Positions 1 to 64,000 of a stretch of DNA of 64,000 bases are shown in pieces. The DNA comes from Tenuifilaceae bacterium CYCD (GTDB taxonomy: Bacteria > Bacteroidota > Bacteroidia > Bacteroidales > Tenuifilaceae): contig AP027304.1 of assembly GCA_036322835.1 (NCBI GenBank), forward strand, positions 1,426,001 to 1,490,000, in the 5' to 3' direction. The notes under the pieces were generated by a model. It worked only from the letters and a program-made list of their open reading frames with translations, was not told the origin of the DNA and did no database searches. The position numbers were made by a program, and so were the translations under genes. Position 1 is the stretch's first letter. Each line of letters starts with the position of its first letter.

Positions 1-6
1 ATAGAT

Positions 7-37
7 TTTGTTCCCAAAAAATAAAAAATTAGGTTTG
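7..37 (+). promoter_or_regulatory. Bacteroidota-type promoter of the CPBP protease gene
   Basis: TTTG at 7-10 is followed after 19 bases by TAGGTTTG at 30-37. This fits the Bacteroidota sigma-ABfr consensus (TTTG, about 19-20 bases, TAnnTTTG). Transcription would begin near 44, leaving a short leader before the start codon at 57. Confidence 0.6.
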
Positions 38-56
38 TAGCACTAAATCATAGGTT

Positions 57-959
57 ATGGTAAAAGCGATGTTTGCAGCATTATCTGACGGAAAGAAGTT
101 GCTCTTCTTGATTTTTTTTGCGTTGTTCAGTGCCCTCATTTTCTCACTTATTGGTTATCTGCTGGTAATGCTTATCTATGGAACCGAGGCTTGGAGTTGG
201 ATATCGACCATTAGTATTAACCCCGAATCAATTGCTGCGTTAAAAATTGTTCAGATTATGCAAACCATCGGGATGTTTATACTCCCCGGATTTTTGATGG
301 CATACCTATTTTCTGATAATCCTAAGGATTACCTAGGTTTTAGACCTCAGCACGGGAAAAACTTTTTTTTAGCCATTGGTGCAATGCTGGTTGCTCTCCC
401 GGGTATTAACTTTCTTTCATCGCTGAACGAGCAAATACCTTTGGCCGATTGGATGGTTCAAATGGAGACCAACGCCGAGTTGCTAACCAAAGCATTCCTT
501 ACAACCAATAGCTTTGCGGTATTTGTATTGAATTTATTTATGATTGCTGTCTTGCCAGCTATTGGCGAGGAGTTAATTTTTAGGGGGATAATCCAGAAGC
601 ATCTTACCAATATTACTAAAAGTCAGGTGTGGGGAATTGTAATTTCGGCTTTAATTTTTAGCGCATTTCATTTTCAGTTCAAGGGTTTTATTCCTCGGTT
701 TGCATTAGGCGCGATGTTTGGCTTTATGTATGCTTGGAGCGGCAGCATTTGGTTGCCCATGGCGGCTCATTTTACCAATAACACTATTGCAACGGTTGGC
801 TACACATTAATGGGAGCAGGAGCAGTTGATTCAAAGGTTGAAGAGGTTGGTGGTTTAACCTACCTTTGGCCCGTTGGACTGGTTAGCATTATTGCAGTAT
901 CAATTTTACTGATGAAATTGAAGGAGCAGAATTCAGGAGACAGAATTCAGAATAGTTAG
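57..959 (+). CDS. CPBP (CAAX/Abi) family intramembrane glutamic metalloprotease
   Basis: A 300-residue polytopic membrane protein with about eight hydrophobic segments. The three CPBP signatures are in order: EELIFRG (E171, E172, R176), FSAFH (H205) and HFTNN (H238, N242), which line the membrane-embedded active site in Rce1-like proteases. Bacterial members are linked to peptide maturation, bacteriocin self-immunity or unknown membrane proteolysis; nothing here points to a substrate. It stands alone, with its own promoter just upstream and a minus-strand gene behind it. ATG at 57 is preferred because the promoter lies 20 bases upstream; a second ATG at 69 would lose only four residues. Family assignment is firm, biological role unknown. 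Confidence 0.85.
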   Translation: MVKAMFAALSDGKKLLFLIFFALFSALIFSLIGYLLVMLIYGTEAWSWISTISINPESIAALKIVQIMQTIGMFILPGFLMAYLFSDNPKDYLGFRPQHGKNFFLAIGAMLVALPGINFLSSLNEQIPLADWMVQMETNAELLTKAFLTTNSFAVFVLNLFMIAVLPAIGEELIFRGIIQKHLTNITKSQVWGIVISALIFSAFHFQFKGFIPRFALGAMFGFMYAWSGSIWLPMAAHFTNNTIATVGYTLMGAGAVDSKVEEVGGLTYLWPVGLVSIIAVSILLMKLKEQNSGDRIQNS

Positions 960-998
960 GCAAGGATTTTTATACTATCAACTGTCAACTAACAACCA

Positions 999-1733
999 TC
1001 AACTAAAAAGGCTGGGTAGCGATCTGTCGAGCAGTTTTAGCCCTTTAATCTCGTTTTTGCGGTAAACGTAAGCTAATCCGTATTCAGTGGCTTTTTCTCT
1101 TCTTTCATCATCGGGAAGTTCTGTGTACGATTCCTCCACTTCGTTCCAGATACTTAAAATAATTTCATCAGCTCTGGTTCTAAGAGTATTTAACTCTTTA
1201 AGCGTACGCTGTGTGTTCTGCTGAAGTATTTTTTGGTAATTGTATGCTTCAATGAATTGTTCGTATCGAACTTTTACCACTGCAATTGTTGGGTTTGTTA
1301 TAGGGGCTTGATTTTTTCGCATTCTAGCCATTTCGCCATCAATAATCTTCTTACCCCATTCAATTAAGTCCTTCTCGGTGTTTAACGATGGGATTCGGTT
1401 CTCGTCTAAGTCCATTCCATAAATTTCCCTTACGGATGGCTGAAGTTCTCCTCGGCTAATGGCCATGTTTAGAACCTGAATGAAATGGGATAGGTAGAGT
1501 TTGGCTTTTTTCATTAGTTGGAGGTAATCCTTTCCCCGCTCAACCTGATGGTTGTAGGCCGCTTTGTAGTGGGCCATTGCTTTCTCGAACGAGTTGATAA
1601 AAAGTTCAACTTTAGCAAAGGTACTTTGCGAGTATGCTAACTGAAAGGGAGGTATCGATTTTCCCTTATCGTAAGCAGCCTTTAGTGCTCTTATCCTGGC
1701 GCTATCGGTGTTGGGTAAACGACGGTAAGGCAT
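999..1733 (-). CDS. Conserved-looking hypothetical protein, helical, 244 aa
   Basis: I do not recognise a named family. The protein has no signal peptide or membrane segment, is rich in Lys, Glu, Arg and Gln, and looks almost entirely alpha-helical. The central part (about residues 40-200) reads like a long helical bundle. The N-terminus MPYRRLPNTDSAR is basic. A Gly-Leu-Ala-Tyr-Val-Tyr segment near the C-terminus is followed by RKNEIKG. It is convergent with the CPBP gene (39 bases apart) and divergent from kbl, across a 259-base AT-rich spacer. The codon use resembles the neighbours, so I take it as a real cytoplasmic protein of unknown function. Confidence 0.7.
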   Translation of the reverse strand: MPYRRLPNTDSARIRALKAAYDKGKSIPPFQLAYSQSTFAKVELFINSFEKAMAHYKAAYNHQVERGKDYLQLMKKAKLYLSHFIQVLNMAISRGELQPSVREIYGMDLDENRIPSLNTEKDLIEWGKKIIDGEMARMRKNQAPITNPTIAVVKVRYEQFIEAYNYQKILQQNTQRTLKELNTLRTRADEIILSIWNEVEESYTELPDDERREKATEYGLAYVYRKNEIKGLKLLDRSLPSLFS

Positions 1734-1957
1734 ACTATATCTGGTTTAGAGAGTTTATATCTTGTTTATTAAAGGCTTACAACTTGCGAATATAAGTAAT
1801 AATATTAAAAATACAACTCTATTCGCAATTTACTTTTAAAATTTGTTCTCTGATTGCTAGTTAGTTAACCTACATAAACTCTAAAACGCTTATTTTTATT
1901 GATTTTCATAATGTTGTAGAATACAAAAAAAAAATTACAGCGATAGCATATTTCTTT

Positions 1958-1965
1958 TACCTTTG
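1958..1965 (+). promoter_or_regulatory. -7 promoter element of kbl
   Basis: TACCTTTG matches the TAnnTTTG -7 consensus 28 bases before the kbl start codon. No good TTTG -33 element is seen at the expected distance. Confidence 0.45.
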
Positions 1966-1992
1966 TGTGCATCTGACAAAAAAATCTAAATC

Positions 1993-3189
1993 ATGTACGG
2001 TAAAATAAAAGAGGATTTGCAAAAGCAGATCGAATCTATAAAGAACGACGGTCTTTATAAGACCGAGCGCATCATTAGCACTCCACAGGGAGTTGAGATT
2101 ATGGCTAACGGCAAAAAGGTTCTCAATTTTTGTGCAAACAACTACCTTGGGCTTTCATCGCATCCTGTAGTGATGGCGGCTGGTAAAAAAGCCTTGGATG
2201 AATGGGGTTTTGGTATGTCTTCAGTTCGCTTCATCTGCGGAACTCAGGGTTTGCACAAGGAACTTGAAAGTAAGATTAGCCAGTTCCTTGGAACCGAGGA
2301 TACCATTCTTTACTCTTCGGCTTTCGATGCTAACGGTGGTATTTTTGAGCCAATCCTTGGCGAAGAGGATGCTATTATTTCCGATGAGTTAAACCATGCA
2401 TCTATTATTGATGGCGTTAGACTTTGCAAGGCTCAACGTTTCCGTTACAAAAACAATGATATGGCCGATTTGGAGCGTGTTCTCAAGGAGGCTTCAATGT
2501 GCCGTTACAAGATGATTGTTACCGATGGTGTATTCTCAATGGATGGTATTATTGCTCAGGTTGATAAAATCTGCGACTTGGCCGATAAGTACGATGCCAT
2601 GGTAATGGTTGACGATTCACACGCTACTGGTTTTGTAGGCAAAACTGGTCGTGGTACACACGAGTACTGCAACGCAATGGGTCGTGTTGATATTATATCA
2701 ACCACATTTGGTAAAGCACTAGGAGGAGCATCGGGTGGATGTATTTCTGGACGTAAAGAGATTGTAGATATGCTTCGTCAACGCTCACGTCCTTATTTGT
2801 TTTCAAACTCATTAATGCCTTCAATTACCGGAGCAACGTTAGCCGTGTTAAATATGCTATCGGAAACCACAGAGCTTCGCGATAAGCTTTGGGCTAACAC
2901 TGAACTTTTCCGTAAGGGAATGAAAGATGCTGGGTTTAGAATTGTTGATGGTGTTCACCCAATTACCCCGGTACTATTCGGTCACCTACCAAACGATGCT
3001 AAACTTTCGCAGGAGTTTGCTGCTGCGTTGTTAGAAGAGGGTATTTATGTAACCGGTTTCTACTATCCAGTTGTTCCCAAGGGCAAGGCACGTATCCGTG
3101 TTCAAATTAGCGCTGCTCACAGTAAGGAGAACATTCTATTTGCCATTGAGAAATTTACCAAGGTTGGAAAGAAACTAGGGGTAATTTAG
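1993..3189 (+). CDS. kbl: Glycine C-acetyltransferase (2-amino-3-ketobutyrate CoA ligase)
   Basis: A 398-residue fold-type I PLP enzyme of the alpha-oxoamine synthase family, full length for Kbl. It cleaves 2-amino-3-ketobutyrate with CoA to glycine and acetyl-CoA in threonine degradation. Visible marks are [14 protein letters not shown] near residue 45, the LNHASIIDG segment that contacts [14 protein letters not shown] in the centre, and [14 protein letters not shown], whose lysine forms the Schiff base. Its usual partner threonine 3-dehydrogenase is not in this window, so the first pathway step must be encoded elsewhere. It has its own promoter and a strong terminator. Other members of the family (8-amino-7-oxononanoate synthase, serine palmitoyltransferase) are similar, but the motif wording fits Kbl best. 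Confidence 0.93.
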
Positions 3190-3234
3190 TGGCAGATACA
3201 AGATGTTAGACAGAGGACATCAGATAAAATAAAT

Positions 3235-3262
3235 AAAACGCCAATCAAAAGATTGGCGTTTT
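3235..3262. terminator. Bidirectional Rho-independent terminator between kbl and the kinase gene
   Basis: A perfect 12-bp stem (3235-3246 with 3251-3262) closes on an AAAA loop. It begins with AAAA and ends with TTTT, so it can terminate both kbl on the plus strand and the convergent kinase gene on the minus strand. Confidence 0.85.
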
Positions 3263-3278
3263 ATGTTTCTAAATCGTG

Positions 3279-3893
3279 TTAAAATAACCCATGTATCTCA
3301 GCATCGATTTTGTTGATAATTAGCCCTAAGTCCTCTGGTTTTTCGGGGAAGTTGAGGTTGTCTACATCAACAATTAGTAATTTTCCAATCTTATAACTCT
3401 CAATCCAAGCCTCGTAACGCTCATTTAGTCTTTGTAGGTAATCCAAGCGAATATTTTTCTCGTAGTCACGTCCACGTTTTTGGATTTGCCTTACCAATGT
3501 AGGAACCGTTGCTCTGAGATAAATCAATAAATCCGGAGGATTTATAAGTGAAGTCATCAGGTTAAATAATTTTAGGTAGTTGTTGAAATCCCTTGTCGAC
3601 ATCAATCCCATTTGGTGAAGGTTAGGCGCAAATATGTTGGCATCCTCATATATGGTTCTATCCTGAATTACGTCTTCTCCCTTGCGGTGTATATCTACAA
3701 TTTGACTAAAACGGCTATTCAGAAAATAAATTTGCAAGTTGAAGCTCCAACGTTGCATATCCTCGTAAAAATCATTCAGGTAAGGATTGTCATCAACATC
3801 CTCGTACTGTGGATTCCACTTATAATGTTTAGCTAGTAAACTCGTAAGGGTTGTTTTCCCTGAGCCAATGTTTCCTGCAATTGCAATGTGCAT
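3279..3893 (-). CDS. Deoxynucleoside kinase (dGK/dAK-type)
   Basis: A 204-residue cytoplasmic enzyme of the dNK family, which phosphorylates deoxynucleosides with ATP in purine or pyrimidine salvage. The P-loop GNIGSGKTT lies at residues 7-15. The DRTIYEDANIFA motif (D78, R79, E83) corresponds to the DRS-type substrate-binding motif. RGRDYEKNI followed by YLQRLNERYEAW forms the lid and helix that hold ATP. Length and motif order fit the bacterial deoxyadenosine/deoxyguanosine kinases of Bacillus and Bacteroidota. The exact base preference cannot be read from sequence. The gene is monocistronic and shares a terminator with kbl. Confidence 0.88.
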   Translation of the reverse strand: MHIAIAGNIGSGKTTLTSLLAKHYKWNPQYEDVDDNPYLNDFYEDMQRWSFNLQIYFLNSRFSQIVDIHRKGEDVIQDRTIYEDANIFAPNLHQMGLMSTRDFNNYLKLFNLMTSLINPPDLLIYLRATVPTLVRQIQKRGRDYEKNIRLDYLQRLNERYEAWIESYKIGKLLIVDVDNLNFPEKPEDLGLIINKIDAEIHGLF

Positions 3894-4040
3894 ATCTAAA
3901 GTTTTTCGTATTAAACAGATTTAAGAAATACCGATACTTACTTTTTAAAAGTACAAATAGTTTTTAATCTGTCGGGAGACAATTTGCAGATTTTATTAAC
4001 AATTGATTTTTTAATTGCTGGGCAATAGAATATTGGAGGC

Positions 4041-5579
4041 CTAGCTTTCCAGTTCCTTTTTCTTCAGTTGCTCATCAATCTCAACAAGTTGCTCAACATA
4101 TTCGCGCGAGTTCGACAGGCGGGGAACCTTATTCTGTCCACCAAGTTTACCACGCTGCCGCATCCATTCAAAGTAGGTTTGTTTGGTAACGCTACGTACT
4201 GTGGGGGCGGAAAGAGTTACGCCCTTGTAACGCTTTGCCTCGTAATCCGAGTTGATTGAGCACAGTGCCGAGTCGAGTTCTTGTGTGAATAGAGATAAGT
4301 TATTGGGCTCAACCACAAACTCAATGATCCATTCGTGTGCACCAGTTTTATTTCGATCCATAAAAATGGGAGCTGCGGTATATTCCTGAATTTGAGCACC
4401 TGTTTTCTCACAGGCTATCTTAAGCGCTTTTTCTGCATTGTCAACAATAACTTCTTCGCCAAATACATTTATAAAGTGACGGGTACGTCCTGTAATCTTT
4501 ATTTTATGGGGTGTTTTGGATGTGAATGTAACTGTATCGCCAATTAGGTAACGCCATAATCCGGAGTTGGTGCTTATAACCATGGCATAGTTTTTTCCAA
4601 CCTCAACATCGCCGATAGTTAGAACTCGTGGTTTTTCCATTGAAATATCCTCGGCAGGAATAAACTCATAGAATATTCCATAATCGAGCATAAGTAGCAT
4701 GTCATCGGAGCTTGGATTGTCCTGAAGGGCAAAGAATCCCTCGCTGGCGTTGTAAGCCTCCATGTAGTTCATTTTAGGCGATGGAATAACCTGCTTAAAC
4801 TGTTCGCGGTAAGGAATAAAACTTACACCCCCATGCATGAATAGTTCTAGGTTGGGCCATACCTCAAGGAGGTTCGATTTTCCGGTGTGGTTTAGGATAT
4901 GCTTTATCATGACTAAATTCCACGATGGGACGCCGGCTATACTGGTTACATTTTCCTTTAAGGTTTCGTGGGTGATTTTATCGAGTTTTTCCTCCCAGTC
5001 GGGGATTAGTGCAACTTTCTGACTAGGTGTGCGGATAAAATCAGCCCACCATGGTTGGTTCTCAATCAGAATTGCTGACAAGTCGCCAAAGTATGAGTTC
5101 ATCGAGAAGTTGTCTATTTGATGACTTCCGCCTAGCGTAAATCCTTTCCCCGATAGAAGATTGTTGTTGGGGTGTAGGTCGGTATATATGGCAATGATAT
5201 CGCGCCCACCCCTGAAGTGGCAATCTTCCAATGCGTCAACACTGACCGGGATGAACTTGCTTTTATTCTGTGTGGTACCAGATGATTTTGCAAACCATTT
5301 TATTTCTGCTGGCCATAGCAGATTTTGTTCCCCTTGTCTAAGTCTATCGATGTAGGGTTTTATTCCTTCATAGTCAACTATTGGTACTCGTTTTTGAAAT
5401 TCCTGAATAGATTTGATAGAATCAAAGCCATAGTTTCGTCCATATTCAGTGTCCTTTGCCTTGTTAAGCAATGTGGTAAATGTGTCGAATTGCACCTCGG
5501 CTGGATATTTCCGGAAAAGATCAATCTGATGCAGTCGTTTTGTGTTTAACCAGCCTAGAATTGAATTGATAAATGGCAT
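4041..5579 (-). CDS. GH3-family acyl-adenylate-forming enzyme
   Basis: A 512-residue member of the GH3 family, named after plant auxin-amido synthetases that adenylate a carboxylic acid and couple it to an amino acid. The three ATP-binding motifs are present: FAKSSGTTQNKSKFIP at about 97-111, YNASEGFF at 276-283, and WRYLIGDTV at 342-350 followed by KITGRTRHF at 361-369. There is no signal peptide, so it is cytoplasmic. In Bacteroidota the substrates of these enzymes are not known. It lies 128 bases downstream of an aminotransferase-like gene on the same strand, which may be meaningful because GH3 enzymes use amino acids. The family is clear; acid and amine substrates are not predictable. Confidence 0.85.
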   Translation of the reverse strand: MPFINSILGWLNTKRLHQIDLFRKYPAEVQFDTFTTLLNKAKDTEYGRNYGFDSIKSIQEFQKRVPIVDYEGIKPYIDRLRQGEQNLLWPAEIKWFAKSSGTTQNKSKFIPVSVDALEDCHFRGGRDIIAIYTDLHPNNNLLSGKGFTLGGSHQIDNFSMNSYFGDLSAILIENQPWWADFIRTPSQKVALIPDWEEKLDKITHETLKENVTSIAGVPSWNLVMIKHILNHTGKSNLLEVWPNLELFMHGGVSFIPYREQFKQVIPSPKMNYMEAYNASEGFFALQDNPSSDDMLLMLDYGIFYEFIPAEDISMEKPRVLTIGDVEVGKNYAMVISTNSGLWRYLIGDTVTFTSKTPHKIKITGRTRHFINVFGEEVIVDNAEKALKIACEKTGAQIQEYTAAPIFMDRNKTGAHEWIIEFVVEPNNLSLFTQELDSALCSINSDYEAKRYKGVTLSAPTVRSVTKQTYFEWMRQRGKLGGQNKVPRLSNSREYVEQLVEIDEQLKKKELES

Positions 5580-5605
5580 ACTTCATAAATTTTTTCAAAT
5601 CAATC

Positions 5606-5613
5606 CAAATCTA
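5606..5613 (-). promoter_or_regulatory. Possible -7 element of the GH3-family gene
   Basis: Read on the minus strand this is TAGATTTG, a match to TAnnTTTG, 26 bases before the GH3 start at 5579. No clear -33 element is present, so the gene may also be read from upstream. Confidence 0.35.
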
Positions 5614-5707
5614 CAAGAATATTTTTAAAAATTACTTTCGATATCCAAAATATCAAAAAATAAGCAGCTCTACAGAACTGCTTATTGAAATAGGAATATA
5701 TTGATCC

Positions 5708-6844
5708 TTATAGTTTGGCTAAACGGTTAGCGGCTTCAACTATATCATCGTAGTTGGCTGCCAGGTTAACTCTAATTTGCTGTTTACAGGTTTTGTCGTG
5801 ATAAAAGATAGATAATGGAGTTGTGGCAATTTGCTGCTCTTTTATTAGTGTTTCTGCAAACTCAATGTCTTTCAGGTTTGAGATTGACGAGTAGTTTAAC
5901 ATTTGGTAGTATCCTCCGGCATTCGGGAGAATTTTAAATTTTGAATCCTTAAGTATTTGCAGAAAAGCATTACGGTTCCTTTCGAGCAATACCATGTTGG
6001 GGAAGAGCGAACTATTGCGTGCAATGTAATCAGCCATGGCCAGCTGAATGGGATGGTTTACCGAGTTTACGACGGCTCTTTGAACTTTTCGGAATTTTTC
6101 CATCAAAGCCTTAGGCGCGAGACAGTATCCAATTTTCCATCCCGGAACGCCAAGCGATTGGCTTAAGGAGCCAACTATGTAACAGTTGTCGGCTAGTTTG
6201 GGGTAGAAAGTTGCGCTGGCAGCTAACGAGTCGGAGTAAACTATTTCCGAGAGAGATTCATCGCTAATAACCCTGATTTTTGTTCCGTTTATTAATTTTT
6301 GCAGATTTTCCATATCATCAGCCGTAAACACTCTGCCAAGAATGTTATGTGGCGTAGAAACAATTATAAGTTTAGTTCGGGTTGTTATGGCTTTTTGAAC
6401 CTCGTTCCAGTCAATAAGGTTTTCCGAATCCTTAATCTTTATAAAGATTGGACGGGCACCGCACATTTCAATTGAAGTGGAAAGGCTTTCGTACGAAGGT
6501 TCAAGAATGATTGCTTCGTCTCCCTCTTTAACGGTTGAGGCTATTGCTGTAAATATAGCCTGAGTAGCACCGGCTGTAATTGTAATTTCGTTCATAGGAC
6601 AGTATGTCCTAAAGTACTTTTTGCCGATATACTCGCTAAGAACTGTTCTTAGCTGCAGCGCTCCCTCCGACGGGGAATATCCGGTTACTGATTTGAAGTA
6701 GGCTAATATTTTCTCTTCAATAATTTCGGGAAAAGGAAAGGATGAATAATTTCCCGATAGATCTATTGCATTATAATCCTCGGCCAACTTAGACAGGTTG
6801 CCCACGAACGAAAAATCAACTTCTGAATTTGTCTGCTTGGTCAT
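5708..6844 (-). CDS. Class I/II aminotransferase-fold protein lacking the PLP lysine
   Basis: A 378-residue fold-type I protein closest in layout to the YbdL/KAT methionine (kynurenine) aminotransferases. Conserved parts include GATQAIFTA near residue 92, LEPSYES near 114, STPHN with N167, the GWKIGYCLAP stretch at 235-244, and the late IRVNLA segment with the substrate-carboxylate arginine. The expected lysine in the S-x-S-K-x(5)-G-W-K/R-x-G-Y motif is Q229 (codon CAA at 6160-6158), and the PLP-contacting tyrosine of the D-E-x-Y motif is L198. Surrounding residues are intact and the reading frame is clean. A normal aminotransferase is therefore unlikely; a pseudoenzyme, a PLP or substrate sensor, or a lysine-independent activity is possible. 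The gene stands between recO and the GH3 gene on the same strand. Confidence 0.85.
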   Translation of the reverse strand: MTKQTNSEVDFSFVGNLSKLAEDYNAIDLSGNYSSFPFPEIIEEKILAYFKSVTGYSPSEGALQLRTVLSEYIGKKYFRTYCPMNEITITAGATQAIFTAIASTVKEGDEAIILEPSYESLSTSIEMCGARPIFIKIKDSENLIDWNEVQKAITTRTKLIIVSTPHNILGRVFTADDMENLQKLINGTKIRVISDESLSEIVYSDSLAASATFYPKLADNCYIVGSLSQSLGVPGWKIGYCLAPKALMEKFRKVQRAVVNSVNHPIQLAMADYIARNSSLFPNMVLLERNRNAFLQILKDSKFKILPNAGGYYQMLNYSSISNLKDIEFAETLIKEQQIATTPLSIFYHDKTCKQQIRVNLAANYDDIVEAANRLAKL

Positions 6845-6941
6845 ACTATTTTATTCTATTATGTAAAGATAACAAAATATGGCATTTCTCAAAGTGATAT
6901 TTTGACGTAAATCATTTAAAAAAGGATGAAATGCGGATATC

Positions 6942-7670
6942 CTAGTCAAAAAGTTGGGTTAGAACCGATAGAGAGTTAAATTCTAACGAACTACCAAGAT
7001 GAAATTTATAGTAACTCAGGATTCCATTTATTATTTGTAACCGTTGATGATGATTCAGCACCAGTTGCTCCGTTTTATGAAATGGTGTAGCGATTACGGT
7101 GCTTAACAGTTTACTTGGTTCTGGCTCAAGGTAGAAATTATGTTGTGGTGGCTGCGACACAAACGTTCCATTTTTATAGTCAAAATACTTGGTTGGTTCC
7201 GACCATGTATTTGAGGGGAAAAAACCAAGATGCCTGGAGTGTTGCATCATGAATATCAGGTGAAAGTTTGCCACTCCGCTATGCATAATATCCAACAGAT
7301 GAATTGAGTTCTCTAAAAAGGTATAGAATAAATCGTTGGGTTCCTCCTCCTTAACCGTTCGGTATACTACTTCGCTCAGGAAAAGAGCGATACTCCTTTT
7401 TACTGGATCAAAAGGAATTGTATTTTGATTAATAGCAAATGAAACTTCTTTCAACCGACACAAATCGCTTCCTTCCTTTTTGTAAAAAACAACATCCAAA
7501 ATTGCAAATGGCTGAAAGTAAACAGCCTTTCCGGGCGATTTTCCTTTACTATATGCGCTATTTACCAAAAAAGAGATCCTTCCAAAGGCTTCGGAGTAAC
7601 AGTAGGCTATTAGGCTGTTATCTTTATACCTTATTGTATGCAGAACAATTGCTTTCGATTTTTGCAGCAT
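6942..7670 (-). CDS. recO: DNA repair protein RecO
   Basis: A 242-residue protein with the RecO N-terminal OB-fold, starting MLQKSKAIVLHTIRYKDNS, followed by the helical C-terminal domain. RecO works with RecR and RecF to load RecA onto SSB-coated single-stranded DNA during gap repair. The phrases YSEAFGRISFLV and PFAILDVVFYKK fit Bacteroidota RecO. No zinc-finger cysteine cluster is seen, as is common in this phylum. The start is five bases after the porZ-like stop codon, so the two are almost surely co-transcribed. Confidence 0.88.
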   Translation of the reverse strand: MLQKSKAIVLHTIRYKDNSLIAYCYSEAFGRISFLVNSAYSKGKSPGKAVYFQPFAILDVVFYKKEGSDLCRLKEVSFAINQNTIPFDPVKRSIALFLSEVVYRTVKEEEPNDLFYTFLENSIHLLDIMHSGVANFHLIFMMQHSRHLGFFPSNTWSEPTKYFDYKNGTFVSQPPQHNFYLEPEPSKLLSTVIATPFHKTEQLVLNHHQRLQIINGILSYYKFHLGSSLEFNSLSVLTQLFD

Positions 7671-7675
7671 GTGTG

Positions 7676-9967
7676 CTATTTTATAAATAGAATTTTGGTA
7701 ACAGCGGTTTGCTCTCCTTTGCTATCGGCGCAGAAAACTAGGTATACCCCTGTGGCAACTTTATTCCCACGTAAACTGTTTCCATCCCAGGTTGCCATTC
7801 CTCCTTCCGATTTTGTTTCGTAGATCAGGTTTCCGTTTATGTCGGTTATTTTTACTATGGTTTCTTCAACTAGCCCAACAATTGTTATTTTCCCAGAATA
7901 ACCCGGAGGTACTGGATTTGGATACGAGTAAACCTTCCCGAATTTTTCGGATGGTTCGTTGGCATCGCCGCGGTATGATACCATTCCTTTATCTGTAGCA
8001 ATAAAAACTTCTCCGGATGTAGGATGAATCTTTACATCAAGTATGTTGTTTGATGGTAGCGGACTGTTTTCGGCAGTAAAGTGTAGGAGTTCCTTGGTTC
8101 CGTCGGAGTTAAAAAGGTATAACCCCGATTTAGCGGTCCCAAACCATTTGCGGTTGCCTCCATCAACGGTAACTGAAGTTACCGATTCGGTTGCTAAAAG
8201 GTAAACAGCGAGTCCTTCAACCACATCGGGAATCTTTATTTTTTGCAGGTAAAAACTTCCATCAAAAACCTTCTCGGGGTTGTAGCTCAGCAAAACACCT
8301 TCCGAAGTCCCAAGCCAGAGATAGTTATCCTTATCGAAAGCGAGGGAGTATATGTCGACATTGATAATATTTCCATCCCTATCATAGGGAAGAAATTTTT
8401 TATACTTATCGTCATCCTTACTGTCTATGTTACTTCCTGGATTTAAAACAAATAAACCGTTGTTGCGGGGCAATATCAACCACAATGAACCGTATTCCGA
8501 ATAGCGTAGAGTAGACGTTTTATCTGCATTTATTGTTGATGAATAAGGGAACGAAACCCAGGTGCCATCGGTTTTCCGTACTGATATCGGATTTGCCACA
8601 GCTGTATTAGCAACCCAAAGGTTTCCTTTGCCATCAAAAGCAAGGCCGCTAATCCTGCAAAACGGAGAGTTGGGCAGAATGGTTTGAAGCGTGCTATTTT
8701 CGGGAGTAAAGTGTGCCACTAAGTTATCATCCTCAAATTGGTACACACCATCACCCCAGCTTCCCACAAAATAGGATGATGGATTTTGCGGGTTAAACTC
8801 AACAACGGCGGCATCGTGTCCGCCCCAATCGGCATGGTAATTCCATTCTTCGTTTGCAAAATCATGGATGATAAAGTTATGCCAAAGGTTTGAGTACGTT
8901 GCATCGTAGCCTCCCGATGCCACAATAACTCTATCCTTGCTTAATCCAACGGAAAAGCAATTGTTATTGAATGGTCCACCGGGTTTCGCGGCGAGTTGGC
9001 TCGAGGTGGTGCCCACTACTAAACCAGCATCATTATCAGCAACTGCAAATCTATCCGCATCTATGGACTTTGTAACTTTGGGTTTAAACGATCCTGTACA
9101 GGTATAGCCTGTTAGGGTTATTCCTTTTACGCCAGAAGTGTTGTAGAAAGATATTCCAGCGGTTGATGTTACAATCACCTTGCTGCTGTTCATGTTTATA
9201 GATAAAGCCTCGGCGTAAGGTCTGTCTATTTCGCTCCAAGCATTTCCATCGTAACGCCAAACAACGTCGTTAGAGGCCTCTACGCTTTCCATTGCAAATA
9301 GAACATCCGATGTTGCTGTAACCCCTATACAGTTGTTACTTGGATTGGTAAAGTTTGTTGCATGGCTCCATCTTGCGTAGTTTACAAGCAGAGGGTCTGA
9401 AACAGAAGCGCTCATCAGGCCATTTTCGGTAGCTGCCCAAAACTGATTGTTGAATACAGTAAGGTTGTTAATTTTTAGGTTGTTTCCACCATCTCCCAGA
9501 AAATAGGTGTCTTTAACTTCTTTTTTGTCGGGATCAATCACCACAATACCAAAGTCTGTTGAGGTGTATATTTTATCTTGATATAGGAGAAAATCGTTAA
9601 TGATTTTAGTCCCCGTTAGGGATTTCTCTTTGATATCAGGGATGTTGACAATTTTATCAGGGTAAACAAGATCAATATTTCCGCTTTCGTACCCAACAGC
9701 AAGAATGTTTTTTGAGTTAAGATATACCATTGCCGATATTCCCACTTCCGAGAGCCCATTTACTTTGGTTAGTTTATCAATCTCTCCATTACTCTGGTTG
9801 TAGGTAAATATTCCTGTTGATGTTGCGCAGTAAACTTTGTTGTTGCCTATAGTTACGAGTTCCGATTCATTGTAGGAGAAATGATCGCGCCAGGTATAAT
9901 GAGGAATCTGGCCAAACCCTTTTAGGCCAATTATTAGTATCGGGAATAATAGGATGATCCTAAACAT
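7676..9967 (-). CDS. porZ: PorZ-like beta-propeller protein of the type IX secretion system
   Basis: A 763-residue exported protein. A signal peptide of about 20 residues ends near GFGQ. Two beta-propeller-like domains follow, with two-component-regulator-propeller style blades (for example NLWVANTAVANP, NYLWLGTSEGVLLSYNP, NRKWFGTAKSGLYLFNSDG). The C-terminal ~80 residues start at VYSYPNPVPPGYSG and form a T9SS-type sorting domain. This three-part design matches PorZ, a part of the surface attachment complex with PorU, PorV and PorQ in Porphyromonas gingivalis. Close linkage to recO agrees with my recollection of other Bacteroidota but was not checked. A generic propeller T9SS cargo is the alternative. 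Confidence 0.75.
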   Translation of the reverse strand: MFRIILLFPILIIGLKGFGQIPHYTWRDHFSYNESELVTIGNNKVYCATSTGIFTYNQSNGEIDKLTKVNGLSEVGISAMVYLNSKNILAVGYESGNIDLVYPDKIVNIPDIKEKSLTGTKIINDFLLYQDKIYTSTDFGIVVIDPDKKEVKDTYFLGDGGNNLKINNLTVFNNQFWAATENGLMSASVSDPLLVNYARWSHATNFTNPSNNCIGVTATSDVLFAMESVEASNDVVWRYDGNAWSEIDRPYAEALSINMNSSKVIVTSTAGISFYNTSGVKGITLTGYTCTGSFKPKVTKSIDADRFAVADNDAGLVVGTTSSQLAAKPGGPFNNNCFSVGLSKDRVIVASGGYDATYSNLWHNFIIHDFANEEWNYHADWGGHDAAVVEFNPQNPSSYFVGSWGDGVYQFEDDNLVAHFTPENSTLQTILPNSPFCRISGLAFDGKGNLWVANTAVANPISVRKTDGTWVSFPYSSTINADKTSTLRYSEYGSLWLILPRNNGLFVLNPGSNIDSKDDDKYKKFLPYDRDGNIINVDIYSLAFDKDNYLWLGTSEGVLLSYNPEKVFDGSFYLQKIKIPDVVEGLAVYLLATESVTSVTVDGGNRKWFGTAKSGLYLFNSDGTKELLHFTAENSPLPSNNILDVKIHPTSGEVFIATDKGMVSYRGDANEPSEKFGKVYSYPNPVPPGYSGKITIVGLVEETIVKITDINGNLIYETKSEGGMATWDGNSLRGNKVATGVYLVFCADSKGEQTAVTKILFIK

Positions 9968-10027
9968 GATTGATTGTTTTAGGGATAAACTCGCAAATGA
10001 TGGAATTATTTTGTAGAGATTTATTTT

Positions 10028-10618
10028 TTATAAACTCTTTAGAAAACCGACTAGCTTAGAAACTGCCAATCCCCTATGGCTAATTTTGTTTTTAAGTTCT
10101 AGGGGCATTTCGGCAAAGGTTTGTTGGTATCCATTGGGTAAAAAAATGGGATCGTAGCCAAAACCATCGCAACCTCTTTCGTTGTCAATAATTACACCCT
10201 TCACATCTCCTTCAAACAAGAACTCTTTCCCGTCAACTATAAGTGCAATAACTGTTCTGAACTGAGCGTTTCTGTTTTTTATGCCGGCAAGGTTACCAAG
10301 CAACTTTATAATGTTGTCCTTTGGATTTTTCGATTCTCCTGCATAACGGGCACTGTATACACCCGGTTCTCCGTTAAGCGCTTCAACTTCGAGTCCCGTA
10401 TCATCGGCAAAGCAGTTATATCCTGAGTGTGAAAAAATATGTCGGGCTTTTTGCCGCGCATTATCCTCAAGGGTGTCGTAATCCTCTGGGATTTCATCGT
10501 AAAAATTGATGTCGGTCAGCGATAACAACTTAAAATGATCGCCCAGAAGTGCTTGAACTTCCTTTAATTTGTGTTGATTGTTTGTGGCAAACACCAACTC
10601 CAATGGACTGTTCTGCAT
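10028..10618 (-). CDS. rdgB: Non-canonical purine NTP pyrophosphatase (RdgB/HAM1)
   Basis: A 196-residue enzyme that hydrolyses ITP, dITP and XTP to the monophosphates and so keeps deaminated purines out of nucleic acids. Motifs are [11 protein letters not shown] at 11-21 for triphosphate binding, [19 protein letters not shown] with the catalytic acids, ARYAGESK, and GFGYDPIF near the C-terminus for base recognition. Full length for the family. Its start lies seven bases after the stop of the upstream universal stress protein gene, and the porZ-like gene follows after 60 bases, so the order usp, rdgB, porZ, recO may form one transcript. Confidence 0.93.
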
Positions 10619-10625
10619 ATAAATG

Positions 10626-11423
10626 CTAAAGAGGGTTAATGCTCATCACCGGAATGTGCCGTGCATTGGCAAGGATATGCTGCTCCAAGGGATCAACAAT
10701 GAATTCGCCCTCTTTATCCAATGGTGTTGTCATCAACACAATTAAATCGGCTCTGATATTTACAGCCATTTCAAGGATTTCTTGGTCGTATGACTTAATG
10801 CCAGGAACAGTGTACTCAATGTATTTTGCTCCTTTTTGATCCAAGAACTTACGCGCCGATGCCATGTTAATATCAATTTTGGCAAGCAATTCAGGGTCTG
10901 TCGTGTTAGGTTTTATTAAGTGGAACCTCGATAGGTAGTAATCGCAGAAGTACGAAATCCATTGGTGTTTTTCTCGGTTTTCGGTAGTGAAATCTATGGG
11001 AAAAACAACGTCATCGTACCGCTTGTTAACTGGGGGCTCCTGAATGGTAACGAAAGGAACCTTACAGCTGGTAATTACTTTAAGGGTCCACGATACACGA
11101 CTTTCGTCCATATCCTTAATAGTGGACGATCCCATAATTACTATGCTTGCATTAATTTCATTTGCAACCTTGGCAATATCAATAAAAATACTTCCAATAC
11201 GTACTATTGGGGTAATTTCTATTCCGTACTTTTCCTTAGTTGTAGCAATTAACACATTTAATTTTTCCTTGGCAACCTCAACTTCGTTCTCCGATTGAAC
11301 AATGTGTAAAATTGATATTGGTTCCTTCACTACATTCGAAACCCTCACAGCGTGCTGCAGGGCATACTCTGCTACTTTTGAAAAATCGGTTGGAACCAGG
11401 ATTGTTTTATTTGTTCCCTTCAT
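10626..11423 (-). CDS. Tandem universal stress protein (UspA fold)
   Basis: A 265-residue protein with two UspA domains, about 1-140 and 145-265. The first begins [20 protein letters not shown], a classic Usp start. The second begins [10 protein letters not shown] and ends [10 protein letters not shown]. The ATP-binding signature G-x2-G-x9-G-S/T is not preserved: the relevant segment reads [18 protein letters not shown]. It is therefore probably a non-ATP-binding Usp that works by protein contact. It heads the minus-strand usp-rdgB-porZ-recO run and is divergent from the cyclase gene, with 244 bases between them. A paralogue of similar build lies at 13306-14145. Confidence 0.8.
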
Positions 11424-11667
11424 AAATGTTGAAATTTGACAAATTTTATCATATCTTGAGCAACCTAAAAGACGATTGCTTTGCGCAAAGTGTCCTTAAA
11501 CTAACAGTTTACCGAATAGCATTAAGGATTAACAATGACTAATAAAATTGGACTAATGTATGAATTTTATTACTTTTATTATTAAAATCGAATTACTTTT
11601 TTTAAGTTTTAAGTTATAATCTATTTAGCATAGTTCAATTTTAATGTGTTAATATTACTATAACCGA

Positions 11668-13158
11668 ATGGCGATTGAAATGTTTGTTGATTACAATTTA
11701 TTACTACACCTTCAAGGTTTTTCGTTTTTGATCATAAGCATCTTCATGCTGGTCACTGTAATTCTTGTATATAGTTTTTCAGCATATTCGCACACAAAAA
11801 TCATTAATAAACTCGAAGGGCTAATCTGCCAGAGAACCGAAGAACTTTTAAAAGAAAAGTCAAAAGCCGATAATCTTTTGACAAGGGTTCTTCCCCGCAA
11901 TACTGCCGATGAACTCAAAGAACACGGTAGGGTGAATGCCCAAAAGTTCAAAATGGTTACAGTTCTTTTTTCCGATATTCAAGGATTTACCAAGATCACA
12001 GATGAGATTAAAGCGGAAGAATTGATTGACCAGCTCGATAGATTTTTTTACAAATTCGATACTGTTGTTGAAAAATACCATATCGAGAAAATAAAAACAA
12101 TTGGCGATGCCTACATGTGTGCGGGAGGAATTCCCAAGAAAAATAGAACGAACCCTATTGAAGTGGTTGCCGCAGCCATTGAAATGATGAATCACATGCG
12201 CGATTTGAATAGTCAGCACAACCCTGACGAAGCAATCTGGGAGTTGAGGATAGGAATTGATACCGGACCAGTAATAGCAGGAGTGGTTGGGCGAAACAAG
12301 TTGTCATACGATATCTTGGGAAGTACTGTAAACACTGCTAGTAGAATGGAATCTGCTGGTGAGGCTGGTAAAATAAACATTTCGGAAAACACGTATATCT
12401 TGGTCAAGGATTTTTTTCAGTGTACTTACCGTGGAAAAATGCCAGTAAAGAATAAAGGTGATATTAAGATGTATTTTGTGGAGGGTATAATTCCCAATCT
12501 TTCTGTTAATTTAAAAGGGATTGAGCCTAATGATGATTTCAGAGTAGAACTTCAACTTATCCGGTTGGGCGATTTGGAAGAGTTTGTTCTTGAAAAATTG
12601 GAGGTAGGATTACCAAAGAATCTTTACTACCACAACCTAAAACACACTGTCGATGTTTATACAGAGGTTGAGCTAATTGGGCGGTCAGAGAGTGTTTCAA
12701 CGGAAGAGTTGCTCATTCTTAGAACCGCTGCACTATTTCACGATTCTGGCCATTTAATTGATTATGCCACGCACGAGGAGATGAGCGTAAAACTTGCTTA
12801 CGAAATTCTTCCCGAATACGGTTATTCCTCCTCTCAGATAGAATCCATAGCCAAGGTGATTATGTCCACCAAGCTTCCTCCGGAACCCACGAGTTTGCTT
12901 GAGCAAATTATTTGTGATGCCGATTTAGATTACCTTGGTCGAACAGATTTTATTCCGGTATCAAACATGCTGTATAAGGAACTGCACGAGCATGGTATGG
13001 TGGGAACCCTGCACGATTGGAATTTGATGCAAATAAAATTTATTGAAAAACATCAGTACTTCACAAATACTGCAAGGCGACTTAGAAACGTTAATAAGAA
13101 TAATCAGCTTGCGAATATTCGAAAATGGATGGAGGAATTGGAGAAAAATGAGTTTTAA
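11668..13158 (+). CDS. Class III adenylate cyclase fused to an HD-domain phosphohydrolase
   Basis: A 496-residue protein with one N-terminal membrane helix (about 16-38), a short coiled coil and transducer element LLTRVLPRNTADEL (70-83), a class III cyclase domain (about 95-275) and a C-terminal HD domain (about 300-495). The cyclase has both metal aspartates (D103 in FSDIQGFT, D147 in TIGDAYM), the ATP-selecting pair K143 and D215, and the transition-state pair N222 and R226, so it should make cAMP. The HD part has YHNLKHTVDV (H322, H326), FHDSGH (H358, D359, H362) and CDADL, a complete metal site whose first motif fits the YHNxxHxxDV signature of class I cyclic nucleotide phosphodiesterases. 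One protein may thus make and degrade a nucleotide signal. Confidence 0.85.
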   Translation: MAIEMFVDYNLLLHLQGFSFLIISIFMLVTVILVYSFSAYSHTKIINKLEGLICQRTEELLKEKSKADNLLTRVLPRNTADELKEHGRVNAQKFKMVTVLFSDIQGFTKITDEIKAEELIDQLDRFFYKFDTVVEKYHIEKIKTIGDAYMCAGGIPKKNRTNPIEVVAAAIEMMNHMRDLNSQHNPDEAIWELRIGIDTGPVIAGVVGRNKLSYDILGSTVNTASRMESAGEAGKINISENTYILVKDFFQCTYRGKMPVKNKGDIKMYFVEGIIPNLSVNLKGIEPNDDFRVELQLIRLGDLEEFVLEKLEVGLPKNLYYHNLKHTVDVYTEVELIGRSESVSTEELLILRTAALFHDSGHLIDYATHEEMSVKLAYEILPEYGYSSSQIESIAKVIMSTKLPPEPTSLLEQIICDADLDYLGRTDFIPVSNMLYKELHEHGMVGTLHDWNLMQIKFIEKHQYFTNTARRLRNVNKNNQLANIRKWMEELEKNEF

Positions 13159-13264
13159 TTAGCTTTGTATTGAGATTATTTTTAATTTTACTATATTTAT
13201 CAGGTTTTTTAGGTGTGTTTTTTTAGAATAAATTCAGAAATGCTCAGATTTATTCATTTTTTGC

Positions 13265-13272
13265 TAAGTTTG
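13265..13272 (+). promoter_or_regulatory. Possible -7 element before the second usp gene
   Basis: TAAGTTTG matches TAnnTTTG 34 bases before the ATG at 13306. No TTTG is present at the -33 distance. The 147-base gap from the cyclase gene supports a separate promoter. Confidence 0.35.
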
Positions 13273-13305
13273 ATTTACTGTTGATCAATAACTAATTTTC
13301 CGATT

Positions 13306-14145
13306 ATGGAAAGTATTAAAAAGGTTGTTCTTGTTCCATGGGACTTTACAGAGGGGTCCGAGTTTGCACTTCAGCATGCGATTCAGCTCGCTGAAGCCGG
13401 TGAAAATGAAATTATGCTATTTCATATAATACCACGCAGCACTATTTATGATTTTTTTGTGAAAAAAGTAAATATCAAGGCAATTGAAACCTACAATAAA
13501 AAATTTGATGCTGTAGCCGAATCTACTTTTCAAAAATATGGAATTCGTCCTCAAACATTAGTAATGGAGGGTGCTCCAAAACGATTAATTAGGCAGTTAA
13601 TAACTACTGCCAATGTTAACCTTATTGTAGCCTACCACTCCTATTTGTTCAACGGCAAAATATTCAGAGCCTCTAACTTTTTAAAAGATTTAATATTCAA
13701 GGATATTACACTGCCATTCATTGTAATAAATAAACCTCCTAAACACTCGCACTACATCGAAATAGTAATTCCGGTTGATTATGACAGGAAGTTCAAGGAG
13801 GCAGTGCACTGGATCATATACTTAGCCAAGTACTATAAGTGTAATATCAACTTAATAAAACCTTACCTGACTGATGACGGCCAAAAGAAACAGATGGCCA
13901 ACAATATTTACTTCACCAAAAAGATGCTTGATGGCGTTGGTATTGTATACGGTATAAAAACAGCCAAAAAGAAGGGAACATTCGGGGATGAAGTATTTAA
14001 GTTCGGTCAAATCATCGAAGCCGACCTAATTTTAATCATGACCGATAAGTACGATTACTTTGTAGATGCTAAACGAGAAAAATCTCTCGATATTCCAGTA
14101 ATGTGTGTTAACCCAAGGGTGAAAAAGTACCAAAGCTTCAATTAA
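13306..14145 (+). CDS. Degenerate tandem universal stress protein
   Basis: A 279-residue protein with two UspA-like halves. It starts MESIKKVVLVPWDFTEGSEF, close to the start of the Usp at 10626-11423. The second half begins IEIVIPVDYDRKF and ends DIPVMCVNPR. The ATP-loop region reads LIVAYHSYLFNGKIFRAS, without the glycine signature, so nucleotide binding is unlikely in the usual way. It sits between the cyclase/HD gene and a membrane receptor gene, 17 bases before the latter, which suggests a role in that signalling group, for example as a scaffold or effector. That role is inferred from position only. Confidence 0.75.
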   Translation: MESIKKVVLVPWDFTEGSEFALQHAIQLAEAGENEIMLFHIIPRSTIYDFFVKKVNIKAIETYNKKFDAVAESTFQKYGIRPQTLVMEGAPKRLIRQLITTANVNLIVAYHSYLFNGKIFRASNFLKDLIFKDITLPFIVINKPPKHSHYIEIVIPVDYDRKFKEAVHWIIYLAKYYKCNINLIKPYLTDDGQKKQMANNIYFTKKMLDGVGIVYGIKTAKKKGTFGDEVFKFGQIIEADLILIMTDKYDYFVDAKREKSLDIPVMCVNPRVKKYQSFN

Positions 14146-14162
14146 CCCTTATCTTATTTGTT

Positions 14163-16982
14163 ATGAACATATATTTGAAGTTTCAGCATATTCGGACTCG
14201 AATAATCGGTAGCTTGTCACTTCAACATAAGATATTAGCAATATTTGTTGGAGCCTCAATTCTAATCCTTCTTCTCACGGTTTACTATATTGGCTCAAAG
14301 GCAAAAAGGAATTCCATAGAGAATGCCTACGCTCAAATGGGCGCGACTGCCGATAAGCATGCAGAAATTGTTCAGGCGCTTCTCGAAAAGGATTACTATA
14401 TAGTAAAAACTCTATCAAGTACAATTCAAAATCACAAGCAACTTACAAACAATAATAAGTTTGAAGTATATGCAAACATATACAAGAATGTACTTTCCGA
14501 AAATTCTGATATAATTGCGGTTTGGGATAGTTGGGAATTAAAGTATCTCGATTCTACCTATCAAAAGGATTTTGGAAGGTATAAAACTGTTGTTTGGAGA
14601 GAGTCCGGCATAATCAAAACTAAAACGGAATTAGCAAGTTTAACAGGCGATTCCAATGATTATGCTAACCTGAAAAAAGAAAAGAGGGAGAGCCTTGAAG
14701 AGCCTTATTTCGACACGTACGATAGTAACAAGAATAACCAAATTTTAATGACCAGCATTATTACCCCCAATATTGTTGATGGGAAGTTGGCTGGTTTTGT
14801 TGGTGTTGATGTCCCATTAACTCATTACTTTGAGATTTTTAAGCAGATCAAGCCTTACGATGGGAGTTATGCCTTTTTGCTATCAAACACATTAAAATAT
14901 ATAGCTTGTCCCGATAAAGATTTAATTGGAGAGAGCTCCCTGAATGAGTACGAAACCTTGTTCTTGAAGAATGGGGCTATTGATCGCATAAACAATGGAA
15001 ACCCTGCTTTTTTTGAAGATGTGGATATAACGGGTCAGAAATCATACTTTACAATTCGACCTATTGTCGTGGGCAATTGCAATCATCGTTGGTCGATGGT
15101 AATTGTTGTTCCCAAAAGTGTAATTGTTAAAGAGTCTGTTAGAACCTTTTGGATAACCATAATTGTTGGAATTATTGGAGTTCTAATCCTATCTGCATTC
15201 ATATACTACGCTTCGAAACGGTATGTAATTAGTCCTATTAATACCATAATAAAATCCTTAGATAAACTTTCTAAGGGTCACGTGAGTGACGATATGGTAT
15301 TTACCACCGAAGACCATGATGAAATTGGTACAATGGTAAACCATTTGAATAGTACCGTTGAGGGGTTGTCGCAAAAGGTGAAATTTGCGGAGGAAATTGG
15401 CCATGGAAACTACCATGCAAGTTTGAGTTTGTTAAGCAATGAAGATGTTCTTGGACAGTCTCTTATTGAGATGGGAGAGAACCTACGGGTGGCTCAGGAG
15501 GAGGAGCAAAAACGTAAACTTGAGGATGAAAAGAGACAATGGATAAACGAGGGTCTAGCCCAGTTCGGAGATATTTTACGTCAGGATAACGATAAGATAG
15601 AGACTTTATCTGCAAACATCATTCGAAATTTAATAGGCTATCTAAATGCCAATCAAGGAGGCTTGTTTATTTTTAACGATGATGATCCACACAACCCATC
15701 CTTCGATTTGCTTGCTGCTTACGCCTATAACCGACAAAAATTTATAGCAAAGCGGATTCTCCTGGGCGAAGGTTTAATTGGAACTTGCGCGCTCGAAAAG
15801 CAAACCATCCATTTAATGAATATTCCCGAGAACTATATTTCAATATCATCGGGATTAGGAGAAGCTAAGCCTAGAACTCTACTCATTGTTCCTCTAAAAA
15901 TTGAGGAGAACGTTTTAGGTATTGTGGAGTTGGCATCATTCGAGAAATTTGAGGATTATCATATCGATTTTGTTGAAAAAGTTGCACAGAGCATAGCCCA
16001 AACGCTTACTTCTGTCCGAAATAATATTCGTACTTCTGAATTGCTTGAACGAACTCAGCAACAGGCTGAAGAAATGAAAGCTCAGGAGGAGGAGGTTCGT
16101 CAAAACTTAGAGGAACTGGCCACAATAAAGGAGGAGTTGGAGAAGCGTAACGAAGAATTCTACCAAAATCAGAAATCGTTAGAGTGGGAAAAAACGCTTT
16201 TGGATGCGCTGTTAAGTTATCTTCCTGATAAAATCTATTTCAAGGATTTAAAGAGCCAGTTTGTAAAGGCAAGCAAGTCTACCTTAAGATTCTTTGGACT
16301 CGAAAATGCTGAAGATTTAACTGGAAAATCCGATTTCGATTTCTTTGATGAAGAGCATGCTCGTCCTGCCTTTGAGGATGAACAAAAGATAATCAGAACC
16401 GATACCCCAATAATTGGGATTGTTGAGAAAGAGGTTATGTCTGACGGTCGGGTTACATGGGCTGAAACTTCAAAGATGCCATTAAAAAATGAGCAAGGAG
16501 AAACAGTTGGTACTTTTGGGATTACGAGGGATATTACCCATTCAAAGTTGATGGAGGAAGAAATTACAAAGCAATCCGAGGAGACCGCGAATATCCATAA
16601 AACTTTGTCGAAGAAGAACAAGGAGGCCGATAGTCTTTATGAGGCCATAAGCAACTCAAGTTTTGTGATGGAGTACAATATCGAGGGTTATATCACAAAT
16701 GTAAATAAAGCATATCTCGATTTAATGGGATATAACGCAGATGAGGTTATTGGCAAGCATCATTCCTACCAAATGGAGTTCACCGATGAGCAGCGCAAAA
16801 ACTATAAGCAATTCTGGGAAGACTTGAATAATGGTATAGTTAAAAAGGAAACTCAAAAGTTTAGTATCAACGATAGGGCATTTCTTTTCTATGAAACCTA
16901 CTCGCCCCTAAAGGATGACGAAGGGAAGGTTTATAAAATAATTAAGATAGCAGTTAACATAAGCCATTTACTTACTGAGTAA
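14163..16982 (+). CDS. dCache-HAMP-GAF-PAS-PAS membrane receptor without output domain
   Basis: A 939-residue protein. Membrane helices at about 24-45 and 329-351 enclose an extracytoplasmic dCache sensor region that includes YDGSYAFLLSN. A HAMP linker (about 352-405), a GAF domain (about 470-615), a long coiled coil (about 620-680) and two PAS domains (about 685-800 and 825-939) follow. The last PAS ends 7 residues before the stop. There is no kinase, cyclase, GGDEF, phosphatase or methyl-accepting part, and a strong terminator follows at 17004, so a lost downstream half is unlikely. It probably passes its signal to another protein through the coiled coil or PAS domains; the cyclase two genes upstream, which has no sensor of its own, is a natural candidate. 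Confidence 0.8.
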   Translation: MNIYLKFQHIRTRIIGSLSLQHKILAIFVGASILILLLTVYYIGSKAKRNSIENAYAQMGATADKHAEIVQALLEKDYYIVKTLSSTIQNHKQLTNNNKFEVYANIYKNVLSENSDIIAVWDSWELKYLDSTYQKDFGRYKTVVWRESGIIKTKTELASLTGDSNDYANLKKEKRESLEEPYFDTYDSNKNNQILMTSIITPNIVDGKLAGFVGVDVPLTHYFEIFKQIKPYDGSYAFLLSNTLKYIACPDKDLIGESSLNEYETLFLKNGAIDRINNGNPAFFEDVDITGQKSYFTIRPIVVGNCNHRWSMVIVVPKSVIVKESVRTFWITIIVGIIGVLILSAFIYYASKRYVISPINTIIKSLDKLSKGHVSDDMVFTTEDHDEIGTMVNHLNSTVEGLSQKVKFAEEIGHGNYHASLSLLSNEDVLGQSLIEMGENLRVAQEEEQKRKLEDEKRQWINEGLAQFGDILRQDNDKIETLSANIIRNLIGYLNANQGGLFIFNDDDPHNPSFDLLAAYAYNRQKFIAKRILLGEGLIGTCALEKQTIHLMNIPENYISISSGLGEAKPRTLLIVPLKIEENVLGIVELASFEKFEDYHIDFVEKVAQSIAQTLTSVRNNIRTSELLERTQQQAEEMKAQEEEVRQNLEELATIKEELEKRNEEFYQNQKSLEWEKTLLDALLSYLPDKIYFKDLKSQFVKASKSTLRFFGLENAEDLTGKSDFDFFDEEHARPAFEDEQKIIRTDTPIIGIVEKEVMSDGRVTWAETSKMPLKNEQGETVGTFGITRDITHSKLMEEEITKQSEETANIHKTLSKKNKEADSLYEAISNSSFVMEYNIEGYITNVNKAYLDLMGYNADEVIGKHHSYQMEFTDEQRKNYKQFWEDLNNGIVKKETQKFSINDRAFLFYETYSPLKDDEGKVYKIIKIAVNISHLLTE

Positions 16983-17003
16983 TAGGGTTTGTTTGAAGTA
17001 TAA

Positions 17004-17034
17004 TTAGGCTCAGAATTACTGAGCCTAAATTTTT
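17004..17034 (+). terminator. Rho-independent terminator after the receptor gene
   Basis: A perfect 10-bp stem (17004-17013 with 17019-17028), loop AATTA, is followed by ATTTTT. It closes the cyclase-usp-receptor group and lies only 10 bases before the dgt start. Confidence 0.8.
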
Positions 17035-17043
17035 AGAGAAACG

Positions 17044-18363
17044 ATGAACTGGAATCAACTCCTTAATTCAAATAGATTTGGCGCTGAGATTTCGAATCAG
17101 GTAATGCCGGATCAAACTAGAACCGATTTTCAGCGCGATTACGATAGAATAATCTTCTCGTCGCCTTTTCGCCGATTACAGAATAAAACACAGGTATTTC
17201 CTTTGCCAGGTGTAATATTCGTGCATAACCGATTAACCCATAGCCTTGAGGTTTCTAGCGTTGGACGGTCGTTGGGAAATAAAGTATTAACATTGATCGA
17301 GGAAGATCTGAAAGAGGCTGAACGGATGGTTGTAAGCCAAATTCCAACGGTTGTATCGGCCGCCTGCTTGGCACACGATTTAGGAAATCCTCCGTTTGGC
17401 CATAGCGGCGAGGAGGCTATCCGAAAGTACTTTGCTGATAACGAAAATATTTATCGAAATTTAGTGGATGAGTGGGAGTGGAATGATTTAACCCGATTCG
17501 AGGGGAATGCTAATGCACTTCGATTGCTGACACACCAGTTTAATGGACGACGGGTTGGAGGATACAGGCTTAGCAATGCTGTTTTAGCATCGATCCTAAA
17601 GTATCCTTATCCATCAACATTGGGAAAAAAGAAGTATGGTTTTTTTAGGTCGGAGGCTTCTGTTTTCGAGAGTATTGTTGAGGCTACTGGATTGATTAAG
17701 AATTCTAATGGAGAGTTCTGCCGTCATCCTTTAGTTTATCTTGTTGAGGCTGCGGATGATATTTGTTACCAAATAATGGACATTGAGGATGCTCACAAGT
17801 TGGGAATTCTATCAACCGAAAAAACAATTGAATTATATAGAGTATTCTTTAATGACGACGCCTCTGGTAAAGCGAAATCAATAGATGCAACGCTGAATGA
17901 GGTGATAGACCCTAACGAACAGGTTGCGTACTTACGGGCAATAGTAATCAGTAAGTTGGTGGAAAACTGCTCACAGATTTTTGCAAGCAACTATCGTAGA
18001 ATAATGAGTGGAGAACCCATAAAACCACTCGTAGATAGTTTGTCTGGAGCATCGCAGGGTGCTATGGAAACTATTAAAAACTTGGCCATTAGCAAAGTCT
18101 ATAACCACAGAAAAGTTGTTGAGATTGAGATTGCCGGTTTTCAGATACTAAGTTCTTTGCTAGACATTTTCTGTCAAGCAGTTCTTAACCCTAAGTCAGG
18201 TCACTCAAAAAAAGTTATTCAGTTGATTCCTGAGCAATTTAATATAGATGGTTCTAACTACGAGAAAATTCTTTCGGTTCTAGATTTTGTATCTGGAATG
18301 ACAGACGTTTATGCGTTGGAAACATACCGATTAATTAAAGGAATAAATCTACCTGCACTTTAG
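17044..18363 (+). CDS. dgt: dGTPase / dNTP triphosphohydrolase
   Basis: A 439-residue HD-domain enzyme that splits dGTP (or other dNTPs) into the nucleoside and triphosphate, tuning the dNTP pool. The N-terminal signature RDYDRIIFSSPFRRLQNKTQ occupies residues 31-50. The HD metal ligands are H66 in NRLTHSLEV, H111-D112 in CLAHDLGNPPFGH, and a later aspartate in EAADDICYQIMDIEDA. Length fits the dGTPase type rather than the shorter YfbR type. The terminator just upstream means its promoter must lie inside or before the hairpin region, or in the receptor gene. It converges with the polyprenyl synthase gene, with only five bases between stops. Confidence 0.9.
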   Translation: MNWNQLLNSNRFGAEISNQVMPDQTRTDFQRDYDRIIFSSPFRRLQNKTQVFPLPGVIFVHNRLTHSLEVSSVGRSLGNKVLTLIEEDLKEAERMVVSQIPTVVSAACLAHDLGNPPFGHSGEEAIRKYFADNENIYRNLVDEWEWNDLTRFEGNANALRLLTHQFNGRRVGGYRLSNAVLASILKYPYPSTLGKKKYGFFRSEASVFESIVEATGLIKNSNGEFCRHPLVYLVEAADDICYQIMDIEDAHKLGILSTEKTIELYRVFFNDDASGKAKSIDATLNEVIDPNEQVAYLRAIVISKLVENCSQIFASNYRRIMSGEPIKPLVDSLSGASQGAMETIKNLAISKVYNHRKVVEIEIAGFQILSSLLDIFCQAVLNPKSGHSKKVIQLIPEQFNIDGSNYEKILSVLDFVSGMTDVYALETYRLIKGINLPAL

Positions 18364-18368
18364 GGTTA

Positions 18369-19337
18369 CTATTTTTTCCGCTCTACTACAAAGTTGGTTA
18401 GCAATTCCATCGATTTTCGGTACTCCGATTCAGGAAACAATTTTAGAATCTCAAGGGATTTATCCCGGAAGGAGTTCATCTGCTCTATTGTATAATCCAA
18501 ACCTCCATTTTTATTCACAAAATCAACTACTGCGGATATTGTGCTGCTTTTTTTGCTATTATGGCGAATAAGGTTGAGGATTCGTTTACTTTCTTTCGGT
18601 TCAGCAACCGATAACGAATGAATTAAAGGTAAGGTTAATTTTTTCTCCTTTATATCATTGCCCGTTGGTTTCCCAATTATCCCGCTAGGTTGATAATCGA
18701 ACAAATCGTCGCGGATTTGGAAGGCGATACCTAAATTGGTGCCAAATTCCTTCATTAACGCAACATTTTCCGCCGATGCTCCTGCCGATATTGCGCCGTT
18801 GGCGCAGCACGATGCAATTAGCGATGCTGTTTTTTTCTTAATTATTTCGTAGTATGTTTCTTCATCAATATTCATTTTTCTCGAGCGTTCAATTTGCAAC
18901 AATTCGCCTTCGCTCATATCCTTTACGGCCTCGCTCATAACTCGCAATAGTTCAAATTGATTATTTTCTATTGCCACAAGTAGACCGCGCGATAGGAGAT
19001 AGTCTCCAACAAGAACTGCAATTTTCGATCGCCAAATAGCATTTACCGAGAAGAATCCACGTCGCTCATATGCCTCGTCCACAACATCATCGTGAATTAG
19101 CGTGGCGGTGTGGAGCAACTCAATCATTCCTGCCCCCACGTATGTTTCATTGCCAATCTTCCCGTTAAGTCCCGCAGAAAGAAAAACAATCATTGGCCTT
19201 AACTGTTTCCCTTTTCGCCTAAAAATGTAGTTTGTAATCACATCAAGGAGCGAAACCTTTGTGCTCATGTGTTCCTTGAAGTAAGGTTCAAAGCGTTTTA
19301 GGTCTTCATCAATTGGCTGTTTAATTGAATCGAGCAT
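18369..19337 (-). CDS. Long-chain all-trans polyprenyl diphosphate synthase
   Basis: A 322-residue trans-isoprenyl diphosphate synthase that adds isopentenyl diphosphate units to an allylic primer, giving the side chain of menaquinone. The two aspartate-rich motifs are DDVVD at 83-87 and DDLFD at 210-214. RKGKQLRP (41-48) holds the pyrophosphate. The residue five before the first motif is alanine (A78), a small residue that permits a long product, as in octaprenyl synthases, and not a short farnesyl product. It is monocistronic, in convergent position to dgt and divergent from an ArsR regulator. Confidence 0.88.
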   Translation of the reverse strand: MLDSIKQPIDEDLKRFEPYFKEHMSTKVSLLDVITNYIFRRKGKQLRPMIVFLSAGLNGKIGNETYVGAGMIELLHTATLIHDDVVDEAYERRGFFSVNAIWRSKIAVLVGDYLLSRGLLVAIENNQFELLRVMSEAVKDMSEGELLQIERSRKMNIDEETYYEIIKKKTASLIASCCANGAISAGASAENVALMKEFGTNLGIAFQIRDDLFDYQPSGIIGKPTGNDIKEKKLTLPLIHSLSVAEPKESKRILNLIRHNSKKSSTISAVVDFVNKNGGLDYTIEQMNSFRDKSLEILKLFPESEYRKSMELLTNFVVERKK

Positions 19338-19476
19338 CAGGGTTTAGGTTTATCAAATTTTAAAGCAAAATAACCATAATTTTTCGAAAACTTAAGATCA
19401 ACAAATTCTAATTACAAATTGTTTTAAATCAAACCAAAAAATATATTGTCGACACCCAGACAAAATAAATTATTAA

Positions 19477-19484
19477 TATATTTG
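19477..19484 (+). promoter_or_regulatory. -7 promoter element of the ArsR-family gene
   Basis: TATATTTG fits TAnnTTTG 38 bases before the ATG at 19522. Just upstream, TTGTC (19446-19450) and GACAA (19459-19463) form a small inverted repeat that could be an operator, possibly for autoregulation. Confidence 0.4.
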
Positions 19485-19521
19485 CATGCATTAAATATTT
19501 TCTGATTAACACGTAGTTATA

Positions 19522-19821
19522 ATGGTACAGATTAAAGAGTTGAAAATTGAACAGCTGGAGCAAGCGGCTAATATGCTTAAAGCTATTGCTCATCCAATGA
19601 GAATTGCAATTATAAGTTTGCTAGAAGATAGTAAGAAACTAACAGTAACGGAGATTCACGAAACGCTTAAAATAGAGCAATCTACCGCATCGCATCACTT
19701 GGGAATTCTTAAGGATAAGGGAGTACTTTCCTGCAAGCGTGATGGAAAAAATACGTACTACTTTTTGCGAAATGAGAATTTAGGGAAGATTCTTGATTGT
19801 GTGGGCCGTTGCGCTGTGTAG
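19522..19821 (+). CDS. ArsR/SmtB-family winged-helix transcriptional regulator
   Basis: A 99-residue DNA-binding protein. HPMRIAIISLL near residue 27 is the usual ArsR opening helix; LTVTEIHETLKIEQSTASHHLGIL is the helix-turn-helix with the recognition helix STASHHL; KRDGKNTYYFL is the wing. The metal site ELCVCDL of ArsR/CadC is absent from the helix-turn-helix. A pair of cysteines closes the protein (DCVGRCAV), which could form a C-terminal metal or redox site. No typical target gene, such as a metal pump or arsenite carrier, is adjacent; cvpA follows after 24 bases and may be co-transcribed. Confidence 0.85.
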   Translation: MVQIKELKIEQLEQAANMLKAIAHPMRIAIISLLEDSKKLTVTEIHETLKIEQSTASHHLGILKDKGVLSCKRDGKNTYYFLRNENLGKILDCVGRCAV

Positions 19822-19845
19822 CGTTCAAAAACAATCTTTTTGTCG

Positions 19846-20376
19846 ATGTATATTGTAGATATTATTCTTGTTGGTCTTCTAATTCTTGGTGCGGTAAGAG
19901 GTTTCACCAAGGGGCTGATTGCTCAACTTTTTTCGTTGGCAGCCCTGTTGCTTGGAGTTTGGGGAGCAATTCGCTTTTCGGATTATACGGCAACTTTTTT
20001 GATAGAAAAATTTCATCTTAGCAACCAATACATAGCGTTGATTGCATTTGCTATAACCTTTACGCTGATTGTTATTGCAGTTCATTTTTTGGGAAAGTTA
20101 ATCGAAGGTTTTTTTGACTTAACTGTTTTGGGAGTAGTAAATAAGGTATCAGGGCTTGTTTTCGGCTTTATAAAGTATGCTTTCATTCTCAGCATACTAA
20201 TTGTTATAGCCGAAAAGGTAAATGTTCGAATGAAATTATACTCCAAAGAAACGATGGAGAAATCATATGTTTATAGGCCATTATCTAAATTAGCCCCCGC
20301 GGTATTTCCGTATTTACATTTTGAATCGATTAGAGATTCTTTCAGAGAACAGTTCAACCCGGATAGTAAGGAATAA
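19846..20376 (+). CDS. CvpA family membrane protein
   Basis: A 176-residue inner-membrane protein with four hydrophobic segments. MYIVDIILVGLLILGAVRGFTKG is the standard CvpA opening, with the conserved RGFTKGL after helix one. CvpA is needed for colicin V production in Escherichia coli and is linked to envelope stress and purine genes; its molecular role is unclear. I place the start at the ATG at 19846; a TTG two codons earlier keeps the frame open but is less likely. The gene follows the ArsR regulator by 24 bases. Confidence 0.85.
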   Translation: MYIVDIILVGLLILGAVRGFTKGLIAQLFSLAALLLGVWGAIRFSDYTATFLIEKFHLSNQYIALIAFAITFTLIVIAVHFLGKLIEGFFDLTVLGVVNKVSGLVFGFIKYAFILSILIVIAEKVNVRMKLYSKETMEKSYVYRPLSKLAPAVFPYLHFESIRDSFREQFNPDSKE

Positions 20377-20432
20377 TCATTTTTAGCCAAATTTATTCTA
20401 AAACCTTATGGCATAATAAGGTTGAAAACTCA

Positions 20433-20440
20433 TATCTTTG
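20433..20440 (+). promoter_or_regulatory. -7 promoter element of tyrS
   Basis: TATCTTTG fits TAnnTTTG 46 bases before the tyrS ATG at 20487. No strong TTTG at -33. I see no T-box-like leader in the 110 bases between cvpA and tyrS. Confidence 0.45.
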
Positions 20441-20486
20441 GGGCTACAAAAAATAATATAGAAGGTTTAAATAATTGTTACTAGCA

Positions 20487-21779
20487 ATGAATTTTATTGA
20501 GGAACTTAAATGGCGAGGTATGATTCACGATATCATGCCTGGAACAGAGGAACAATTAGCAAAAGAAATGACCACTGCTTATGTTGGAATAGATCCAACA
20601 GCAGACTCTTTACATATTGGCCACCTGGTATCGGTAATGATGCTTATCCATTTCCAGCGATGTGGTCACAGACCGGTTGTACTTGTTGGTGGCGCAACTG
20701 GAATGATTGGCGATCCATCCGGAAAATCGCAGGAAAGGAATCTCCTGGATGAATCAACTTTACGTCACAACCAGGAGTGTTTGAAGAATCAGCTGTCGCA
20801 TTTCCTCGATTTTGAGTCGAAGGAAGCTAACGCTGCCGTTATGGTAAACAATTACGATTGGATGAAGGAATTCTCATTCCTATCTTTTATTCGTGATATT
20901 GGCAAGCATATCACCGTAAATTACATGATGAGTAAGGATTCGGTAAAAAAGAGGCTTAGCGCTGAATCGTCTTCTGGGATGTCGTTCACAGAGTTTACCT
21001 ACCAACTGGTTCAGGGAACCGATTTTCTACATCTATACCAAGCATTGGGCTGTAAGTTGCAAATGGGTGGATCGGATCAATGGGGAAACATTACCACAGG
21101 AACTGAATTAATCCGCAGGAAATTGGGAGGCGAAGCATTTGCGTTAACTTGTCCGCTTATAACTAAGGCCGATGGAGGAAAATTTGGCAAAACTGAGCAG
21201 GGAAATGTATGGCTGGATAAGAAACTAACATCGCCTTATAAGTTTTACCAGTTCTGGTTGAATACTTCTGATGAGGATGCCGAGAAGTACATCAAGATCT
21301 TTACTATGCTATCGCGGGGCGAGATTGAGAAACTTATTGAGGACCATAGGCCAGCACCGCATGAACGTAGGTTGCAGAAAAAATTAGCTCGCGAAATAAC
21401 TGTTATGGTTCACTCCGAGGATGATTATAACGCTGCCGTTGAAGCATCTGAAATGCTTTTTGGTAATGCTACAACCGATTCCCTTAAACGCCTTGATGAG
21501 GAAACGTTCCTGTCGGTTTTTGAGGGTGTTCCAACCTTTGAGGTTGATAAAAGTATGCTCAATGCAGGCGTTTCGCTGTCATCATTAACCGTTGAACATT
21601 CTAAGGTATTCCCATCAAAAGGTGAATTGCGCCGCTTGGTTCAGGGTGGTGGTTTAAGCATCAACAAGGAGAAGGTTAACAATCCCGATGAGGTAATAAC
21701 GTCAGAGCATTTGATTAACGGAAAGTACCTGCTTATTCAGAAAGGCAAAAAAAGTTATAACATTATACTAGCAGTATAA
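20487..21779 (+). CDS. tyrS: Tyrosyl-tRNA synthetase
   Basis: A 430-residue class I synthetase that charges tRNA-Tyr. The HIGH motif is HIGHL at 43-47. The KMSKS equivalent is KFGKT at 232-236, as in bacterial TyrRS (KFGKS/T). The tyrosine pocket is seen in [13 protein letters not shown] and GGSDQWGNI. The C-terminal S4-like RNA-binding domain is intact ([18 protein letters not shown]). The start is taken as the ATG at 20487; the frame is open four codons further to a TTG at 20475, but [11 protein letters not shown] is the family-typical beginning. Confidence 0.96.
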
Positions 21780-21796
21780 ATAATACGTTATAGTAG

Positions 21797-21822
21797 AACC
21801 CTCTCGTATGAGAGGTTTTTTA
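21797..21822 (+). terminator. Rho-independent terminator of tyrS
   Basis: A short perfect stem CCTCTC/GAGAGG (21800-21805 with 21810-21815) with loop GTAT is extended by A-T pairs and followed by a T6 run, ending just before the Wzz-like gene at 21842. Confidence 0.75.
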
Positions 21823-21841
21823 ATCTATTCCAGCATAGAAT

Positions 21842-22852
21842 ATGGACGAGAACAAAAACTTTGAGTTGAACTCTACCGCCTTGCTACGATCTTTATGGTC
21901 GTACCGAAAAATTATACTTATAGTTGGTGTGGTGGCTTTTATTGTATCAGCATTAGCAGCTTTTTTAATTACTCCTAAGTTTAAAGCCACTGCAATTATA
22001 TATCCACCGGTAGCAAATCAGGCATCAAAGGAACTTATCACAGAGAACAAACAGGAGGGGTTAACTGTTTTCGGGGAAACAGAGGAGGCCGAGCAGTTTC
22101 TTCAGATACTATCATCCCGAACGCTGAAGGATTCCGTAATTGCCCGGTTGAACCTAATGGATCACTGGGATATTAAGCCATCGAATATACATAAGATGCA
22201 CGAGGTGTACTCCAAGTTCGATCAGAATATAAGAACTAAGCCAACTCAGTACCAGAGCGTAATAATAGAAGTGATGGATAGCGATCCAGAGATGGCTGCA
22301 AGAATTGCCAATGCGGTGGTAGATATTTCCGATACATTAATGCGATCGGCAAAATCGCAAGTAGCAAAGAAAGCGCTTGCGGCGCTTGAGGAACAGTACA
22401 ATAAGGGCTTAGAGGAGATGAAAACAGCCGAAGATTCTTTGACATTTGTAATGCAACAAGGAGTCGTTCACCTAAAAAAGCAAACCGAACAGTACTACAA
22501 GGATTACACAAAAGCACTATTAACCAACGATAAGAAAGCCATCGGTATTTTGGAGAAACAGATAAAGCCATTGCAGGAATACGGTAGTCGTTATGAGCGC
22601 TATAGAAACGAAGTACAGGATATGGCATTGCAGCTCACCGAACTTAAGCTTAGCCTTAAGGTGCTAAGGGTTGAGGCCGAACAGTCGATACCGAGCCAAT
22701 TTGTGATTGATAGAGCTGTTGCTCCCGATAAAAAGGCTTACCCAAAACGCTCAATCGTTATTGTTTTATCTACTTTATCTGCACTTTTCTTTGCTGTTTT
22801 TGCAATTGTAGTTGCAGAGTTCATTAAACATTCTGCCGCTAGTGCAAGGTAG
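21842..22852 (+). CDS. Wzz-type polysaccharide chain-length regulator
   Basis: A 336-residue polysaccharide co-polymerase. Two membrane helices at about 24-44 and 305-328 flank a large helical periplasmic domain, the Wzz design. LLRSLWSYRKIIL precedes helix one, and KFKATAIIYPP is the usual Wzz start of the periplasmic part. A proline-rich piece (DKKAYPKRS) leads into helix two. No tyrosine-kinase domain is fused. It lies 17 bases before an O-antigen polymerase/ligase gene, so the pair likely sets length and polymerises one surface polysaccharide; no glycosyltransferases are in the window. Confidence 0.85.
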   Translation: MDENKNFELNSTALLRSLWSYRKIILIVGVVAFIVSALAAFLITPKFKATAIIYPPVANQASKELITENKQEGLTVFGETEEAEQFLQILSSRTLKDSVIARLNLMDHWDIKPSNIHKMHEVYSKFDQNIRTKPTQYQSVIIEVMDSDPEMAARIANAVVDISDTLMRSAKSQVAKKALAALEEQYNKGLEEMKTAEDSLTFVMQQGVVHLKKQTEQYYKDYTKALLTNDKKAIGILEKQIKPLQEYGSRYERYRNEVQDMALQLTELKLSLKVLRVEAEQSIPSQFVIDRAVAPDKKAYPKRSIVIVLSTLSALFFAVFAIVVAEFIKHSAASAR

Positions 22853-22869
22853 GCTAGGAGTACTTTTAA

Positions 22870-24357
22870 ATGATAGATTGGCTTCGTAATAGAATAGATG
22901 GTAAATCCTATAGCATTTTTGTTTTAGGAATTTCGCTGCTGTTTGTTGCTGTTAACTCTGTGCTGATCAGTAAAGATATTCTTACGCTAAATCTTATACC
23001 CTTTGCTTTAGCGGTATTGCTATTGATACTATTTGCCCCAGAAAAGACCTTTTTCCTGCTAGTTTTGTTTGTTCCTCTTTCTGTTCCTTTAAGTGAATTT
23101 ATTCCTGGATTAGATTTTGATTTTTGGTTTCCTACGGAACCTATTTTAGTAGCGCTCCTGGCTCTAACAATCTTGAAATCCTTACACGATAGGTTTTTCA
23201 ATCGGGATCTTATTGCCCATCCAATTTTTTGGGCATTACTTTTTTACTTGGGTTGGCTGATTATAGCAACAGTCTCTAGCGAAATGCCAGTTGTATCGAT
23301 AAAATATGTTCTAGTTCGATTCTGGTTTATTACAGTGTTTTTTTACCTGTCATATTTATTTTTCCGCAGATCAGAAAAAAACTTTAGGCGATATTTTTCA
23401 TTATTTTTAATTGGGTTGTCGGTTGTTGTGCTGATCAGTTTAAGTAAGCAAATCGGCCGAGGACTATTCGATAAGTTTGCGGCTCATGGATCGTGTAATC
23501 CATTTTTTACAGATCACACTTCGTATGGGGCTGCATTGGCCTTTGTAATCCCTGTTATACTGGGTTTTTTCGCTACGGCGAAATCGCGTAAAGCGAAGGT
23601 GGGATTATTAGTAGTCACAGTGTTCTTTTTAGGTGCGTTAATACTTTCATACTCACGAGCCGCATGGCTGAGTCTTATTGTGGCAGCAGGAGTTTGGTTA
23701 CTCTGGTTTTTAAGGATTCGGCTCAGAACAATATTTCTTGTTTCGATAATTTCAACAGTTTCTATTTTAGTATTTCAGGAAGAGATTGGAAGATGGCTCA
23801 ATAGTAACCAAACCGCATCGAGTGGTGATCTTAGACAGCATTTCAGGTCGGTTACAAACATAAAAACGGATGATTCGAATGTTGAACGGATAAACCGTTG
23901 GACTTCTGCAATTAGAATGTTCCGTGAGCGTCCAATCTTTGGATGGGGTCCGGGAACATACATGTTTCAGTATGCCCCATTTCAGGCATCGTACCTAAAA
24001 ACATTGGAGAGTTCCAATTTAGGGAAAAAGGGTAATGCGCATAGTGAGTATTTGGGCTTGTTGGCCGAGGCTGGTGTTATTGCTCCAATAGGTTATATTC
24101 TAATATTGATCATAGTTTTATATAGAGGCTTTATTGTTTCAACCCGAAGTCCAATTCGCGATGATAGAATTATGGTGGTAAGTGTTTTAATTGGCCTTTT
24201 TACCTATGTTGTACATGGTACAATGAACAATTTCTTAGATATGGATAAAATTGCGGCAATCTTTTGGGGGAGCATAGCCCTTATTATTGCTATGGATATA
24301 AAATATAGGAATTACTTGAATTCGAATCCTAATATTGAGATATCATCGAAAATTTGA
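22870..24357 (+). CDS. O-antigen polymerase/ligase family membrane protein (Wzy/WaaL-like)
   Basis: A 495-residue protein with about ten to twelve membrane helices and one larger outer loop (about residues 300-390) that contains RPIFGWGPGTYMFQY and NAHSEYLGLLAEAGVIAP. These two stretches are the hallmark of the Wzy_C/O-antigen ligase family, with the histidine and arginines thought to act in glycan transfer. It may polymerise or ligate a polysaccharide whose length is set by the Wzz-like neighbour. Its last 46 bases overlap the 3' end of the convergent phosphatase gene at 24312, an unusual tail-to-tail arrangement. Confidence 0.85.
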   Translation: MIDWLRNRIDGKSYSIFVLGISLLFVAVNSVLISKDILTLNLIPFALAVLLLILFAPEKTFFLLVLFVPLSVPLSEFIPGLDFDFWFPTEPILVALLALTILKSLHDRFFNRDLIAHPIFWALLFYLGWLIIATVSSEMPVVSIKYVLVRFWFITVFFYLSYLFFRRSEKNFRRYFSLFLIGLSVVVLISLSKQIGRGLFDKFAAHGSCNPFFTDHTSYGAALAFVIPVILGFFATAKSRKAKVGLLVVTVFFLGALILSYSRAAWLSLIVAAGVWLLWFLRIRLRTIFLVSIISTVSILVFQEEIGRWLNSNQTASSGDLRQHFRSVTNIKTDDSNVERINRWTSAIRMFRERPIFGWGPGTYMFQYAPFQASYLKTLESSNLGKKGNAHSEYLGLLAEAGVIAPIGYILILIIVLYRGFIVSTRSPIRDDRIMVVSVLIGLFTYVVHGTMNNFLDMDKIAAIFWGSIALIIAMDIKYRNYLNSNPNIEISSKI

Positions 24358-25547
24358 GAGTCGGCTTTGCCATTACCTCCTCTTGCCTCGGCAATCTTTT
24401 TAATGCTTTCGTCAATTGAGTCAGCAGTAACAATATAATCTTCAAGTATTCTTGTGTTGTATTCTACCTTGTCATCTTTTATACTTTCAACCAGACCATC
24501 CGTATAGCATATAAGTTTAGTGGGTTGATTTATTATGATTGAGCCAAGGTTCATAACCGGAATTTCATCGAGCATTCCTAATCCAACACAACCTGTTGTT
24601 AAAAAGTTTATCTGCTTGGAAGACTTGTTGAATAGCACCGGGGGGTTATGGCCAGCGTTAACGTATTCCAAGTGGCGCTTTTCTACATTATATCGACCAA
24701 CAAACATTGTAATAAACTTTTCTCCCTTAGCAGTGGTCATTACTCGCTCATTGAGTTTCTCAATAAGAGTTGTTAGTGGAATTTCGGCGGAGAAAAGAGC
24801 CCGAAGGTTTGCCTGAAAATTTGACATCAGTAGAGCCGCAGAGATACCCTTGCCAGATACATCGGCAATGCAGAATCCCAATTCGCTGTCACTTAAATGA
24901 ATTACATCGTAGTAGTCGCCGCCAACTTCATAATGAGGGTTGTAGTACGATGCAATGTTTATGTCTGTGTATTTGGGCATACTTTCGGGGGATGGAATAA
25001 GCATGCTTTGCATTTTTGATGCAAGTTCCAACTCCTTACGCATGGCTTCTTGTCGCAAACTTTTATGGAATAATCTTAAGTTCTCAATCGCAACAAATAT
25101 TATTATTGAGAGGGTTTGCACAAAGTTTAGATGTCGGATTGTTGCGCTAACACCCTTTTCGTACTCATTGGTATCGCCAATCAGAACATAGCCGACTGGT
25201 GCATTATTTTGAATCACAGGGATTATAATATCAAGTTCAAGAAGAGCCGGATTTTCTGCTGCGCCCACAAAGGTTATTTCCTGGAAAGGAAGCAAATCGC
25301 GTTCAACAACTATTTGCTCTACTGTTTTTTCCGGACAATTACTATTCAAAAGTAGTTCCCACGAACTTTCTTCCTTTTTAAATAGTAAAATTCTATCGAT
25401 GCCCAAATCGTCGTTAAGGATAACTCTAAACCGATCGAGGATCTCCTCGGTTTTTAGTTCTGCGCTAATGGCTTGCGCCATGCCCAACAGTGCATTTAGT
25501 TTAAAGGTACTTAACTTAAGACGATTTTGCGAAGCAGCTATAGACAT
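24312..25547 (-). CDS. GAF-domain PP2C (SpoIIE/RsbU-type) serine phosphatase
   Basis: A 411-residue cytoplasmic protein with an N-terminal GAF domain (about 20-170), a short linker helix and a C-terminal SpoIIE-type PP2C domain (about 200-411). Metal-binding residues are seen in EVGGDYYDV, CIADVSGKG, CYTDGLVES and DDISILGF. Such phosphatases usually act on anti-sigma-factor antagonists in partner-switching systems, but no STAS or anti-sigma gene is in this window. Its 3' end overlaps the polysaccharide polymerase gene by 46 bases. A second PP2C protein lies at 60421-62730. Confidence 0.88.
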   Translation of the reverse strand: MSIAASQNRLKLSTFKLNALLGMAQAISAELKTEEILDRFRVILNDDLGIDRILLFKKEESSWELLLNSNCPEKTVEQIVVERDLLPFQEITFVGAAENPALLELDIIIPVIQNNAPVGYVLIGDTNEYEKGVSATIRHLNFVQTLSIIIFVAIENLRLFHKSLRQEAMRKELELASKMQSMLIPSPESMPKYTDINIASYYNPHYEVGGDYYDVIHLSDSELGFCIADVSGKGISAALLMSNFQANLRALFSAEIPLTTLIEKLNERVMTTAKGEKFITMFVGRYNVEKRHLEYVNAGHNPPVLFNKSSKQINFLTTGCVGLGMLDEIPVMNLGSIIINQPTKLICYTDGLVESIKDDKVEYNTRILEDYIVTADSIDESIKKIAEARGGNGKADSQIFDDISILGFEFK

Positions 25548-25565
25548 GTCTCGGACTGTTACAAT

Positions 25566-25605
25566 TTAAAAAATTAACTTACTCCAAAAGAGGAATAAGT
25601 TAATT
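25566..25605 (-). terminator. Terminator of efp (minus strand)
   Basis: A 14-bp stem with one G-U pair (25572-25585 with 25592-25605) and a six-base loop is followed on the minus strand by TTTTAAA. It lies between the efp stop and the phosphatase start, so it would end efp transcripts. Confidence 0.65.
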
Positions 25606-25623
25606 AAAAATAATGGGGAATGC

Positions 25624-25637
25624 AACACAATTGTGTT
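25624..25637. repeat. Perfect 14-bp palindrome
   Basis: AACACAATTGTGTT reads the same on both strands. It lies between efp and the GAF-PP2C gene, 77 bases before the phosphatase start, and could be an operator for that gene. No promoter consensus overlaps it, so its role is only a suggestion. Confidence 0.3.
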
Positions 25638-25662
25638 AAAGTTCCAAACTTGCGTTTTGAAA

Positions 25663-26229
25663 CTATTTTATTCGCTCGTGATACTCACGTGTTCTGGTAT
25701 CAACTTTAATTCTATCGCCAATGTTTATGAATAAAGGAACTTGAATGGTTGCTCCGGTTTCAACGGTAGCCGCTTTAAGTGCTGTTGACGAGGCAGTGTC
25801 ACCTTTTAAACCAGGTTCGGTATAGGTAATTTCCATTTCAACAAAAGGTGGAAGTTCGCAGGTTAGAATGTTTTCCTTTTCGGCGTCAACCATCATTTCT
25901 ACATATTGTCCTTCCTTGAGTAGGTCGTTGTTTTCAATTAAATCGCCATCGAGGCTAACCTGCTCAAAGGTTTCTTGATGCATAAAATGATGTCCTAAAT
26001 CATCCTTGTAAAGGAATTGATAAGGTCTGCGTTCAACTCTAACGGTATCAATCTTTACCCCGGAATTAAAAGTATTCTCGATAACCTTACCTGTTTCTAA
26101 ACTTTTGAGTTTTGTACGAACAAACGCGCCCCCTTTTCCTGGTTTAACATGTTGAAACTGCACTATAGTATATATCTTCCCGTTAAATATAATGCACATT
26201 CCGTTCTTAAAATCTGCAGTAGTTGCCAT
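25663..26229 (-). CDS. efp: Translation elongation factor P
   Basis: A 188-residue three-domain factor that binds between the P and E sites of the ribosome and relieves stalling at consecutive prolines. The tip loop reads [10 protein letters not shown], with lysine K32 at the position that carries beta-lysine in E. coli or aminopentanol in Bacillus; this is the Lys-type, not the Arg-type rhamnosylated by EarP. The C-terminal OB domain ends [18 protein letters not shown], the usual EF-P signature. No modification gene (epmA, epmB) is adjacent. Confidence 0.96.
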
Positions 26230-26254
26230 AATTGAATTGTTAACTAATTTTTTG

Positions 26255-26283
26255 CAAAAATAGTAAAACGTTAATAATTCAAA
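26255..26283 (-). promoter_or_regulatory. Promoter of efp
   Basis: On the minus strand TTTG (26283-26280) is followed after 17 bases by TATTTTTG (26262-26255), a match to TTTG...TAnnTTTG with slightly short spacing. It lies 26 bases upstream of the efp ATG. The rest of the 304-base gap up to 26533 is AT-rich and shows no gene. Confidence 0.5.
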
Positions 26284-26533
26284 AAATATAGCATACAGAT
26301 AATTAGAAACATTGATTGAATTTTATTTGTGAAACTAACAATGTTTATTTGTCATACCCTTATGGGGCTTGGTTTATGTATCAATTGGCAATAAATCATT
26401 TATTTAATGTTGGCCATGTGATAATTTAATATTCAAGATTTTACTAAATTGCGAACTATTTTAGGAGGAAATTTTTTTATAGTATTTTGTGCTATCAAGG
26501 ATAGATATAATTTATAAACCAATTAATTATTTT

Positions 26534-29161
26534 ATGAAAAAATTACTATTTCTGGCATTATTTAGTGTAAGCGCATTTTTTTTAAATGCTGCTCCCTTTA
26601 AATTTTTGCCTTACAAAGTAACCCAGCCCAATGGTGAGGTTATAGATTGTTTTGTTTCTGGTGATGAATTCTATAACTGGATTCACGATAAGGAGGGCTA
26701 TACAATTATTCAGAATGCTGATGGGTATTACTATTATGCTACACAAACTGATAGTAAAATAGCATCTTCATCGTACCGAGTAAATTCGGTAAATCCTGAT
26801 AAAATAGGAATTAAGAAATGGATAAAGGTGTCTAAACAGGAGTACGAAAAAAGGAAATTAAGGTATCAGGTGCCATCTTCTCAAAAGGCTATTGGCTCAA
26901 ACAAAGCCCCTCATACTGGAACTTTGAACAATATTGTGATATACATTCGCTTTGCCGATGATGCCGAAATTGCAACTACTCGAGATAGTTATGATAACAT
27001 TATGAACTCAACTACTGGGTATAGTTTGAAGACTTACTATAACGAGGTTTCGTACAACAATTTTACAATAAGCAGTACGCATTATCCAACATGTACATCT
27101 CCTTCAACAAGCAATGCCTCTTACAAAGACTCGCATCAAAGAAACTATTTCCGCCCATACAATGCTACAACCAACCCAATAGGTTATAATGGAGATAGCG
27201 AAGCGGCTCAACGAGAGCATCAGTTGCTTTATGATGCCGTAACTTGGATAAATGCAAACTCTCCAGTAGATCAAAGTTTAAACATTGATGCTGATGCTGA
27301 TGGGTACGTAGATAATGTTTGCTTTATGATTAAAGGCAATTGCGATGGTTGGTCCGATTTGCTTTGGGCTCACAGATGGGTACTTTATACAAAAGAAGTT
27401 TATATAAATAGTAAGAGAGTTTATGATTATACATTCCAACCCGAAAATCAGGTTGCGGCAAGTGTTCTTTGCCATGAAATGTTTCACGCACTAGGCGCTC
27501 CCGATTTGTATCACTACAACGAAAACGATTTTTCTCCAGTGGGCGATTGGGATATTATGGAATCGGGCGAGGGCCACATGGGGGCTTATATGAAATGGAA
27601 GTATGCAGATGCTAAATGGATAACCTCAATTCCAGAAATAACTTCCTCTGGAACATATACATTAAATCCTTTAACATCTTCAACAAATAATTGCTATAAA
27701 ATAGGCTCTCCTAATTCTGATAAAGAATTTTTTATTCTTGAGTACAGAAAAAAAGAAGGAACTCTTGAGAGCAATATTCCCGGTAGTGGCCTTATAGTTT
27801 ACCGTATAAATACAGATTTTGAAGGAAATGCTGATTTTGATAACGCTTCAGTGTTTGATGAGGTCTACATCTATCGACCCAACGGGACAAATCTTGTGAA
27901 CGGTTACGTTTCATCGGCATATTTTTCTTCAGAAGCTAGCAGAACCAGCATTAACGATGCCACAAATCCTAAATGTTTTCTACATGATGGGATGCCTGGA
28001 GGACTAGACATCAGCGAAGTTGGGACTGCTGGATCAACCATTTCGTTTAAAGTCTATATTTCTGATATTAAATCGCCCACAAATTTTACCGCTAGCAGTG
28101 TTTCAGAAAACCAAATAGACCTATCGTGGAGCCTTAATACCGACGGAAACGATGTTGTTGTAGCATACGCCTCTACCGGAATAATTGGTTCTCCTGCAAA
28201 AGGAACAACATATGCTGTTGGAGCATCAATTCCCAATGGAGGAACTGTTATCTATTCGGGGAATGCGACTTCTCTTAGTCACACATCATTGACCCCTGGA
28301 ACAAATTACACATATTGTATTTGGTCAAAAACATCAAATAATGAGTACTCCCCGGGAGTTTCTGTAAGCACATCAACAGATTGTGGAACACCGGCATTAC
28401 CAATAACACAAGGTTTTAACGGAACGGAAATATCTCCTTGTTGGACTATAGTAAATGTTGCCCAAGGGACAACTCAGGATGAATCAGCATCTATTACACA
28501 GGTAAGCGTATCTACGTTACCCGATGTCAATCCTTATGAAGGAACACACATGGTTAAGTTTAACTCTGCAATGTGCGGAGCTGGTAATTCTATGAGATTA
28601 GAAAGCCCCTCATTTTCTAGCGTTGGGAAAACTCAGGTTCCCATTAGTTTCTCGTGGCACAAAGATTCTCAATGGCCAAACTACCCTGATTATATGACAC
28701 TGCAATGGTCCTTGGATGGAACAACCTGGAACAATGGAGATACTTATCAACGTTACAGCACAACCATAGGATGGACGCAGCAAACCTACAATTTACCATC
28801 TGAAGCATTGGGACAAGAAAATATAAAGATAGGGTTCTTATTTACATCAGCATACGGTTACAACTGCTATCTCGATAATGTTAAAATAACCGGAGTAGCA
28901 ACATCTATTGGGGATGTTGATGCTGATAAAGTATCTGTATACCCGAACCCAACCGATGGTAATTTTACAGTAAAATCTACCGAAGGTTTTAAAACATTGC
29001 TATTAGAGTTACATGATATCTCTGGAAGAATTGTTTACTCTAATTCATACCACAACTCGGATAACGCAGCGGTTAATACATCTGGACTTTCAAGAGGCAT
29101 TTATTTGCTGAAGGTTTCTGCAGATGGTAGAGTTGAGAATATTAGGGTTGTTATAGAGTAA
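26534..29161 (+). CDS. Secreted M6-family metalloprotease with T9SS sorting domain
   Basis: An 875-residue exported protease of the immune-inhibitor-A family. The signal peptide MKKLLFLALFSVSAFFLNA starts at the ATG at 26534; the frame extends 15 codons upstream to a GTG but that would bury the signal. A propeptide-like part follows, then the M6 catalytic domain with HEMFHALGAPD (H314, E315, H318), a zinc site completed by the late Asp. Next come an FN3-like domain (about 512-610), a jelly-roll/MAM-like domain (about 615-790), and a T9SS type A C-terminal domain from about 794 (SVYPNPTDGNF to the end). It should be sent through the T9SS to the surface. It is monocistronic. Confidence 0.9.
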   Translation: MKKLLFLALFSVSAFFLNAAPFKFLPYKVTQPNGEVIDCFVSGDEFYNWIHDKEGYTIIQNADGYYYYATQTDSKIASSSYRVNSVNPDKIGIKKWIKVSKQEYEKRKLRYQVPSSQKAIGSNKAPHTGTLNNIVIYIRFADDAEIATTRDSYDNIMNSTTGYSLKTYYNEVSYNNFTISSTHYPTCTSPSTSNASYKDSHQRNYFRPYNATTNPIGYNGDSEAAQREHQLLYDAVTWINANSPVDQSLNIDADADGYVDNVCFMIKGNCDGWSDLLWAHRWVLYTKEVYINSKRVYDYTFQPENQVAASVLCHEMFHALGAPDLYHYNENDFSPVGDWDIMESGEGHMGAYMKWKYADAKWITSIPEITSSGTYTLNPLTSSTNNCYKIGSPNSDKEFFILEYRKKEGTLESNIPGSGLIVYRINTDFEGNADFDNASVFDEVYIYRPNGTNLVNGYVSSAYFSSEASRTSINDATNPKCFLHDGMPGGLDISEVGTAGSTISFKVYISDIKSPTNFTASSVSENQIDLSWSLNTDGNDVVVAYASTGIIGSPAKGTTYAVGASIPNGGTVIYSGNATSLSHTSLTPGTNYTYCIWSKTSNNEYSPGVSVSTSTDCGTPALPITQGFNGTEISPCWTIVNVAQGTTQDESASITQVSVSTLPDVNPYEGTHMVKFNSAMCGAGNSMRLESPSFSSVGKTQVPISFSWHKDSQWPNYPDYMTLQWSLDGTTWNNGDTYQRYSTTIGWTQQTYNLPSEALGQENIKIGFLFTSAYGYNCYLDNVKITGVATSIGDVDADKVSVYPNPTDGNFTVKSTEGFKTLLLELHDISGRIVYSNSYHNSDNAAVNTSGLSRGIYLLKVSADGRVENIRVVIE

Positions 29162-29174
29162 CCTGCTTTGCTAT

Positions 29175-29215
29175 AAAAGAGATAAGCCCTGCTAAATGCA
29201 GGGCTTATCTCTTTT
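29175..29215. terminator. Strong bidirectional terminator between the M6 protease and DUF3108-like genes
   Basis: A perfect 18-bp stem (29175-29192 with 29198-29215) closes on TAAAT, starts with AAAA and ends with TTTT, so it can stop transcripts from both sides. The DUF3108-like gene ends two bases beyond it. Confidence 0.9.
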
Positions 29216-29216
29216 A

Positions 29217-30050
29217 TTATTCTTTCTTTTTGAGCGATTTAAATGGATTGAGTAATCCTGAGTATTCGTATAAATCGCAGTAAACCGATCCAACAAAAAT
29301 TTCGAATCGAATGCGTATAGGAATGCAGTTTTCATCGTTGGAGAACCATATAGTCATATCATCCTTTGATTTAAAAACCCTCCCAGTTTGTACAACGGGC
29401 ATAAACTTCATGCATTGAACTTCACCAAAGTTAGTTTTTACATTTTCGTAGCCCTTAAATCGGAGCATTAGAGGAAATTTTTCATCGGTAAAGTACGCGT
29501 CCACCACAATTAGTTGATCCTTCTGAGGTGGCTTTTTAAGAAGAATATGCCGAAAATAGTAAAAGGATGAAAGGATATCCTGACACCCCTTGACTACCAC
29601 GAAAGTTCCACTTTTTGAACTAATTACAATAGAGGAGTCCTTTCGGCTCCAATGATCCCATTTTTGAGTACTATAGTGGCGGTAACGGTTTTCGTGAATA
29701 TTGCGGATTGAATAGTAGGGCCAGTCTGTTTCAGGGTCAGTATAGCTTTCGTAGGTGTCGTCGACATTGTAAAGGCTATTGGCAATTCCTACAGTTTTGC
29801 CATTAAGGTACAGATGGTTTGCTTGCTTTCCCTCGTATGTTCCCTTGCGGACTTCTAGTACTGCCTCTCCTCCGTTTATAAACCCGTAGTAAACTTTATA
29901 CTTAAGTTTTTCCCCAGCGGTAAACGATTTTTTGGTTTGTGAGTATGCTGAATTACTATGCAAAAGGCTTAAGCAGACCAGCAGAAAAACCAAACTATAG
30001 GAAAATATTTGAAAACGATTATTTTTCTGGAATGACTTTATTCTTAGCAA
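29217..30050 (-). CDS. DUF3108-like exported protein
   Basis: A protein of about 277 residues with a hydrophobic export segment (FSYSLVFLLVCLSLLHSNSAYSQ). The mature part starts SFTAGEKLKYKVYYGFINGG, the typical DUF3108 opening, and contains VDAYFTDEKFPLMLRFKGYENV and a late IPIRIRFEIFVGSVYCDLYEY. The family is periplasmic, of unknown function. The start is uncertain. An ATG at 30113 would overlap tsaB by 95 bases and give a long leader before the signal; I prefer the TTG at 30050, which gives LRIKSFQKNNRF plus a hydrophobic core and only a 32-base overlap. Last gene of the tolC-mfp-tsaB-DUF3108 run. Confidence 0.7.
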   Translation of the reverse strand: MLRIKSFQKNNRFQIFSYSLVFLLVCLSLLHSNSAYSQTKKSFTAGEKLKYKVYYGFINGGEAVLEVRKGTYEGKQANHLYLNGKTVGIANSLYNVDDTYESYTDPETDWPYYSIRNIHENRYRHYSTQKWDHWSRKDSSIVISSKSGTFVVVKGCQDILSSFYYFRHILLKKPPQKDQLIVVDAYFTDEKFPLMLRFKGYENVKTNFGEVQCMKFMPVVQTGRVFKSKDDMTIWFSNDENCIPIRIRFEIFVGSVYCDLYEYSGLLNPFKSLKKKE

Positions 30051-30708
30051 CTGTTGCCACAAAATCCTTAAGATAGAATGGCTCAAAGTAGGCAATATCT
30101 TCAAATATTTCATCTTTATAGGCTTTTAATGCCAAGGGGAGCATAAAGCGTGCCGATGGCTCAAAATTATCGATAAAGATAGCATTTTGATTTGATATAA
30201 CTGATCTGCACTTTGGTGCTCCACTTCCAAAGAATAGGATTTTGTTGCTTTGAAGTTGCTCCGCAAAGGAGTTGACATCTACAATAATTGCTTCAACCTC
30301 GCTTATCTTATTCAAAGAATTGTTGAACAATGCGGTGTACACTTCCATTCTTCGGGCATCAATCATGGGGCAATACAGATCGCTTGGCATACCATTAATA
30401 CCATATACCATTGAGTCTAAACTTCCAATTGCGAGGAGCGGTTTGCCAAGGGAGTAGCAAATTCCCTTGGCAAGCGAAACCCCAATGCGTAAACCGGTGT
30501 ACGATCCTGGACCTTTGCTAACGGCAACAGCGTCTATTTTTGAAATATCAAATGCATGCTCAGCCATCAACTCGTTGATCAATACTGATAACTGCGAGGC
30601 ATGTGCTTTAGCATCGGACACTTCTTTATAGCCAATAACCCCCTTTTCGTTTCCTAAGGCAACGGAACACGTAGTGGTTCCTGTTTCAATGCAAAGTATA
30701 TGAATCAT
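30019..30708 (-). CDS. tsaB: tRNA threonylcarbamoyladenosine biosynthesis protein TsaB
   Basis: A 229-residue ASKHA-fold protein that, with TsaD and TsaE, transfers threonylcarbamoyl to A37 of ANN-decoding tRNAs. ILCIETGTTTCSVALG opens the protein, and VSKGPGSYTGLRIGVSLAKG near residue 65 is the core signature. TsaB is a non-catalytic partner of TsaD, which is not encoded here. The start is six bases after the stop of the membrane fusion protein gene. Confidence 0.92.
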   Translation of the reverse strand: MIHILCIETGTTTCSVALGNEKGVIGYKEVSDAKAHASQLSVLINELMAEHAFDISKIDAVAVSKGPGSYTGLRIGVSLAKGICYSLGKPLLAIGSLDSMVYGINGMPSDLYCPMIDARRMEVYTALFNNSLNKISEVEAIIVDVNSFAEQLQSNKILFFGSGAPKCRSVISNQNAIFIDNFEPSARFMLPLALKAYKDEIFEDIAYFEPFYLKDFVATVAKNKVIPEK

Positions 30709-30714
30709 GTTGTG

Positions 30715-32031
30715 TTATTTCTTTCCTTCTTCCTTAAATAGATCTTCCTTGGTTTTAACTTTTTTGATGATGGTCTTATCCTTTAAACGCCTCGATATTG
30801 CGCTGTATGGTGCGGTAACAACATCTTCATCGCCCGTAAGCCCTTCTGTAATCTCGATATACTGATTATCCTGTATGCCAGTTTTTACCTCTACCACGCG
30901 GGCTGTATCGCCTTTAGTTATGTATACAATCTCTTTTGGTTTTTCGCTTTTTACCTTGGACTGATCTTGCTCCACTTTTTGTTCGCCATCCTTTTGGAAT
31001 CCAGCCTGAGCAACCTTCGAGGAATCCGCACGAACGGTAACAGCCTGAATTGGCACAGCCAAAACATCCTTGCGCGTTTCGGTGAGGATATCAACTGTAG
31101 TTGACATTCCCGGACGGAATGGGCTTTGAAGTTTGTCGGATATCAGATCCTTGTAGGAATCTTCAAGAATAAATGTGCGAACCTCGAAACTGGTAACCTG
31201 ATCGGTGGTTGTGCCAGAAACATCTGCTGTGTTTGCGATTTGAGTGACAATACCCTTAAATTTACGATCGATAAAAGCATCAACCTCGATAAGAGCCGTA
31301 TCGCCAATATTTACTTTTACAATATCATTTTCATTAACGCTTATGCGCGCTTCCATGCGGTTAAGGTTGGCGATTCGCATAATTTCTGTACCAGCCATCT
31401 GAATAGTACCAAGCACCCTTTCGCCCAGTTCCACATTTAACTTAGAAACAGTCCCCGAAATGGGAGAGTAGATAGATGTTTTGCGAAGATTTTCTTCGGC
31501 TTCCTTTAGCGATGCTTGTGCGCTTTCCACGTTGAAGTTGGCTGCATTTAATTCCGACTGAGCTACCTCGTAGTTTGTTTTTGCTGTTTCGAATTCCGAT
31601 TCCGAAATAGCTTTTTGATCGAACAACTGCTTGCTACGTTTAAAGGCAAGTTCGCTTTGGGTAAGCTGAGCTTTGGATTGAGCCAACCTGGCGTTGGCAG
31701 AATTAACTGCTGCAATAGCCCGTTCTTTAAGCGATATGTAAGTGTCGGGTTTTATTCTAACCAACAGGGTACCTTTTTCAACCCAGTTACCCTCTTTTAC
31801 AGGTAGTTCAATAACTTCGCCGGAAACCTCGGAGCTGATCTTAATCTCTACTTCGGGTTGAATTTTACCGTTGGCGTTAATTGTTTCGGTGATTGTTTTA
31901 CGTTCAGGCTTTTCAACATAAACCGATATGCTGTCGGGTTTACCAAACCAGCCTTTTTTCTTTCCAACAACGGCAATAATTATCAGCACTATTACAGCGC
32001 CAATTAAATATTTTAATAATCCTTTTTTCAT
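30715..32031 (-). CDS. Membrane fusion (periplasmic adaptor) protein of a tripartite efflux system
   Basis: A 438-residue HlyD/MacA-type adaptor. One N-terminal membrane helix (about 6-24) anchors it. The lipoyl halves are around ISSEVSGEVIELPVKEGNWVEKG and IYSPISGTVSKLNVELGERV. They enclose an alpha-hairpin coiled coil (about 85-170) that contacts TolC. A beta-barrel domain and membrane-proximal domain follow, and the C-terminal part has a charged insert (about 345-375, rich in Lys, Gln, Glu). The outer-membrane partner is the next gene upstream, 39 bases away; the inner-membrane pump (MacB-type ABC or RND) is not in the window. Confidence 0.88.
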   Translation of the reverse strand: MKKGLLKYLIGAVIVLIIIAVVGKKKGWFGKPDSISVYVEKPERKTITETINANGKIQPEVEIKISSEVSGEVIELPVKEGNWVEKGTLLVRIKPDTYISLKERAIAAVNSANARLAQSKAQLTQSELAFKRSKQLFDQKAISESEFETAKTNYEVAQSELNAANFNVESAQASLKEAEENLRKTSIYSPISGTVSKLNVELGERVLGTIQMAGTEIMRIANLNRMEARISVNENDIVKVNIGDTALIEVDAFIDRKFKGIVTQIANTADVSGTTTDQVTSFEVRTFILEDSYKDLISDKLQSPFRPGMSTTVDILTETRKDVLAVPIQAVTVRADSSKVAQAGFQKDGEQKVEQDQSKVKSEKPKEIVYITKGDTARVVEVKTGIQDNQYIEITEGLTGDEDVVTAPYSAISRRLKDKTIIKKVKTKEDLFKEEGKK

Positions 32032-32070
32032 CAGAATGATATTTTACTGTTATTACTATTTCGAATTAGT

Positions 32071-33411
32071 TTATAGTTTGAGCGGAATTCCTTTGTAGAA
32101 ATCAAGAATCTTTAACTTAAAAATCAACTCGTACTTGGCTTGCAGCAAGTCAGTTTCGGCTTTAGAAAAGTTGTTTCGCGCTGTTGTATAATCGAATGCG
32201 TTAATGAGCCCAACGTTGAATTTGTTTTCAGAGTATCTAAAGGACTCTTCATTGGCTTTTTTGTTTTTTAAATTTGCCAGTAATTTCTTTTGAGCACCAA
32301 CAGCATCGGTGTATGCCTGTTGAATGTCCTTGTAAAGAGTGTTTTTTTCAACTTCAAGGGCTAGTTGTGCATTGTCCAAGGATATTTTGGCTGAGGAAAC
32401 TTTATATCTATTAGCACCTCCATTCAGGATCGGAATGTTGAGGCTTAGGGCAACAGTTGTGGTGGCATTGTTTTTTATTTGTGTCATGAAAGGATCCGAT
32501 GCTAATAGTGCATTGCTGGGGTTGATGTAGCGTTGTGCGCCTGTATTATAATTTCCGCTAAGAGTTAAGCTAGGGCAGTACGACCCCTTTGCAATTTTCA
32601 AACCGACTTCTGCACTTTTCACTTTGTACTGAGAACTAAGAATTTGAGGCATTGCAGACTCTGCCGAGGTATATACATCAATCGTACTAATAAGCAAATT
32701 AGTGCTATCTGTTTCAGGAATAACAGGTTTTGCAATACTAAATTCCGAAGGGTTTTGAATCTCTAAAAGCTGTGCCAAACTAAGATAGTTTAAATCGAGT
32801 TGATTTTGGGCACTTATCAGTTGAAGTTCATCTGATGCTAGCAATGCTTCTACCTCAAGCAGTGTCCCCTCGGGAACACTCCCCGCATTATAAAGTTTTT
32901 GTGTTCGTTCAACTTGCAGTTGAGATTGTTCAACTTGTCTTTTAGCTACATCAACAAGTTCTAATTGATATAATATTTGTAAGTATGAGGAAGCAACAGA
33001 AAGAGCTATGTTGTTTTTGATTTTATCTACATCATAAACAGATGCTTGAAGGTCATACTTATTCTGCTTTTTTGTATTTGTTATCTGTAAGCCTTTGAAT
33101 AATGTGACGCTGGAATTCACAGAAAGACTTGTAGATTGAGATGTTTCATTTTCAGTTACCTTTTGGTTTGTACTATAGCTAGTTACTAAACCATAGCTGT
33201 ATGCGTGATCTCCTGAAATATTTAAACTAGGGAAAGCACTGAGTTTCGATTGTTTTAGTTGACTTTCACTTAACTTTACATTTAGCTCCTGCTGCTTTAC
33301 CTGCAGGTTATTCTGCAATGCGTATTGAATACATTGCTCTAAACTCCATGGTTCCTGGGCCAATAATGCCATTGGTAAAGAGAATATTAATACTAAAAGA
33401 GTTTTTTTCAT
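32071..33411 (-). CDS. TolC-family outer membrane efflux protein
   Basis: A 446-residue outer-membrane channel subunit. It has a signal peptide (MKKTLLVLIFSLPMALLAQEP) and then two OEP repeats typical of TolC: long coiled helices with Gln/Ala/Ser, and beta-strand pieces such as LNISGDHAYSYG and LTLSGNYNTGAQ. EPWSLEQCIQYALQNNLQVK is the usual beginning of the family. It heads a minus-strand group with the adaptor, tsaB and the DUF3108-like gene. Confidence 0.9.
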   Translation of the reverse strand: MKKTLLVLIFSLPMALLAQEPWSLEQCIQYALQNNLQVKQQELNVKLSESQLKQSKLSAFPSLNISGDHAYSYGLVTSYSTNQKVTENETSQSTSLSVNSSVTLFKGLQITNTKKQNKYDLQASVYDVDKIKNNIALSVASSYLQILYQLELVDVAKRQVEQSQLQVERTQKLYNAGSVPEGTLLEVEALLASDELQLISAQNQLDLNYLSLAQLLEIQNPSEFSIAKPVIPETDSTNLLISTIDVYTSAESAMPQILSSQYKVKSAEVGLKIAKGSYCPSLTLSGNYNTGAQRYINPSNALLASDPFMTQIKNNATTTVALSLNIPILNGGANRYKVSSAKISLDNAQLALEVEKNTLYKDIQQAYTDAVGAQKKLLANLKNKKANEESFRYSENKFNVGLINAFDYTTARNNFSKAETDLLQAKYELIFKLKILDFYKGIPLKL

Positions 33412-33500
33412 CTTTTAAATTTTTATATTATGATAATTCCGCGCATTAAAAGTTTAAATCGAGTCCAAGTTAAATCTATTTTTAATTTGAAAAGCTTAAA

Positions 33501-33508
33501 CAAAGCTA
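33501..33508 (-). promoter_or_regulatory. -7 element of the tolC-mfp operon
   Basis: On the minus strand this reads TAGCTTTG, a TAnnTTTG match, 90 bases before the tolC ATG at 33411. The gap 33412-33763 (352 bases) between this operon and the C25 protease gene holds no open gene; it is AT-rich and must contain two divergent promoters. On the plus side only weak TATCTTG-type elements near 33719 and 33739 are seen. Confidence 0.4.
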
Positions 33509-33763
33509 AATAGTCCTATTAAGTACTAATGTGTCAACAACGATACTCCGAATTTATCCAGTAAAGACTCTTTAAGGTATGTTTTGCTGCATAGGTTTTC
33601 AAATTTTAATCTATGTTGAATGATTATTTGAATATTCATCTTTCATTAATCATCAAATTTTACTTGATTTCTCGTATTGCTGAGGCTAACTTATAAGTTT
33701 TTAGAAATATAATTAATTATATCTTGGCAAAGGTTTTGTATCTTGCACGGTTAAATGTAAAAG

Positions 33764-36700
33764 ATGAATATGATAAAGAAACTACTCCTGTTATCAACGG
33801 CTTTGTTGATTTTTACTGGTGCTAATTCGCAAATCAACCAGTTTCCCCTTAAAGGTACAAAGAGTACCAAAAATGTAAAATTTGTACCTAAAAGCAATAA
33901 CAGCTATCAACTCAAGGTTAGTTTGGATAAGTTGAATTGGAAAGTTAAGAAGGAAAAGAATGGTGAGGTTTACACCGAACTCTGGTTCGATAAGAGCAAC
34001 GCGGTGGGTGAGGTTGGGACTCCTCAGTTACCAGCCTATAAAAAGTTGATATTATTGCCTTACGGCGCTACGGCAACAGCCAAAGTTAAAAGCTATACCC
34101 AAGCGGAGTTTACTTTTAACGATCTGGGCGTTAAAAATCAACTCGTTCCGGTTCAGCCATCCATTCGGAAGGATCAGGATTCAAGCAGTGTTCCCTTTCA
34201 ATTTAAGAAAGAAGCATACTTAAACAAAGCATACATCCAAAATTCTATAGTTAAGCTAGAGGTTTTAGGCAATATGCGTTCCTACACTGTGGCGCGCATT
34301 GTTGTTACTCCGGTTGATTACAATCCTGCATTGGGCAGTATTAAAGTTTACAACGATTTAGATATTGAGGTAGACATAACGGGATCGACAAAAAGCGCTA
34401 CAGATTTAAAAGCCATTAGTAGCCCATATTTCAATATTTTAACTAAATCGGCACTCAATACAACGGAAACGGTTTATGATCAGCATCCCGACTTGACTAA
34501 ATATCCTGTTAAAATGTTGATCATCAGTAACAGAATGTTCGAAACTTCTCTTGCCCCATTTGTTGCATGGAAAACACAAAAAGGTATTAAAGTTACTGTT
34601 GCTTATACTGATGTTATTGGAACTACTACTGCTCAAATTAAGTCCTATATTCAAGGACAATACAATGCAGCAACAGCAGAAGATCCCGCACCAACATTCC
34701 TTGTTTTTGTTGGTGATGTGGCACAAGTTCCATCGTCGGCTACAGGTAGTCAGTCGCTTAAGCAAACAGATCTTTACTATGCCAGTGTTGATGGTGATAT
34801 TTTCCCCGAGATGTACTATGGAAGAATGTCTGCAACAACAACGCAGCAGCTCGATAATATCATCAATAAAATTCTTTATTACGAAAGGTATGAGTTTGCC
34901 GATCCTCAGTATTTAAATAATGTTACATTGATTGCCGGAGCCGACCCAACCTATAATGCAGCAGTTGGACAACCTACCATAAAGTATGGAACTGCAAACT
35001 ACTTTAATCCATCTAAAGGATTTACTACTGTTAATGAGTTTGGTGTTAGCAATGACCCCAATAACACTTCAGAAAGTTCAGGTTATACCGGATGCTACGA
35101 TGCATCTAAGATTTCTGTTGGCTTTATCAACTACACAGCTCATTGTAGCGAAACAACCTGGGGAGATCCGGAACTTACTATTTCGGAAATAAATGCATTT
35201 AGCAACCAAGCGAAATACCCTTTGGCCGTTGCAAACTGTTGCTTGTCTGGAGATTTTGGAACGAGCGAGTGCGTTGGTGAGGCTTGGATTCGTGCTCAGG
35301 ATAAGGGCGCTGTAACCTACATAGGATCATCGCCAAGCAGTTACTGGAAAGAAGACATGTACTGGTCGGTTGGAGCATTTGCTATGTCAGGAATAAATAG
35401 CGGCTATGTTCCAACTTTTGCAGAAACAACTACTGGCGCTTACGATGCCGCATTTGTTAGTAATTATCGCACAACAGGTGCATTAGTATTTGCAGGAAAC
35501 CTTGCAGTGACAGAGGCTAATAATCAAAGTTATCCTACCGATGTTACTCCCACCTATTACTGGGAAGCATATAATATACTTGGAGATCCGTCGCTGATGC
35601 CATACTTTACATCTGCTGATGAAAATCAAGTAACACATGAAACAACAGTTCCTGTTGGTGTGAGTTCTTTGAAGGTAAGCGCATTGGAAAGTTCTTATGT
35701 GTCAATTAATAAAGGTTCAGAAATATTGGGAACTTCCTATTTTGAACAAACTGGCGAAGTTGATGTGCCAGTAACAACTGTGCAAGAACCATGCGATTTA
35801 GTGGTAACGGTGACCCGTCCTCAAACTATTCCATATATTGATACAGTTAGTGCCGTTGTAGTTTCAGGACCTTATGTTACATTAAATTCAACAAGTATAA
35901 ATGATTCACAGGAAAACAATGACGGAAAGATTGATTTTGGTGAAACCGTGAAGGTGAATCTTATTGTAAAAAATGTTGGACTTGAACCATCCACAAATAC
36001 AAGAGTACTGCTAACAAATCAAGATGGTTTGGCAACGCTTACCAGTAGCGATTCTGTTTTTATTGGAACAGTTCAGAATGGTACTGTGAATAACCCAATC
36101 ACGCTAAATGATGCATTTACTTTCGATATTTCTTCGAATGTTGCAGATAACTCAACCGAGAAGTTTACCTTAACCTTTAAGAGCGATCAAGGAACATGGA
36201 CGTCAACCTTAGCGCTAAAGATTTATGCCCCTCAAATCAGCATAGGTGATTTTTCTATTGACGATTCTGCTCTTGGAAACAACAACCAAGCGGCCAACGT
36301 AGGAGAATCATTCTATGGCGAGATCGTAATTAAGAATTCTGGAAATTCCGATGTGAAGGATCTTATTGCTAGTGTTGCTATACCAGATTCCTTGAGAGAT
36401 ATTGTTGGGTTGAATTATGAACCATTCGATAATATTGAGATCGCTTCGGGTGGTACCTATACCCTTAAATTTAGAATCAATGTAAATCCAGATATTACAG
36501 AAACGATGACTATACCGATTAATGTGGCAGTATCATCTCCATCCAATAGTTATGTTAGCGCTAAGGCCGATAAGAGTTTTGAGGTGGTTTCGGACAATAC
36601 CATAGTAATGAAGAATCAGAGCATCACTACATGTAATGCAATATTTACCGATTCAGGTGGTGAAAGTTCTAATTATTCAAATTCTGAATCGTTTATAACA

Positions 36701-39058
36701 ACAATTACCTCTGCAAGTGAAATAGCAAAGTTGAAGGTATCTTTTAATGAATTTTCTTTGGAGTCAGGATATGATTATCTTTACGTTTATGATGGTGCAA
36801 CCACATCATCAAGTCAGATTTCCGGTAGTCCTTTTAGTGGGGCGACTATTCCTGCTGATATTATTGCATCGGGTAAATCGCTTACGTTTAAGTTTACGTC
36901 CGATAGTGAGGTTTCTCGCCCTGGTTGGAAGGCAACCGTTTCATGTGTTGAACCAACAAGTGTTCCCAGCTGTGTTTCCAATCCCTACCCATCCAATGGG
37001 GCTACCGATGTTTTGCCAAGTAACTTAACTTGGACTGGTTCTTCCGATGCACAGTTTTACGATGTATATATTGGTTATAGTTCAGATAATTTGGCATTGC
37101 TTTCTAGGGTGACAGAATCGAGCATTGCCGTTAATTTAGAAACAAACAAAGGGTATTTCTGGAAGGTTATTCCTGGGAACTATATTGGAATTTGTGAAAA
37201 CACATGCGATGTTTGGAGTTTCCAAACGGGAACTTTGGGTAATACCTTAATGACAAATGGCACGGTGGCCGTAGACTCGACTTGGTTTTACGATTCTGGT
37301 TCATCGAGCAGCAATTATAAGGATGGTGAGGATTACATTTTAACCTTTACCCCAAAAAGCGCGGGAATGAAATTAAAGGTTGCCTTTGAACAATTTTCCG
37401 TTGAATCACAAACCGAATGTAATTACGACTACCTTAGCGTTTACGATGGGGCTACAACAAGCAACACTTTAGTTGGTAAGTATTGTGGAACAACAATCCC
37501 TTCAACGTATACATCAACAAGTGCAAATGGATCATTAACGTTTAAGTTCTATTCCGATGGAAGCCAAAACCTGTCGGGTTGGAAGGCTAAAATTACATCC
37601 GTTGGAACTGTTACTTTGTACAATTTTACTGTTTCAGTTAAAAATAACGGAACGCCAGTCAGTGGTGCAGCTGTTACCGTTGATGGAGTTGTTAAGATTA
37701 CTGCCGCAACTGGCGAGGCTACATATAGTTTATCCGCTGGCAGTTACAATTATACCGTGAATGCGGCGGGCTACCTTCCTGTTTCTGGAAATGCTACAAT
37801 TAGTGGGGCTGGACAAACTCTGAATGTAGATTTAACCAGAATATATGGTTCTACAATTACAGTTTTAGATGATGCTACCAGCGAACCAATTCAGGGCGCA
37901 ATGCTTTCAATCAATGGCAATAATTACTATACAAATCCATCGGGTGTGGCATCAATAAGCACCGAGGCTGGAGTACAATCAGTGACGATTGAAAAGTCTG
38001 GTTATACTAATGTTACATCAGATATTAATGTGGTTAGCGATGGAGGTAATTTTAACTTTACACTAAAACAAGGACTATACAATTTTACAGTTAATGTTAA
38101 GGATACCGATGGAAATCCTATCGAGTCGGCTTCGGTTCAGGTAGGCGAATTAACGGCCACAACTGATGCCACTGGTACAACTACCGTGGAACTTCCTTTT
38201 GGAACACAAAAATTTGTTGTAGTAAAAGATAGGTACTTACCCGCGGAGCAATGGGTTAATGTGGGAGGTGTTGCCCAAACTGAAATTGTTTTAGATACTC
38301 TACTCTCCGAATTGGGCAATATTAAGTTTACTGTAATTGGACAAAATTCCACAGAATATCTACTACTTGAAAATGCAACTGTATCGATCCTGTTTGGCGA
38401 TTTAGTTTACAACCAACTTTCAACAAATTCGATTGGAGAAGCAAGCGTGACTCTTCCTGATGCTAATTATAAGTACATTATTGAGAAATCGGGATACAGA
38501 CCTACGGATTATAAAGAGTTTACAATTAGTAATACCGATTATAGTTTTAAAGATACCCTATTGCAGGCTTCATATAGAATTGCATTTAGCGTGAGCTCAA
38601 AAGGTAGTCCAATAGAGGGAGCTACGGTTGCCTTGAGCGGTTATAATTCTATTGTAACAGATAGTCAGGGGGAAGTAGTGTTTACATGCGATAACTACAC
38701 TAAGGGTGTTGAGTATTCCGTTCAGAAGGATGGGTACTATAATTACAACGGAACGGTAGATATCGATGCAGATAAAACTGTGACCGTTGACCTTCTATCT
38801 ACAGGTATCGAGGATGTTGATGCTGATTTACCCAGAATATACCCAAATCCTGCTACTGATAATATCACTGTTGTTTCGGTTCAACCAATTATGCAGGTAC
38901 AAGTAATCAGTATTACCGGTTCTTTGGTTCTGCAGATTAATACCAATGGCTTAAACTCCATCATTATTCCTGTTAGCCAAATCACAAGGGGTAGTTATAT
39001 TGTTAGAGTTGTATCGGCAACAGGTAAAATTTCTCATGTTAAACTTATTAAAATATAG
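33764..39058 (+). CDS. Gingipain-like C25 cysteine protease with CUB and repeat domains, T9SS cargo
   Basis: A 1764-residue secreted protein. Signal peptide MNMIKKLLLLSTALLIFTGANS, a propeptide (to about 250), then the C25 catalytic domain (about 255-620) with H460 in NYTAHCSE and C493 in ANCCLSGDF. The His-Cys spacing of 33 equals that of gingipain RgpB (H440, C473). Behind it come an Ig-like module, two CARDB-like modules (about 705-945), a CUB domain (about 953-1058), an FN3-like piece, a second CUB (about 1161-1277), and four to five carboxypeptidase-regulatory-like beta modules (about 1285-1680), ending in a T9SS type A sorting domain (from about 1684, RIYPNPATDN). It should be cleaved and anchored at the surface. 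The protease specificity is not predictable. Confidence 0.9.
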   Translation: MNMIKKLLLLSTALLIFTGANSQINQFPLKGTKSTKNVKFVPKSNNSYQLKVSLDKLNWKVKKEKNGEVYTELWFDKSNAVGEVGTPQLPAYKKLILLPYGATATAKVKSYTQAEFTFNDLGVKNQLVPVQPSIRKDQDSSSVPFQFKKEAYLNKAYIQNSIVKLEVLGNMRSYTVARIVVTPVDYNPALGSIKVYNDLDIEVDITGSTKSATDLKAISSPYFNILTKSALNTTETVYDQHPDLTKYPVKMLIISNRMFETSLAPFVAWKTQKGIKVTVAYTDVIGTTTAQIKSYIQGQYNAATAEDPAPTFLVFVGDVAQVPSSATGSQSLKQTDLYYASVDGDIFPEMYYGRMSATTTQQLDNIINKILYYERYEFADPQYLNNVTLIAGADPTYNAAVGQPTIKYGTANYFNPSKGFTTVNEFGVSNDPNNTSESSGYTGCYDASKISVGFINYTAHCSETTWGDPELTISEINAFSNQAKYPLAVANCCLSGDFGTSECVGEAWIRAQDKGAVTYIGSSPSSYWKEDMYWSVGAFAMSGINSGYVPTFAETTTGAYDAAFVSNYRTTGALVFAGNLAVTEANNQSYPTDVTPTYYWEAYNILGDPSLMPYFTSADENQVTHETTVPVGVSSLKVSALESSYVSINKGSEILGTSYFEQTGEVDVPVTTVQEPCDLVVTVTRPQTIPYIDTVSAVVVSGPYVTLNSTSINDSQENNDGKIDFGETVKVNLIVKNVGLEPSTNTRVLLTNQDGLATLTSSDSVFIGTVQNGTVNNPITLNDAFTFDISSNVADNSTEKFTLTFKSDQGTWTSTLALKIYAPQISIGDFSIDDSALGNNNQAANVGESFYGEIVIKNSGNSDVKDLIASVAIPDSLRDIVGLNYEPFDNIEIASGGTYTLKFRINVNPDITETMTIPINVAVSSPSNSYVSAKADKSFEVVSDNTIVMKNQSITTCNAIFTDSGGESSNYSNSESFITTITSASEIAKLKVSFNEFSLESGYDYLYVYDGATTSSSQISGSPFSGATIPADIIASGKSLTFKFTSDSEVSRPGWKATVSCVEPTSVPSCVSNPYPSNGATDVLPSNLTWTGSSDAQFYDVYIGYSSDNLALLSRVTESSIAVNLETNKGYFWKVIPGNYIGICENTCDVWSFQTGTLGNTLMTNGTVAVDSTWFYDSGSSSSNYKDGEDYILTFTPKSAGMKLKVAFEQFSVESQTECNYDYLSVYDGATTSNTLVGKYCGTTIPSTYTSTSANGSLTFKFYSDGSQNLSGWKAKITSVGTVTLYNFTVSVKNNGTPVSGAAVTVDGVVKITAATGEATYSLSAGSYNYTVNAAGYLPVSGNATISGAGQTLNVDLTRIYGSTITVLDDATSEPIQGAMLSINGNNYYTNPSGVASISTEAGVQSVTIEKSGYTNVTSDINVVSDGGNFNFTLKQGLYNFTVNVKDTDGNPIESASVQVGELTATTDATGTTTVELPFGTQKFVVVKDRYLPAEQWVNVGGVAQTEIVLDTLLSELGNIKFTVIGQNSTEYLLLENATVSILFGDLVYNQLSTNSIGEASVTLPDANYKYIIEKSGYRPTDYKEFTISNTDYSFKDTLLQASYRIAFSVSSKGSPIEGATVALSGYNSIVTDSQGEVVFTCDNYTKGVEYSVQKDGYYNYNGTVDIDADKTVTVDLLSTGIEDVDADLPRIYPNPATDNITVVSVQPIMQVQVISITGSLVLQINTNGLNSIIIPVSQITRGSYIVRVVSATGKISHVKLIKI

Positions 39059-39090
39059 TAGAGCAATCCTTCTCAAATGAAATGGTTTAA

Positions 39091-39124
39091 AAGATTGGGT
39101 GCATTTTAGCACCCAATCTTTTTT
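39091..39124 (+). terminator. Terminator of the C25 protease gene
   Basis: A perfect 12-bp stem (39091-39102 with 39109-39120) with a six-base loop is followed by TTTT. The frame of the next kinase gene is open through it, but a promoter element downstream shows that gene starts later. Confidence 0.85.
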
Positions 39125-39142
39125 CTATGTAAGAAATATTTT

Positions 39143-39150
39143 TACTTTTG
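39143..39150 (+). promoter_or_regulatory. -7 promoter element of the hybrid kinase gene
   Basis: TACTTTTG fits TAnnTTTG. Transcription would begin near 39156, which excludes any start codon before that and supports the TTG at 39177. Confidence 0.4.
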
Positions 39151-39176
39151 AAGCCGTTAAAATTATTCTTTTTGAG

Positions 39177-42100
39177 TTGCGGTTCTCTTTTATCATACAG
39201 AATAAGAAAGTAGGAATCTTTTTTGCTATAACGGCAATTGTGGTTTTGCTAATATCCACAGGGGCTTTAGTATCAATAAAACGTTCTTATAGGGTAAATA
39301 TTGAGAATTTAAGCAATCAATCGAGTCGGACCGTTTTTGCAAAGGTTCAAACCTACCAAGAGAGTATTGAGAATGTTGTTTTGGAGAGTTTGTCGGGAGC
39401 ATCCAGCAGTACAACCGGATCATTAAATTCATTTATTCAGATAGTTTCTTTTCAGGATAGCAAGGGGAATATTGTAAGAACCGAGTTTCCTATTGATAAG
39501 TATTACTTAATTAGAGGTGAAAATAAATGTGTTCCCTTTTCAGCGATTATTTCCAATTCTGATGGATTATGGGCAAAATCCACAATAAAAAATGATTTCG
39601 GAGATGTTGAATATGCATACAAGTTAGATCGACTCCTCAGTTTTGTCAATGCAGGAAACATAGAATTATTTGTATCATTAAACCTACACGATGGAGTTGA
39701 GTATGTTGGTTTAAACAGCAACGAATGGGGAAATCACTATAGGGTTAAATCACTCACATCAACTGCTACGGTAAATGGCAAAACTTTATCAATTACACCT
39801 AATGCTGACTTTGTTTCAACAAATAATGATATAGTAGGAAAGACCTATATAGTTGCCGATATATCATCTACGGTATTGGCGTACAAGTGGGCTTTTATTT
39901 CAACGCTAGCCTTAGGATTAGTTGCTTTAGGAATGGTTTTGGCACTTATGGTTTACTGGTGGAAATCGTACATCGATAGAATTAAGGCCGCTATTACTAT
40001 TGATAAGCTAAAGGGCGATGGAATTGGAAAGCACTTGGGAAACCATGAGATTAAGCAGATTTATAATGCCACGGTTAACGGTATTCGAATAATCAATACC
40101 AACTTTGATGTTGTTGCTGTAAATACTTCTTTTTGCAATATTTCGGGTCAGAATAGCGACCAGCTAGAGGGTCAGAAATGTTATACTGTTTTTCATGGAA
40201 TATATTGCCATACGGCCAACTGCCCTCTTGAAAGAATTAAGAATGGTGAAACAAAGGTAGAAACCAACGAGTTTCGGTTTAAAAAGGACGGTAAAAAGGT
40301 TCGGTGCATCTATAGCGCAACGCCATTGTTTAATTCAAACAATGAGTTGATTGGAATTGTCGAAGATTTTAAGGACATATCCGAAAGGCATGCGGTTGAG
40401 GAAACCCTGAAGCAAACCGAGAAACAGTTTGAGGTTTTTATGGATAGCCTCCCATTAGGGGTTTTTATCGAGGATGGCATTACACACGATATTCTGTACC
40501 AAAACACCTATTTGCAATCCATAACCGGGGGGAAGAGCATTAAGGCGCTTTTACCCGACGAGAGTAGCGAGAAATTATCCAAATCATACCTCGAAAGTGA
40601 GGAGGAAAACCAAATTGTAGATTGTAAGGGCGATTGGCGTTACTTCCTTACTCACAAGTTTAAGTTTTTGGGTGTTAGCAATCAGCTTAAGATAGGCGGA
40701 GTAATGATTGACATTACCAAGAAAAAGGAGGCCGAGCATTACCGCGATGTACTATCGAAGGCGTTGGAAAATTCCCCGGTTAGCGTTGCGATTCTGTCGT
40801 CCGATACCGAAATAGAGTTTATCAACCCATCGTTTTCGACGTTAACAGGTTATAGCATTGACGAAATATATAGCAAGGAAATACTGGCACTAAACCTTGA
40901 GTACAATTCTGGAAACAACCTTTCACAAGCCATGGAGTGTATCCTAAACGGAAAGATTTGGCAAGGCGAAATCCATTTGAAGAATAGATCGGCCGATCAT
41001 TTTTGGGTTAGTGCATCGTTTACGCCTATTCGTAGCGAAAAGGGGCAACTGCAGCATGCTGTGGCAATAATGGAGAACATTACAAAACGGAAGGAGTACG
41101 AAAAAGAGTTGCTTATTGCTAAATCGAAGGCCGAGGAGTCTGATAGGCTTAAATCAGCATTTTTGTCGAATCTCTCACACGAGATAAGAACACCGCTTAA
41201 TGCAATTATCGGCTTTTCAACGTTGCTATCCGATAACGATTTGAGCTTTGGGGAGCGTAGGAATATCTCCGAGATAATTTTCCGTAATTCAAACGATCTT
41301 CTTCGCCTAATTGAGAATTTGATCGAGATTTCTGAGATAGAAACCGGGCAGCTTCTAATTAAGAAGAAGGAGTTCTCGGTAAACTCAATGATGGCAAATC
41401 TGTACCGTCAGATTATTGATGAGGATAAAAAAGCCCTAAACGTTAGGCTTAGCCTTAAGCAGGAGATACACAGTGACGATTTGATTATATTAAGCGATCA
41501 AACCCGTGTTCAGCAGGTGATTTTCCATCTACTAAGCAACGCCTGCAAGTTTACCGAGAAAGGATTCATAGAGTTTGGCTACAGTTTAAAGGATGAGTCA
41601 ACGTTGATGTTTTACGTTATTGATAGCGGCATTGGCATTGAACCCGAAAAGCAGTCGTTACTATTCAATCCATTCCGGCAGGCCGATGATTCTAATACCA
41701 GAAAGTACAGCGGGATGGGTTTAGGCCTAGCCATATCTAAGCATATTGTTGATAAACTTGGCGGAAAAATTTGGCTTAATAGTTTCTCGGGTTCGGGAAC
41801 TAGTGCGTATTTTACTATCCCATTTATCCCGGTAAACCTAAAATTCGAAAGCGATAATCAAAGTTTATATAAGAACTCCTACGCATGGAGCAATAAAACA
41901 ATTCTAGTAGCCGACGATATAGATGCAAATTTTGTATACCTGAAAGCCGCTTTGAAAAATACTAATGCAAATGTACTTTGGGCTAAAAATGGCGTTGAGG
42001 CCGTTGATTTTGTAAAACAGGGCTCTAGCATTAATCTGATACTGATGGATTTGGTTATGCCAGAAATGGACGGCGTTGAGGCTACTAAGCTGATAAAGAA

Positions 42101-42245
42101 TATCAATAGACAGATACCAATTATCGGTCAAACTGCTTACCCCAACCATGAGCTGAGAGGCGATTCTGGTTTCGATTCAATTCTGGAAAAACCAATAAAG
42201 GTTAATAGAATGCTTATGGAACTCGATAAATACCTAAGCAACTAA
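39177..42245 (+). CDS. Membrane PAS hybrid histidine kinase with C-terminal receiver
   Basis: About 1022 residues from the TTG at 39177. Membrane helices near 10-30 and 240-265 enclose a periplasmic domain of about 200 residues that I do not recognise. Three PAS domains follow (about 290-400, 410-515, 525-640), then HisKA with NLSHEIRTPLN (phosphorylatable H668), HATPase with GMGLGLAIS, and a REC domain (about 905-1020) whose phosphoacceptor is D958 in LILMDLVMPEMDG. The first PAS has a Cys-rich stretch (CYTVFHGIYCHTANC) that could bind metal or sense redox state. The gene has its own promoter and converges on a single-domain REC gene with four bases between. No DNA-binding output is fused. 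Confidence 0.85.
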   Translation: MRFSFIIQNKKVGIFFAITAIVVLLISTGALVSIKRSYRVNIENLSNQSSRTVFAKVQTYQESIENVVLESLSGASSSTTGSLNSFIQIVSFQDSKGNIVRTEFPIDKYYLIRGENKCVPFSAIISNSDGLWAKSTIKNDFGDVEYAYKLDRLLSFVNAGNIELFVSLNLHDGVEYVGLNSNEWGNHYRVKSLTSTATVNGKTLSITPNADFVSTNNDIVGKTYIVADISSTVLAYKWAFISTLALGLVALGMVLALMVYWWKSYIDRIKAAITIDKLKGDGIGKHLGNHEIKQIYNATVNGIRIINTNFDVVAVNTSFCNISGQNSDQLEGQKCYTVFHGIYCHTANCPLERIKNGETKVETNEFRFKKDGKKVRCIYSATPLFNSNNELIGIVEDFKDISERHAVEETLKQTEKQFEVFMDSLPLGVFIEDGITHDILYQNTYLQSITGGKSIKALLPDESSEKLSKSYLESEEENQIVDCKGDWRYFLTHKFKFLGVSNQLKIGGVMIDITKKKEAEHYRDVLSKALENSPVSVAILSSDTEIEFINPSFSTLTGYSIDEIYSKEILALNLEYNSGNNLSQAMECILNGKIWQGEIHLKNRSADHFWVSASFTPIRSEKGQLQHAVAIMENITKRKEYEKELLIAKSKAEESDRLKSAFLSNLSHEIRTPLNAIIGFSTLLSDNDLSFGERRNISEIIFRNSNDLLRLIENLIEISEIETGQLLIKKKEFSVNSMMANLYRQIIDEDKKALNVRLSLKQEIHSDDLIILSDQTRVQQVIFHLLSNACKFTEKGFIEFGYSLKDESTLMFYVIDSGIGIEPEKQSLLFNPFRQADDSNTRKYSGMGLGLAISKHIVDKLGGKIWLNSFSGSGTSAYFTIPFIPVNLKFESDNQSLYKNSYAWSNKTILVADDIDANFVYLKAALKNTNANVLWAKNGVEAVDFVKQGSSINLILMDLVMPEMDGVEATKLIKNINRQIPIIGQTAYPNHELRGDSGFDSILEKPIKVNRMLMELDKYLSN

Positions 42246-42249
42246 AACT

Positions 42250-42618
42250 TTACTTTAAGGCCAAGTGTATTGATTTATCAATTTCTTCGATGTTGAGAGG
42301 TTTGCTAAAGTAGCGGTTTATCAAATTGTTCTTTAGCGCTTGCGAGATTTCGGGAGTAATATCGTAGCCAGTTAGAATGAAGAATACAATGTTGGGATAG
42401 TCCTTTTTGGCCTGCGAAATAAATTCAATACCGTCCATTTTAGGCATTTTCATGTCAGAAACAACAACTCTAATCTGATCATTTTTTGACAGTAGTAATA
42501 GACCTTCCTCTCCAGATAAAGCGGTTAGCACATTGTACTTTTTTTTAAAGTTGATGCTAAACAGTTTTAGGTTCAAAGGTTCATCGTCTACATAAAGAAT
42601 ACTTATGGTAGTTTCCAT
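42250..42618 (-). CDS. Single-domain response regulator (REC)
   Basis: A 122-residue CheY-like receiver without output. Acidic pair DD at 11-12, phosphoacceptor D55 in VVVSDMKMPKMDG, T/S near ILTGYD and the conserved lysine in YFSKPLN. It lies seven bases after the large PAS kinase gene on the same strand, so it is the likely target of that kinase. As a stand-alone REC it may act as a phosphorelay shuttle. Confidence 0.88.
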   Translation of the reverse strand: METTISILYVDDEPLNLKLFSINFKKKYNVLTALSGEEGLLLLSKNDQIRVVVSDMKMPKMDGIEFISQAKKDYPNIVFFILTGYDITPEISQALKNNLINRYFSKPLNIEEIDKSIHLALK

Positions 42619-42625
42619 GGTACAA

Positions 42626-45600
42626 TTAATTTAGCGGAAGTTTAATGGTTACAGTAGTTCCCTTTCCTTTTTGAGACTCAAATTCGAGATTTCCGTTATG
42701 CTCCGAAATTATGTTATAGGTTATTGATAATCCTAAGCCGGTTCCTTGCCCTGGGGCTTTGGTAGTAAAGAAAGGATCAGTAATTCTTGGCAAATTGCTT
42801 TTCTCAATTCCACACCCATTATCGGTTATGCAGATTAAAAAGAATTGACCTTTGGTTGATGTTTTTATGATAATTACACCCTTGTCTTCGATGGCTTGAA
42901 TCGCGTTAATAAGTATGTTCAGTATGGCTTGATGTATTTGCCCCTCGTTACATGAAATTTGTGTGCCATTTGTGCAAAAATCTTTGTTTATATCTATTCT
43001 GTTCTTAGTTTGATTTTGAACCATCACCAAGCAACTCTCGATAATTGTATGTGGATTGCAGAGAGTGTGCGGGAAATCGTCTTTTCTGCTGTACTTATTT
43101 AAACTTTTGACTATTGCCGCTGATCGTTTTACGCCTTCCTGTATAGCATCAATTAGTGGCTCTGTTTCTTCAATATGATCAGGAAGCGTTTCCTGAATGT
43201 AACTGTTTAAGGCCGATACGCCGCCTTGAATAAAATTCAGCGGGTTGTTTATCTCGTGGGCAATACCTGCGGCTAAAACACCCAGCGAGGCCATTTTTTC
43301 CGATTGTATTAACCTGTTTTGGGTTTCCTGTAGATTCACCAATGCAATTTCCAATTCTTTGGTTCTTTCTTTCACCAGTGATTCAAGATTGTTGCGATGC
43401 GTTTCAAGTTCTTTTTCGATTTTCTTCCTTTCCGTTATATCTCTAGCAATGATTTGTAGGTAAACTTGATTGTTTAAATTCAATTTTGATATAATTCCAC
43501 TAAACCAAAGAGTTTGTCCTGCATTGTTCAAAAATCTGAATTCAATAATTCTTGTTTGAGCAAGTTCTCCATCTAGCAAATTCTTAATGCTGCTATTTAA
43601 TAAAACTTTATCGTTAGGATGGATTCGGGCAATACAGTTGGGTGTGTTGTAATCCTCTGGTGTAATTCCAAGTATCTTTTCAAAAACATAGTTGGCAAAA
43701 ACAATCTTCTCATTCAAATCAATAATCATTAGTATGTCTGGGATAGCTTCAGTAATTGTTCTGTACCGCTCCTCGCTTTCCCTCAATTTCTTCTCGGCTA
43801 TTTTTGCCTCGCTTATATCTATTGAAATACCACGAATTCCAATGGGAATACCGTTTTCGATTATTGGGCTTGTAAATACCTGAACAGGATATGTGCTACC
43901 GTCTTTTCTAAGAGCAGTAAACTCTTCACCTCTACTTTTTTCGTTATTGTATATTTCTTGAATATTTTTCATTGCCCTGGGCCTTTCCTGGGGAATAATC
44001 AGGGAGAGAACATTAATTCCCTTGTCAAATTCAACTTGGCTGTAGCCTAATGATACCCATGTATTGATATTCGTAAACGTTAGCATCCCGTTTATGTCTG
44101 TTTCCCAAATTATTTGTGGAAGCAAATTGGCCATGTCGCGGAATTTCCTTTCGCTTCTGGTTATTTTTTCCTGAGCATTTTTAAACTCTGTAATATCTGT
44201 GATTGTTCCAATGTATCCCTTAACAACCCCATCCACAATTTCGGGGATCGCGCTTCCCAGAACCCATAGAACGGATCCATCGGACTTAAGGAAGCGATAT
44301 TCGGCGACGGATTTTTCCTCCTGCTTAACTTTTTGTTTCCAACTATCCAGAATAGTTTTTCTATCCTCGGGATGTACCACGTTTAGCCAATCGAATCCCT
44401 TTAAATCTTGAGGTGTTAAACCAGATAGTTCACACCATTTGGGGTTTACATAGGTTGTATATCCATCGGCGTTTGTTCTAAAAATGCCAACCGGCGACAT
44501 TTGGGCCAAGGTTTCGAATAGTTGTTGGCTTTCCTTAAGGTCTTGTTCGGCTTTTTTGCGTTCCGAAAAATCTATTGTTACACCTCTAAGTCCCACGGGT
44601 TTATTCTCAGAATAGATTATACTGGAGTAAATTTCTACTGGAAATCGTCTGCCATCTTTTTTTATTGCGGTGTATTCCGCGTGGTTGTAAGCAATTCCTT
44701 TGAAAAGTTTTGCAATATTCTCAGCGCCGCTTGCCCGACTTTCGGGTGCTAAAATATCAGTAATGCAAACCCCATTGTCAATATCTTGCTGTGTGTATCC
44801 GAATAGTAAAAGACCTTTTTTATTGGTGTAAGTAAACTTGGTGTTTAAATCGGCCTCCCAAACCACCAGGGGAAGAAGTTCCGAGAGTTCTCGGAATCGC
44901 TTTTCGCTTTGCTCAATAATAAATTGCGATTTTTTTCTTTCGGAGATATCCCTTACTACGGCAAGAATTCTTCCTCTCCCTTTTATCTGAGAACTCCGAA
45001 GCGATACTTCAACCCAAAAAGGTTCTCTATTTTTTTTCTTTGCTTGCCATTCGAATGTGTACGAACCATTTGTTATCGCTTTTTTTATGTGTTCGGTTGC
45101 TTTCTCTGTGCTGTTTTGATTGTTGTAGGATAGGTCCGATATCGTTAATTTTTTCACCTCTTCTTTGTTGCTATAACCGTACATTCTGAGCATAGCAATA
45201 TTTACATCAAGAATTTTTTCAGTATGAGAATTGTGAATGAAAATGGCTTCGTTGGTGGAATTGAATATCTCCTGATAATTTTGGGTGGTTTCATCCACGA
45301 TTTCGTGACTGTGCTCTATTTCCGCTAGGGCTTCGAACAAGGTTTTATTGTACCTTCGGTGATCGAGAATGTTGAATGTTAAAAAAGTAATAAGGAGCAA
45401 CCCAGTTATTAGAATTCCCAACGCAACCCTTGATAATTGCGATGAGCGCGTTGATGCATTCTCAACGGGAATCTCAACCATTATACTCCATGGACTAATA
45501 TTTTTGCTAATTCGAATCGGATAGAAAAATCTAAATACTTTTTCATTCGTGAATTCCGAATTTGTTTCGATGGTAAACTCTTTTCCATTAATAATAGAGC

Positions 45601-46390
45601 TATACTTTACGGTATCGAAAGTGGAAAAAAGTTCAAAGATATTTTTATCGATATACGAAGAGTCTATGTGTGTTACAATGTTTCCTTGGCCGGTTATTAG
45701 CGATAAAAACCCCGTTTGGTAAGGTCTTACTTTGTCCAAAGTGGTTCTAAGGCTATCTAAATCGATATCTATACCCACAGCTCCTAAGAATTTTTCATCA
45801 ACAACGATTGGGACACTTACGGTAGTTCCGTAGTATTGGTGTGTATACCCACTATAATGATAGGAGTAGGGTTCGGTGAGCAGTTCTGCTCTAGATGTTT
45901 CTAACGTTTTATAGTAATCGCCTTGGTAATCGTCTTGATCCATTATTTCGGTGTAGACGCTGTCGTTTTGCTTAAAGAAAGCAATGCCAAGTGTTCCTTG
46001 TGAATTATACCGAGAACTATTTTTAAAGGAATCATCTTTACCATCGAACGCGTTGGGCTCCCAAAGTGTCCAGGTTGCAAGGAAATTTGGATTTAGAGCT
46101 AACTCATTTTGTAAAATTTTGATAATTTCATTTCTATCACCCTTAAGTTTTTTAACTATAGTTGCACTGCTTCCCATCGATTTTGCAGCCATTAAAGCAG
46201 TCGCGAAGTATTTCTCGGTTTCTACTGCCGCTTTCCTAGAAATTTCTTGGGCGAGTTGTTTGGAATCGAGATAGGCAAGTTTCCGTTGATCGAAGCCGAG
46301 GTATACGAAAAATATAACAAAAGTTATTGCCGTTAACAGCGCTACTGTTAATGCAGTTTTAGGCCCGGTGTATGGCTTAGTGTTAATCAA
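42626..46390 (-). CDS. dCache sensor histidine kinase with five PAS domains
   Basis: A 1254-residue membrane kinase. Helices at about 16-38 and 331-352 flank a dCache domain (VRPYQTGFLSLITGQGN is the usual ligand-pocket stretch). Five PAS domains follow between about 370 and 1000, many ending in the DIxERKK-type linker. The kinase core has H1045 in GIAHEINNPLNF (HPK4/NtrB-like group) and an HATPase with TGLGLSITYNI near the end. PAS 2 and PAS 4 share wording (LLPxxxWExDxN, FGY/LGYxQ, GIRGISIDISE), pointing to an internal duplication. The partner is probably the REC gene directly downstream. It sits 205 bases behind the TonB receptor gene; that gap shows no gene. Confidence 0.87.
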   Translation of the reverse strand: MINTKPYTGPKTALTVALLTAITFVIFFVYLGFDQRKLAYLDSKQLAQEISRKAAVETEKYFATALMAAKSMGSSATIVKKLKGDRNEIIKILQNELALNPNFLATWTLWEPNAFDGKDDSFKNSSRYNSQGTLGIAFFKQNDSVYTEIMDQDDYQGDYYKTLETSRAELLTEPYSYHYSGYTHQYYGTTVSVPIVVDEKFLGAVGIDIDLDSLRTTLDKVRPYQTGFLSLITGQGNIVTHIDSSYIDKNIFELFSTFDTVKYSSIINGKEFTIETNSEFTNEKVFRFFYPIRISKNISPWSIMVEIPVENASTRSSQLSRVALGILITGLLLITFLTFNILDHRRYNKTLFEALAEIEHSHEIVDETTQNYQEIFNSTNEAIFIHNSHTEKILDVNIAMLRMYGYSNKEEVKKLTISDLSYNNQNSTEKATEHIKKAITNGSYTFEWQAKKKNREPFWVEVSLRSSQIKGRGRILAVVRDISERKKSQFIIEQSEKRFRELSELLPLVVWEADLNTKFTYTNKKGLLLFGYTQQDIDNGVCITDILAPESRASGAENIAKLFKGIAYNHAEYTAIKKDGRRFPVEIYSSIIYSENKPVGLRGVTIDFSERKKAEQDLKESQQLFETLAQMSPVGIFRTNADGYTTYVNPKWCELSGLTPQDLKGFDWLNVVHPEDRKTILDSWKQKVKQEEKSVAEYRFLKSDGSVLWVLGSAIPEIVDGVVKGYIGTITDITEFKNAQEKITRSERKFRDMANLLPQIIWETDINGMLTFTNINTWVSLGYSQVEFDKGINVLSLIIPQERPRAMKNIQEIYNNEKSRGEEFTALRKDGSTYPVQVFTSPIIENGIPIGIRGISIDISEAKIAEKKLRESEERYRTITEAIPDILMIIDLNEKIVFANYVFEKILGITPEDYNTPNCIARIHPNDKVLLNSSIKNLLDGELAQTRIIEFRFLNNAGQTLWFSGIISKLNLNNQVYLQIIARDITERKKIEKELETHRNNLESLVKERTKELEIALVNLQETQNRLIQSEKMASLGVLAAGIAHEINNPLNFIQGGVSALNSYIQETLPDHIEETEPLIDAIQEGVKRSAAIVKSLNKYSRKDDFPHTLCNPHTIIESCLVMVQNQTKNRIDINKDFCTNGTQISCNEGQIHQAILNILINAIQAIEDKGVIIIKTSTKGQFFLICITDNGCGIEKSNLPRITDPFFTTKAPGQGTGLGLSITYNIISEHNGNLEFESQKGKGTTVTIKLPLN

Positions 46391-46595
46391 GAATACTCGT
46401 TTTATGAAATACTCTTAACGTTTAGTAGGTCAATGTTACTATATTTTGTTCAATTTTCTTAATAATACTTGAAAATTTATAATGGGTTTTAAACGATGGG
46501 GTAAATGTCTCTTTTTAACGCTAAGTTGAATCTGTAAATGATAAGAGATAATTGTTTTGTGGATCTTGCTTATAATGAACGTTTGATTCTTACGA

Positions 46596-48551
46596 TTAGT
46601 TTATTTTAAGATAAAGTTTGACGGCAAACTCTCTCCCTGCCGATGGAATTTGATTTTGCAATCCCTGATAGGCATTTATGAATTCATAATCTTGATTGGT
46701 TACATCATAGACACTAATCATTAAATCTAAGTCTTTAACGAATAACCCTTTGTAAAGAATATTCGCGTTGAGAATGGCAAAGGCTTTATATTCTACCAGT
46801 TTAGGAGTCCAGTCTCTGTCGGAATGGATGTAAGTATATCTATTTCCAAAAAAGTTGGCAGTGGCATTAAAAGTCAATTTTTTAGTTAGATCGATGCTTG
46901 TTTGAAAACTTAATTTATGCTGTGGAAATGCTCCGTATGTATTGTTGTGCCCCTCAACATTGTATGCGTCAATTGTGTTCTTGTTTTTCGCGTAGTAGGA
47001 ATAGTTTATGTTGGCAAAGAAAATATCCTTTTTTAATTTATAGGATAACTCAAAACCTTTAGTTCCAGTTTTATCAAAGTTTTTGTAGTAGTCTGCTCCT
47101 GTTACAGGATTGGGAATGTAGAGTATGGGATCTTTTATGATAATATCGAAAAAATTAACCACCACATTCATATCATTGGTAATTTGATAACCTGTTTCAA
47201 GTTCATATACTGTAGTATATTCCGGTTTAATATTTTTATTATAGTCAATGTTTGAAATTGTAGGAGCTTTGTAAGCTTTGCTATAAAGAATCTTGAAGTG
47301 GAATTTTTTAAAACTTTTGGTTAGCGCAATTCTTGGAACAAAAGCGCTTCCGTATATACTATGATTTTCGATACGTGCGCCAGCGTTTATGTTTACTATT
47401 TTAGTGTTGTATTGGACTTCCCCAAATGCTGTATAATTGTTATAAGAAAGGTGGTTTTTATTTGTGCTCTGAAAAGTTACTGTGTCAAGAGTTTTTTGTG
47501 ATTTGTCAATGTTATTCTCAATCCCAAAGAACAGGTTGAGGTTGTCGGTAATTTGGTAGGATAATCCAATGTTTCCAAATATTTTATGGTTAGTTGTGTT
47601 GTAATACCGCTTGTCGTCGAAGTTTATAAAATACCACGGATTCATCTGTTTAAAACCTATTAATGGTTTTACGGATAGTTTATCCCCAAGTTTAATTGAA
47701 TAGTCTACTAATCCAGAATAGGTTTCGAAAAGCACGCTACCACCAAACTCGGTATTGCGTAGCAAGTAGCTATCGTAAAGGAATTGTAAATTCAGCGATC
47801 GGTAGGATATGTTCGTGCTAATATTTGATGTTACAATCCTTGAACTATCCTTATAATTAATCCTTGAAGTATCTAAAGTTTCAATTTTACGATTGCTTCT
47901 GTTGGCTCTTCCATAATATGCGGAAACGTCTATTTCGAGTCCATTCCGAAATTTTTTACTCAAAGCACCCTGGACATTCCTTTCAATGGTTCCACCCTTA
48001 GAGTAACCATAGTTGGCCGCAATATCCAATCCATTTAGTTGATTATTTTTTTTTGAGATAATGTTTATTACGGCAAGCTCGGCGGATCCGCCATACATCA
48101 CAGATCCGGGTCCCCTAATAATTTCTATTTTACTTATGTTATTTACCAAGATGTGATGTCCGAATGGAAAACTTCCAAAGTTGGTTTCGTTAAGTTGATG
48201 CCCATCGTAAAGGATTAGGAATTTGCCCTCGGTGGCATTGTTTCCCCGAACCCCAAGCCCAATAATATTGTCCCATTCTGTTCCAAAATCAAATGTAGGG
48301 ACTAACCTTAAAATATCAATCAAATCTCTCGCACCTGAATTTAAAATTTCCTGTTCATTTATAACCGTTACAATACCGGGCGATTCTCTTAAAGGTGCTG
48401 CTTGCTTGCTGGCAACCGAAACCTCCATATTCATGAGATCGTTAAGCGAAAGGTTAAGAATATCCCAATTAACAGTTGAATCCTGTTCTTGGGCGGACAA
48501 GGAGATGGTATGGCTAATTGTTAGAGCAACAATAAATACTAATCGTTTCAA
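46596..48551 (-). CDS. TonB-dependent outer membrane receptor
   Basis: A 651-residue receptor. Signal peptide MKRLVFIVALTISHTISLSA, then a plug domain with SLNDLMNMEVSVASKQ, SPGIVTVINEQEILNSGARD and IEIIRGPGSVMYGGSAELAVINI, and a 22-strand-type beta-barrel that ends in a short aromatic-poor tail (REFAVKLYLKIN). No CarboxypepD-like SusC N-terminal domain is present and no SusD gene adjoins, so it is not a standard polysaccharide-utilisation receptor. It is last in a group that starts with the YfiR-kinase gene, 11 bases after the REC-kinase, implying that substrate uptake and that signalling system are tied together. The ligand is unknown. Confidence 0.87.
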   Translation of the reverse strand: MKRLVFIVALTISHTISLSAQEQDSTVNWDILNLSLNDLMNMEVSVASKQAAPLRESPGIVTVINEQEILNSGARDLIDILRLVPTFDFGTEWDNIIGLGVRGNNATEGKFLILYDGHQLNETNFGSFPFGHHILVNNISKIEIIRGPGSVMYGGSAELAVINIISKKNNQLNGLDIAANYGYSKGGTIERNVQGALSKKFRNGLEIDVSAYYGRANRSNRKIETLDTSRINYKDSSRIVTSNISTNISYRSLNLQFLYDSYLLRNTEFGGSVLFETYSGLVDYSIKLGDKLSVKPLIGFKQMNPWYFINFDDKRYYNTTNHKIFGNIGLSYQITDNLNLFFGIENNIDKSQKTLDTVTFQSTNKNHLSYNNYTAFGEVQYNTKIVNINAGARIENHSIYGSAFVPRIALTKSFKKFHFKILYSKAYKAPTISNIDYNKNIKPEYTTVYELETGYQITNDMNVVVNFFDIIIKDPILYIPNPVTGADYYKNFDKTGTKGFELSYKLKKDIFFANINYSYYAKNKNTIDAYNVEGHNNTYGAFPQHKLSFQTSIDLTKKLTFNATANFFGNRYTYIHSDRDWTPKLVEYKAFAILNANILYKGLFVKDLDLMISVYDVTNQDYEFINAYQGLQNQIPSAGREFAVKLYLKIN

Positions 48552-48562
48552 TTTCGTAGAAA

Positions 48563-49693
48563 TTATTTTTTCAGAGTTAGTTGAACCGATGCTCCAGCAT
48601 TTTTGGCATTACTAATTTTAATTTCGCCCAAAAGTTCTTCCATAATCATGTTGGAAAGAGATAAGTTTAATCCAACCTGATTCTCTAAATTATCGCATCC
48701 TTTGTTAAACAGTTGGAAAGCATTTTTCAGAACATTTTCTGGGAATCCTTTTCCTTGATCAATAAATTCGATTTGTAGCGAGTCGCTCTGTTGGTTATGG
48801 TTTATGAATATTTTTCCTGTATCTGGAGAATACTTTATGGTATTCTCGATAATGTTTCTAAAAACAATCGACAGCAAATTTTCGTCGGCTTCAACAAATA
48901 TGGAACTTTCAATGGTGCTAATTATATCTATTTTTTTTGAGGTGATTTTATCTTCGAGTTTAGCGAGTACTTTATTTAGAACTAACTTGATATCTACTTT
49001 CTGGACCTTTATTGGATATTTTTTTGCTTTTAGGAAAGTAATGAGCTCTGCTGACAGCAGGAATCGTTCCAATTTTCTTATTGATGTTTCAAGCATGAAG
49101 TATATGTCCTGTATTGATTTGGTGTCATTAATAATTGCTCCATGATTTAGAAGTTCTAGTGTTCCTACAAGTCCATTAAGTGGAGTTCTTATTTCATGAC
49201 TAATGGTGGAGAGAAATTCAAGTTTAAGCTTTTCGAAAGCTAAAAGATCATCGTTAATCTTTTCAAGCAGTATATTTTGTTCCTTAAGCTGCTCGTTGAG
49301 CAGTTCATTCTCTTTCTTAAGGTGATATATTTCTAATGCCCGTTCTATTACAGTTCTAAGTTCATCTTCTCTCCATGGTTTTTGGATGTACTGGAATATT
49401 TGAGCTTCATTAATGGCCGTTCTAAGCGCATCGAAATCGGAGAAAGCTGTTATTAGTATTCTGTTTAGATCCGGATAGTTCTGGATGGCTCTTTTCAGAA
49501 AGGTTACCCCATCCATCTCGGGCATGCGTTGATCGGTTAGAATTAGGTCAACCCTTTCATTCTGCAAAATATCTAGCCCGTCTTTTGCGCTAATGGCAGT
49601 TAGTACATTGTATTCGCGGCGAAAGGTATTTTTAAAGATCTGTAGATTACTGGGCTCGTCGTCAACGTAAAGTATTGTAAATTTATTTTCCAT
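48563..49693 (-). CDS. Receiver-histidine kinase hybrid (REC-HisKA-HATPase)
   Basis: A 376-residue soluble protein with an N-terminal REC domain (1-120; D54 in LILTDQRMPEMDG, K in QKPW), a coiled linker, HisKA with FLSTISHEIRTPLNG (H166) and an HATPase whose G-box (GLNLSLSNM) is less glycine-rich than usual. It is probably the second step of a phosphorelay: accepted phosphate on the receiver could control its own kinase. Its first bases overlap the end of the preceding REC gene by 11 bases; the TonB receptor gene follows after 11 bases. Confidence 0.85.
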   Translation of the reverse strand: MENKFTILYVDDEPSNLQIFKNTFRREYNVLTAISAKDGLDILQNERVDLILTDQRMPEMDGVTFLKRAIQNYPDLNRILITAFSDFDALRTAINEAQIFQYIQKPWREDELRTVIERALEIYHLKKENELLNEQLKEQNILLEKINDDLLAFEKLKLEFLSTISHEIRTPLNGLVGTLELLNHGAIINDTKSIQDIYFMLETSIRKLERFLLSAELITFLKAKKYPIKVQKVDIKLVLNKVLAKLEDKITSKKIDIISTIESSIFVEADENLLSIVFRNIIENTIKYSPDTGKIFINHNQQSDSLQIEFIDQGKGFPENVLKNAFQLFNKGCDNLENQVGLNLSLSNMIMEELLGEIKISNAKNAGASVQLTLKK

Positions 49694-50072
49694 GGCTTCC
49701 TTCTATTGAGTCAATAATTGTTTTTTTTAGGTTTTCGGCATTCCATGGCTTTGGAACAAACCTAAAAAGATTATAGTGATTAAAAGCCTCTTCAATATCT
49801 TCATTCGATGCAAATCCTGATACAATAAGTCTGCTAGGAGGAATTTCGGGAAATTTTCCATTAATAACTTTTAGCAGTTCAACCCCAGTCATCTCGGGCA
49901 TGCGCTGATCGGTTACAATTGCATCAATGTGTTGTTTTTCAATTATATTCAACCCTTGCTTGGCCGAATTGGCTGTGATAACATTGAAATCGCGGCGAAA
50001 AGTGCTTCTGAAAAGTAAAAGATTAACCTCTTCGTCATCAATGTAAAGTATGGTGTATTTGTGTTCGTCCAT
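49683..50072 (-). CDS. Single-domain response regulator (REC)
   Basis: A 129-residue receiver with DDEEVN at 12-17, phosphoacceptor D55 in AIVTDQRMPEMTG, and the PKPW lysine motif near residue 108. The wording is close to the REC of the next gene (TDQRMPEM in both), suggesting duplication. It lies 24 bases after the YfiR-domain kinase and overlaps the REC-kinase gene by 11 bases, so the three are translated together. Confidence 0.88.
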   Translation of the reverse strand: MDEHKYTILYIDDEEVNLLLFRSTFRRDFNVITANSAKQGLNIIEKQHIDAIVTDQRMPEMTGVELLKVINGKFPEIPPSRLIVSGFASNEDIEEAFNHYNLFRFVPKPWNAENLKKTIIDSIEGSHGK

Positions 50073-50096
50073 ATTATTAAAATTAATTGGGGTAAA

Positions 50097-52151
50097 TTAA
50101 GAAATATCCGATTTGCTTAATGGTAATTTAATAATAAATTCTGAGCCTTTTCCTTTTTCAGATATTACATCAATGTCTCCATTGTGCTCCTGAATAATTC
50201 CGTACGTAATGGATAAGCCTAACCCCGTTCCTTTTCCAATTTCTTTTGTAGTGAAGAAAGGATCAAAGATTTTTGATTTTTCAAGTTCATCCATTCCCTT
50301 TCCATTGTCTTTTATGGAGATAATCAGAAAGCTATTGTGCGCGGAGGTTGATATTGTTATTTGTCCATTTCCTTCAATGGCATCAATGGCATTATTTATT
50401 ATGTTCATGAGAACCTGATTTATCTTGCCAGGAATACATTCTATGCCGGGTAAATCTGGATTGTAGTTTTTTACTATCTCAACATGATTTTTATATTTGT
50501 TTTTAAGGAGAATGAGAACATCGTTGATGTTTTCATGAATGTTGGTAAACTTCCATTCTTCCTTATCCATTCTGAAAAAATTTCTTAATCCCCTTATTAT
50601 TTCTGCTGTTCTGTCAGCACCAAGGGCAATGGCATCCAAGGTTTGCAAAATGCCACTGTAGAGTTCATCAAACGAATAGGTTTCTTTCTTTGCCTGTATG
50701 CTTTTTGCTATTTTCTGAGTATTTGTTTGCGGGTTTAAATTTTTTATGTCATCAAGAATGGGAACTAAATCGTTAAAGTCCTTCTTTAAGCTGTTTACCC
50801 CTGCATACACAAAGTTAACTGGATTGTTGAGTTCGTGCGCAATCCCAGCGGTAAGTACACCGAGCGAAGCCATTTTCTCCGATTGAATTAGGTGATTTTG
50901 AGTTTCTCTTAATTTTTCGAGAGTAATAGTAATTTCTTCATTTTTGCTGTTTAGTTCGTTGTTCGACTGCTTTAGTTCATTGTTAATGGTTTCTATCTCG
51001 GCCTTTTGCGCCTTAAGTTGCTTGTTTTTCGAATGAATGCTCTTATATGCTCTGAAAATTAGAACAACTAAACCAGTAATTAAAAGCAGAATAATTCCAA
51101 ACAGAATTGTTAGTTGGCGTTGATGTGTAAATCGAACCGCTAGTTGGCTTAGTTCGCTTGTTTTATTTTGGATTTCGGAATCCATTCTTCTGATGTCAGA
51201 TTGTTGGTTGTACAGAATGGTTCTCCCTTTCTCAATTTCTTTTGTTTGATTCGAAATTAGTTTCTCCGTTGATTTTAGCTTAGCAATCTGATTATTTATC
51301 GAATCCCTTTGGCTTAGCAGTTTTGCATGCTGTATTTCAAGTTCTTGTTTCTGGTTTTCGATTAGTTTTATTTGGTTTATTGATTCTACTTTTTGGCTGT
51401 CGATTAATGTGCTTTGCTCTTTTATTTTTCTTTGTGCTAGGGTTATTTTGCTATTCAACGAGTCGAGCGTTTTTTCATTTTGCTCTAGCCTTTTTTGCAT
51501 ACTTCTCAAACTCTGCTGCGATTTGCGATACAACTCTGCAACATCAATAAAATCACCACCCAGGAAAAGAATTTCGTCATCAATCCTTAGGTTTTGGTTA
51601 ACTATGTTTGCCTTATTAATTTCAAAATGTAGCTGTTTGTTTGGAGTGTCAAATAGGTTGATCATTACAAATCTTTTGTCAGACAAATTTTCACTTATAA
51701 GTAGAATCGGTTTACTCTCAATAATATCAAATGTTTCAATGAAATAATTGAGTTTATCCTTGGTAATAATAACCATTCTACTTTCTAGCAGCACTTTCTC
51801 ATTAACATCCTTTAAAACTGCTATTGATATGGTTTTGTCCTTTATTTTAGCAGATCTTGATATTTTTTGAATTTCGGAGATTATCTCAGGATCTTCGCTA
51901 ATAAGGGTGATTCTAAAATCCTTGTATGAGTTTTCGTTTTTCCACTCAACGTGTTTTGGAAAGTTATAGATATAGGCTCCAATGCTTTGAGAGCGTTGAA
52001 TTGCTTGCGTGTATCCAATGCTTGAGCATAGCAAGATTGAAAATAGGGTTATATATTTCTTAAGCCGGAATAGGTTATTGTTAAAAACTTGCTTGTGAAA
52101 CCAGATATTGTTGAAAAAGCATTTTGGTAATGGAAATATTTGATTTTTCAT
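50097..52151 (-). CDS. YfiR-like (DUF4154) domain fused to a histidine kinase
   Basis: A 684-residue protein. A hydrophobic export segment (about 32-48) is followed by a YfiR/HmsC-like domain (about 53-205): GAYIYNFPKHVEW, then SKPILLISEN, RFVMINLF, LHFEINKANIVNQNLRI. In Pseudomonas YfiR is a separate periplasmic repressor of the diguanylate cyclase YfiN. Here it continues into a long coiled coil (205-340), one membrane helix (347-367), a second coiled coil (370-425), HisKA with GIAHELNNP (H439, HPK4-like) and an HATPase with GTGLGLSITYGI. So the YfiR module controls a kinase in cis. First gene of the run with two receivers and a TonB receptor. The start at 52151 gives a long basic leader before the signal; a later non-ATG start is possible. 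Confidence 0.85.
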   Translation of the reverse strand: MKNQIFPLPKCFFNNIWFHKQVFNNNLFRLKKYITLFSILLCSSIGYTQAIQRSQSIGAYIYNFPKHVEWKNENSYKDFRITLISEDPEIISEIQKISRSAKIKDKTISIAVLKDVNEKVLLESRMVIITKDKLNYFIETFDIIESKPILLISENLSDKRFVMINLFDTPNKQLHFEINKANIVNQNLRIDDEILFLGGDFIDVAELYRKSQQSLRSMQKRLEQNEKTLDSLNSKITLAQRKIKEQSTLIDSQKVESINQIKLIENQKQELEIQHAKLLSQRDSINNQIAKLKSTEKLISNQTKEIEKGRTILYNQQSDIRRMDSEIQNKTSELSQLAVRFTHQRQLTILFGIILLLITGLVVLIFRAYKSIHSKNKQLKAQKAEIETINNELKQSNNELNSKNEEITITLEKLRETQNHLIQSEKMASLGVLTAGIAHELNNPVNFVYAGVNSLKKDFNDLVPILDDIKNLNPQTNTQKIAKSIQAKKETYSFDELYSGILQTLDAIALGADRTAEIIRGLRNFFRMDKEEWKFTNIHENINDVLILLKNKYKNHVEIVKNYNPDLPGIECIPGKINQVLMNIINNAIDAIEGNGQITISTSAHNSFLIISIKDNGKGMDELEKSKIFDPFFTTKEIGKGTGLGLSITYGIIQEHNGDIDVISEKGKGSEFIIKLPLSKSDIS

Positions 52152-52314
52152 GGAGGGAATGTTTTATAAAAACATAGAAATGTAGTAAAACAACCCCTGC
52201 TGGTCAAGTGTTTTATGAAGAAAATTTAATGAATTCACACCTGCTTAGAAATTAAGCATTTAAGATTTGATGTTTCTCTTAACCGGAAAAGTTTTATGTG
52301 TTCAGTTTTCTTTC

Positions 52315-52827
52315 TTAAGGAAAGAGTTTCCCTTGAGTTTTTTCCAGCAAAAGTTCAAGTAGTTGAGTGGTCGCGAAAGCATCGCCTGCGGCACGGTGTC
52401 TGTTGTTTATTTTGATCCCTAAATTTTCGCAGAGGTTACCAAGGCTATACGATCCCATTTCGGGAATTACCTTTCTGCTCATTCTTACTGTGCATAGCGT
52501 TTCGCGCTGATAATCATAACCCAACCGCCTAAACTCCGATTGAATAAATTTGTAGTCGAATGGGGCGTTGTGCGCAACAAACAAACACCCTTCGGTTAGT
52601 AGTACAATTTGCTTGGCTACCTCGTAGAATTTGGGTGCATTGGCAACCATTTCGTTGGTTATTCCGGTTAATTGAGTAATGAATGGCGGAATATAGGTTT
52701 CAGGATTGATTAGGGTTGAAAACTCATTCACAATTTTATTGCCGTTATGAACGTAGATTGCAATTTCTGTTATTTTATCAATATTTGATCGTCCCCCTGA
52801 TGTCTCAATGTCTACAACTGCGTACAT
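52315..52827 (-). CDS. DnaQ-like 3'-5' exonuclease
   Basis: A 170-residue DEDDh exonuclease of the epsilon/RNase T superfamily. Metal ligands are in VVDIETSGG (D and E near residues 4-7), FVAHNAPFDYKFI (D) and HRAAGDAFAT (H and D). It matches stand-alone proofreading or exonuclease domains found in many Bacteroidota; DNA polymerase III epsilon activity cannot be claimed. It lies ten bases behind the DUF6427-like gene and may share a transcript with purD. Confidence 0.87.
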   Translation of the reverse strand: MYAVVDIETSGGRSNIDKITEIAIYVHNGNKIVNEFSTLINPETYIPPFITQLTGITNEMVANAPKFYEVAKQIVLLTEGCLFVAHNAPFDYKFIQSEFRRLGYDYQRETLCTVRMSRKVIPEMGSYSLGNLCENLGIKINNRHRAAGDAFATTQLLELLLEKTQGKLFP

Positions 52828-52837
52828 AGTGATTTAT

Positions 52838-53842
52838 TTATATAAAGTCAACAAAAATTGGATAGAGTTGAACTGCCAGCGCAGCAATAAAAATCAGCAT
52901 AAATAAAACTTCGGGCCAGAATTTTCCTTTTGCTGTTGTGAAATAGTTGCCAAGCTGGAAACTGAGAGGAATTGCCGCTATGTAAGCGATTTCGTATGAG
53001 CAGGTAGAAAAAATGACGAACGATGAAACGCTTAGCAACAGTAGCCAAAAGAATATATTTTGAAATTTTCGAACGCTAATTTTCTGATTTGCCATGCTTG
53101 GAATCATGTAAATAATTGCTACTAAAGTTGGCAGACCAATTGCCGAGGTGAATACTATTGGGATTAGTTCGTCAATTGAAGATTGTGTGGGTGTAATAAG
53201 ATTATGTGAAACCATGCCAACGGTTTCGGAGAAACCAATTTGCAGCCAGAGGTTGATAAGCAGTAATACTCCCCAAGGCAGTATAATTCCAAGTATCGAT
53301 ACAAACCACTCTTTTGCGTTGAACGATCGGAGTATTGAGAGCGAAACAAATAGCAGCAAGTAAATGGTAATGGCTGGTGCGTAAAACAGCGAAGCAATAC
53401 CAAGCGATATACCGGCTCTAAACAGATTGTCTAACGGGCTGTGCTTTTGGTATATGGCAAAAATATGGTCAAGAGCAATTGTTATAAAAAGGCCGGCAAA
53501 AACTGCAGGATTTACCCGCTGAATAGGTGTAAATGCTGATGAAATAATTATGAAAAGTAAAGCCGGAATATAGGTTCTCTGCTTAATTATTATGTACTTT
53601 CCATTCAGGTGAAGCAGGTAAAATGCTATTGATAGGATGAAAGCAACAACCGTAAGTTTGGTATATAGCAATTCTGGTTTTAGGTACTTGGCTACTATAG
53701 AGTATAAAGGCATATTAATGCTATCGAAAATAAAGGGATAGGTGATTCCATTGAAAAAAGTTTTGATCCAGATTGCTGCCAGAACTATTACTATTGCAAA
53801 AATTGCCAGTATTTGCGATTTGCGGAAGAATGATAGTAGCAT
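52838..53842 (-). CDS. DUF6427-like polytopic membrane protein
   Basis: A 334-residue protein with about nine to ten membrane helices spread over the whole length. It starts MLLSFFRKSQILAIFAIVI, a beginning I associate with the DUF6427 family of Bacteroidota membrane proteins. No catalytic motif is visible. TPIQRVNPAVFAGLFI and FNAKEWFVSILGIILPWG are stretches with charged residues next to helices. It lies between purD (22 bases) and the exonuclease gene (10 bases). Function unknown. Confidence 0.7.
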   Translation of the reverse strand: MLLSFFRKSQILAIFAIVIVLAAIWIKTFFNGITYPFIFDSINMPLYSIVAKYLKPELLYTKLTVVAFILSIAFYLLHLNGKYIIIKQRTYIPALLFIIISSAFTPIQRVNPAVFAGLFITIALDHIFAIYQKHSPLDNLFRAGISLGIASLFYAPAITIYLLLFVSLSILRSFNAKEWFVSILGIILPWGVLLLINLWLQIGFSETVGMVSHNLITPTQSSIDELIPIVFTSAIGLPTLVAIIYMIPSMANQKISVRKFQNIFFWLLLLSVSSFVIFSTCSYEIAYIAAIPLSFQLGNYFTTAKGKFWPEVLFMLIFIAALAVQLYPIFVDFI

Positions 53843-53864
53843 CTTTTATCTGTTTTAGTTCTTG

Positions 53865-55151
53865 TTATTGCTGTTCTAGGTCTTTACCAATGTCGGTTCT
53901 AAAGTATTTCCCATCGAAATGTATTGCATTGGCCGCTTGATACGAAAGAACCAAAGCATCTTTCATGTTATTGGCAAGGCCGGTACATGCAAAGACTCTA
54001 CCCCCTGAAGTTACTAGTTTGCCGTTGGAAATTGATGTGCCAGCATGAAAAACTATCGAATTATTTGCCGTTTGGAATTCGTCAATTGACTTTCCTTTTT
54101 CGTAATTCTCTGGATATCCTCCCGATACAAGTATCACAGTTGTAGCCGTTTTATCACTTATTCTCAGGGATGCTTTAGCCAGCTCTCCTTTGGCGCAAAG
54201 GGTAAAAATTTCCAACAGGTCACCCTCAATTCTCGGCATAATCACTTCGGTTTCCGGATCACCCAGACGAACATTGTACTCAATTACGTAAGGATCGCCA
54301 TCAACATTCATCAACCCAATAAAAACAAAACCTTTGTAAGGAATTCCGTCAGTTTTTAAACCCTCAACCGTAGGTTTTATTATGCGATCCTCAACTTTCT
54401 GCATGAATTCTTTATTGGCAAACGGAACTGGCGAAACGGCTCCCATTCCTCCTGTGTTTGGGCCAGTATCGCCAACGCCAACGCGTTTATAGTCTTTTGC
54501 CTCTGGCAAAATAACATAGGAATTACCATCGGTTAAAACAAAAACTGAAAGTTCAATGCCCTTTAAGAATTCCTCAATAACAACTTTGCGACTAGCATCG
54601 CCATACTTTCCGGCAAAGAAATCATCCAAAGTAGCGCAAGCTTCGTCAAAAACACCTGAAATTACAACGCCTTTGCCAGCAGCGAGTCCGTCGGCTTTTA
54701 GAACGTATGGTGGATTAAGTTGCTTCAAGAACTCTTTGGCTTCATTTGATTCTGTTGAGGTGAACGTTTTGTACTTAGCTGTTGGAATTCCATGGCGTTG
54801 CATGAACGATTTGGCGAAATCCTTGCTACCCTCTAGCATTGCCCCAAGTTTTTGGGGACCAATTACTGGAATGTGCTTTACTCTTGCATCGTCAATGAAT
54901 GAATCGTGTAGTCCACAAACCAGAGGTTCTTCAGGGCCGACAATTACTATGTTTATCTTTTTGTCGAGCACAGTTTGCTTTACTGCCTCAAAATCGAGAG
55001 GATTAATAGATATGTTTTCGCCTACAGTTGCAGTGCCTGGGTTCCCAGGGGCAATGTATAGTTTGTTAATCAATTTGCTTTGGCTTAGTTTCCAGCCAAT
55101 AGCATGCTCACGTCCACCCGAGCCTATGAGAAGAACATTTATTCCAGCCAT
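53865..55151 (-). CDS. purD: Phosphoribosylamine-glycine ligase
   Basis: A 428-residue ATP-grasp enzyme, step two of de novo purine synthesis (phosphoribosylamine + glycine + ATP to GAR). NVLLIGSGGREHAIGWKL opens the protein, GPEEPLVCGLHD and KADGLAAGKGV lie in the ATP-grasp core, and DTGPNTGGMGAVSPVPF and VRLGDPETEVIMPR are diagnostic. Full length and unfused. It may be transcribed with the downstream membrane protein and exonuclease genes. Confidence 0.96.
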   Translation of the reverse strand: MAGINVLLIGSGGREHAIGWKLSQSKLINKLYIAPGNPGTATVGENISINPLDFEAVKQTVLDKKINIVIVGPEEPLVCGLHDSFIDDARVKHIPVIGPQKLGAMLEGSKDFAKSFMQRHGIPTAKYKTFTSTESNEAKEFLKQLNPPYVLKADGLAAGKGVVISGVFDEACATLDDFFAGKYGDASRKVVIEEFLKGIELSVFVLTDGNSYVILPEAKDYKRVGVGDTGPNTGGMGAVSPVPFANKEFMQKVEDRIIKPTVEGLKTDGIPYKGFVFIGLMNVDGDPYVIEYNVRLGDPETEVIMPRIEGDLLEIFTLCAKGELAKASLRISDKTATTVILVSGGYPENYEKGKSIDEFQTANNSIVFHAGTSISNGKLVTSGGRVFACTGLANNMKDALVLSYQAANAIHFDGKYFRTDIGKDLEQQ

Positions 55152-55248
55152 GATAAAATTTCTTTAAGGGCAAAGTTAACAATCGTTTTTAAGGGCACAA
55201 GTGGAAAAATGTAGAACAGCTAAAATGATGGCGCTTCCCCGTTTGTTT

Positions 55249-58200
55249 CTAATCAATCTCTATTCCTTTATTCTTTAGTGTTCGGTAGTTCGATCGGATT
55301 CGAATTAGCCAAAATATTCGTTCTTCCTGATAAAATTCTGAAGTATTTGGAATCTTTCGTTGAACGGAGTTGTAGAAGTATAGCATCACCGATAGAGACT
55401 TATTACCATCGCGATCCTTAGATATGTAGTAAATAGGGAATAAGCTTTTTTCAACTTTGCCATTAACGTTCGAATTTGCAAAAAGCAGATGTATGATTCT
55501 GAATTCCTTATCGCCATTGGTGTATTTATCCCAAGTTATAAACTTCCAGAGTACACTATTCGATTTTTTTATATCGAATCGATTCCTGTGCACATAAAGT
55601 TCCCAGAGCACCCTGCTGGTTGTTTGTTCTTTGCTCTTATTCCTGTAAAAGAATGGTTGTATTGTAAAGTAGCTGAATGTGGAACTTTTCTTGCTCCAAA
55701 CAAGTGGCGCTATCCTAAAGTATTTGTAATCGACACTTTTTGAGCGCTCAACTATTGGCCAAATAATGCTTATACAGGTATCGCCATTCATCCGGCTATT
55801 CCTAAAAAGGAAGAATAGAATATCATATTTTTTATTACCGCTTTTGTCGGTATATGCTGTGAATGTTGGAAACATTATAGTTCTGCTCATTTTGTGATTT
55901 TTGAATTGCCAGAACAATGGTGTCACCATTAAATGGTTTAAACCATCGGTTGATGTTCCCTTTGAGTAAACGGGAATAAAAGTAAAGGACCTTGCCTTTG
56001 CACTTGTAAAATTCCACACTATTGGGAAAAGAACCTTTGCGGTTCGATGTTGATTTTGGAACGACCAATATACTGGGAATAAAATATTGGTATAGCTATA
56101 GCCATTTTTACCGGTTCTTTTAATGTTCCACCATACTGGAAATAGAATTCGGGAACTGCAATTCTGATTTTTTATGTTGTAGTAGAACGGTGTTAAAGCA
56201 TAGTGTCTTCTTGTATTGTCGGCACTTCTACCAAAGGAGAAAAGGGGCGCAACCGTTAACGATTTGTATTTTTTGTTATTCAAGCTCCACACAATAGGAA
56301 ATATTACTTTTTCCTTAATATCCCTATTGCTGATATCGTAATAAATTGGAAAAAGAATTGTGGTTTCCGAGGTTTGGCTTCCATTTCCGTATTTCGATTT
56401 CCAAAAAAATGGGAGTAGCGTTGTTGTTGAACCCTGTTCATTTTTGAAGTTCCAGAAAAGAGGTGTAATTGTAAGGTGGCTAACACTTCTATCTGTTGAT
56501 TTTCCAAACGAGAAAAGAGGAACAAGAGAGAAAGAGTTGTACTGCGGATTTTTGAATTGCCAAAGAATTGGAAATACAATTCTGCGTGTTCTAATACTAT
56601 CCCATTGTGAATAGTATGTAGGAATTAGTAGTTTAAAGTGCTTAGTGTTTTTTGATGAGTAATCGCTTTGGCTCCACCAGATAGGAAACAGGGTGTTGAA
56701 TGTTCTATGCTGATTTTTGAAGCGCCAGAATAATGGCGATACGGTAAGGTACTTTCTTTTGCTACTATCTCTTTGCCCTGCCGATACAATTGGAAAAATT
56801 GTAAACGAACTTCTATCCTGCTTTTTGAATCGCCACACCATTGGAAAAACGCCTTGATGCTTTCGCTGTGAATCCTTGTATTTCCAGTAAAGTAGGACAA
56901 CTTGCGATGAACTTTTAATTTCGCCTTCAAGTGTTTTTTCCTTTTCGAACCAAAGCGGGAAAAGTAGTTGCCCTTTTCCTTCGGTAGTTTTGAAACGCCA
57001 GTAAAGAGGCGTTATTGCCGAATATGATTTTGTTCCATCACTCGACTTTCCGAATGATACGAATGGAACAATGCTAAACGATTGGTAATTCTGATTTTTG
57101 AATTGCCATAGTACTGGAAGTAAGATGTTGCCCCGATATGCTTCGCGTTTCCATCCCCAGTAAATTGGAAATAAAACGTTATTTATTCCAACGTTATCGC
57201 CCAACGTTTTTTTCTGGTAGTACCACACCGGGAAAAATATATTCGAATATCCTGTTGATGATTTTATGTGCCAGAAAATTGGCGTTACCGCTAAATGACC
57301 AGTTAACCCATCGGTTGATAGTCCTCTGGAGAATAATGGGACGAATGTGAATGAATGGTAGTAAGGGGTGATTTTACTCCATATAAATGGGAGAATTGTG
57401 ATGCTCTTTTCGCTGTTATCGGTGATGTTCCAGTAAACAGGGAAAAGTATAAACGATTTATAGTTTTCGTATCGGGTATGCCAGTTGTACTTCCAAAGTA
57501 TTGGGAACAGTATAGTTCTGATGCTTTCGTCGTTTTTAAAATGCCAGAATATGGGTGTTAGCATTAAATGACTTTGGTTAGTTTTGATTCCGTGCCCAAA
57601 CGATACCAACGGAGCAATGGTAAGCGATGCGTATCTGGAATTTCTTAAACTCCACACAACAGGAAATAGCACCCTATTATTTGTGAATCGATCGGAATGA
57701 GAGTAGTATATTGGGAATAATGTATTATTTCTGATGGTATCATAGTTGGTTTTAATAGCCCTATTCCACCAAACGGGCAGAAGTATATTAGTTGTTCGTT
57801 TTTGCGATTCTAAGTTCCAGAACAAAGGAGTTATTGCCAAATATTTTCTTGTTTTATTGGCATAACTGCCATAGGAGTAAATAGGAAACAAAGTTTTTGA
57901 TTCGCGCTTGGGCGATGAGAAGTCCCAATAGATTGGAAAAACTACAAGGTGAGATTTTTGGGTTAGCTGATTGTTCTTGAACCAAAGGAAAAATAGCAGG
58001 TTGTTCTGCATTATCAATCCATCGGGCGATTTTTTAAATTCAAGGATGTTGATGCGTGGGGCTAACTCAACAAATGTAAAGGTTGTGGTGTTTTCTCTGA
58101 AATTTTTCGATGTATGTACTATGGATGGGTAAAAGGTTGAAAGAATCCTTAAGTTCTTTTCATTTCGGCTGCTATCGGTCCAGTAAAATGGTAGCAAATG

Positions 58201-58473
58201 GCTTCGCTTTTCTCCCAATCTGAAATTCTGGTAATTCCGGAATATAGGGAATAATAGTTGCTTATCAGATTCTATCTCGGAGATGGTTCGCTTGAATATT
58301 GGCCAAAGGTTTATGTCTCTATCGCGGGTTAAACCCAAATCAAACTTTAATTCTTTTTTTGTGGAATCAACTTGCGAGTAGCCATTGACAGTTGGTACTA
58401 TAAGCAATACAAGCAGAGCAAAACGCCTACCCAAATTCAATAGTTCTGATATTTGCAACGTACCAATTTTCAT
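55249..58473 (-). CDS. Large exported protein of tandem ~91-residue aromatic repeats, unknown family
   Basis: A 1074-residue protein with a signal peptide ending near VNGYSQ. I recognise no family. From about residue 177 to 893 it consists of eight successive units of about 91 residues. Each unit has five short strand-like segments: a FPIxW-type strand, SFTIVPLFSFG, HLxxTPLFWxFKN, ILFPVWW, and ILFPIYW. About sixteen FP-I/V/L/M motifs occur, and strands end in Trp or Tyr. Basic polar turns (KNQ, KNE) separate them. The C-terminal 180 residues keep a looser version. Alternation of hydrophobic and aromatic residues, the size and the signal peptide suggest a very large outer-membrane beta-barrel or a stacked beta-sheet array, but this is inference. 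It lies 97 bases before purD and is divergent from the e(P4) gene; no T9SS sorting domain is present. Confidence 0.75.
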   Translation of the reverse strand: MKIGTLQISELLNLGRRFALLVLLIVPTVNGYSQVDSTKKELKFDLGLTRDRDINLWPIFKRTISEIESDKQLLFPIFRNYQNFRLGEKRSHLLPFYWTDSSRNEKNLRILSTFYPSIVHTSKNFRENTTTFTFVELAPRINILEFKKSPDGLIMQNNLLFFLWFKNNQLTQKSHLVVFPIYWDFSSPKRESKTLFPIYSYGSYANKTRKYLAITPLFWNLESQKRTTNILLPVWWNRAIKTNYDTIRNNTLFPIYYSHSDRFTNNRVLFPVVWSLRNSRYASLTIAPLVSFGHGIKTNQSHLMLTPIFWHFKNDESIRTILFPILWKYNWHTRYENYKSFILFPVYWNITDNSEKSITILPFIWSKITPYYHSFTFVPLFSRGLSTDGLTGHLAVTPIFWHIKSSTGYSNIFFPVWYYQKKTLGDNVGINNVLFPIYWGWKREAYRGNILLPVLWQFKNQNYQSFSIVPFVSFGKSSDGTKSYSAITPLYWRFKTTEGKGQLLFPLWFEKEKTLEGEIKSSSQVVLLYWKYKDSQRKHQGVFPMVWRFKKQDRSSFTIFPIVSAGQRDSSKRKYLTVSPLFWRFKNQHRTFNTLFPIWWSQSDYSSKNTKHFKLLIPTYYSQWDSIRTRRIVFPILWQFKNPQYNSFSLVPLFSFGKSTDRSVSHLTITPLFWNFKNEQGSTTTLLPFFWKSKYGNGSQTSETTILFPIYYDISNRDIKEKVIFPIVWSLNNKKYKSLTVAPLFSFGRSADNTRRHYALTPFYYNIKNQNCSSRILFPVWWNIKRTGKNGYSYTNILFPVYWSFQNQHRTAKVLFPIVWNFTSAKARSFTFIPVYSKGTSTDGLNHLMVTPLFWQFKNHKMSRTIMFPTFTAYTDKSGNKKYDILFFLFRNSRMNGDTCISIIWPIVERSKSVDYKYFRIAPLVWSKKSSTFSYFTIQPFFYRNKSKEQTTSRVLWELYVHRNRFDIKKSNSVLWKFITWDKYTNGDKEFRIIHLLFANSNVNGKVEKSLFPIYYISKDRDGNKSLSVMLYFYNSVQRKIPNTSEFYQEERIFWLIRIRSNYRTLKNKGIEID
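55795..57945 (-). repeat. Coding tandem repeats, eight units of about 273 bp
   Basis: Protein units begin near residues 177, 268, 357, 450, 542, 632, 723 and 814 of the repeat protein. Lengths are 89 to 94 residues, so insertions between strands are tolerated but the five-strand order is kept. At DNA level the units are diverged; the phrases TTTTTGAATTGCCA and TTTTTGAACCAAA-like recur on the plus strand. Confidence 0.75.
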
Positions 58474-58648
58474 CTAAATCGCACTAAATTCAACATAAAG
58501 TTAAGCAAGTATTGGGCCATCTCAAAATCTACTGATACTCTGATAAGGATTTTCTATTTATTGCAAACATTATAGAATAATATGAATATATAATCATCAT
58601 AACCTGTTCGATTCTTTCGACTAAATGTCTATTGTTAATACAAAAGGT

Positions 58649-58656
58649 TAACTTTG
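58649..58656 (+). promoter_or_regulatory. -7 promoter element of the e(P4)-family gene
   Basis: TAACTTTG fits TAnnTTTG 38 bases before the ATG at 58694; there is no good -33 match. The 220-base divergent gap to the repeat-protein gene is otherwise AT-rich, with no gene. Confidence 0.45.
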
Positions 58657-58693
58657 CAGTTTATTATTTGTAATTACGCAAACCATAATAATT

Positions 58694-59479
58694 ATGAAAA
58701 AATCCATTCTATTAGCCGCATTGGCATTTTTAGTTTTTGCGGGTTGTAAGAACAGCGCTAAGCAGGAGTTAAATCAGGATCACCTGATATACGCTACCAT
58801 TTGGTTTCAAAGTTCGCCTGAGGGTAAAGCCCTGTACTACCAAGGTTACAATATTGCCATGATGCGCTTGGAGCAGTTTGCCTCCGTAAAATCACAAAAA
58901 CCAAAAGCAGTTGTGGTTGATATTGATGAAACCATGCTCGATAATAGCCCATTCCAGGCACAGGAGATTAAGGAGAATAAAGAGTTCTCATCGGAATTCT
59001 GGAATGCTTGGTCCGCGCTTGGATCGGCAAAAGCATTACCTGGAGCCGCAGAATTTAGCCGCTTATGCGACTCGTTGGGTGTGACTCTTTTCTATGTATC
59101 GAATCGTAAGACTAATGAACTGGATGCAACCATTAAAAACCTCGATTCACTTGGTTTTGCCTTTGCTAAGCCGGAGTATTTCTTGCTGAAGGAAACCGAA
59201 AGCAGCAAAAAGGCTCGTAGAGAAAGAATATCAGAAAAGTATGATATCGTTATGCTTGTAGGCGATAATTTATGCGATTTCTCAGAGGTTTTCGAGAGTC
59301 GTGGCGACGATTGGGGCGTGTCGTTGGTTGATCAGTATAAGAACGAATTCGGCAAAAGGTATATCATTCTTCCCAATCCAATGTATGGCGATTGGGAGAA
59401 GAGCCTTTATAAAACTCGCGATTTAACTCCAGAGCAAAAGTGCCAGCTGCGAAAAGATGCCTTAGAAGGATTTAGATAG
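58694..59479 (+). CDS. 5'-nucleotidase / acid phosphatase lipoprotein, e(P4) family
   Basis: A 261-residue class C acid phosphatase of the HAD superfamily. A lipoprotein signal ends at LVFAGC (Cys18). The catalytic motif DIDETMLDN (nucleophile D76, acid/base D78) is followed by the second motif SNRK and the metal-binding VGDNLCDFS. In Haemophilus e(P4) removes phosphate from NMN and nucleotides at the outer membrane, aiding NAD or nucleoside uptake. Here it should be a lipid-anchored periplasmic or surface phosphatase; the substrate is not read from sequence. Confidence 0.92.
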   Translation: MKKSILLAALAFLVFAGCKNSAKQELNQDHLIYATIWFQSSPEGKALYYQGYNIAMMRLEQFASVKSQKPKAVVVDIDETMLDNSPFQAQEIKENKEFSSEFWNAWSALGSAKALPGAAEFSRLCDSLGVTLFYVSNRKTNELDATIKNLDSLGFAFAKPEYFLLKETESSKKARRERISEKYDIVMLVGDNLCDFSEVFESRGDDWGVSLVDQYKNEFGKRYIILPNPMYGDWEKSLYKTRDLTPEQKCQLRKDALEGFR

Positions 59480-59499
59480 ACAAAAAGCAGATACGTTGT

Positions 59500-59525
59500 A
59501 AGCGACCCATTTGAGGGTCGCTTTT
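59500..59525 (+). terminator. Terminator of the e(P4)-family gene
   Basis: A perfect 9-bp stem (59500-59508 with 59515-59523), six-base loop and a short T run, placed between the phosphatase and the SOD genes. Confidence 0.75.
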
Positions 59526-59585
59526 CGTTTAAAACATTTTCGTGGCTTGCGTGTTTATCCCTTAAACAAGTAAAACAAAACAGTC

Positions 59586-60275
59586 ATGAAAAAGATACTT
59601 TTATTCATATCGGTTGTAGCAATGGCTAACATATCGGTTGGCCAGAATCAGTACTTAAATTCCAAACCTAGCGGGTTGCCTTTTTATACACTACCATATA
59701 GCTACGACGCCTTGGAACCAGTAATTGATAAACTCACGGTAGAAATTCATTACTCAAAGCATCATAAAGCCTATTTCGATAATTTCTTGAAGGCAACTGC
59801 TGGCGGAGAGTTATCCGAGAAAAGTTTGTCCGAAATATTTTCGAATGTATCGAAATATCCCGAATCGGTTAGAAACAATGTAGGTGGATATTACAATCAC
59901 ATTCTTTACTGGGAAATTCTTAAACCGGGGAATAAAAATGCAATATCCGAAAGGTTGAAGCAATCAATCCTTCGCGATTTTGGCTCAATGGATGAGCTAA
60001 AGAAACAGTTGACCGAAGCCTCGCTTAAACGATTTGGCAGTGGCTGGGCGTGGTTAAGTGTGGATTCCAATGGTAAGTTATTTGTGAGTTCCACTCCCAA
60101 CCAGGATAATCCCTTGATGGATACCGTTACGCAGAAAGGTTTCCCTATTTTAGGAATTGATGTATGGGAGCACGCGTACTACCTGAAATACCAGAACCGA
60201 AGGGCCGATTATGTGAATCTAATTTGGGATGCCATTAACTGGGAAGTTGTATCGCAGCAATATGAAAGCATTTAG
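59586..60275 (+). CDS. Exported Fe/Mn-family superoxide dismutase, Mn-type features
   Basis: A 229-residue SOD with a signal peptide (MKKILLFISVVAMANISVGQ). Metal ligands are H55 in VEIHYSKHH, H105 in GGYYNHILYW, D192 and H196 in DVWEHAYY. The second-sphere pattern, Gly-Gly at 100-101 with the glutamine supplied by NQDNPL (Q173), is that of MnSOD and not of FeSOD. An N-terminal signal on this usually cytoplasmic enzyme means it guards the periplasm or the surface. It is monocistronic, between two terminators. Confidence 0.92.
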   Translation: MKKILLFISVVAMANISVGQNQYLNSKPSGLPFYTLPYSYDALEPVIDKLTVEIHYSKHHKAYFDNFLKATAGGELSEKSLSEIFSNVSKYPESVRNNVGGYYNHILYWEILKPGNKNAISERLKQSILRDFGSMDELKKQLTEASLKRFGSGWAWLSVDSNGKLFVSSTPNQDNPLMDTVTQKGFPILGIDVWEHAYYLKYQNRRADYVNLIWDAINWEVVSQQYESI

Positions 60276-60297
60276 TTGATTTTAAATATCGTTTAAA

Positions 60298-60325
60298 GGG
60301 CCACCAATAAGGTGGCTCTTTTTTT
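60298..60325 (+). terminator. Terminator of the SOD gene
   Basis: Stem GGGCCACC/GGTGGCTC (60298-60305 with 60311-60318, one G-U pair), loop AATAA, then T7. Confidence 0.8.
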
Positions 60326-60420
60326 GACGAAAATGTAAAACAAAGTTCTTTTTATACTATTGTTTTTATGCTTAATGTTAATACATTTACGGCAATGGGT
60401 GTTAAAAAGACTTATATAAG

Positions 60421-62730
60421 ATGAAAAAACTTCGATTCGTACTGCTTGCCCTTCTATGTATTACCTCCGTTGCAAATGGCCAAAACCCTAAAATAGAAGA
60501 GTTGGAGTCTAAGCTCCAAAAAACCAAAGGAATAGAGCGCCAAAAACTTTTACTCGAATTGGCGAACGAATATCTATTTGTTGATCCCCAAAAGTCTATT
60601 CAGTTATCCGATTCATGCCTCTCGGTGTCTAAGGATATCGACATTCAGAATAATGCCAGATTAACAGTGATATCAGCTTTTATCAATATTGGAGAATTCG
60701 ATACCGTTCAGAATTATCTTTTACCTAAAGCCCGCGAGAACTACAGTCAGTTAACCGATTCAAAAACTTATGCCGATTATTACAATTTAAGTGCAGGGGT
60801 TAAGCTCTATACTGGCCAGTACGATTCAGCTCTTTACAATTGGAGTAGGGCGCTTGAGTATTTAAATAAAACTAACGATTCTACCGGAATCCTTAAGTTT
60901 AAGGTGAACATTGCCATGGTGTGCAGCCTGAAGGGCGATTACCAGACGGCCATCGATATGTTTTACGAAGTTTTGAGCAAGCTGGAGCCTAGCGCCGATA
61001 AGGAAACCATTGCCACTATTTACTCGAACCTCGCTGGGACTTACAGCGGATGGGGCAATAACGATAAGGCTTTGGAGTTCTACCTAAAATCCTACACCCT
61101 TTTTAAGGAGATTGGCGATGAAATGCGATTAAGCGCAATGCTATCGAATATTGGCGAAATATATAAGGGAAAAAAGGACTATCAGCAGGCGTTAAGGTAT
61201 TACCAAGAGGCGCTTGATTTGAACGAGAAATCGGGGAATAATAATTACGAGTCGATCACTTTGCTGAATATTGGAGAAACCTACACGCTAACCGGTAAGT
61301 TCGAGAAAGGTTTAATGTACTCCGAGAAAGCCCTGATCATATTTAAAAAGATGAATTTTGTTGAGGGTATTGGCCGTTCGTGGGCTAACATCGGGAGGTC
61401 GTATATCGGACTAAAAAACTACGAGGATGCTTTTAGCGCAACTGAAACAAGCCAGAGAATAGCGCTGCAGCTTGGTTTACCCGATTTACGAATACAGAAT
61501 CTATTAAGTTTCTCCGAAATTTACGAGCGGACCGGACGGCCAAACGATGCGTTAGATGCCTACCGGAAGTACTCTGCGCTGAAAGATTCGGTATTTGATA
61601 GTGATAAGATAAAGGCCATTGCGGAGATGCAGACCAAGTATGAAACCGAGAAGAAGGAGCAGCACCTTATGCTTCAGCAAGTGGAGTTGGAAAAGAATAA
61701 GAGTAGGCAGACTGTTTTGATGGCATGGCTGATTGCTGGTTTTGTATTTATCGTGATAGTTGTGTGGGCCTATATTGTTAAGTGGCGATCAAATATTAAG
61801 ATAACCCTCCAGCGCGATGAAATTGAGGAAAAGAACGCGGTGCTGCATCAGCAGCAGGAGGAAATCATGGCGCAAACCGAGAGCCTAGAGCAGGCCAATG
61901 TAGAAATCTCCGATAAAAAGCGAGAAATAGAGCAAACCCATAACCAATTACTTAAAAGCATTCATTATGCACGACAGATGCAGGCGGCAGTTTTGCCTTC
62001 GGTTGAGGAGTTGGATGCCATTATTCCTAAGTATTTCTTAATGTTTAATTCCTGCGATGTGGTTAGTGGCGATTTTTATTGGGCCAGAAAGCAGGACCAC
62101 AAACTTCTAATTGTTGTAGGCGATTGTACTGGACATGGAATCCCTGGTGCCATGATGAGTATGTATGCAATATCGTTGCTAAACGAGATATACAGTAACG
62201 AAAAGTTGCTCCACCCCGAGGAATTGCTCGAGAAACTTCGCGTACACGTTAAAACCGAGATCAACGTGAAGCAGAACGAGGCACTGCATAAAACCCAGGC
62301 CGAAACCTATTTTGGAAGCCATATCAAGGATGGCATCGATATGGCGGTATGCTTTATCGATATAAATACTAAAAGGCTTGAGTACGCTGGTGCCAACAAC
62401 CCGGCCTATATCATTTCCAACGGTCAACTCATAGAGTTGCAGCCAGTATTCAATCCCGTAGGGGTTTTTGTCAAGGAAATGGCCTTTGAGCGGTTGGAGT
62501 TCGACTTGAAGGAGAACGATGAGATTTTGATTTTTACCGATGGATTTATCGATCAGTTTGGTGGTCCCGAGAACCGCAAGTACAACACGGCTCGCTTTAA
62601 GGATTTACTGGTTGATGTTTCACAGAAAACCATGCAGGAGCAGAAATCTATACTAACCGCATCGTTTGAGCAGTGGAAGCAGAATGCCATCCAAACCGAT
62701 GATGTTACCGTGCTCGGAATTCGGGTATAG
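60421..62730 (+). CDS. TPR-domain membrane PP2C (SpoIIE-type) phosphatase
   Basis: A 769-residue protein. A signal peptide (MKKLRFVLLALLCITSVANG) is followed by six or more TPR units in the periplasm (about 60-390; for example IATIYSNLAGTYSGWGNNDKALEFYLKS), then a membrane helix (about 434-456), a coiled coil (about 465-525) and a SpoIIE PP2C domain (about 540-769) with SGDFYWA, VVGDCTGHGIPGAMMS, FTDGFIDQFGG and TDDVTVLGI. This periplasmic-TPR plus cytoplasmic-phosphatase design is common in Bacteroidota. Its target and partner proteins are unknown. A small exported protein gene follows after 41 bases. Confidence 0.9.
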   Translation: MKKLRFVLLALLCITSVANGQNPKIEELESKLQKTKGIERQKLLLELANEYLFVDPQKSIQLSDSCLSVSKDIDIQNNARLTVISAFINIGEFDTVQNYLLPKARENYSQLTDSKTYADYYNLSAGVKLYTGQYDSALYNWSRALEYLNKTNDSTGILKFKVNIAMVCSLKGDYQTAIDMFYEVLSKLEPSADKETIATIYSNLAGTYSGWGNNDKALEFYLKSYTLFKEIGDEMRLSAMLSNIGEIYKGKKDYQQALRYYQEALDLNEKSGNNNYESITLLNIGETYTLTGKFEKGLMYSEKALIIFKKMNFVEGIGRSWANIGRSYIGLKNYEDAFSATETSQRIALQLGLPDLRIQNLLSFSEIYERTGRPNDALDAYRKYSALKDSVFDSDKIKAIAEMQTKYETEKKEQHLMLQQVELEKNKSRQTVLMAWLIAGFVFIVIVVWAYIVKWRSNIKITLQRDEIEEKNAVLHQQQEEIMAQTESLEQANVEISDKKREIEQTHNQLLKSIHYARQMQAAVLPSVEELDAIIPKYFLMFNSCDVVSGDFYWARKQDHKLLIVVGDCTGHGIPGAMMSMYAISLLNEIYSNEKLLHPEELLEKLRVHVKTEINVKQNEALHKTQAETYFGSHIKDGIDMAVCFIDINTKRLEYAGANNPAYIISNGQLIELQPVFNPVGVFVKEMAFERLEFDLKENDEILIFTDGFIDQFGGPENRKYNTARFKDLLVDVSQKTMQEQKSILTASFEQWKQNAIQTDDVTVLGIRV

Positions 62731-62771
62731 TAATTGTTATGTCAAATAGTATTGCAATAAATTCAATTAAT

Positions 62772-63212
62772 ATGAGAACCAAATTTATGTTTGTTGCCAT
62801 ATTGGCGTTCGTACTAAACGCAAATGCTTTTGCCCAATCCGGAGGGTTGCAGATTGATACGGATTTAAAGAGTATTGATGTGGAAGCATCGGCCGATTTT
62901 GGTAAGTTTAAGGCCGAAATGGGCACTACCTATAATGTTTCCGAGAAAAAGATCACAGAACTTCATGCCAGTTTTGCAATGAGCCCTTCCGATATCTATA
63001 TGACATTGGAGTGTGGCCGGTTAACCGGCAAACCTGTTGACGAAGTTGTGAAGATTTATAAGGCAAATAGGGGAAAGGGTTGGGGTGTTATAGCAAAGGA
63101 GATGGGAATAAAGCCAGGATCGAAGGAGTTTCATGCGTTGAAGGCCAATGCAAAAGCACGAGCCGAAAAAGGAAAGCATCAGTCTAAAGGAAAAGGAAAG
63201 AAGAATAAGTAA
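62772..63212 (+). CDS. Small exported basic protein, unknown function
   Basis: 146 residues from the ATG at 62772; the frame also opens at 62739, but only the later start gives a proper signal peptide (MRTKFMFVAILAFVLNANAFAQ). The mature part has a helical region with MSPSDIYMTLECGRLTGKPVDEVVKIYKANRGKGWG and GVIAKEMGIKPGSKEFHAL, and a Lys-rich tail (KHQSKGKGKKNK). I do not recognise a family. The wording around KGWGVIAKEMGIKPGS resembles other small exported Bacteroidota and Proteobacteria proteins of unknown role. It lies behind the TPR-phosphatase gene and may be co-transcribed. Confidence 0.7.
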   Translation: MRTKFMFVAILAFVLNANAFAQSGGLQIDTDLKSIDVEASADFGKFKAEMGTTYNVSEKKITELHASFAMSPSDIYMTLECGRLTGKPVDEVVKIYKANRGKGWGVIAKEMGIKPGSKEFHALKANAKARAEKGKHQSKGKGKKNK

Positions 63213-63410
63213 AGCCAAGTGTTCGGATGGGGCTGTGTGCCTCAGTCCGACGTTCGCGCTCGTCTTACGAAATACGTTTGCTGGTGCAAAACAGGAATGA
63301 TGTGGCAAGTAAGAACGATCGTGAATAAAACAATGCGATATCTAGATTATTAGGAAGACTGCAGACCGCACCCGTCAGAAGAAGACGCGCGCGAACAGGG
63401 AACCAATAAA

Positions 63411-63710
63411 TTATCTTAACTTCAGCGTTTTGGGCTTTTGTCGAGTATCGTAAATCCTGAGTATCTCTATCCTATTAGGCGATTCCCTGTAGAACAAGGT
63501 GTTTTGCTTATTAATAACGCACTTTCTAACTCTAAGTTTTTTATTGATGGTAGGGTATAGCTTTGGTGATTTTACAATTTGATTGATTTCTGACTCAACC
63601 CTGCTCAGAAACATAAAGGCTACTTTGGAACTCCATTTTTTGGCAAGATAGCCAAGCACATTATCCAAGTCCGTTTCTGCTAATGGAGACCAAACAACCT
63701 CTTTAGGCAT
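63411..63710 (-). CDS. RelE/ParE-family toxin
   Basis: A 99-residue protein with the ParE/RelE fold: VVWSPLAETDLDNVLGYLAKKW, then helix FLSRVESEINQIVKSPKLYP and strand pieces NTLFYRESPNRIEILRIYDTRQKP. RelE-type toxins cut mRNA on the ribosome and ParE-type toxins poison gyrase; the sequence does not allow a choice, though the ILRIYDTRQKP end is common in ParE-like members. It overlaps the antitoxin gene by eight bases. Confidence 0.85.
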   Translation of the reverse strand: MPKEVVWSPLAETDLDNVLGYLAKKWSSKVAFMFLSRVESEINQIVKSPKLYPTINKKLRVRKCVINKQNTLFYRESPNRIEILRIYDTRQKPKTLKLR

Positions 63711-63948
63711 TGTACTTATTTTTGCATTTCTGCATTACCTGTTTGTGTGCAATTCCTTCGTTATTTTCAATTTGCTCAATGCCCTCGATAATGCTTTTTT
63801 TTTGGTCGGCAGTTAAATTAGCCCACTCGTCAATATCTTCCTTGCTATTCAGATAGTTTAGTAGAATGCCATAAGCTTCCTCCAGGTTGGCCTTGTCCAA
63901 GCCATCTATTTGCCTAAATATTTTGAGTTTTAGTTCAGCAATACTCAT
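63703..63948 (-). CDS. Antitoxin of the RelE/ParE-type pair
   Basis: An 81-residue protein starting MSIAELKLKIFRQIDGLDKANLEE. The N-terminal half is helical; the C-terminal part (LTADQKKSIIEGIEQIENNEGIAHKQVMQK) is the usual toxin-wrapping tail with QIENNEGI-like wording of Bacteroidota antitoxins. The frame extends to an ATG at 63966, but the promoter -7 element covers that point, so I use the ATG at 63948. Confidence 0.8.
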   Translation of the reverse strand: MSIAELKLKIFRQIDGLDKANLEEAYGILLNYLNSKEDIDEWANLTADQKKSIIEGIEQIENNEGIAHKQVMQKCKNKYNA

Positions 63949-63963
63949 ATTAAAAGCTTTTTT

Positions 63964-63994
63964 CAAAGGTAAGCCAAATCAAAAATATTTTCAA
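63964..63994 (-). promoter_or_regulatory. Promoter of the toxin-antitoxin pair
   Basis: On the minus strand TTG (63994-63992) is followed after 20 bases by TACCTTTG (63971-63964). Transcription would begin near 63957, giving a very short leader before the antitoxin ATG at 63948. Confidence 0.5.
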
Positions 63995-64000
63995 TTAAAA

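What the first reader, a model, noticed from the sequence alone, without database searches (positions are those of the whole stretch)
5708..6844. Aminotransferase-fold protein with the PLP lysine replaced by glutamine
In the alignment-free register S-x-S-K-x(5)-G-W-x-x-G-Y the lysine position is Q229 (CAA) and the Tyr of D-E-x-Y is L198, while N167, the GAT motif and the terminal Arg stay. Two active-site losses with an otherwise intact frame suggest a selected pseudoenzyme or a lysine-independent PLP protein (compare lysine-less PLP enzymes such as GDP-perosamine-type dehydratases, where His replaces Lys).
Basis: partly seen in the sequence, partly recalled or inferred. Interest (0 to 1): 0.68.

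Follow-up and report, generated by a model that had tools for sequence, protein, structure and literature searches.

The report
Aminotransferase relative without its catalytic lysine
A gene beside the DNA-repair gene recO in a Bacteroidales genome encodes a well-folded relative of a methionine aminotransferase that lacks the lysine needed for its chemistry; its relatives have lost that lysine repeatedly while selection keeps the protein intact, so it has probably taken on a job that does not need vitamin B6 chemistry.

Summary
ORF 5708-6844 (minus strand, 378 aa) is a YbdL/KAT-type class I aminotransferase homologue with Gln229 (CAA) at the Schiff-base Lys and Leu198 at the Tyr of DExY; Asp195, Asn167, Gly92-Ala-Thr and Arg358 remain. 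It is neither a sequencing error nor unique: both other held genomes of the genus also lack the Lys (N, H). In the family, 10 of the 18 genomes with the gene lack it, and one genus has also lost Asp195, Asn167 and Arg358.

Among 223 distinct homologues, 31 of 47 copies directly downstream of recO lack Lys (E, I, L, V, P, S, Q, N, H), against 4 of 140 unlinked copies. A tree needs at least 8 state changes. In the 7 of 15 Lys-less pairs that could be measured, dN/dS is 0.03-0.14. AlphaFold models of two such proteins superpose on YbdL (Z 53-55). The ten best other class I homologues in the genome keep Lys.

Best reading: a maintained pseudoenzyme that no longer transaminates, arisen repeatedly from a recO-linked aminotransferase. 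Its present work is inferred, perhaps PLP-free ligand binding or scaffolding. The ColD-like idea is not supported, since the replacement residue differs even within the genus. Ten full-text searches (two uninformative) showed no account of it.

The parts
5708..6844 (-). Lys-less YbdL/KAT-type aminotransferase homologue, 378 aa
   Evidence: Intact ORF; PF00155 2.9e-48; nearest solved chain 1u08 YbdL; model pLDDT 92.1
6158..6160 (-). Codon 229, CAA, Gln in place of the Schiff-base Lys
6251..6253 (-). Codon 198, CTC, Leu in place of the Tyr of DExY
6260..6262 (-). Codon 195, Asp (PLP N1 contact by homology), retained
   Evidence: Position from the translation; residue
5771..5773 (-). Codon 358, Arg (substrate carboxylate contact by homology), retained
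   Evidence: Position from the translation; residue
5765..5767 (-). Codon 360, Asn; Cys in 168 of 168 unlinked Lys-bearing homologues
5659..5686 (-). Terminator-like hairpin (12 pairs, T-rich tail) just after the stop codon, before GH3
   Evidence: a consensus match only (13 found in the region, 5.5 expected)
6942..7670 (-). recO, directly upstream, 97-bp gap
   Evidence: TIGR00613 68.1 bits over cut-off 48.7
7676..9967 (-). porZ (type IX secretion), 5-bp gap to recO
   Evidence: NF052228 664.9 bits over cut-off 260
4041..5579 (-). GH3-family gene downstream, a neighbour in part of the relatives
   Evidence: PF03321 4.1e-65; synteny

Best explanation
The gene is a recO-linked homologue of YbdL/KAT-type aminotransferases that has become a maintained pseudoenzyme. 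SHOWN by sequence: the Schiff-base Lys is absent here, in both other held genomes of the genus and in several other lineages of the recO-linked gene; the fold is predicted intact; and the Lys-less pairs that could be measured are under purifying selection. INFERRED: the protein cannot form the PLP internal aldimine and does not transaminate. Its retained work is non-catalytic: most likely binding of a carboxylate or amino-acid ligand in the old substrate pocket and/or a scaffold role as a dimer. In the ligand version Arg358 would hold the carboxylate and the polar residue at 229 (Gln here, Glu in the Marinilabiliaceae and f29 clade) would meet the amino group. In genus g6, where 229 is Ile or Leu and Arg358 is gone, only a structural role seems left. 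Ligand and partner are unknown. The confidence given is for the core claim (maintained, not a transaminase); the ligand-binding step alone is about 0.25.
For: Gap-free alignment of Q229 with the YbdL lysine. Congeners N and H; 10 of the 18 family genomes with the gene lack Lys. 31 of 47 recO-linked copies lack Lys against 4 of 140 unlinked. At least 8 state changes on an 88-row tree, 9 if losses only. dN/dS 0.03-0.14 in 7 of 15 Lys-less pairs. No internal stop in the matches listed. Two models of Lys-less proteins match YbdL over the full length, Z 52.9 and 54.6. P116, W146, T157, P165, G170, D177, L181, E196, L217 and P343 invariant in 32 of 32 linked Lys-less copies while the cofactor contacts T94, Y198 and K237 erode. 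The ten best other class I proteins of the genome keep Lys. Arg358 kept in 22 of 23 copies with a polar 229 and in 4 of 13 with an apolar one.
Against: No biochemistry. In the window's own genus synonymous sites are saturated, so dN/dS there could not be measured, and four of the seven estimates elsewhere have dS above 2. The gene is absent beside recO in seven family genomes inspected, one of them in the Lys-less genus g6, so it is dispensable. Cofactor-site positions as a class are not significantly less retained than other canonical positions (0.52 against 0.68, p = 0.057). The recO association and the Arg358 association rest on related rows; the independent-pairs test of recO linkage had three pairs and no power. 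Asn360 also occurs in 6 of 19 linked copies that keep Lys, so it is not a mark of Lys loss alone. No ligand, partner or phenotype is known.
Confidence: 0.75

Rival explanations
1. Slow decay: the aminotransferase became dispensable and the open frames are remnants on the way to loss.
For: Many different residues at 229, even within one genus; gene absent beside recO in seven of the eight family genomes that have recO but no hit (the eighth, a truncated contig, was not inspected), including one genome of the Lys-less genus g6; progressive loss of other site residues in g6.
Against: dN/dS 0.03-0.14, similar to recO and porZ of the same pairs (0.06-0.10), in 7 of 15 Lys-less pairs; the Glu clade holds Glu in 15 of 15 members; identity in the window's genus equals that of RecO (74-77% against 73-79%).
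Confidence: 0.12
2. A PLP- or PMP-dependent enzyme working without the lysine, as in ColD-type dehydratases.
For: The window protein keeps D195, N167, T94, Y118, K237 and R358, so cofactor binding without a Schiff base is possible; Glu is constant in one clade.
Against: The replacement differs within the genus (Q, N, H) and elsewhere includes I, L, V and P, which cannot act as a base; genus g6 lacks the cofactor contacts altogether.
Confidence: 0.08
3. A non-catalytic subunit that pairs with an active aminotransferase, as LCB1 does in serine palmitoyltransferase.
For: Precedent of a Lys-less fold-type I subunit (PMC3794620, passages read); in one genome, G115, a Lys-less and a Lys-bearing copy coexist (L207, L208).
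Against: No second YbdL-type copy at E 1e-40 in the family genomes; in the own genome the next homologue scores 84 bits at 27% identity. No second aminotransferase gene was seen as a conserved neighbour, but only window genes were used as queries.
Confidence: 0.05

Closest known systems
E. coli YbdL, methionine aminotransferase (PDB 1u08), KAT clade of class I aminotransferases
   Same: Same fold over the full length (Z 52.9, TM 0.95, 31-32% identity), same Asp, Asn and carboxylate Arg
   Different: Lys replaced by Gln, DExY Tyr replaced by Leu, a further Tyr (121) replaced by Leu; scores below the NCBIfam cut-off for methionine aminotransferase (323 against 420 bits)
Rv3778c of Mycobacterium tuberculosis (PMC12910592, passages read)
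   Same: A PLP-enzyme relative that lacks the conserved Lys and is called likely non-catalytic
   Different: Described there as distantly related to cysteine desulfurases and selenocysteine lyases, not as a class I aminotransferase
LCB1/SPTLC1 subunit of serine palmitoyltransferase (PMC3794620, passages read)
   Same: Homologue of a PLP enzyme that lacks the PLP-binding Lys yet is kept and needed
   Different: Works as a heterodimer with an active homologue; no close active homologue was found in the family genomes here
ColD-type sugar 3-dehydratases (recalled; no call gave a paper, one search was uninformative)
   Same: Aminotransferase fold with the Lys replaced
   Different: Fixed His and PMP chemistry (recalled); variable residue here, and the DegT match is much weaker (48.8 against 165.3 bits)

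Membership tests
YbdL/KAT-type class I aminotransferase (as an enzyme) | Class I aminotransferase sequence family and fold | tested here: met
   PF00155 165.3 bits over cut-off 19.7; YbdL Z 52.9 over 377 residues
YbdL/KAT-type class I aminotransferase (as an enzyme) | Schiff-base lysine | tested here: not met
   Gln229; so not filed as an aminotransferase
YbdL/KAT-type class I aminotransferase (as an enzyme) | Tyr of DExY | tested here: not met
   Leu198
YbdL/KAT-type class I aminotransferase (as an enzyme) | PLP N1 Asp, Asn and C-terminal carboxylate Arg | tested here: met
   D195, N167, R358
YbdL/KAT-type class I aminotransferase (as an enzyme) | NCBIfam methionine aminotransferase score over the curated cut-off | tested here: not met
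   NF006569 323 of 420; NF009079 279.2 of 481
YbdL/KAT-type class I aminotransferase (as an enzyme) | Transaminase activity and PLP binding | not testable with these tools
   Needs purified protein
Pseudoenzyme (non-catalytic homologue of an enzyme) | Loss of an essential catalytic residue in an intact, conserved fold | tested here: met
Pseudoenzyme (non-catalytic homologue of an enzyme) | Maintained by selection | tested here: met
   dN/dS 0.03-0.14 in 7 of 15 Lys-less pairs; not measurable in the window's own genus
Pseudoenzyme (non-catalytic homologue of an enzyme) | Absence of activity | not testable with these tools
   Needs assay
ColD-type PMP dehydratase | His at the lysine position | tested here: not met
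   Gln here; His in one congener only
LCB1-type heterodimer subunit | Active close homologue as partner | tested here: inconclusive
   No second copy at E 1e-40 in the family genomes; a distant partner is not excluded

The most novel reading that the evidence does not exclude
One aminotransferase lineage beside recO has been turned, on several separate occasions, into a PLP-free protein that binds an amino or keto acid: the old carboxylate Arg358, a new polar residue at the lysine site (Glu in 15 of 15 members of one clade) and a new Asn360 would form the ligand site, and the protein would report metabolite state to, or scaffold, a partner of the recO-porZ unit.
Probability: 0.22. Interest if true: 0.8.

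Novelty: new variant of a known kind. Interest (0 to 1): 0.6.

Why it matters
The Lys-less fold-type I proteins that I read about or recall are single cases. Here a recO-linked gene has crossed from enzyme-like to lysine-less repeatedly, with Lys-bearing sisters inside the same families (the window's family, f97, f82). That gives matched pairs for asking what lets an enzyme lose its chemistry and still be kept by selection. It also warns that a 'methionine aminotransferase' label is unsafe for recO-linked copies in Bacteroidales: 31 of the 47 examined lack the essential lysine.

Tried and rejected
Sequencing error at CAA: rejected, since both other held genomes of the genus lack Lys. Another lysine at the place: none aligns there in any of 36 Lys-less rows. 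ColD-like chemistry as a family trait: rejected. 'GT' at 187-188 as a mark of linked copies: 50 of 51 linked but also 47 of 168 unlinked Lys-bearing copies, so not diagnostic. Cofactor-site positions as a class less retained: 0.52 against 0.68 over 12 and 85 positions, p = 0.057, not significant. Independent-pairs test of recO linkage against Lys loss: 3 pairs on supported branches, no power. The same for nine site residues against Lys loss: 5 pairs, none significant. The four unlinked Lys-less copies (L207, L206, L290, L280) gave no RecO hit upstream with the HMM made here; one search listed their ORFs by their first residues only and did not change this. A Lys-less solved structure: the best sequence match of the Glu-type protein L167 at E 1e-40 was again YbdL.

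Literature: ten searches were answered. I saw their listings, and passages of three papers; no paper was read whole. Searches returned nothing; one paper on malaria vitamin B6 enzymes; the listing (15 of 19 papers) shows nothing on this family. Searches were uninformative (broad or prefix matches). Absence in print is only as strong as these searches of open-licence papers.

Rows left out before counts: L019 and L079, two pieces of the gene of G018 on separate contigs (both with Lys), so 223 of 225 ORFs were classed. Identical or contained ORFs were merged: 283 loci to 241 to 225. 'RecO-linked' means a RecO HMM hit on the same strand with its midpoint less than 1900 bases upstream. The tree used 88 of 223 rows: all linked, all Lys-less and all non-DEVYEH rows, plus 25 of the rest at random.

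Full report
WHAT IS THERE. The ORF lies on the minus strand, window 5708-6844, 378 aa. It is a class I aminotransferase homologue (PF00155, 2.9e-48). Its best NCBIfam model is methionine aminotransferase NF006569, but at 323 bits against a cut-off of 420. The nearest solved protein is E. coli YbdL, 1u08. In a gap-free stretch of that alignment Q229 (CAA, 6158-6160) stands on the YbdL lysine, and L198 (CTC, 6251-6253) on the Tyr of DEVY. N167, D195, G92-A-T, K237 and R358 stay. Position 121, Tyr in 168 of 168 unlinked Lys-bearing homologues, is Leu. An AlphaFold model has mean pLDDT 92.1 and matches YbdL with Z 52.9, 1.9 A over 377 residues, TM 0.95.

WHOSE GENOME. The window lies in a genome of one 3.92-Mb contig. 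Genome G021 of the same family carries the gene on a 170,095-base contig, the length of a Perlabentimonas gracilis contig found for the same gene. NCBI places that species in Tenuifilaceae, Bacteroidales. I infer a Tenuifilaceae-type genome; the species is unknown to me.

CLOSE RELATIVES. The two other held genomes of the genus have N (G001) and H (G002) at the site, at 74 and 77% identity. Of 27 held genomes of the family, 18 have a match at E 1e-40: 10 without Lys (Q, N, H, Q, and I or L in six of genus g6) and 8 with Lys. In g6, 6 of 6 copies have also lost D195, N167 and R358. RecO was found in 26 of 27 genomes. Eight of these had no hit for the gene; I inspected seven of the eight recO loci and none has a homologue within the 1.5 kb beside recO, including G013 of g6.

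WIDER SAMPLE. Of 393 order-level genomes 144 had a match at E 1e-55. 16 of the 144 carry a Lys-less copy, three of them in the window's family (the states of G283 and G373 are read). From 294 loci, 283 held the gene, giving 225 distinct ORFs; 223 were classed. Directly downstream of recO: 47, of which 31 lack Lys and 16 keep it. Beside GH3 only: 4, of which 1 lacks it. Unlinked with enough flank: 140, of which 4 lack it. Too near a contig edge: 32, all with Lys. Fisher's p is 2e-19 for recO-linked against unlinked, but the rows are related, and an independent-pairs test had only 3 pairs. Degenerate copies below E 1e-55 would be missed, so the Lys-less count is a lower bound.

HISTORY. On an 88-row maximum-likelihood tree built without column 229, Lys and no Lys need at least 8 changes. 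If Lys is never regained and the root is put among canonical copies, 9 losses. Linked copies do not form one clade. Replacement residues are lineage-specific: Glu in 15 of 15 of a clade of Marinilabiliaceae and family f29, Pro or Ser around Puteibacter and f72, Ile or Val in two f97 copies whose two sisters keep Lys, Arg in one f82 and one f55 copy, Ile or Leu in g6. Tyr198 is already gone in 13 of 19 linked copies that keep Lys, so that change seems often to come first.

SELECTION. Of 15 Lys-less pairs, 7 gave an NG86 estimate: 0.03, 0.06, 0.07, 0.08, 0.08, 0.11 and 0.14, four of them with dS above 2. RecO and PorZ in the same pairs, where measurable, gave 0.06-0.10. The other 8, among them the three pairs of the window's genus, are saturated. 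In that genus the protein is 74-77% identical between species, RecO 73-79%, PorZ 66-68%. In the 32 linked Lys-less copies several non-catalytic residues are invariant while T94, Y198 and K237 are mostly lost. As a class, cofactor positions are not significantly less retained (p = 0.057).

CONTROLS. Of 15 other PF00155 matches in the genome, the ten best were aligned and all have Lys at the site. A Glu-type protein from Carboxylicivirga sp. M1479 (L167) gives a model of pLDDT 94.0 that matches YbdL with Z 54.6.

SURROUNDINGS. Upstream on the same strand lie recO (97-bp gap), porZ (5-bp gap from recO) and a Ham1-family gene. A 12-pair terminator-like hairpin lies just after the stop codon, which suggests that the unit ends with this gene and that GH3 is transcribed apart. 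That is a consensus match, not proof.

HOW IT MAY WORK. A review of the class calls the internal aldimine with the active-site lysine a prerequisite for aminotransferase activity (PMC9309667, passages read), so the protein is most likely not a transaminase. What it does is not shown. Arg358 is kept in 22 of 23 Lys-less copies with a polar residue at 229 and in 4 of 13 with an apolar one (p 7e-5, rows related). Cys360, constant in 168 of 168 unlinked Lys-bearing copies, is Asn in 26 of 36 Lys-less rows, but also in 6 of 19 linked rows with Lys. This would suit a PLP-free pocket for an amino or keto acid in the polar-229 group and a structural role in g6. I give 0.75 to a maintained non-transaminase and about 0.25 to the ligand version.

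WHAT IS KNOWN. Lys-less PLP-enzyme relatives are on record: hLCB1 (PMC3794620, passages) and Rv3778c (PMC12910592, passages). ColD with a fixed His is recalled. None of these is a recO-linked class I homologue. Ten searches showed no paper on this family, two of them uninformative.

VERDICT. The pseudoenzyme reading is supported by sequence evidence and extended from one protein to a recurrent event; the lysine-independent-catalysis reading is not supported. New variant of a known kind; interest 0.6.

Noticed in passing
window 4041-5579 (-): GH3-family protein whose best NCBIfam model is lyso-ornithine lipid synthetase OlsH, but below its cut-off (430 against 620 bits); a neighbour of recO or of this gene in part of the relatives.
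   Followed up: no
G013 (L305), L299-L302, L316, L317: Seven family genomes have recO and porZ but no homologue of the gene beside recO; in three of them GH3 comes directly after recO.
   Followed up: partly
window codon 360 (5765-5767) and relatives: Cys360, constant in canonical homologues, is Asn in 26 of 36 Lys-less rows and in 6 of 19 linked Lys-bearing rows.
   Followed up: partly
L185 (contig NZ_AYLO01000104.1, titled Methyloglobulus morosus KoM1): A gammaproteobacterial record carries a copy much like the Bacteroidota ones; contamination or transfer.
   Followed up: no
L207 and L208 (G115): One genome with both a Lys-less (Glu) and a Lys-bearing YbdL-type copy.
   Followed up: no
window 26489-29161 (+) and 33764-39058 (+): Two large proteins with type IX secretion tails: an M6-type metalloprotease domain, and 1764 aa with a weak serine-peptidase match.
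   Followed up: no
window 29217-30113 (-) and 30019-30708 (-): Two same-strand ORFs of 298 and 229 aa overlap by 95 bases.
   Followed up: no
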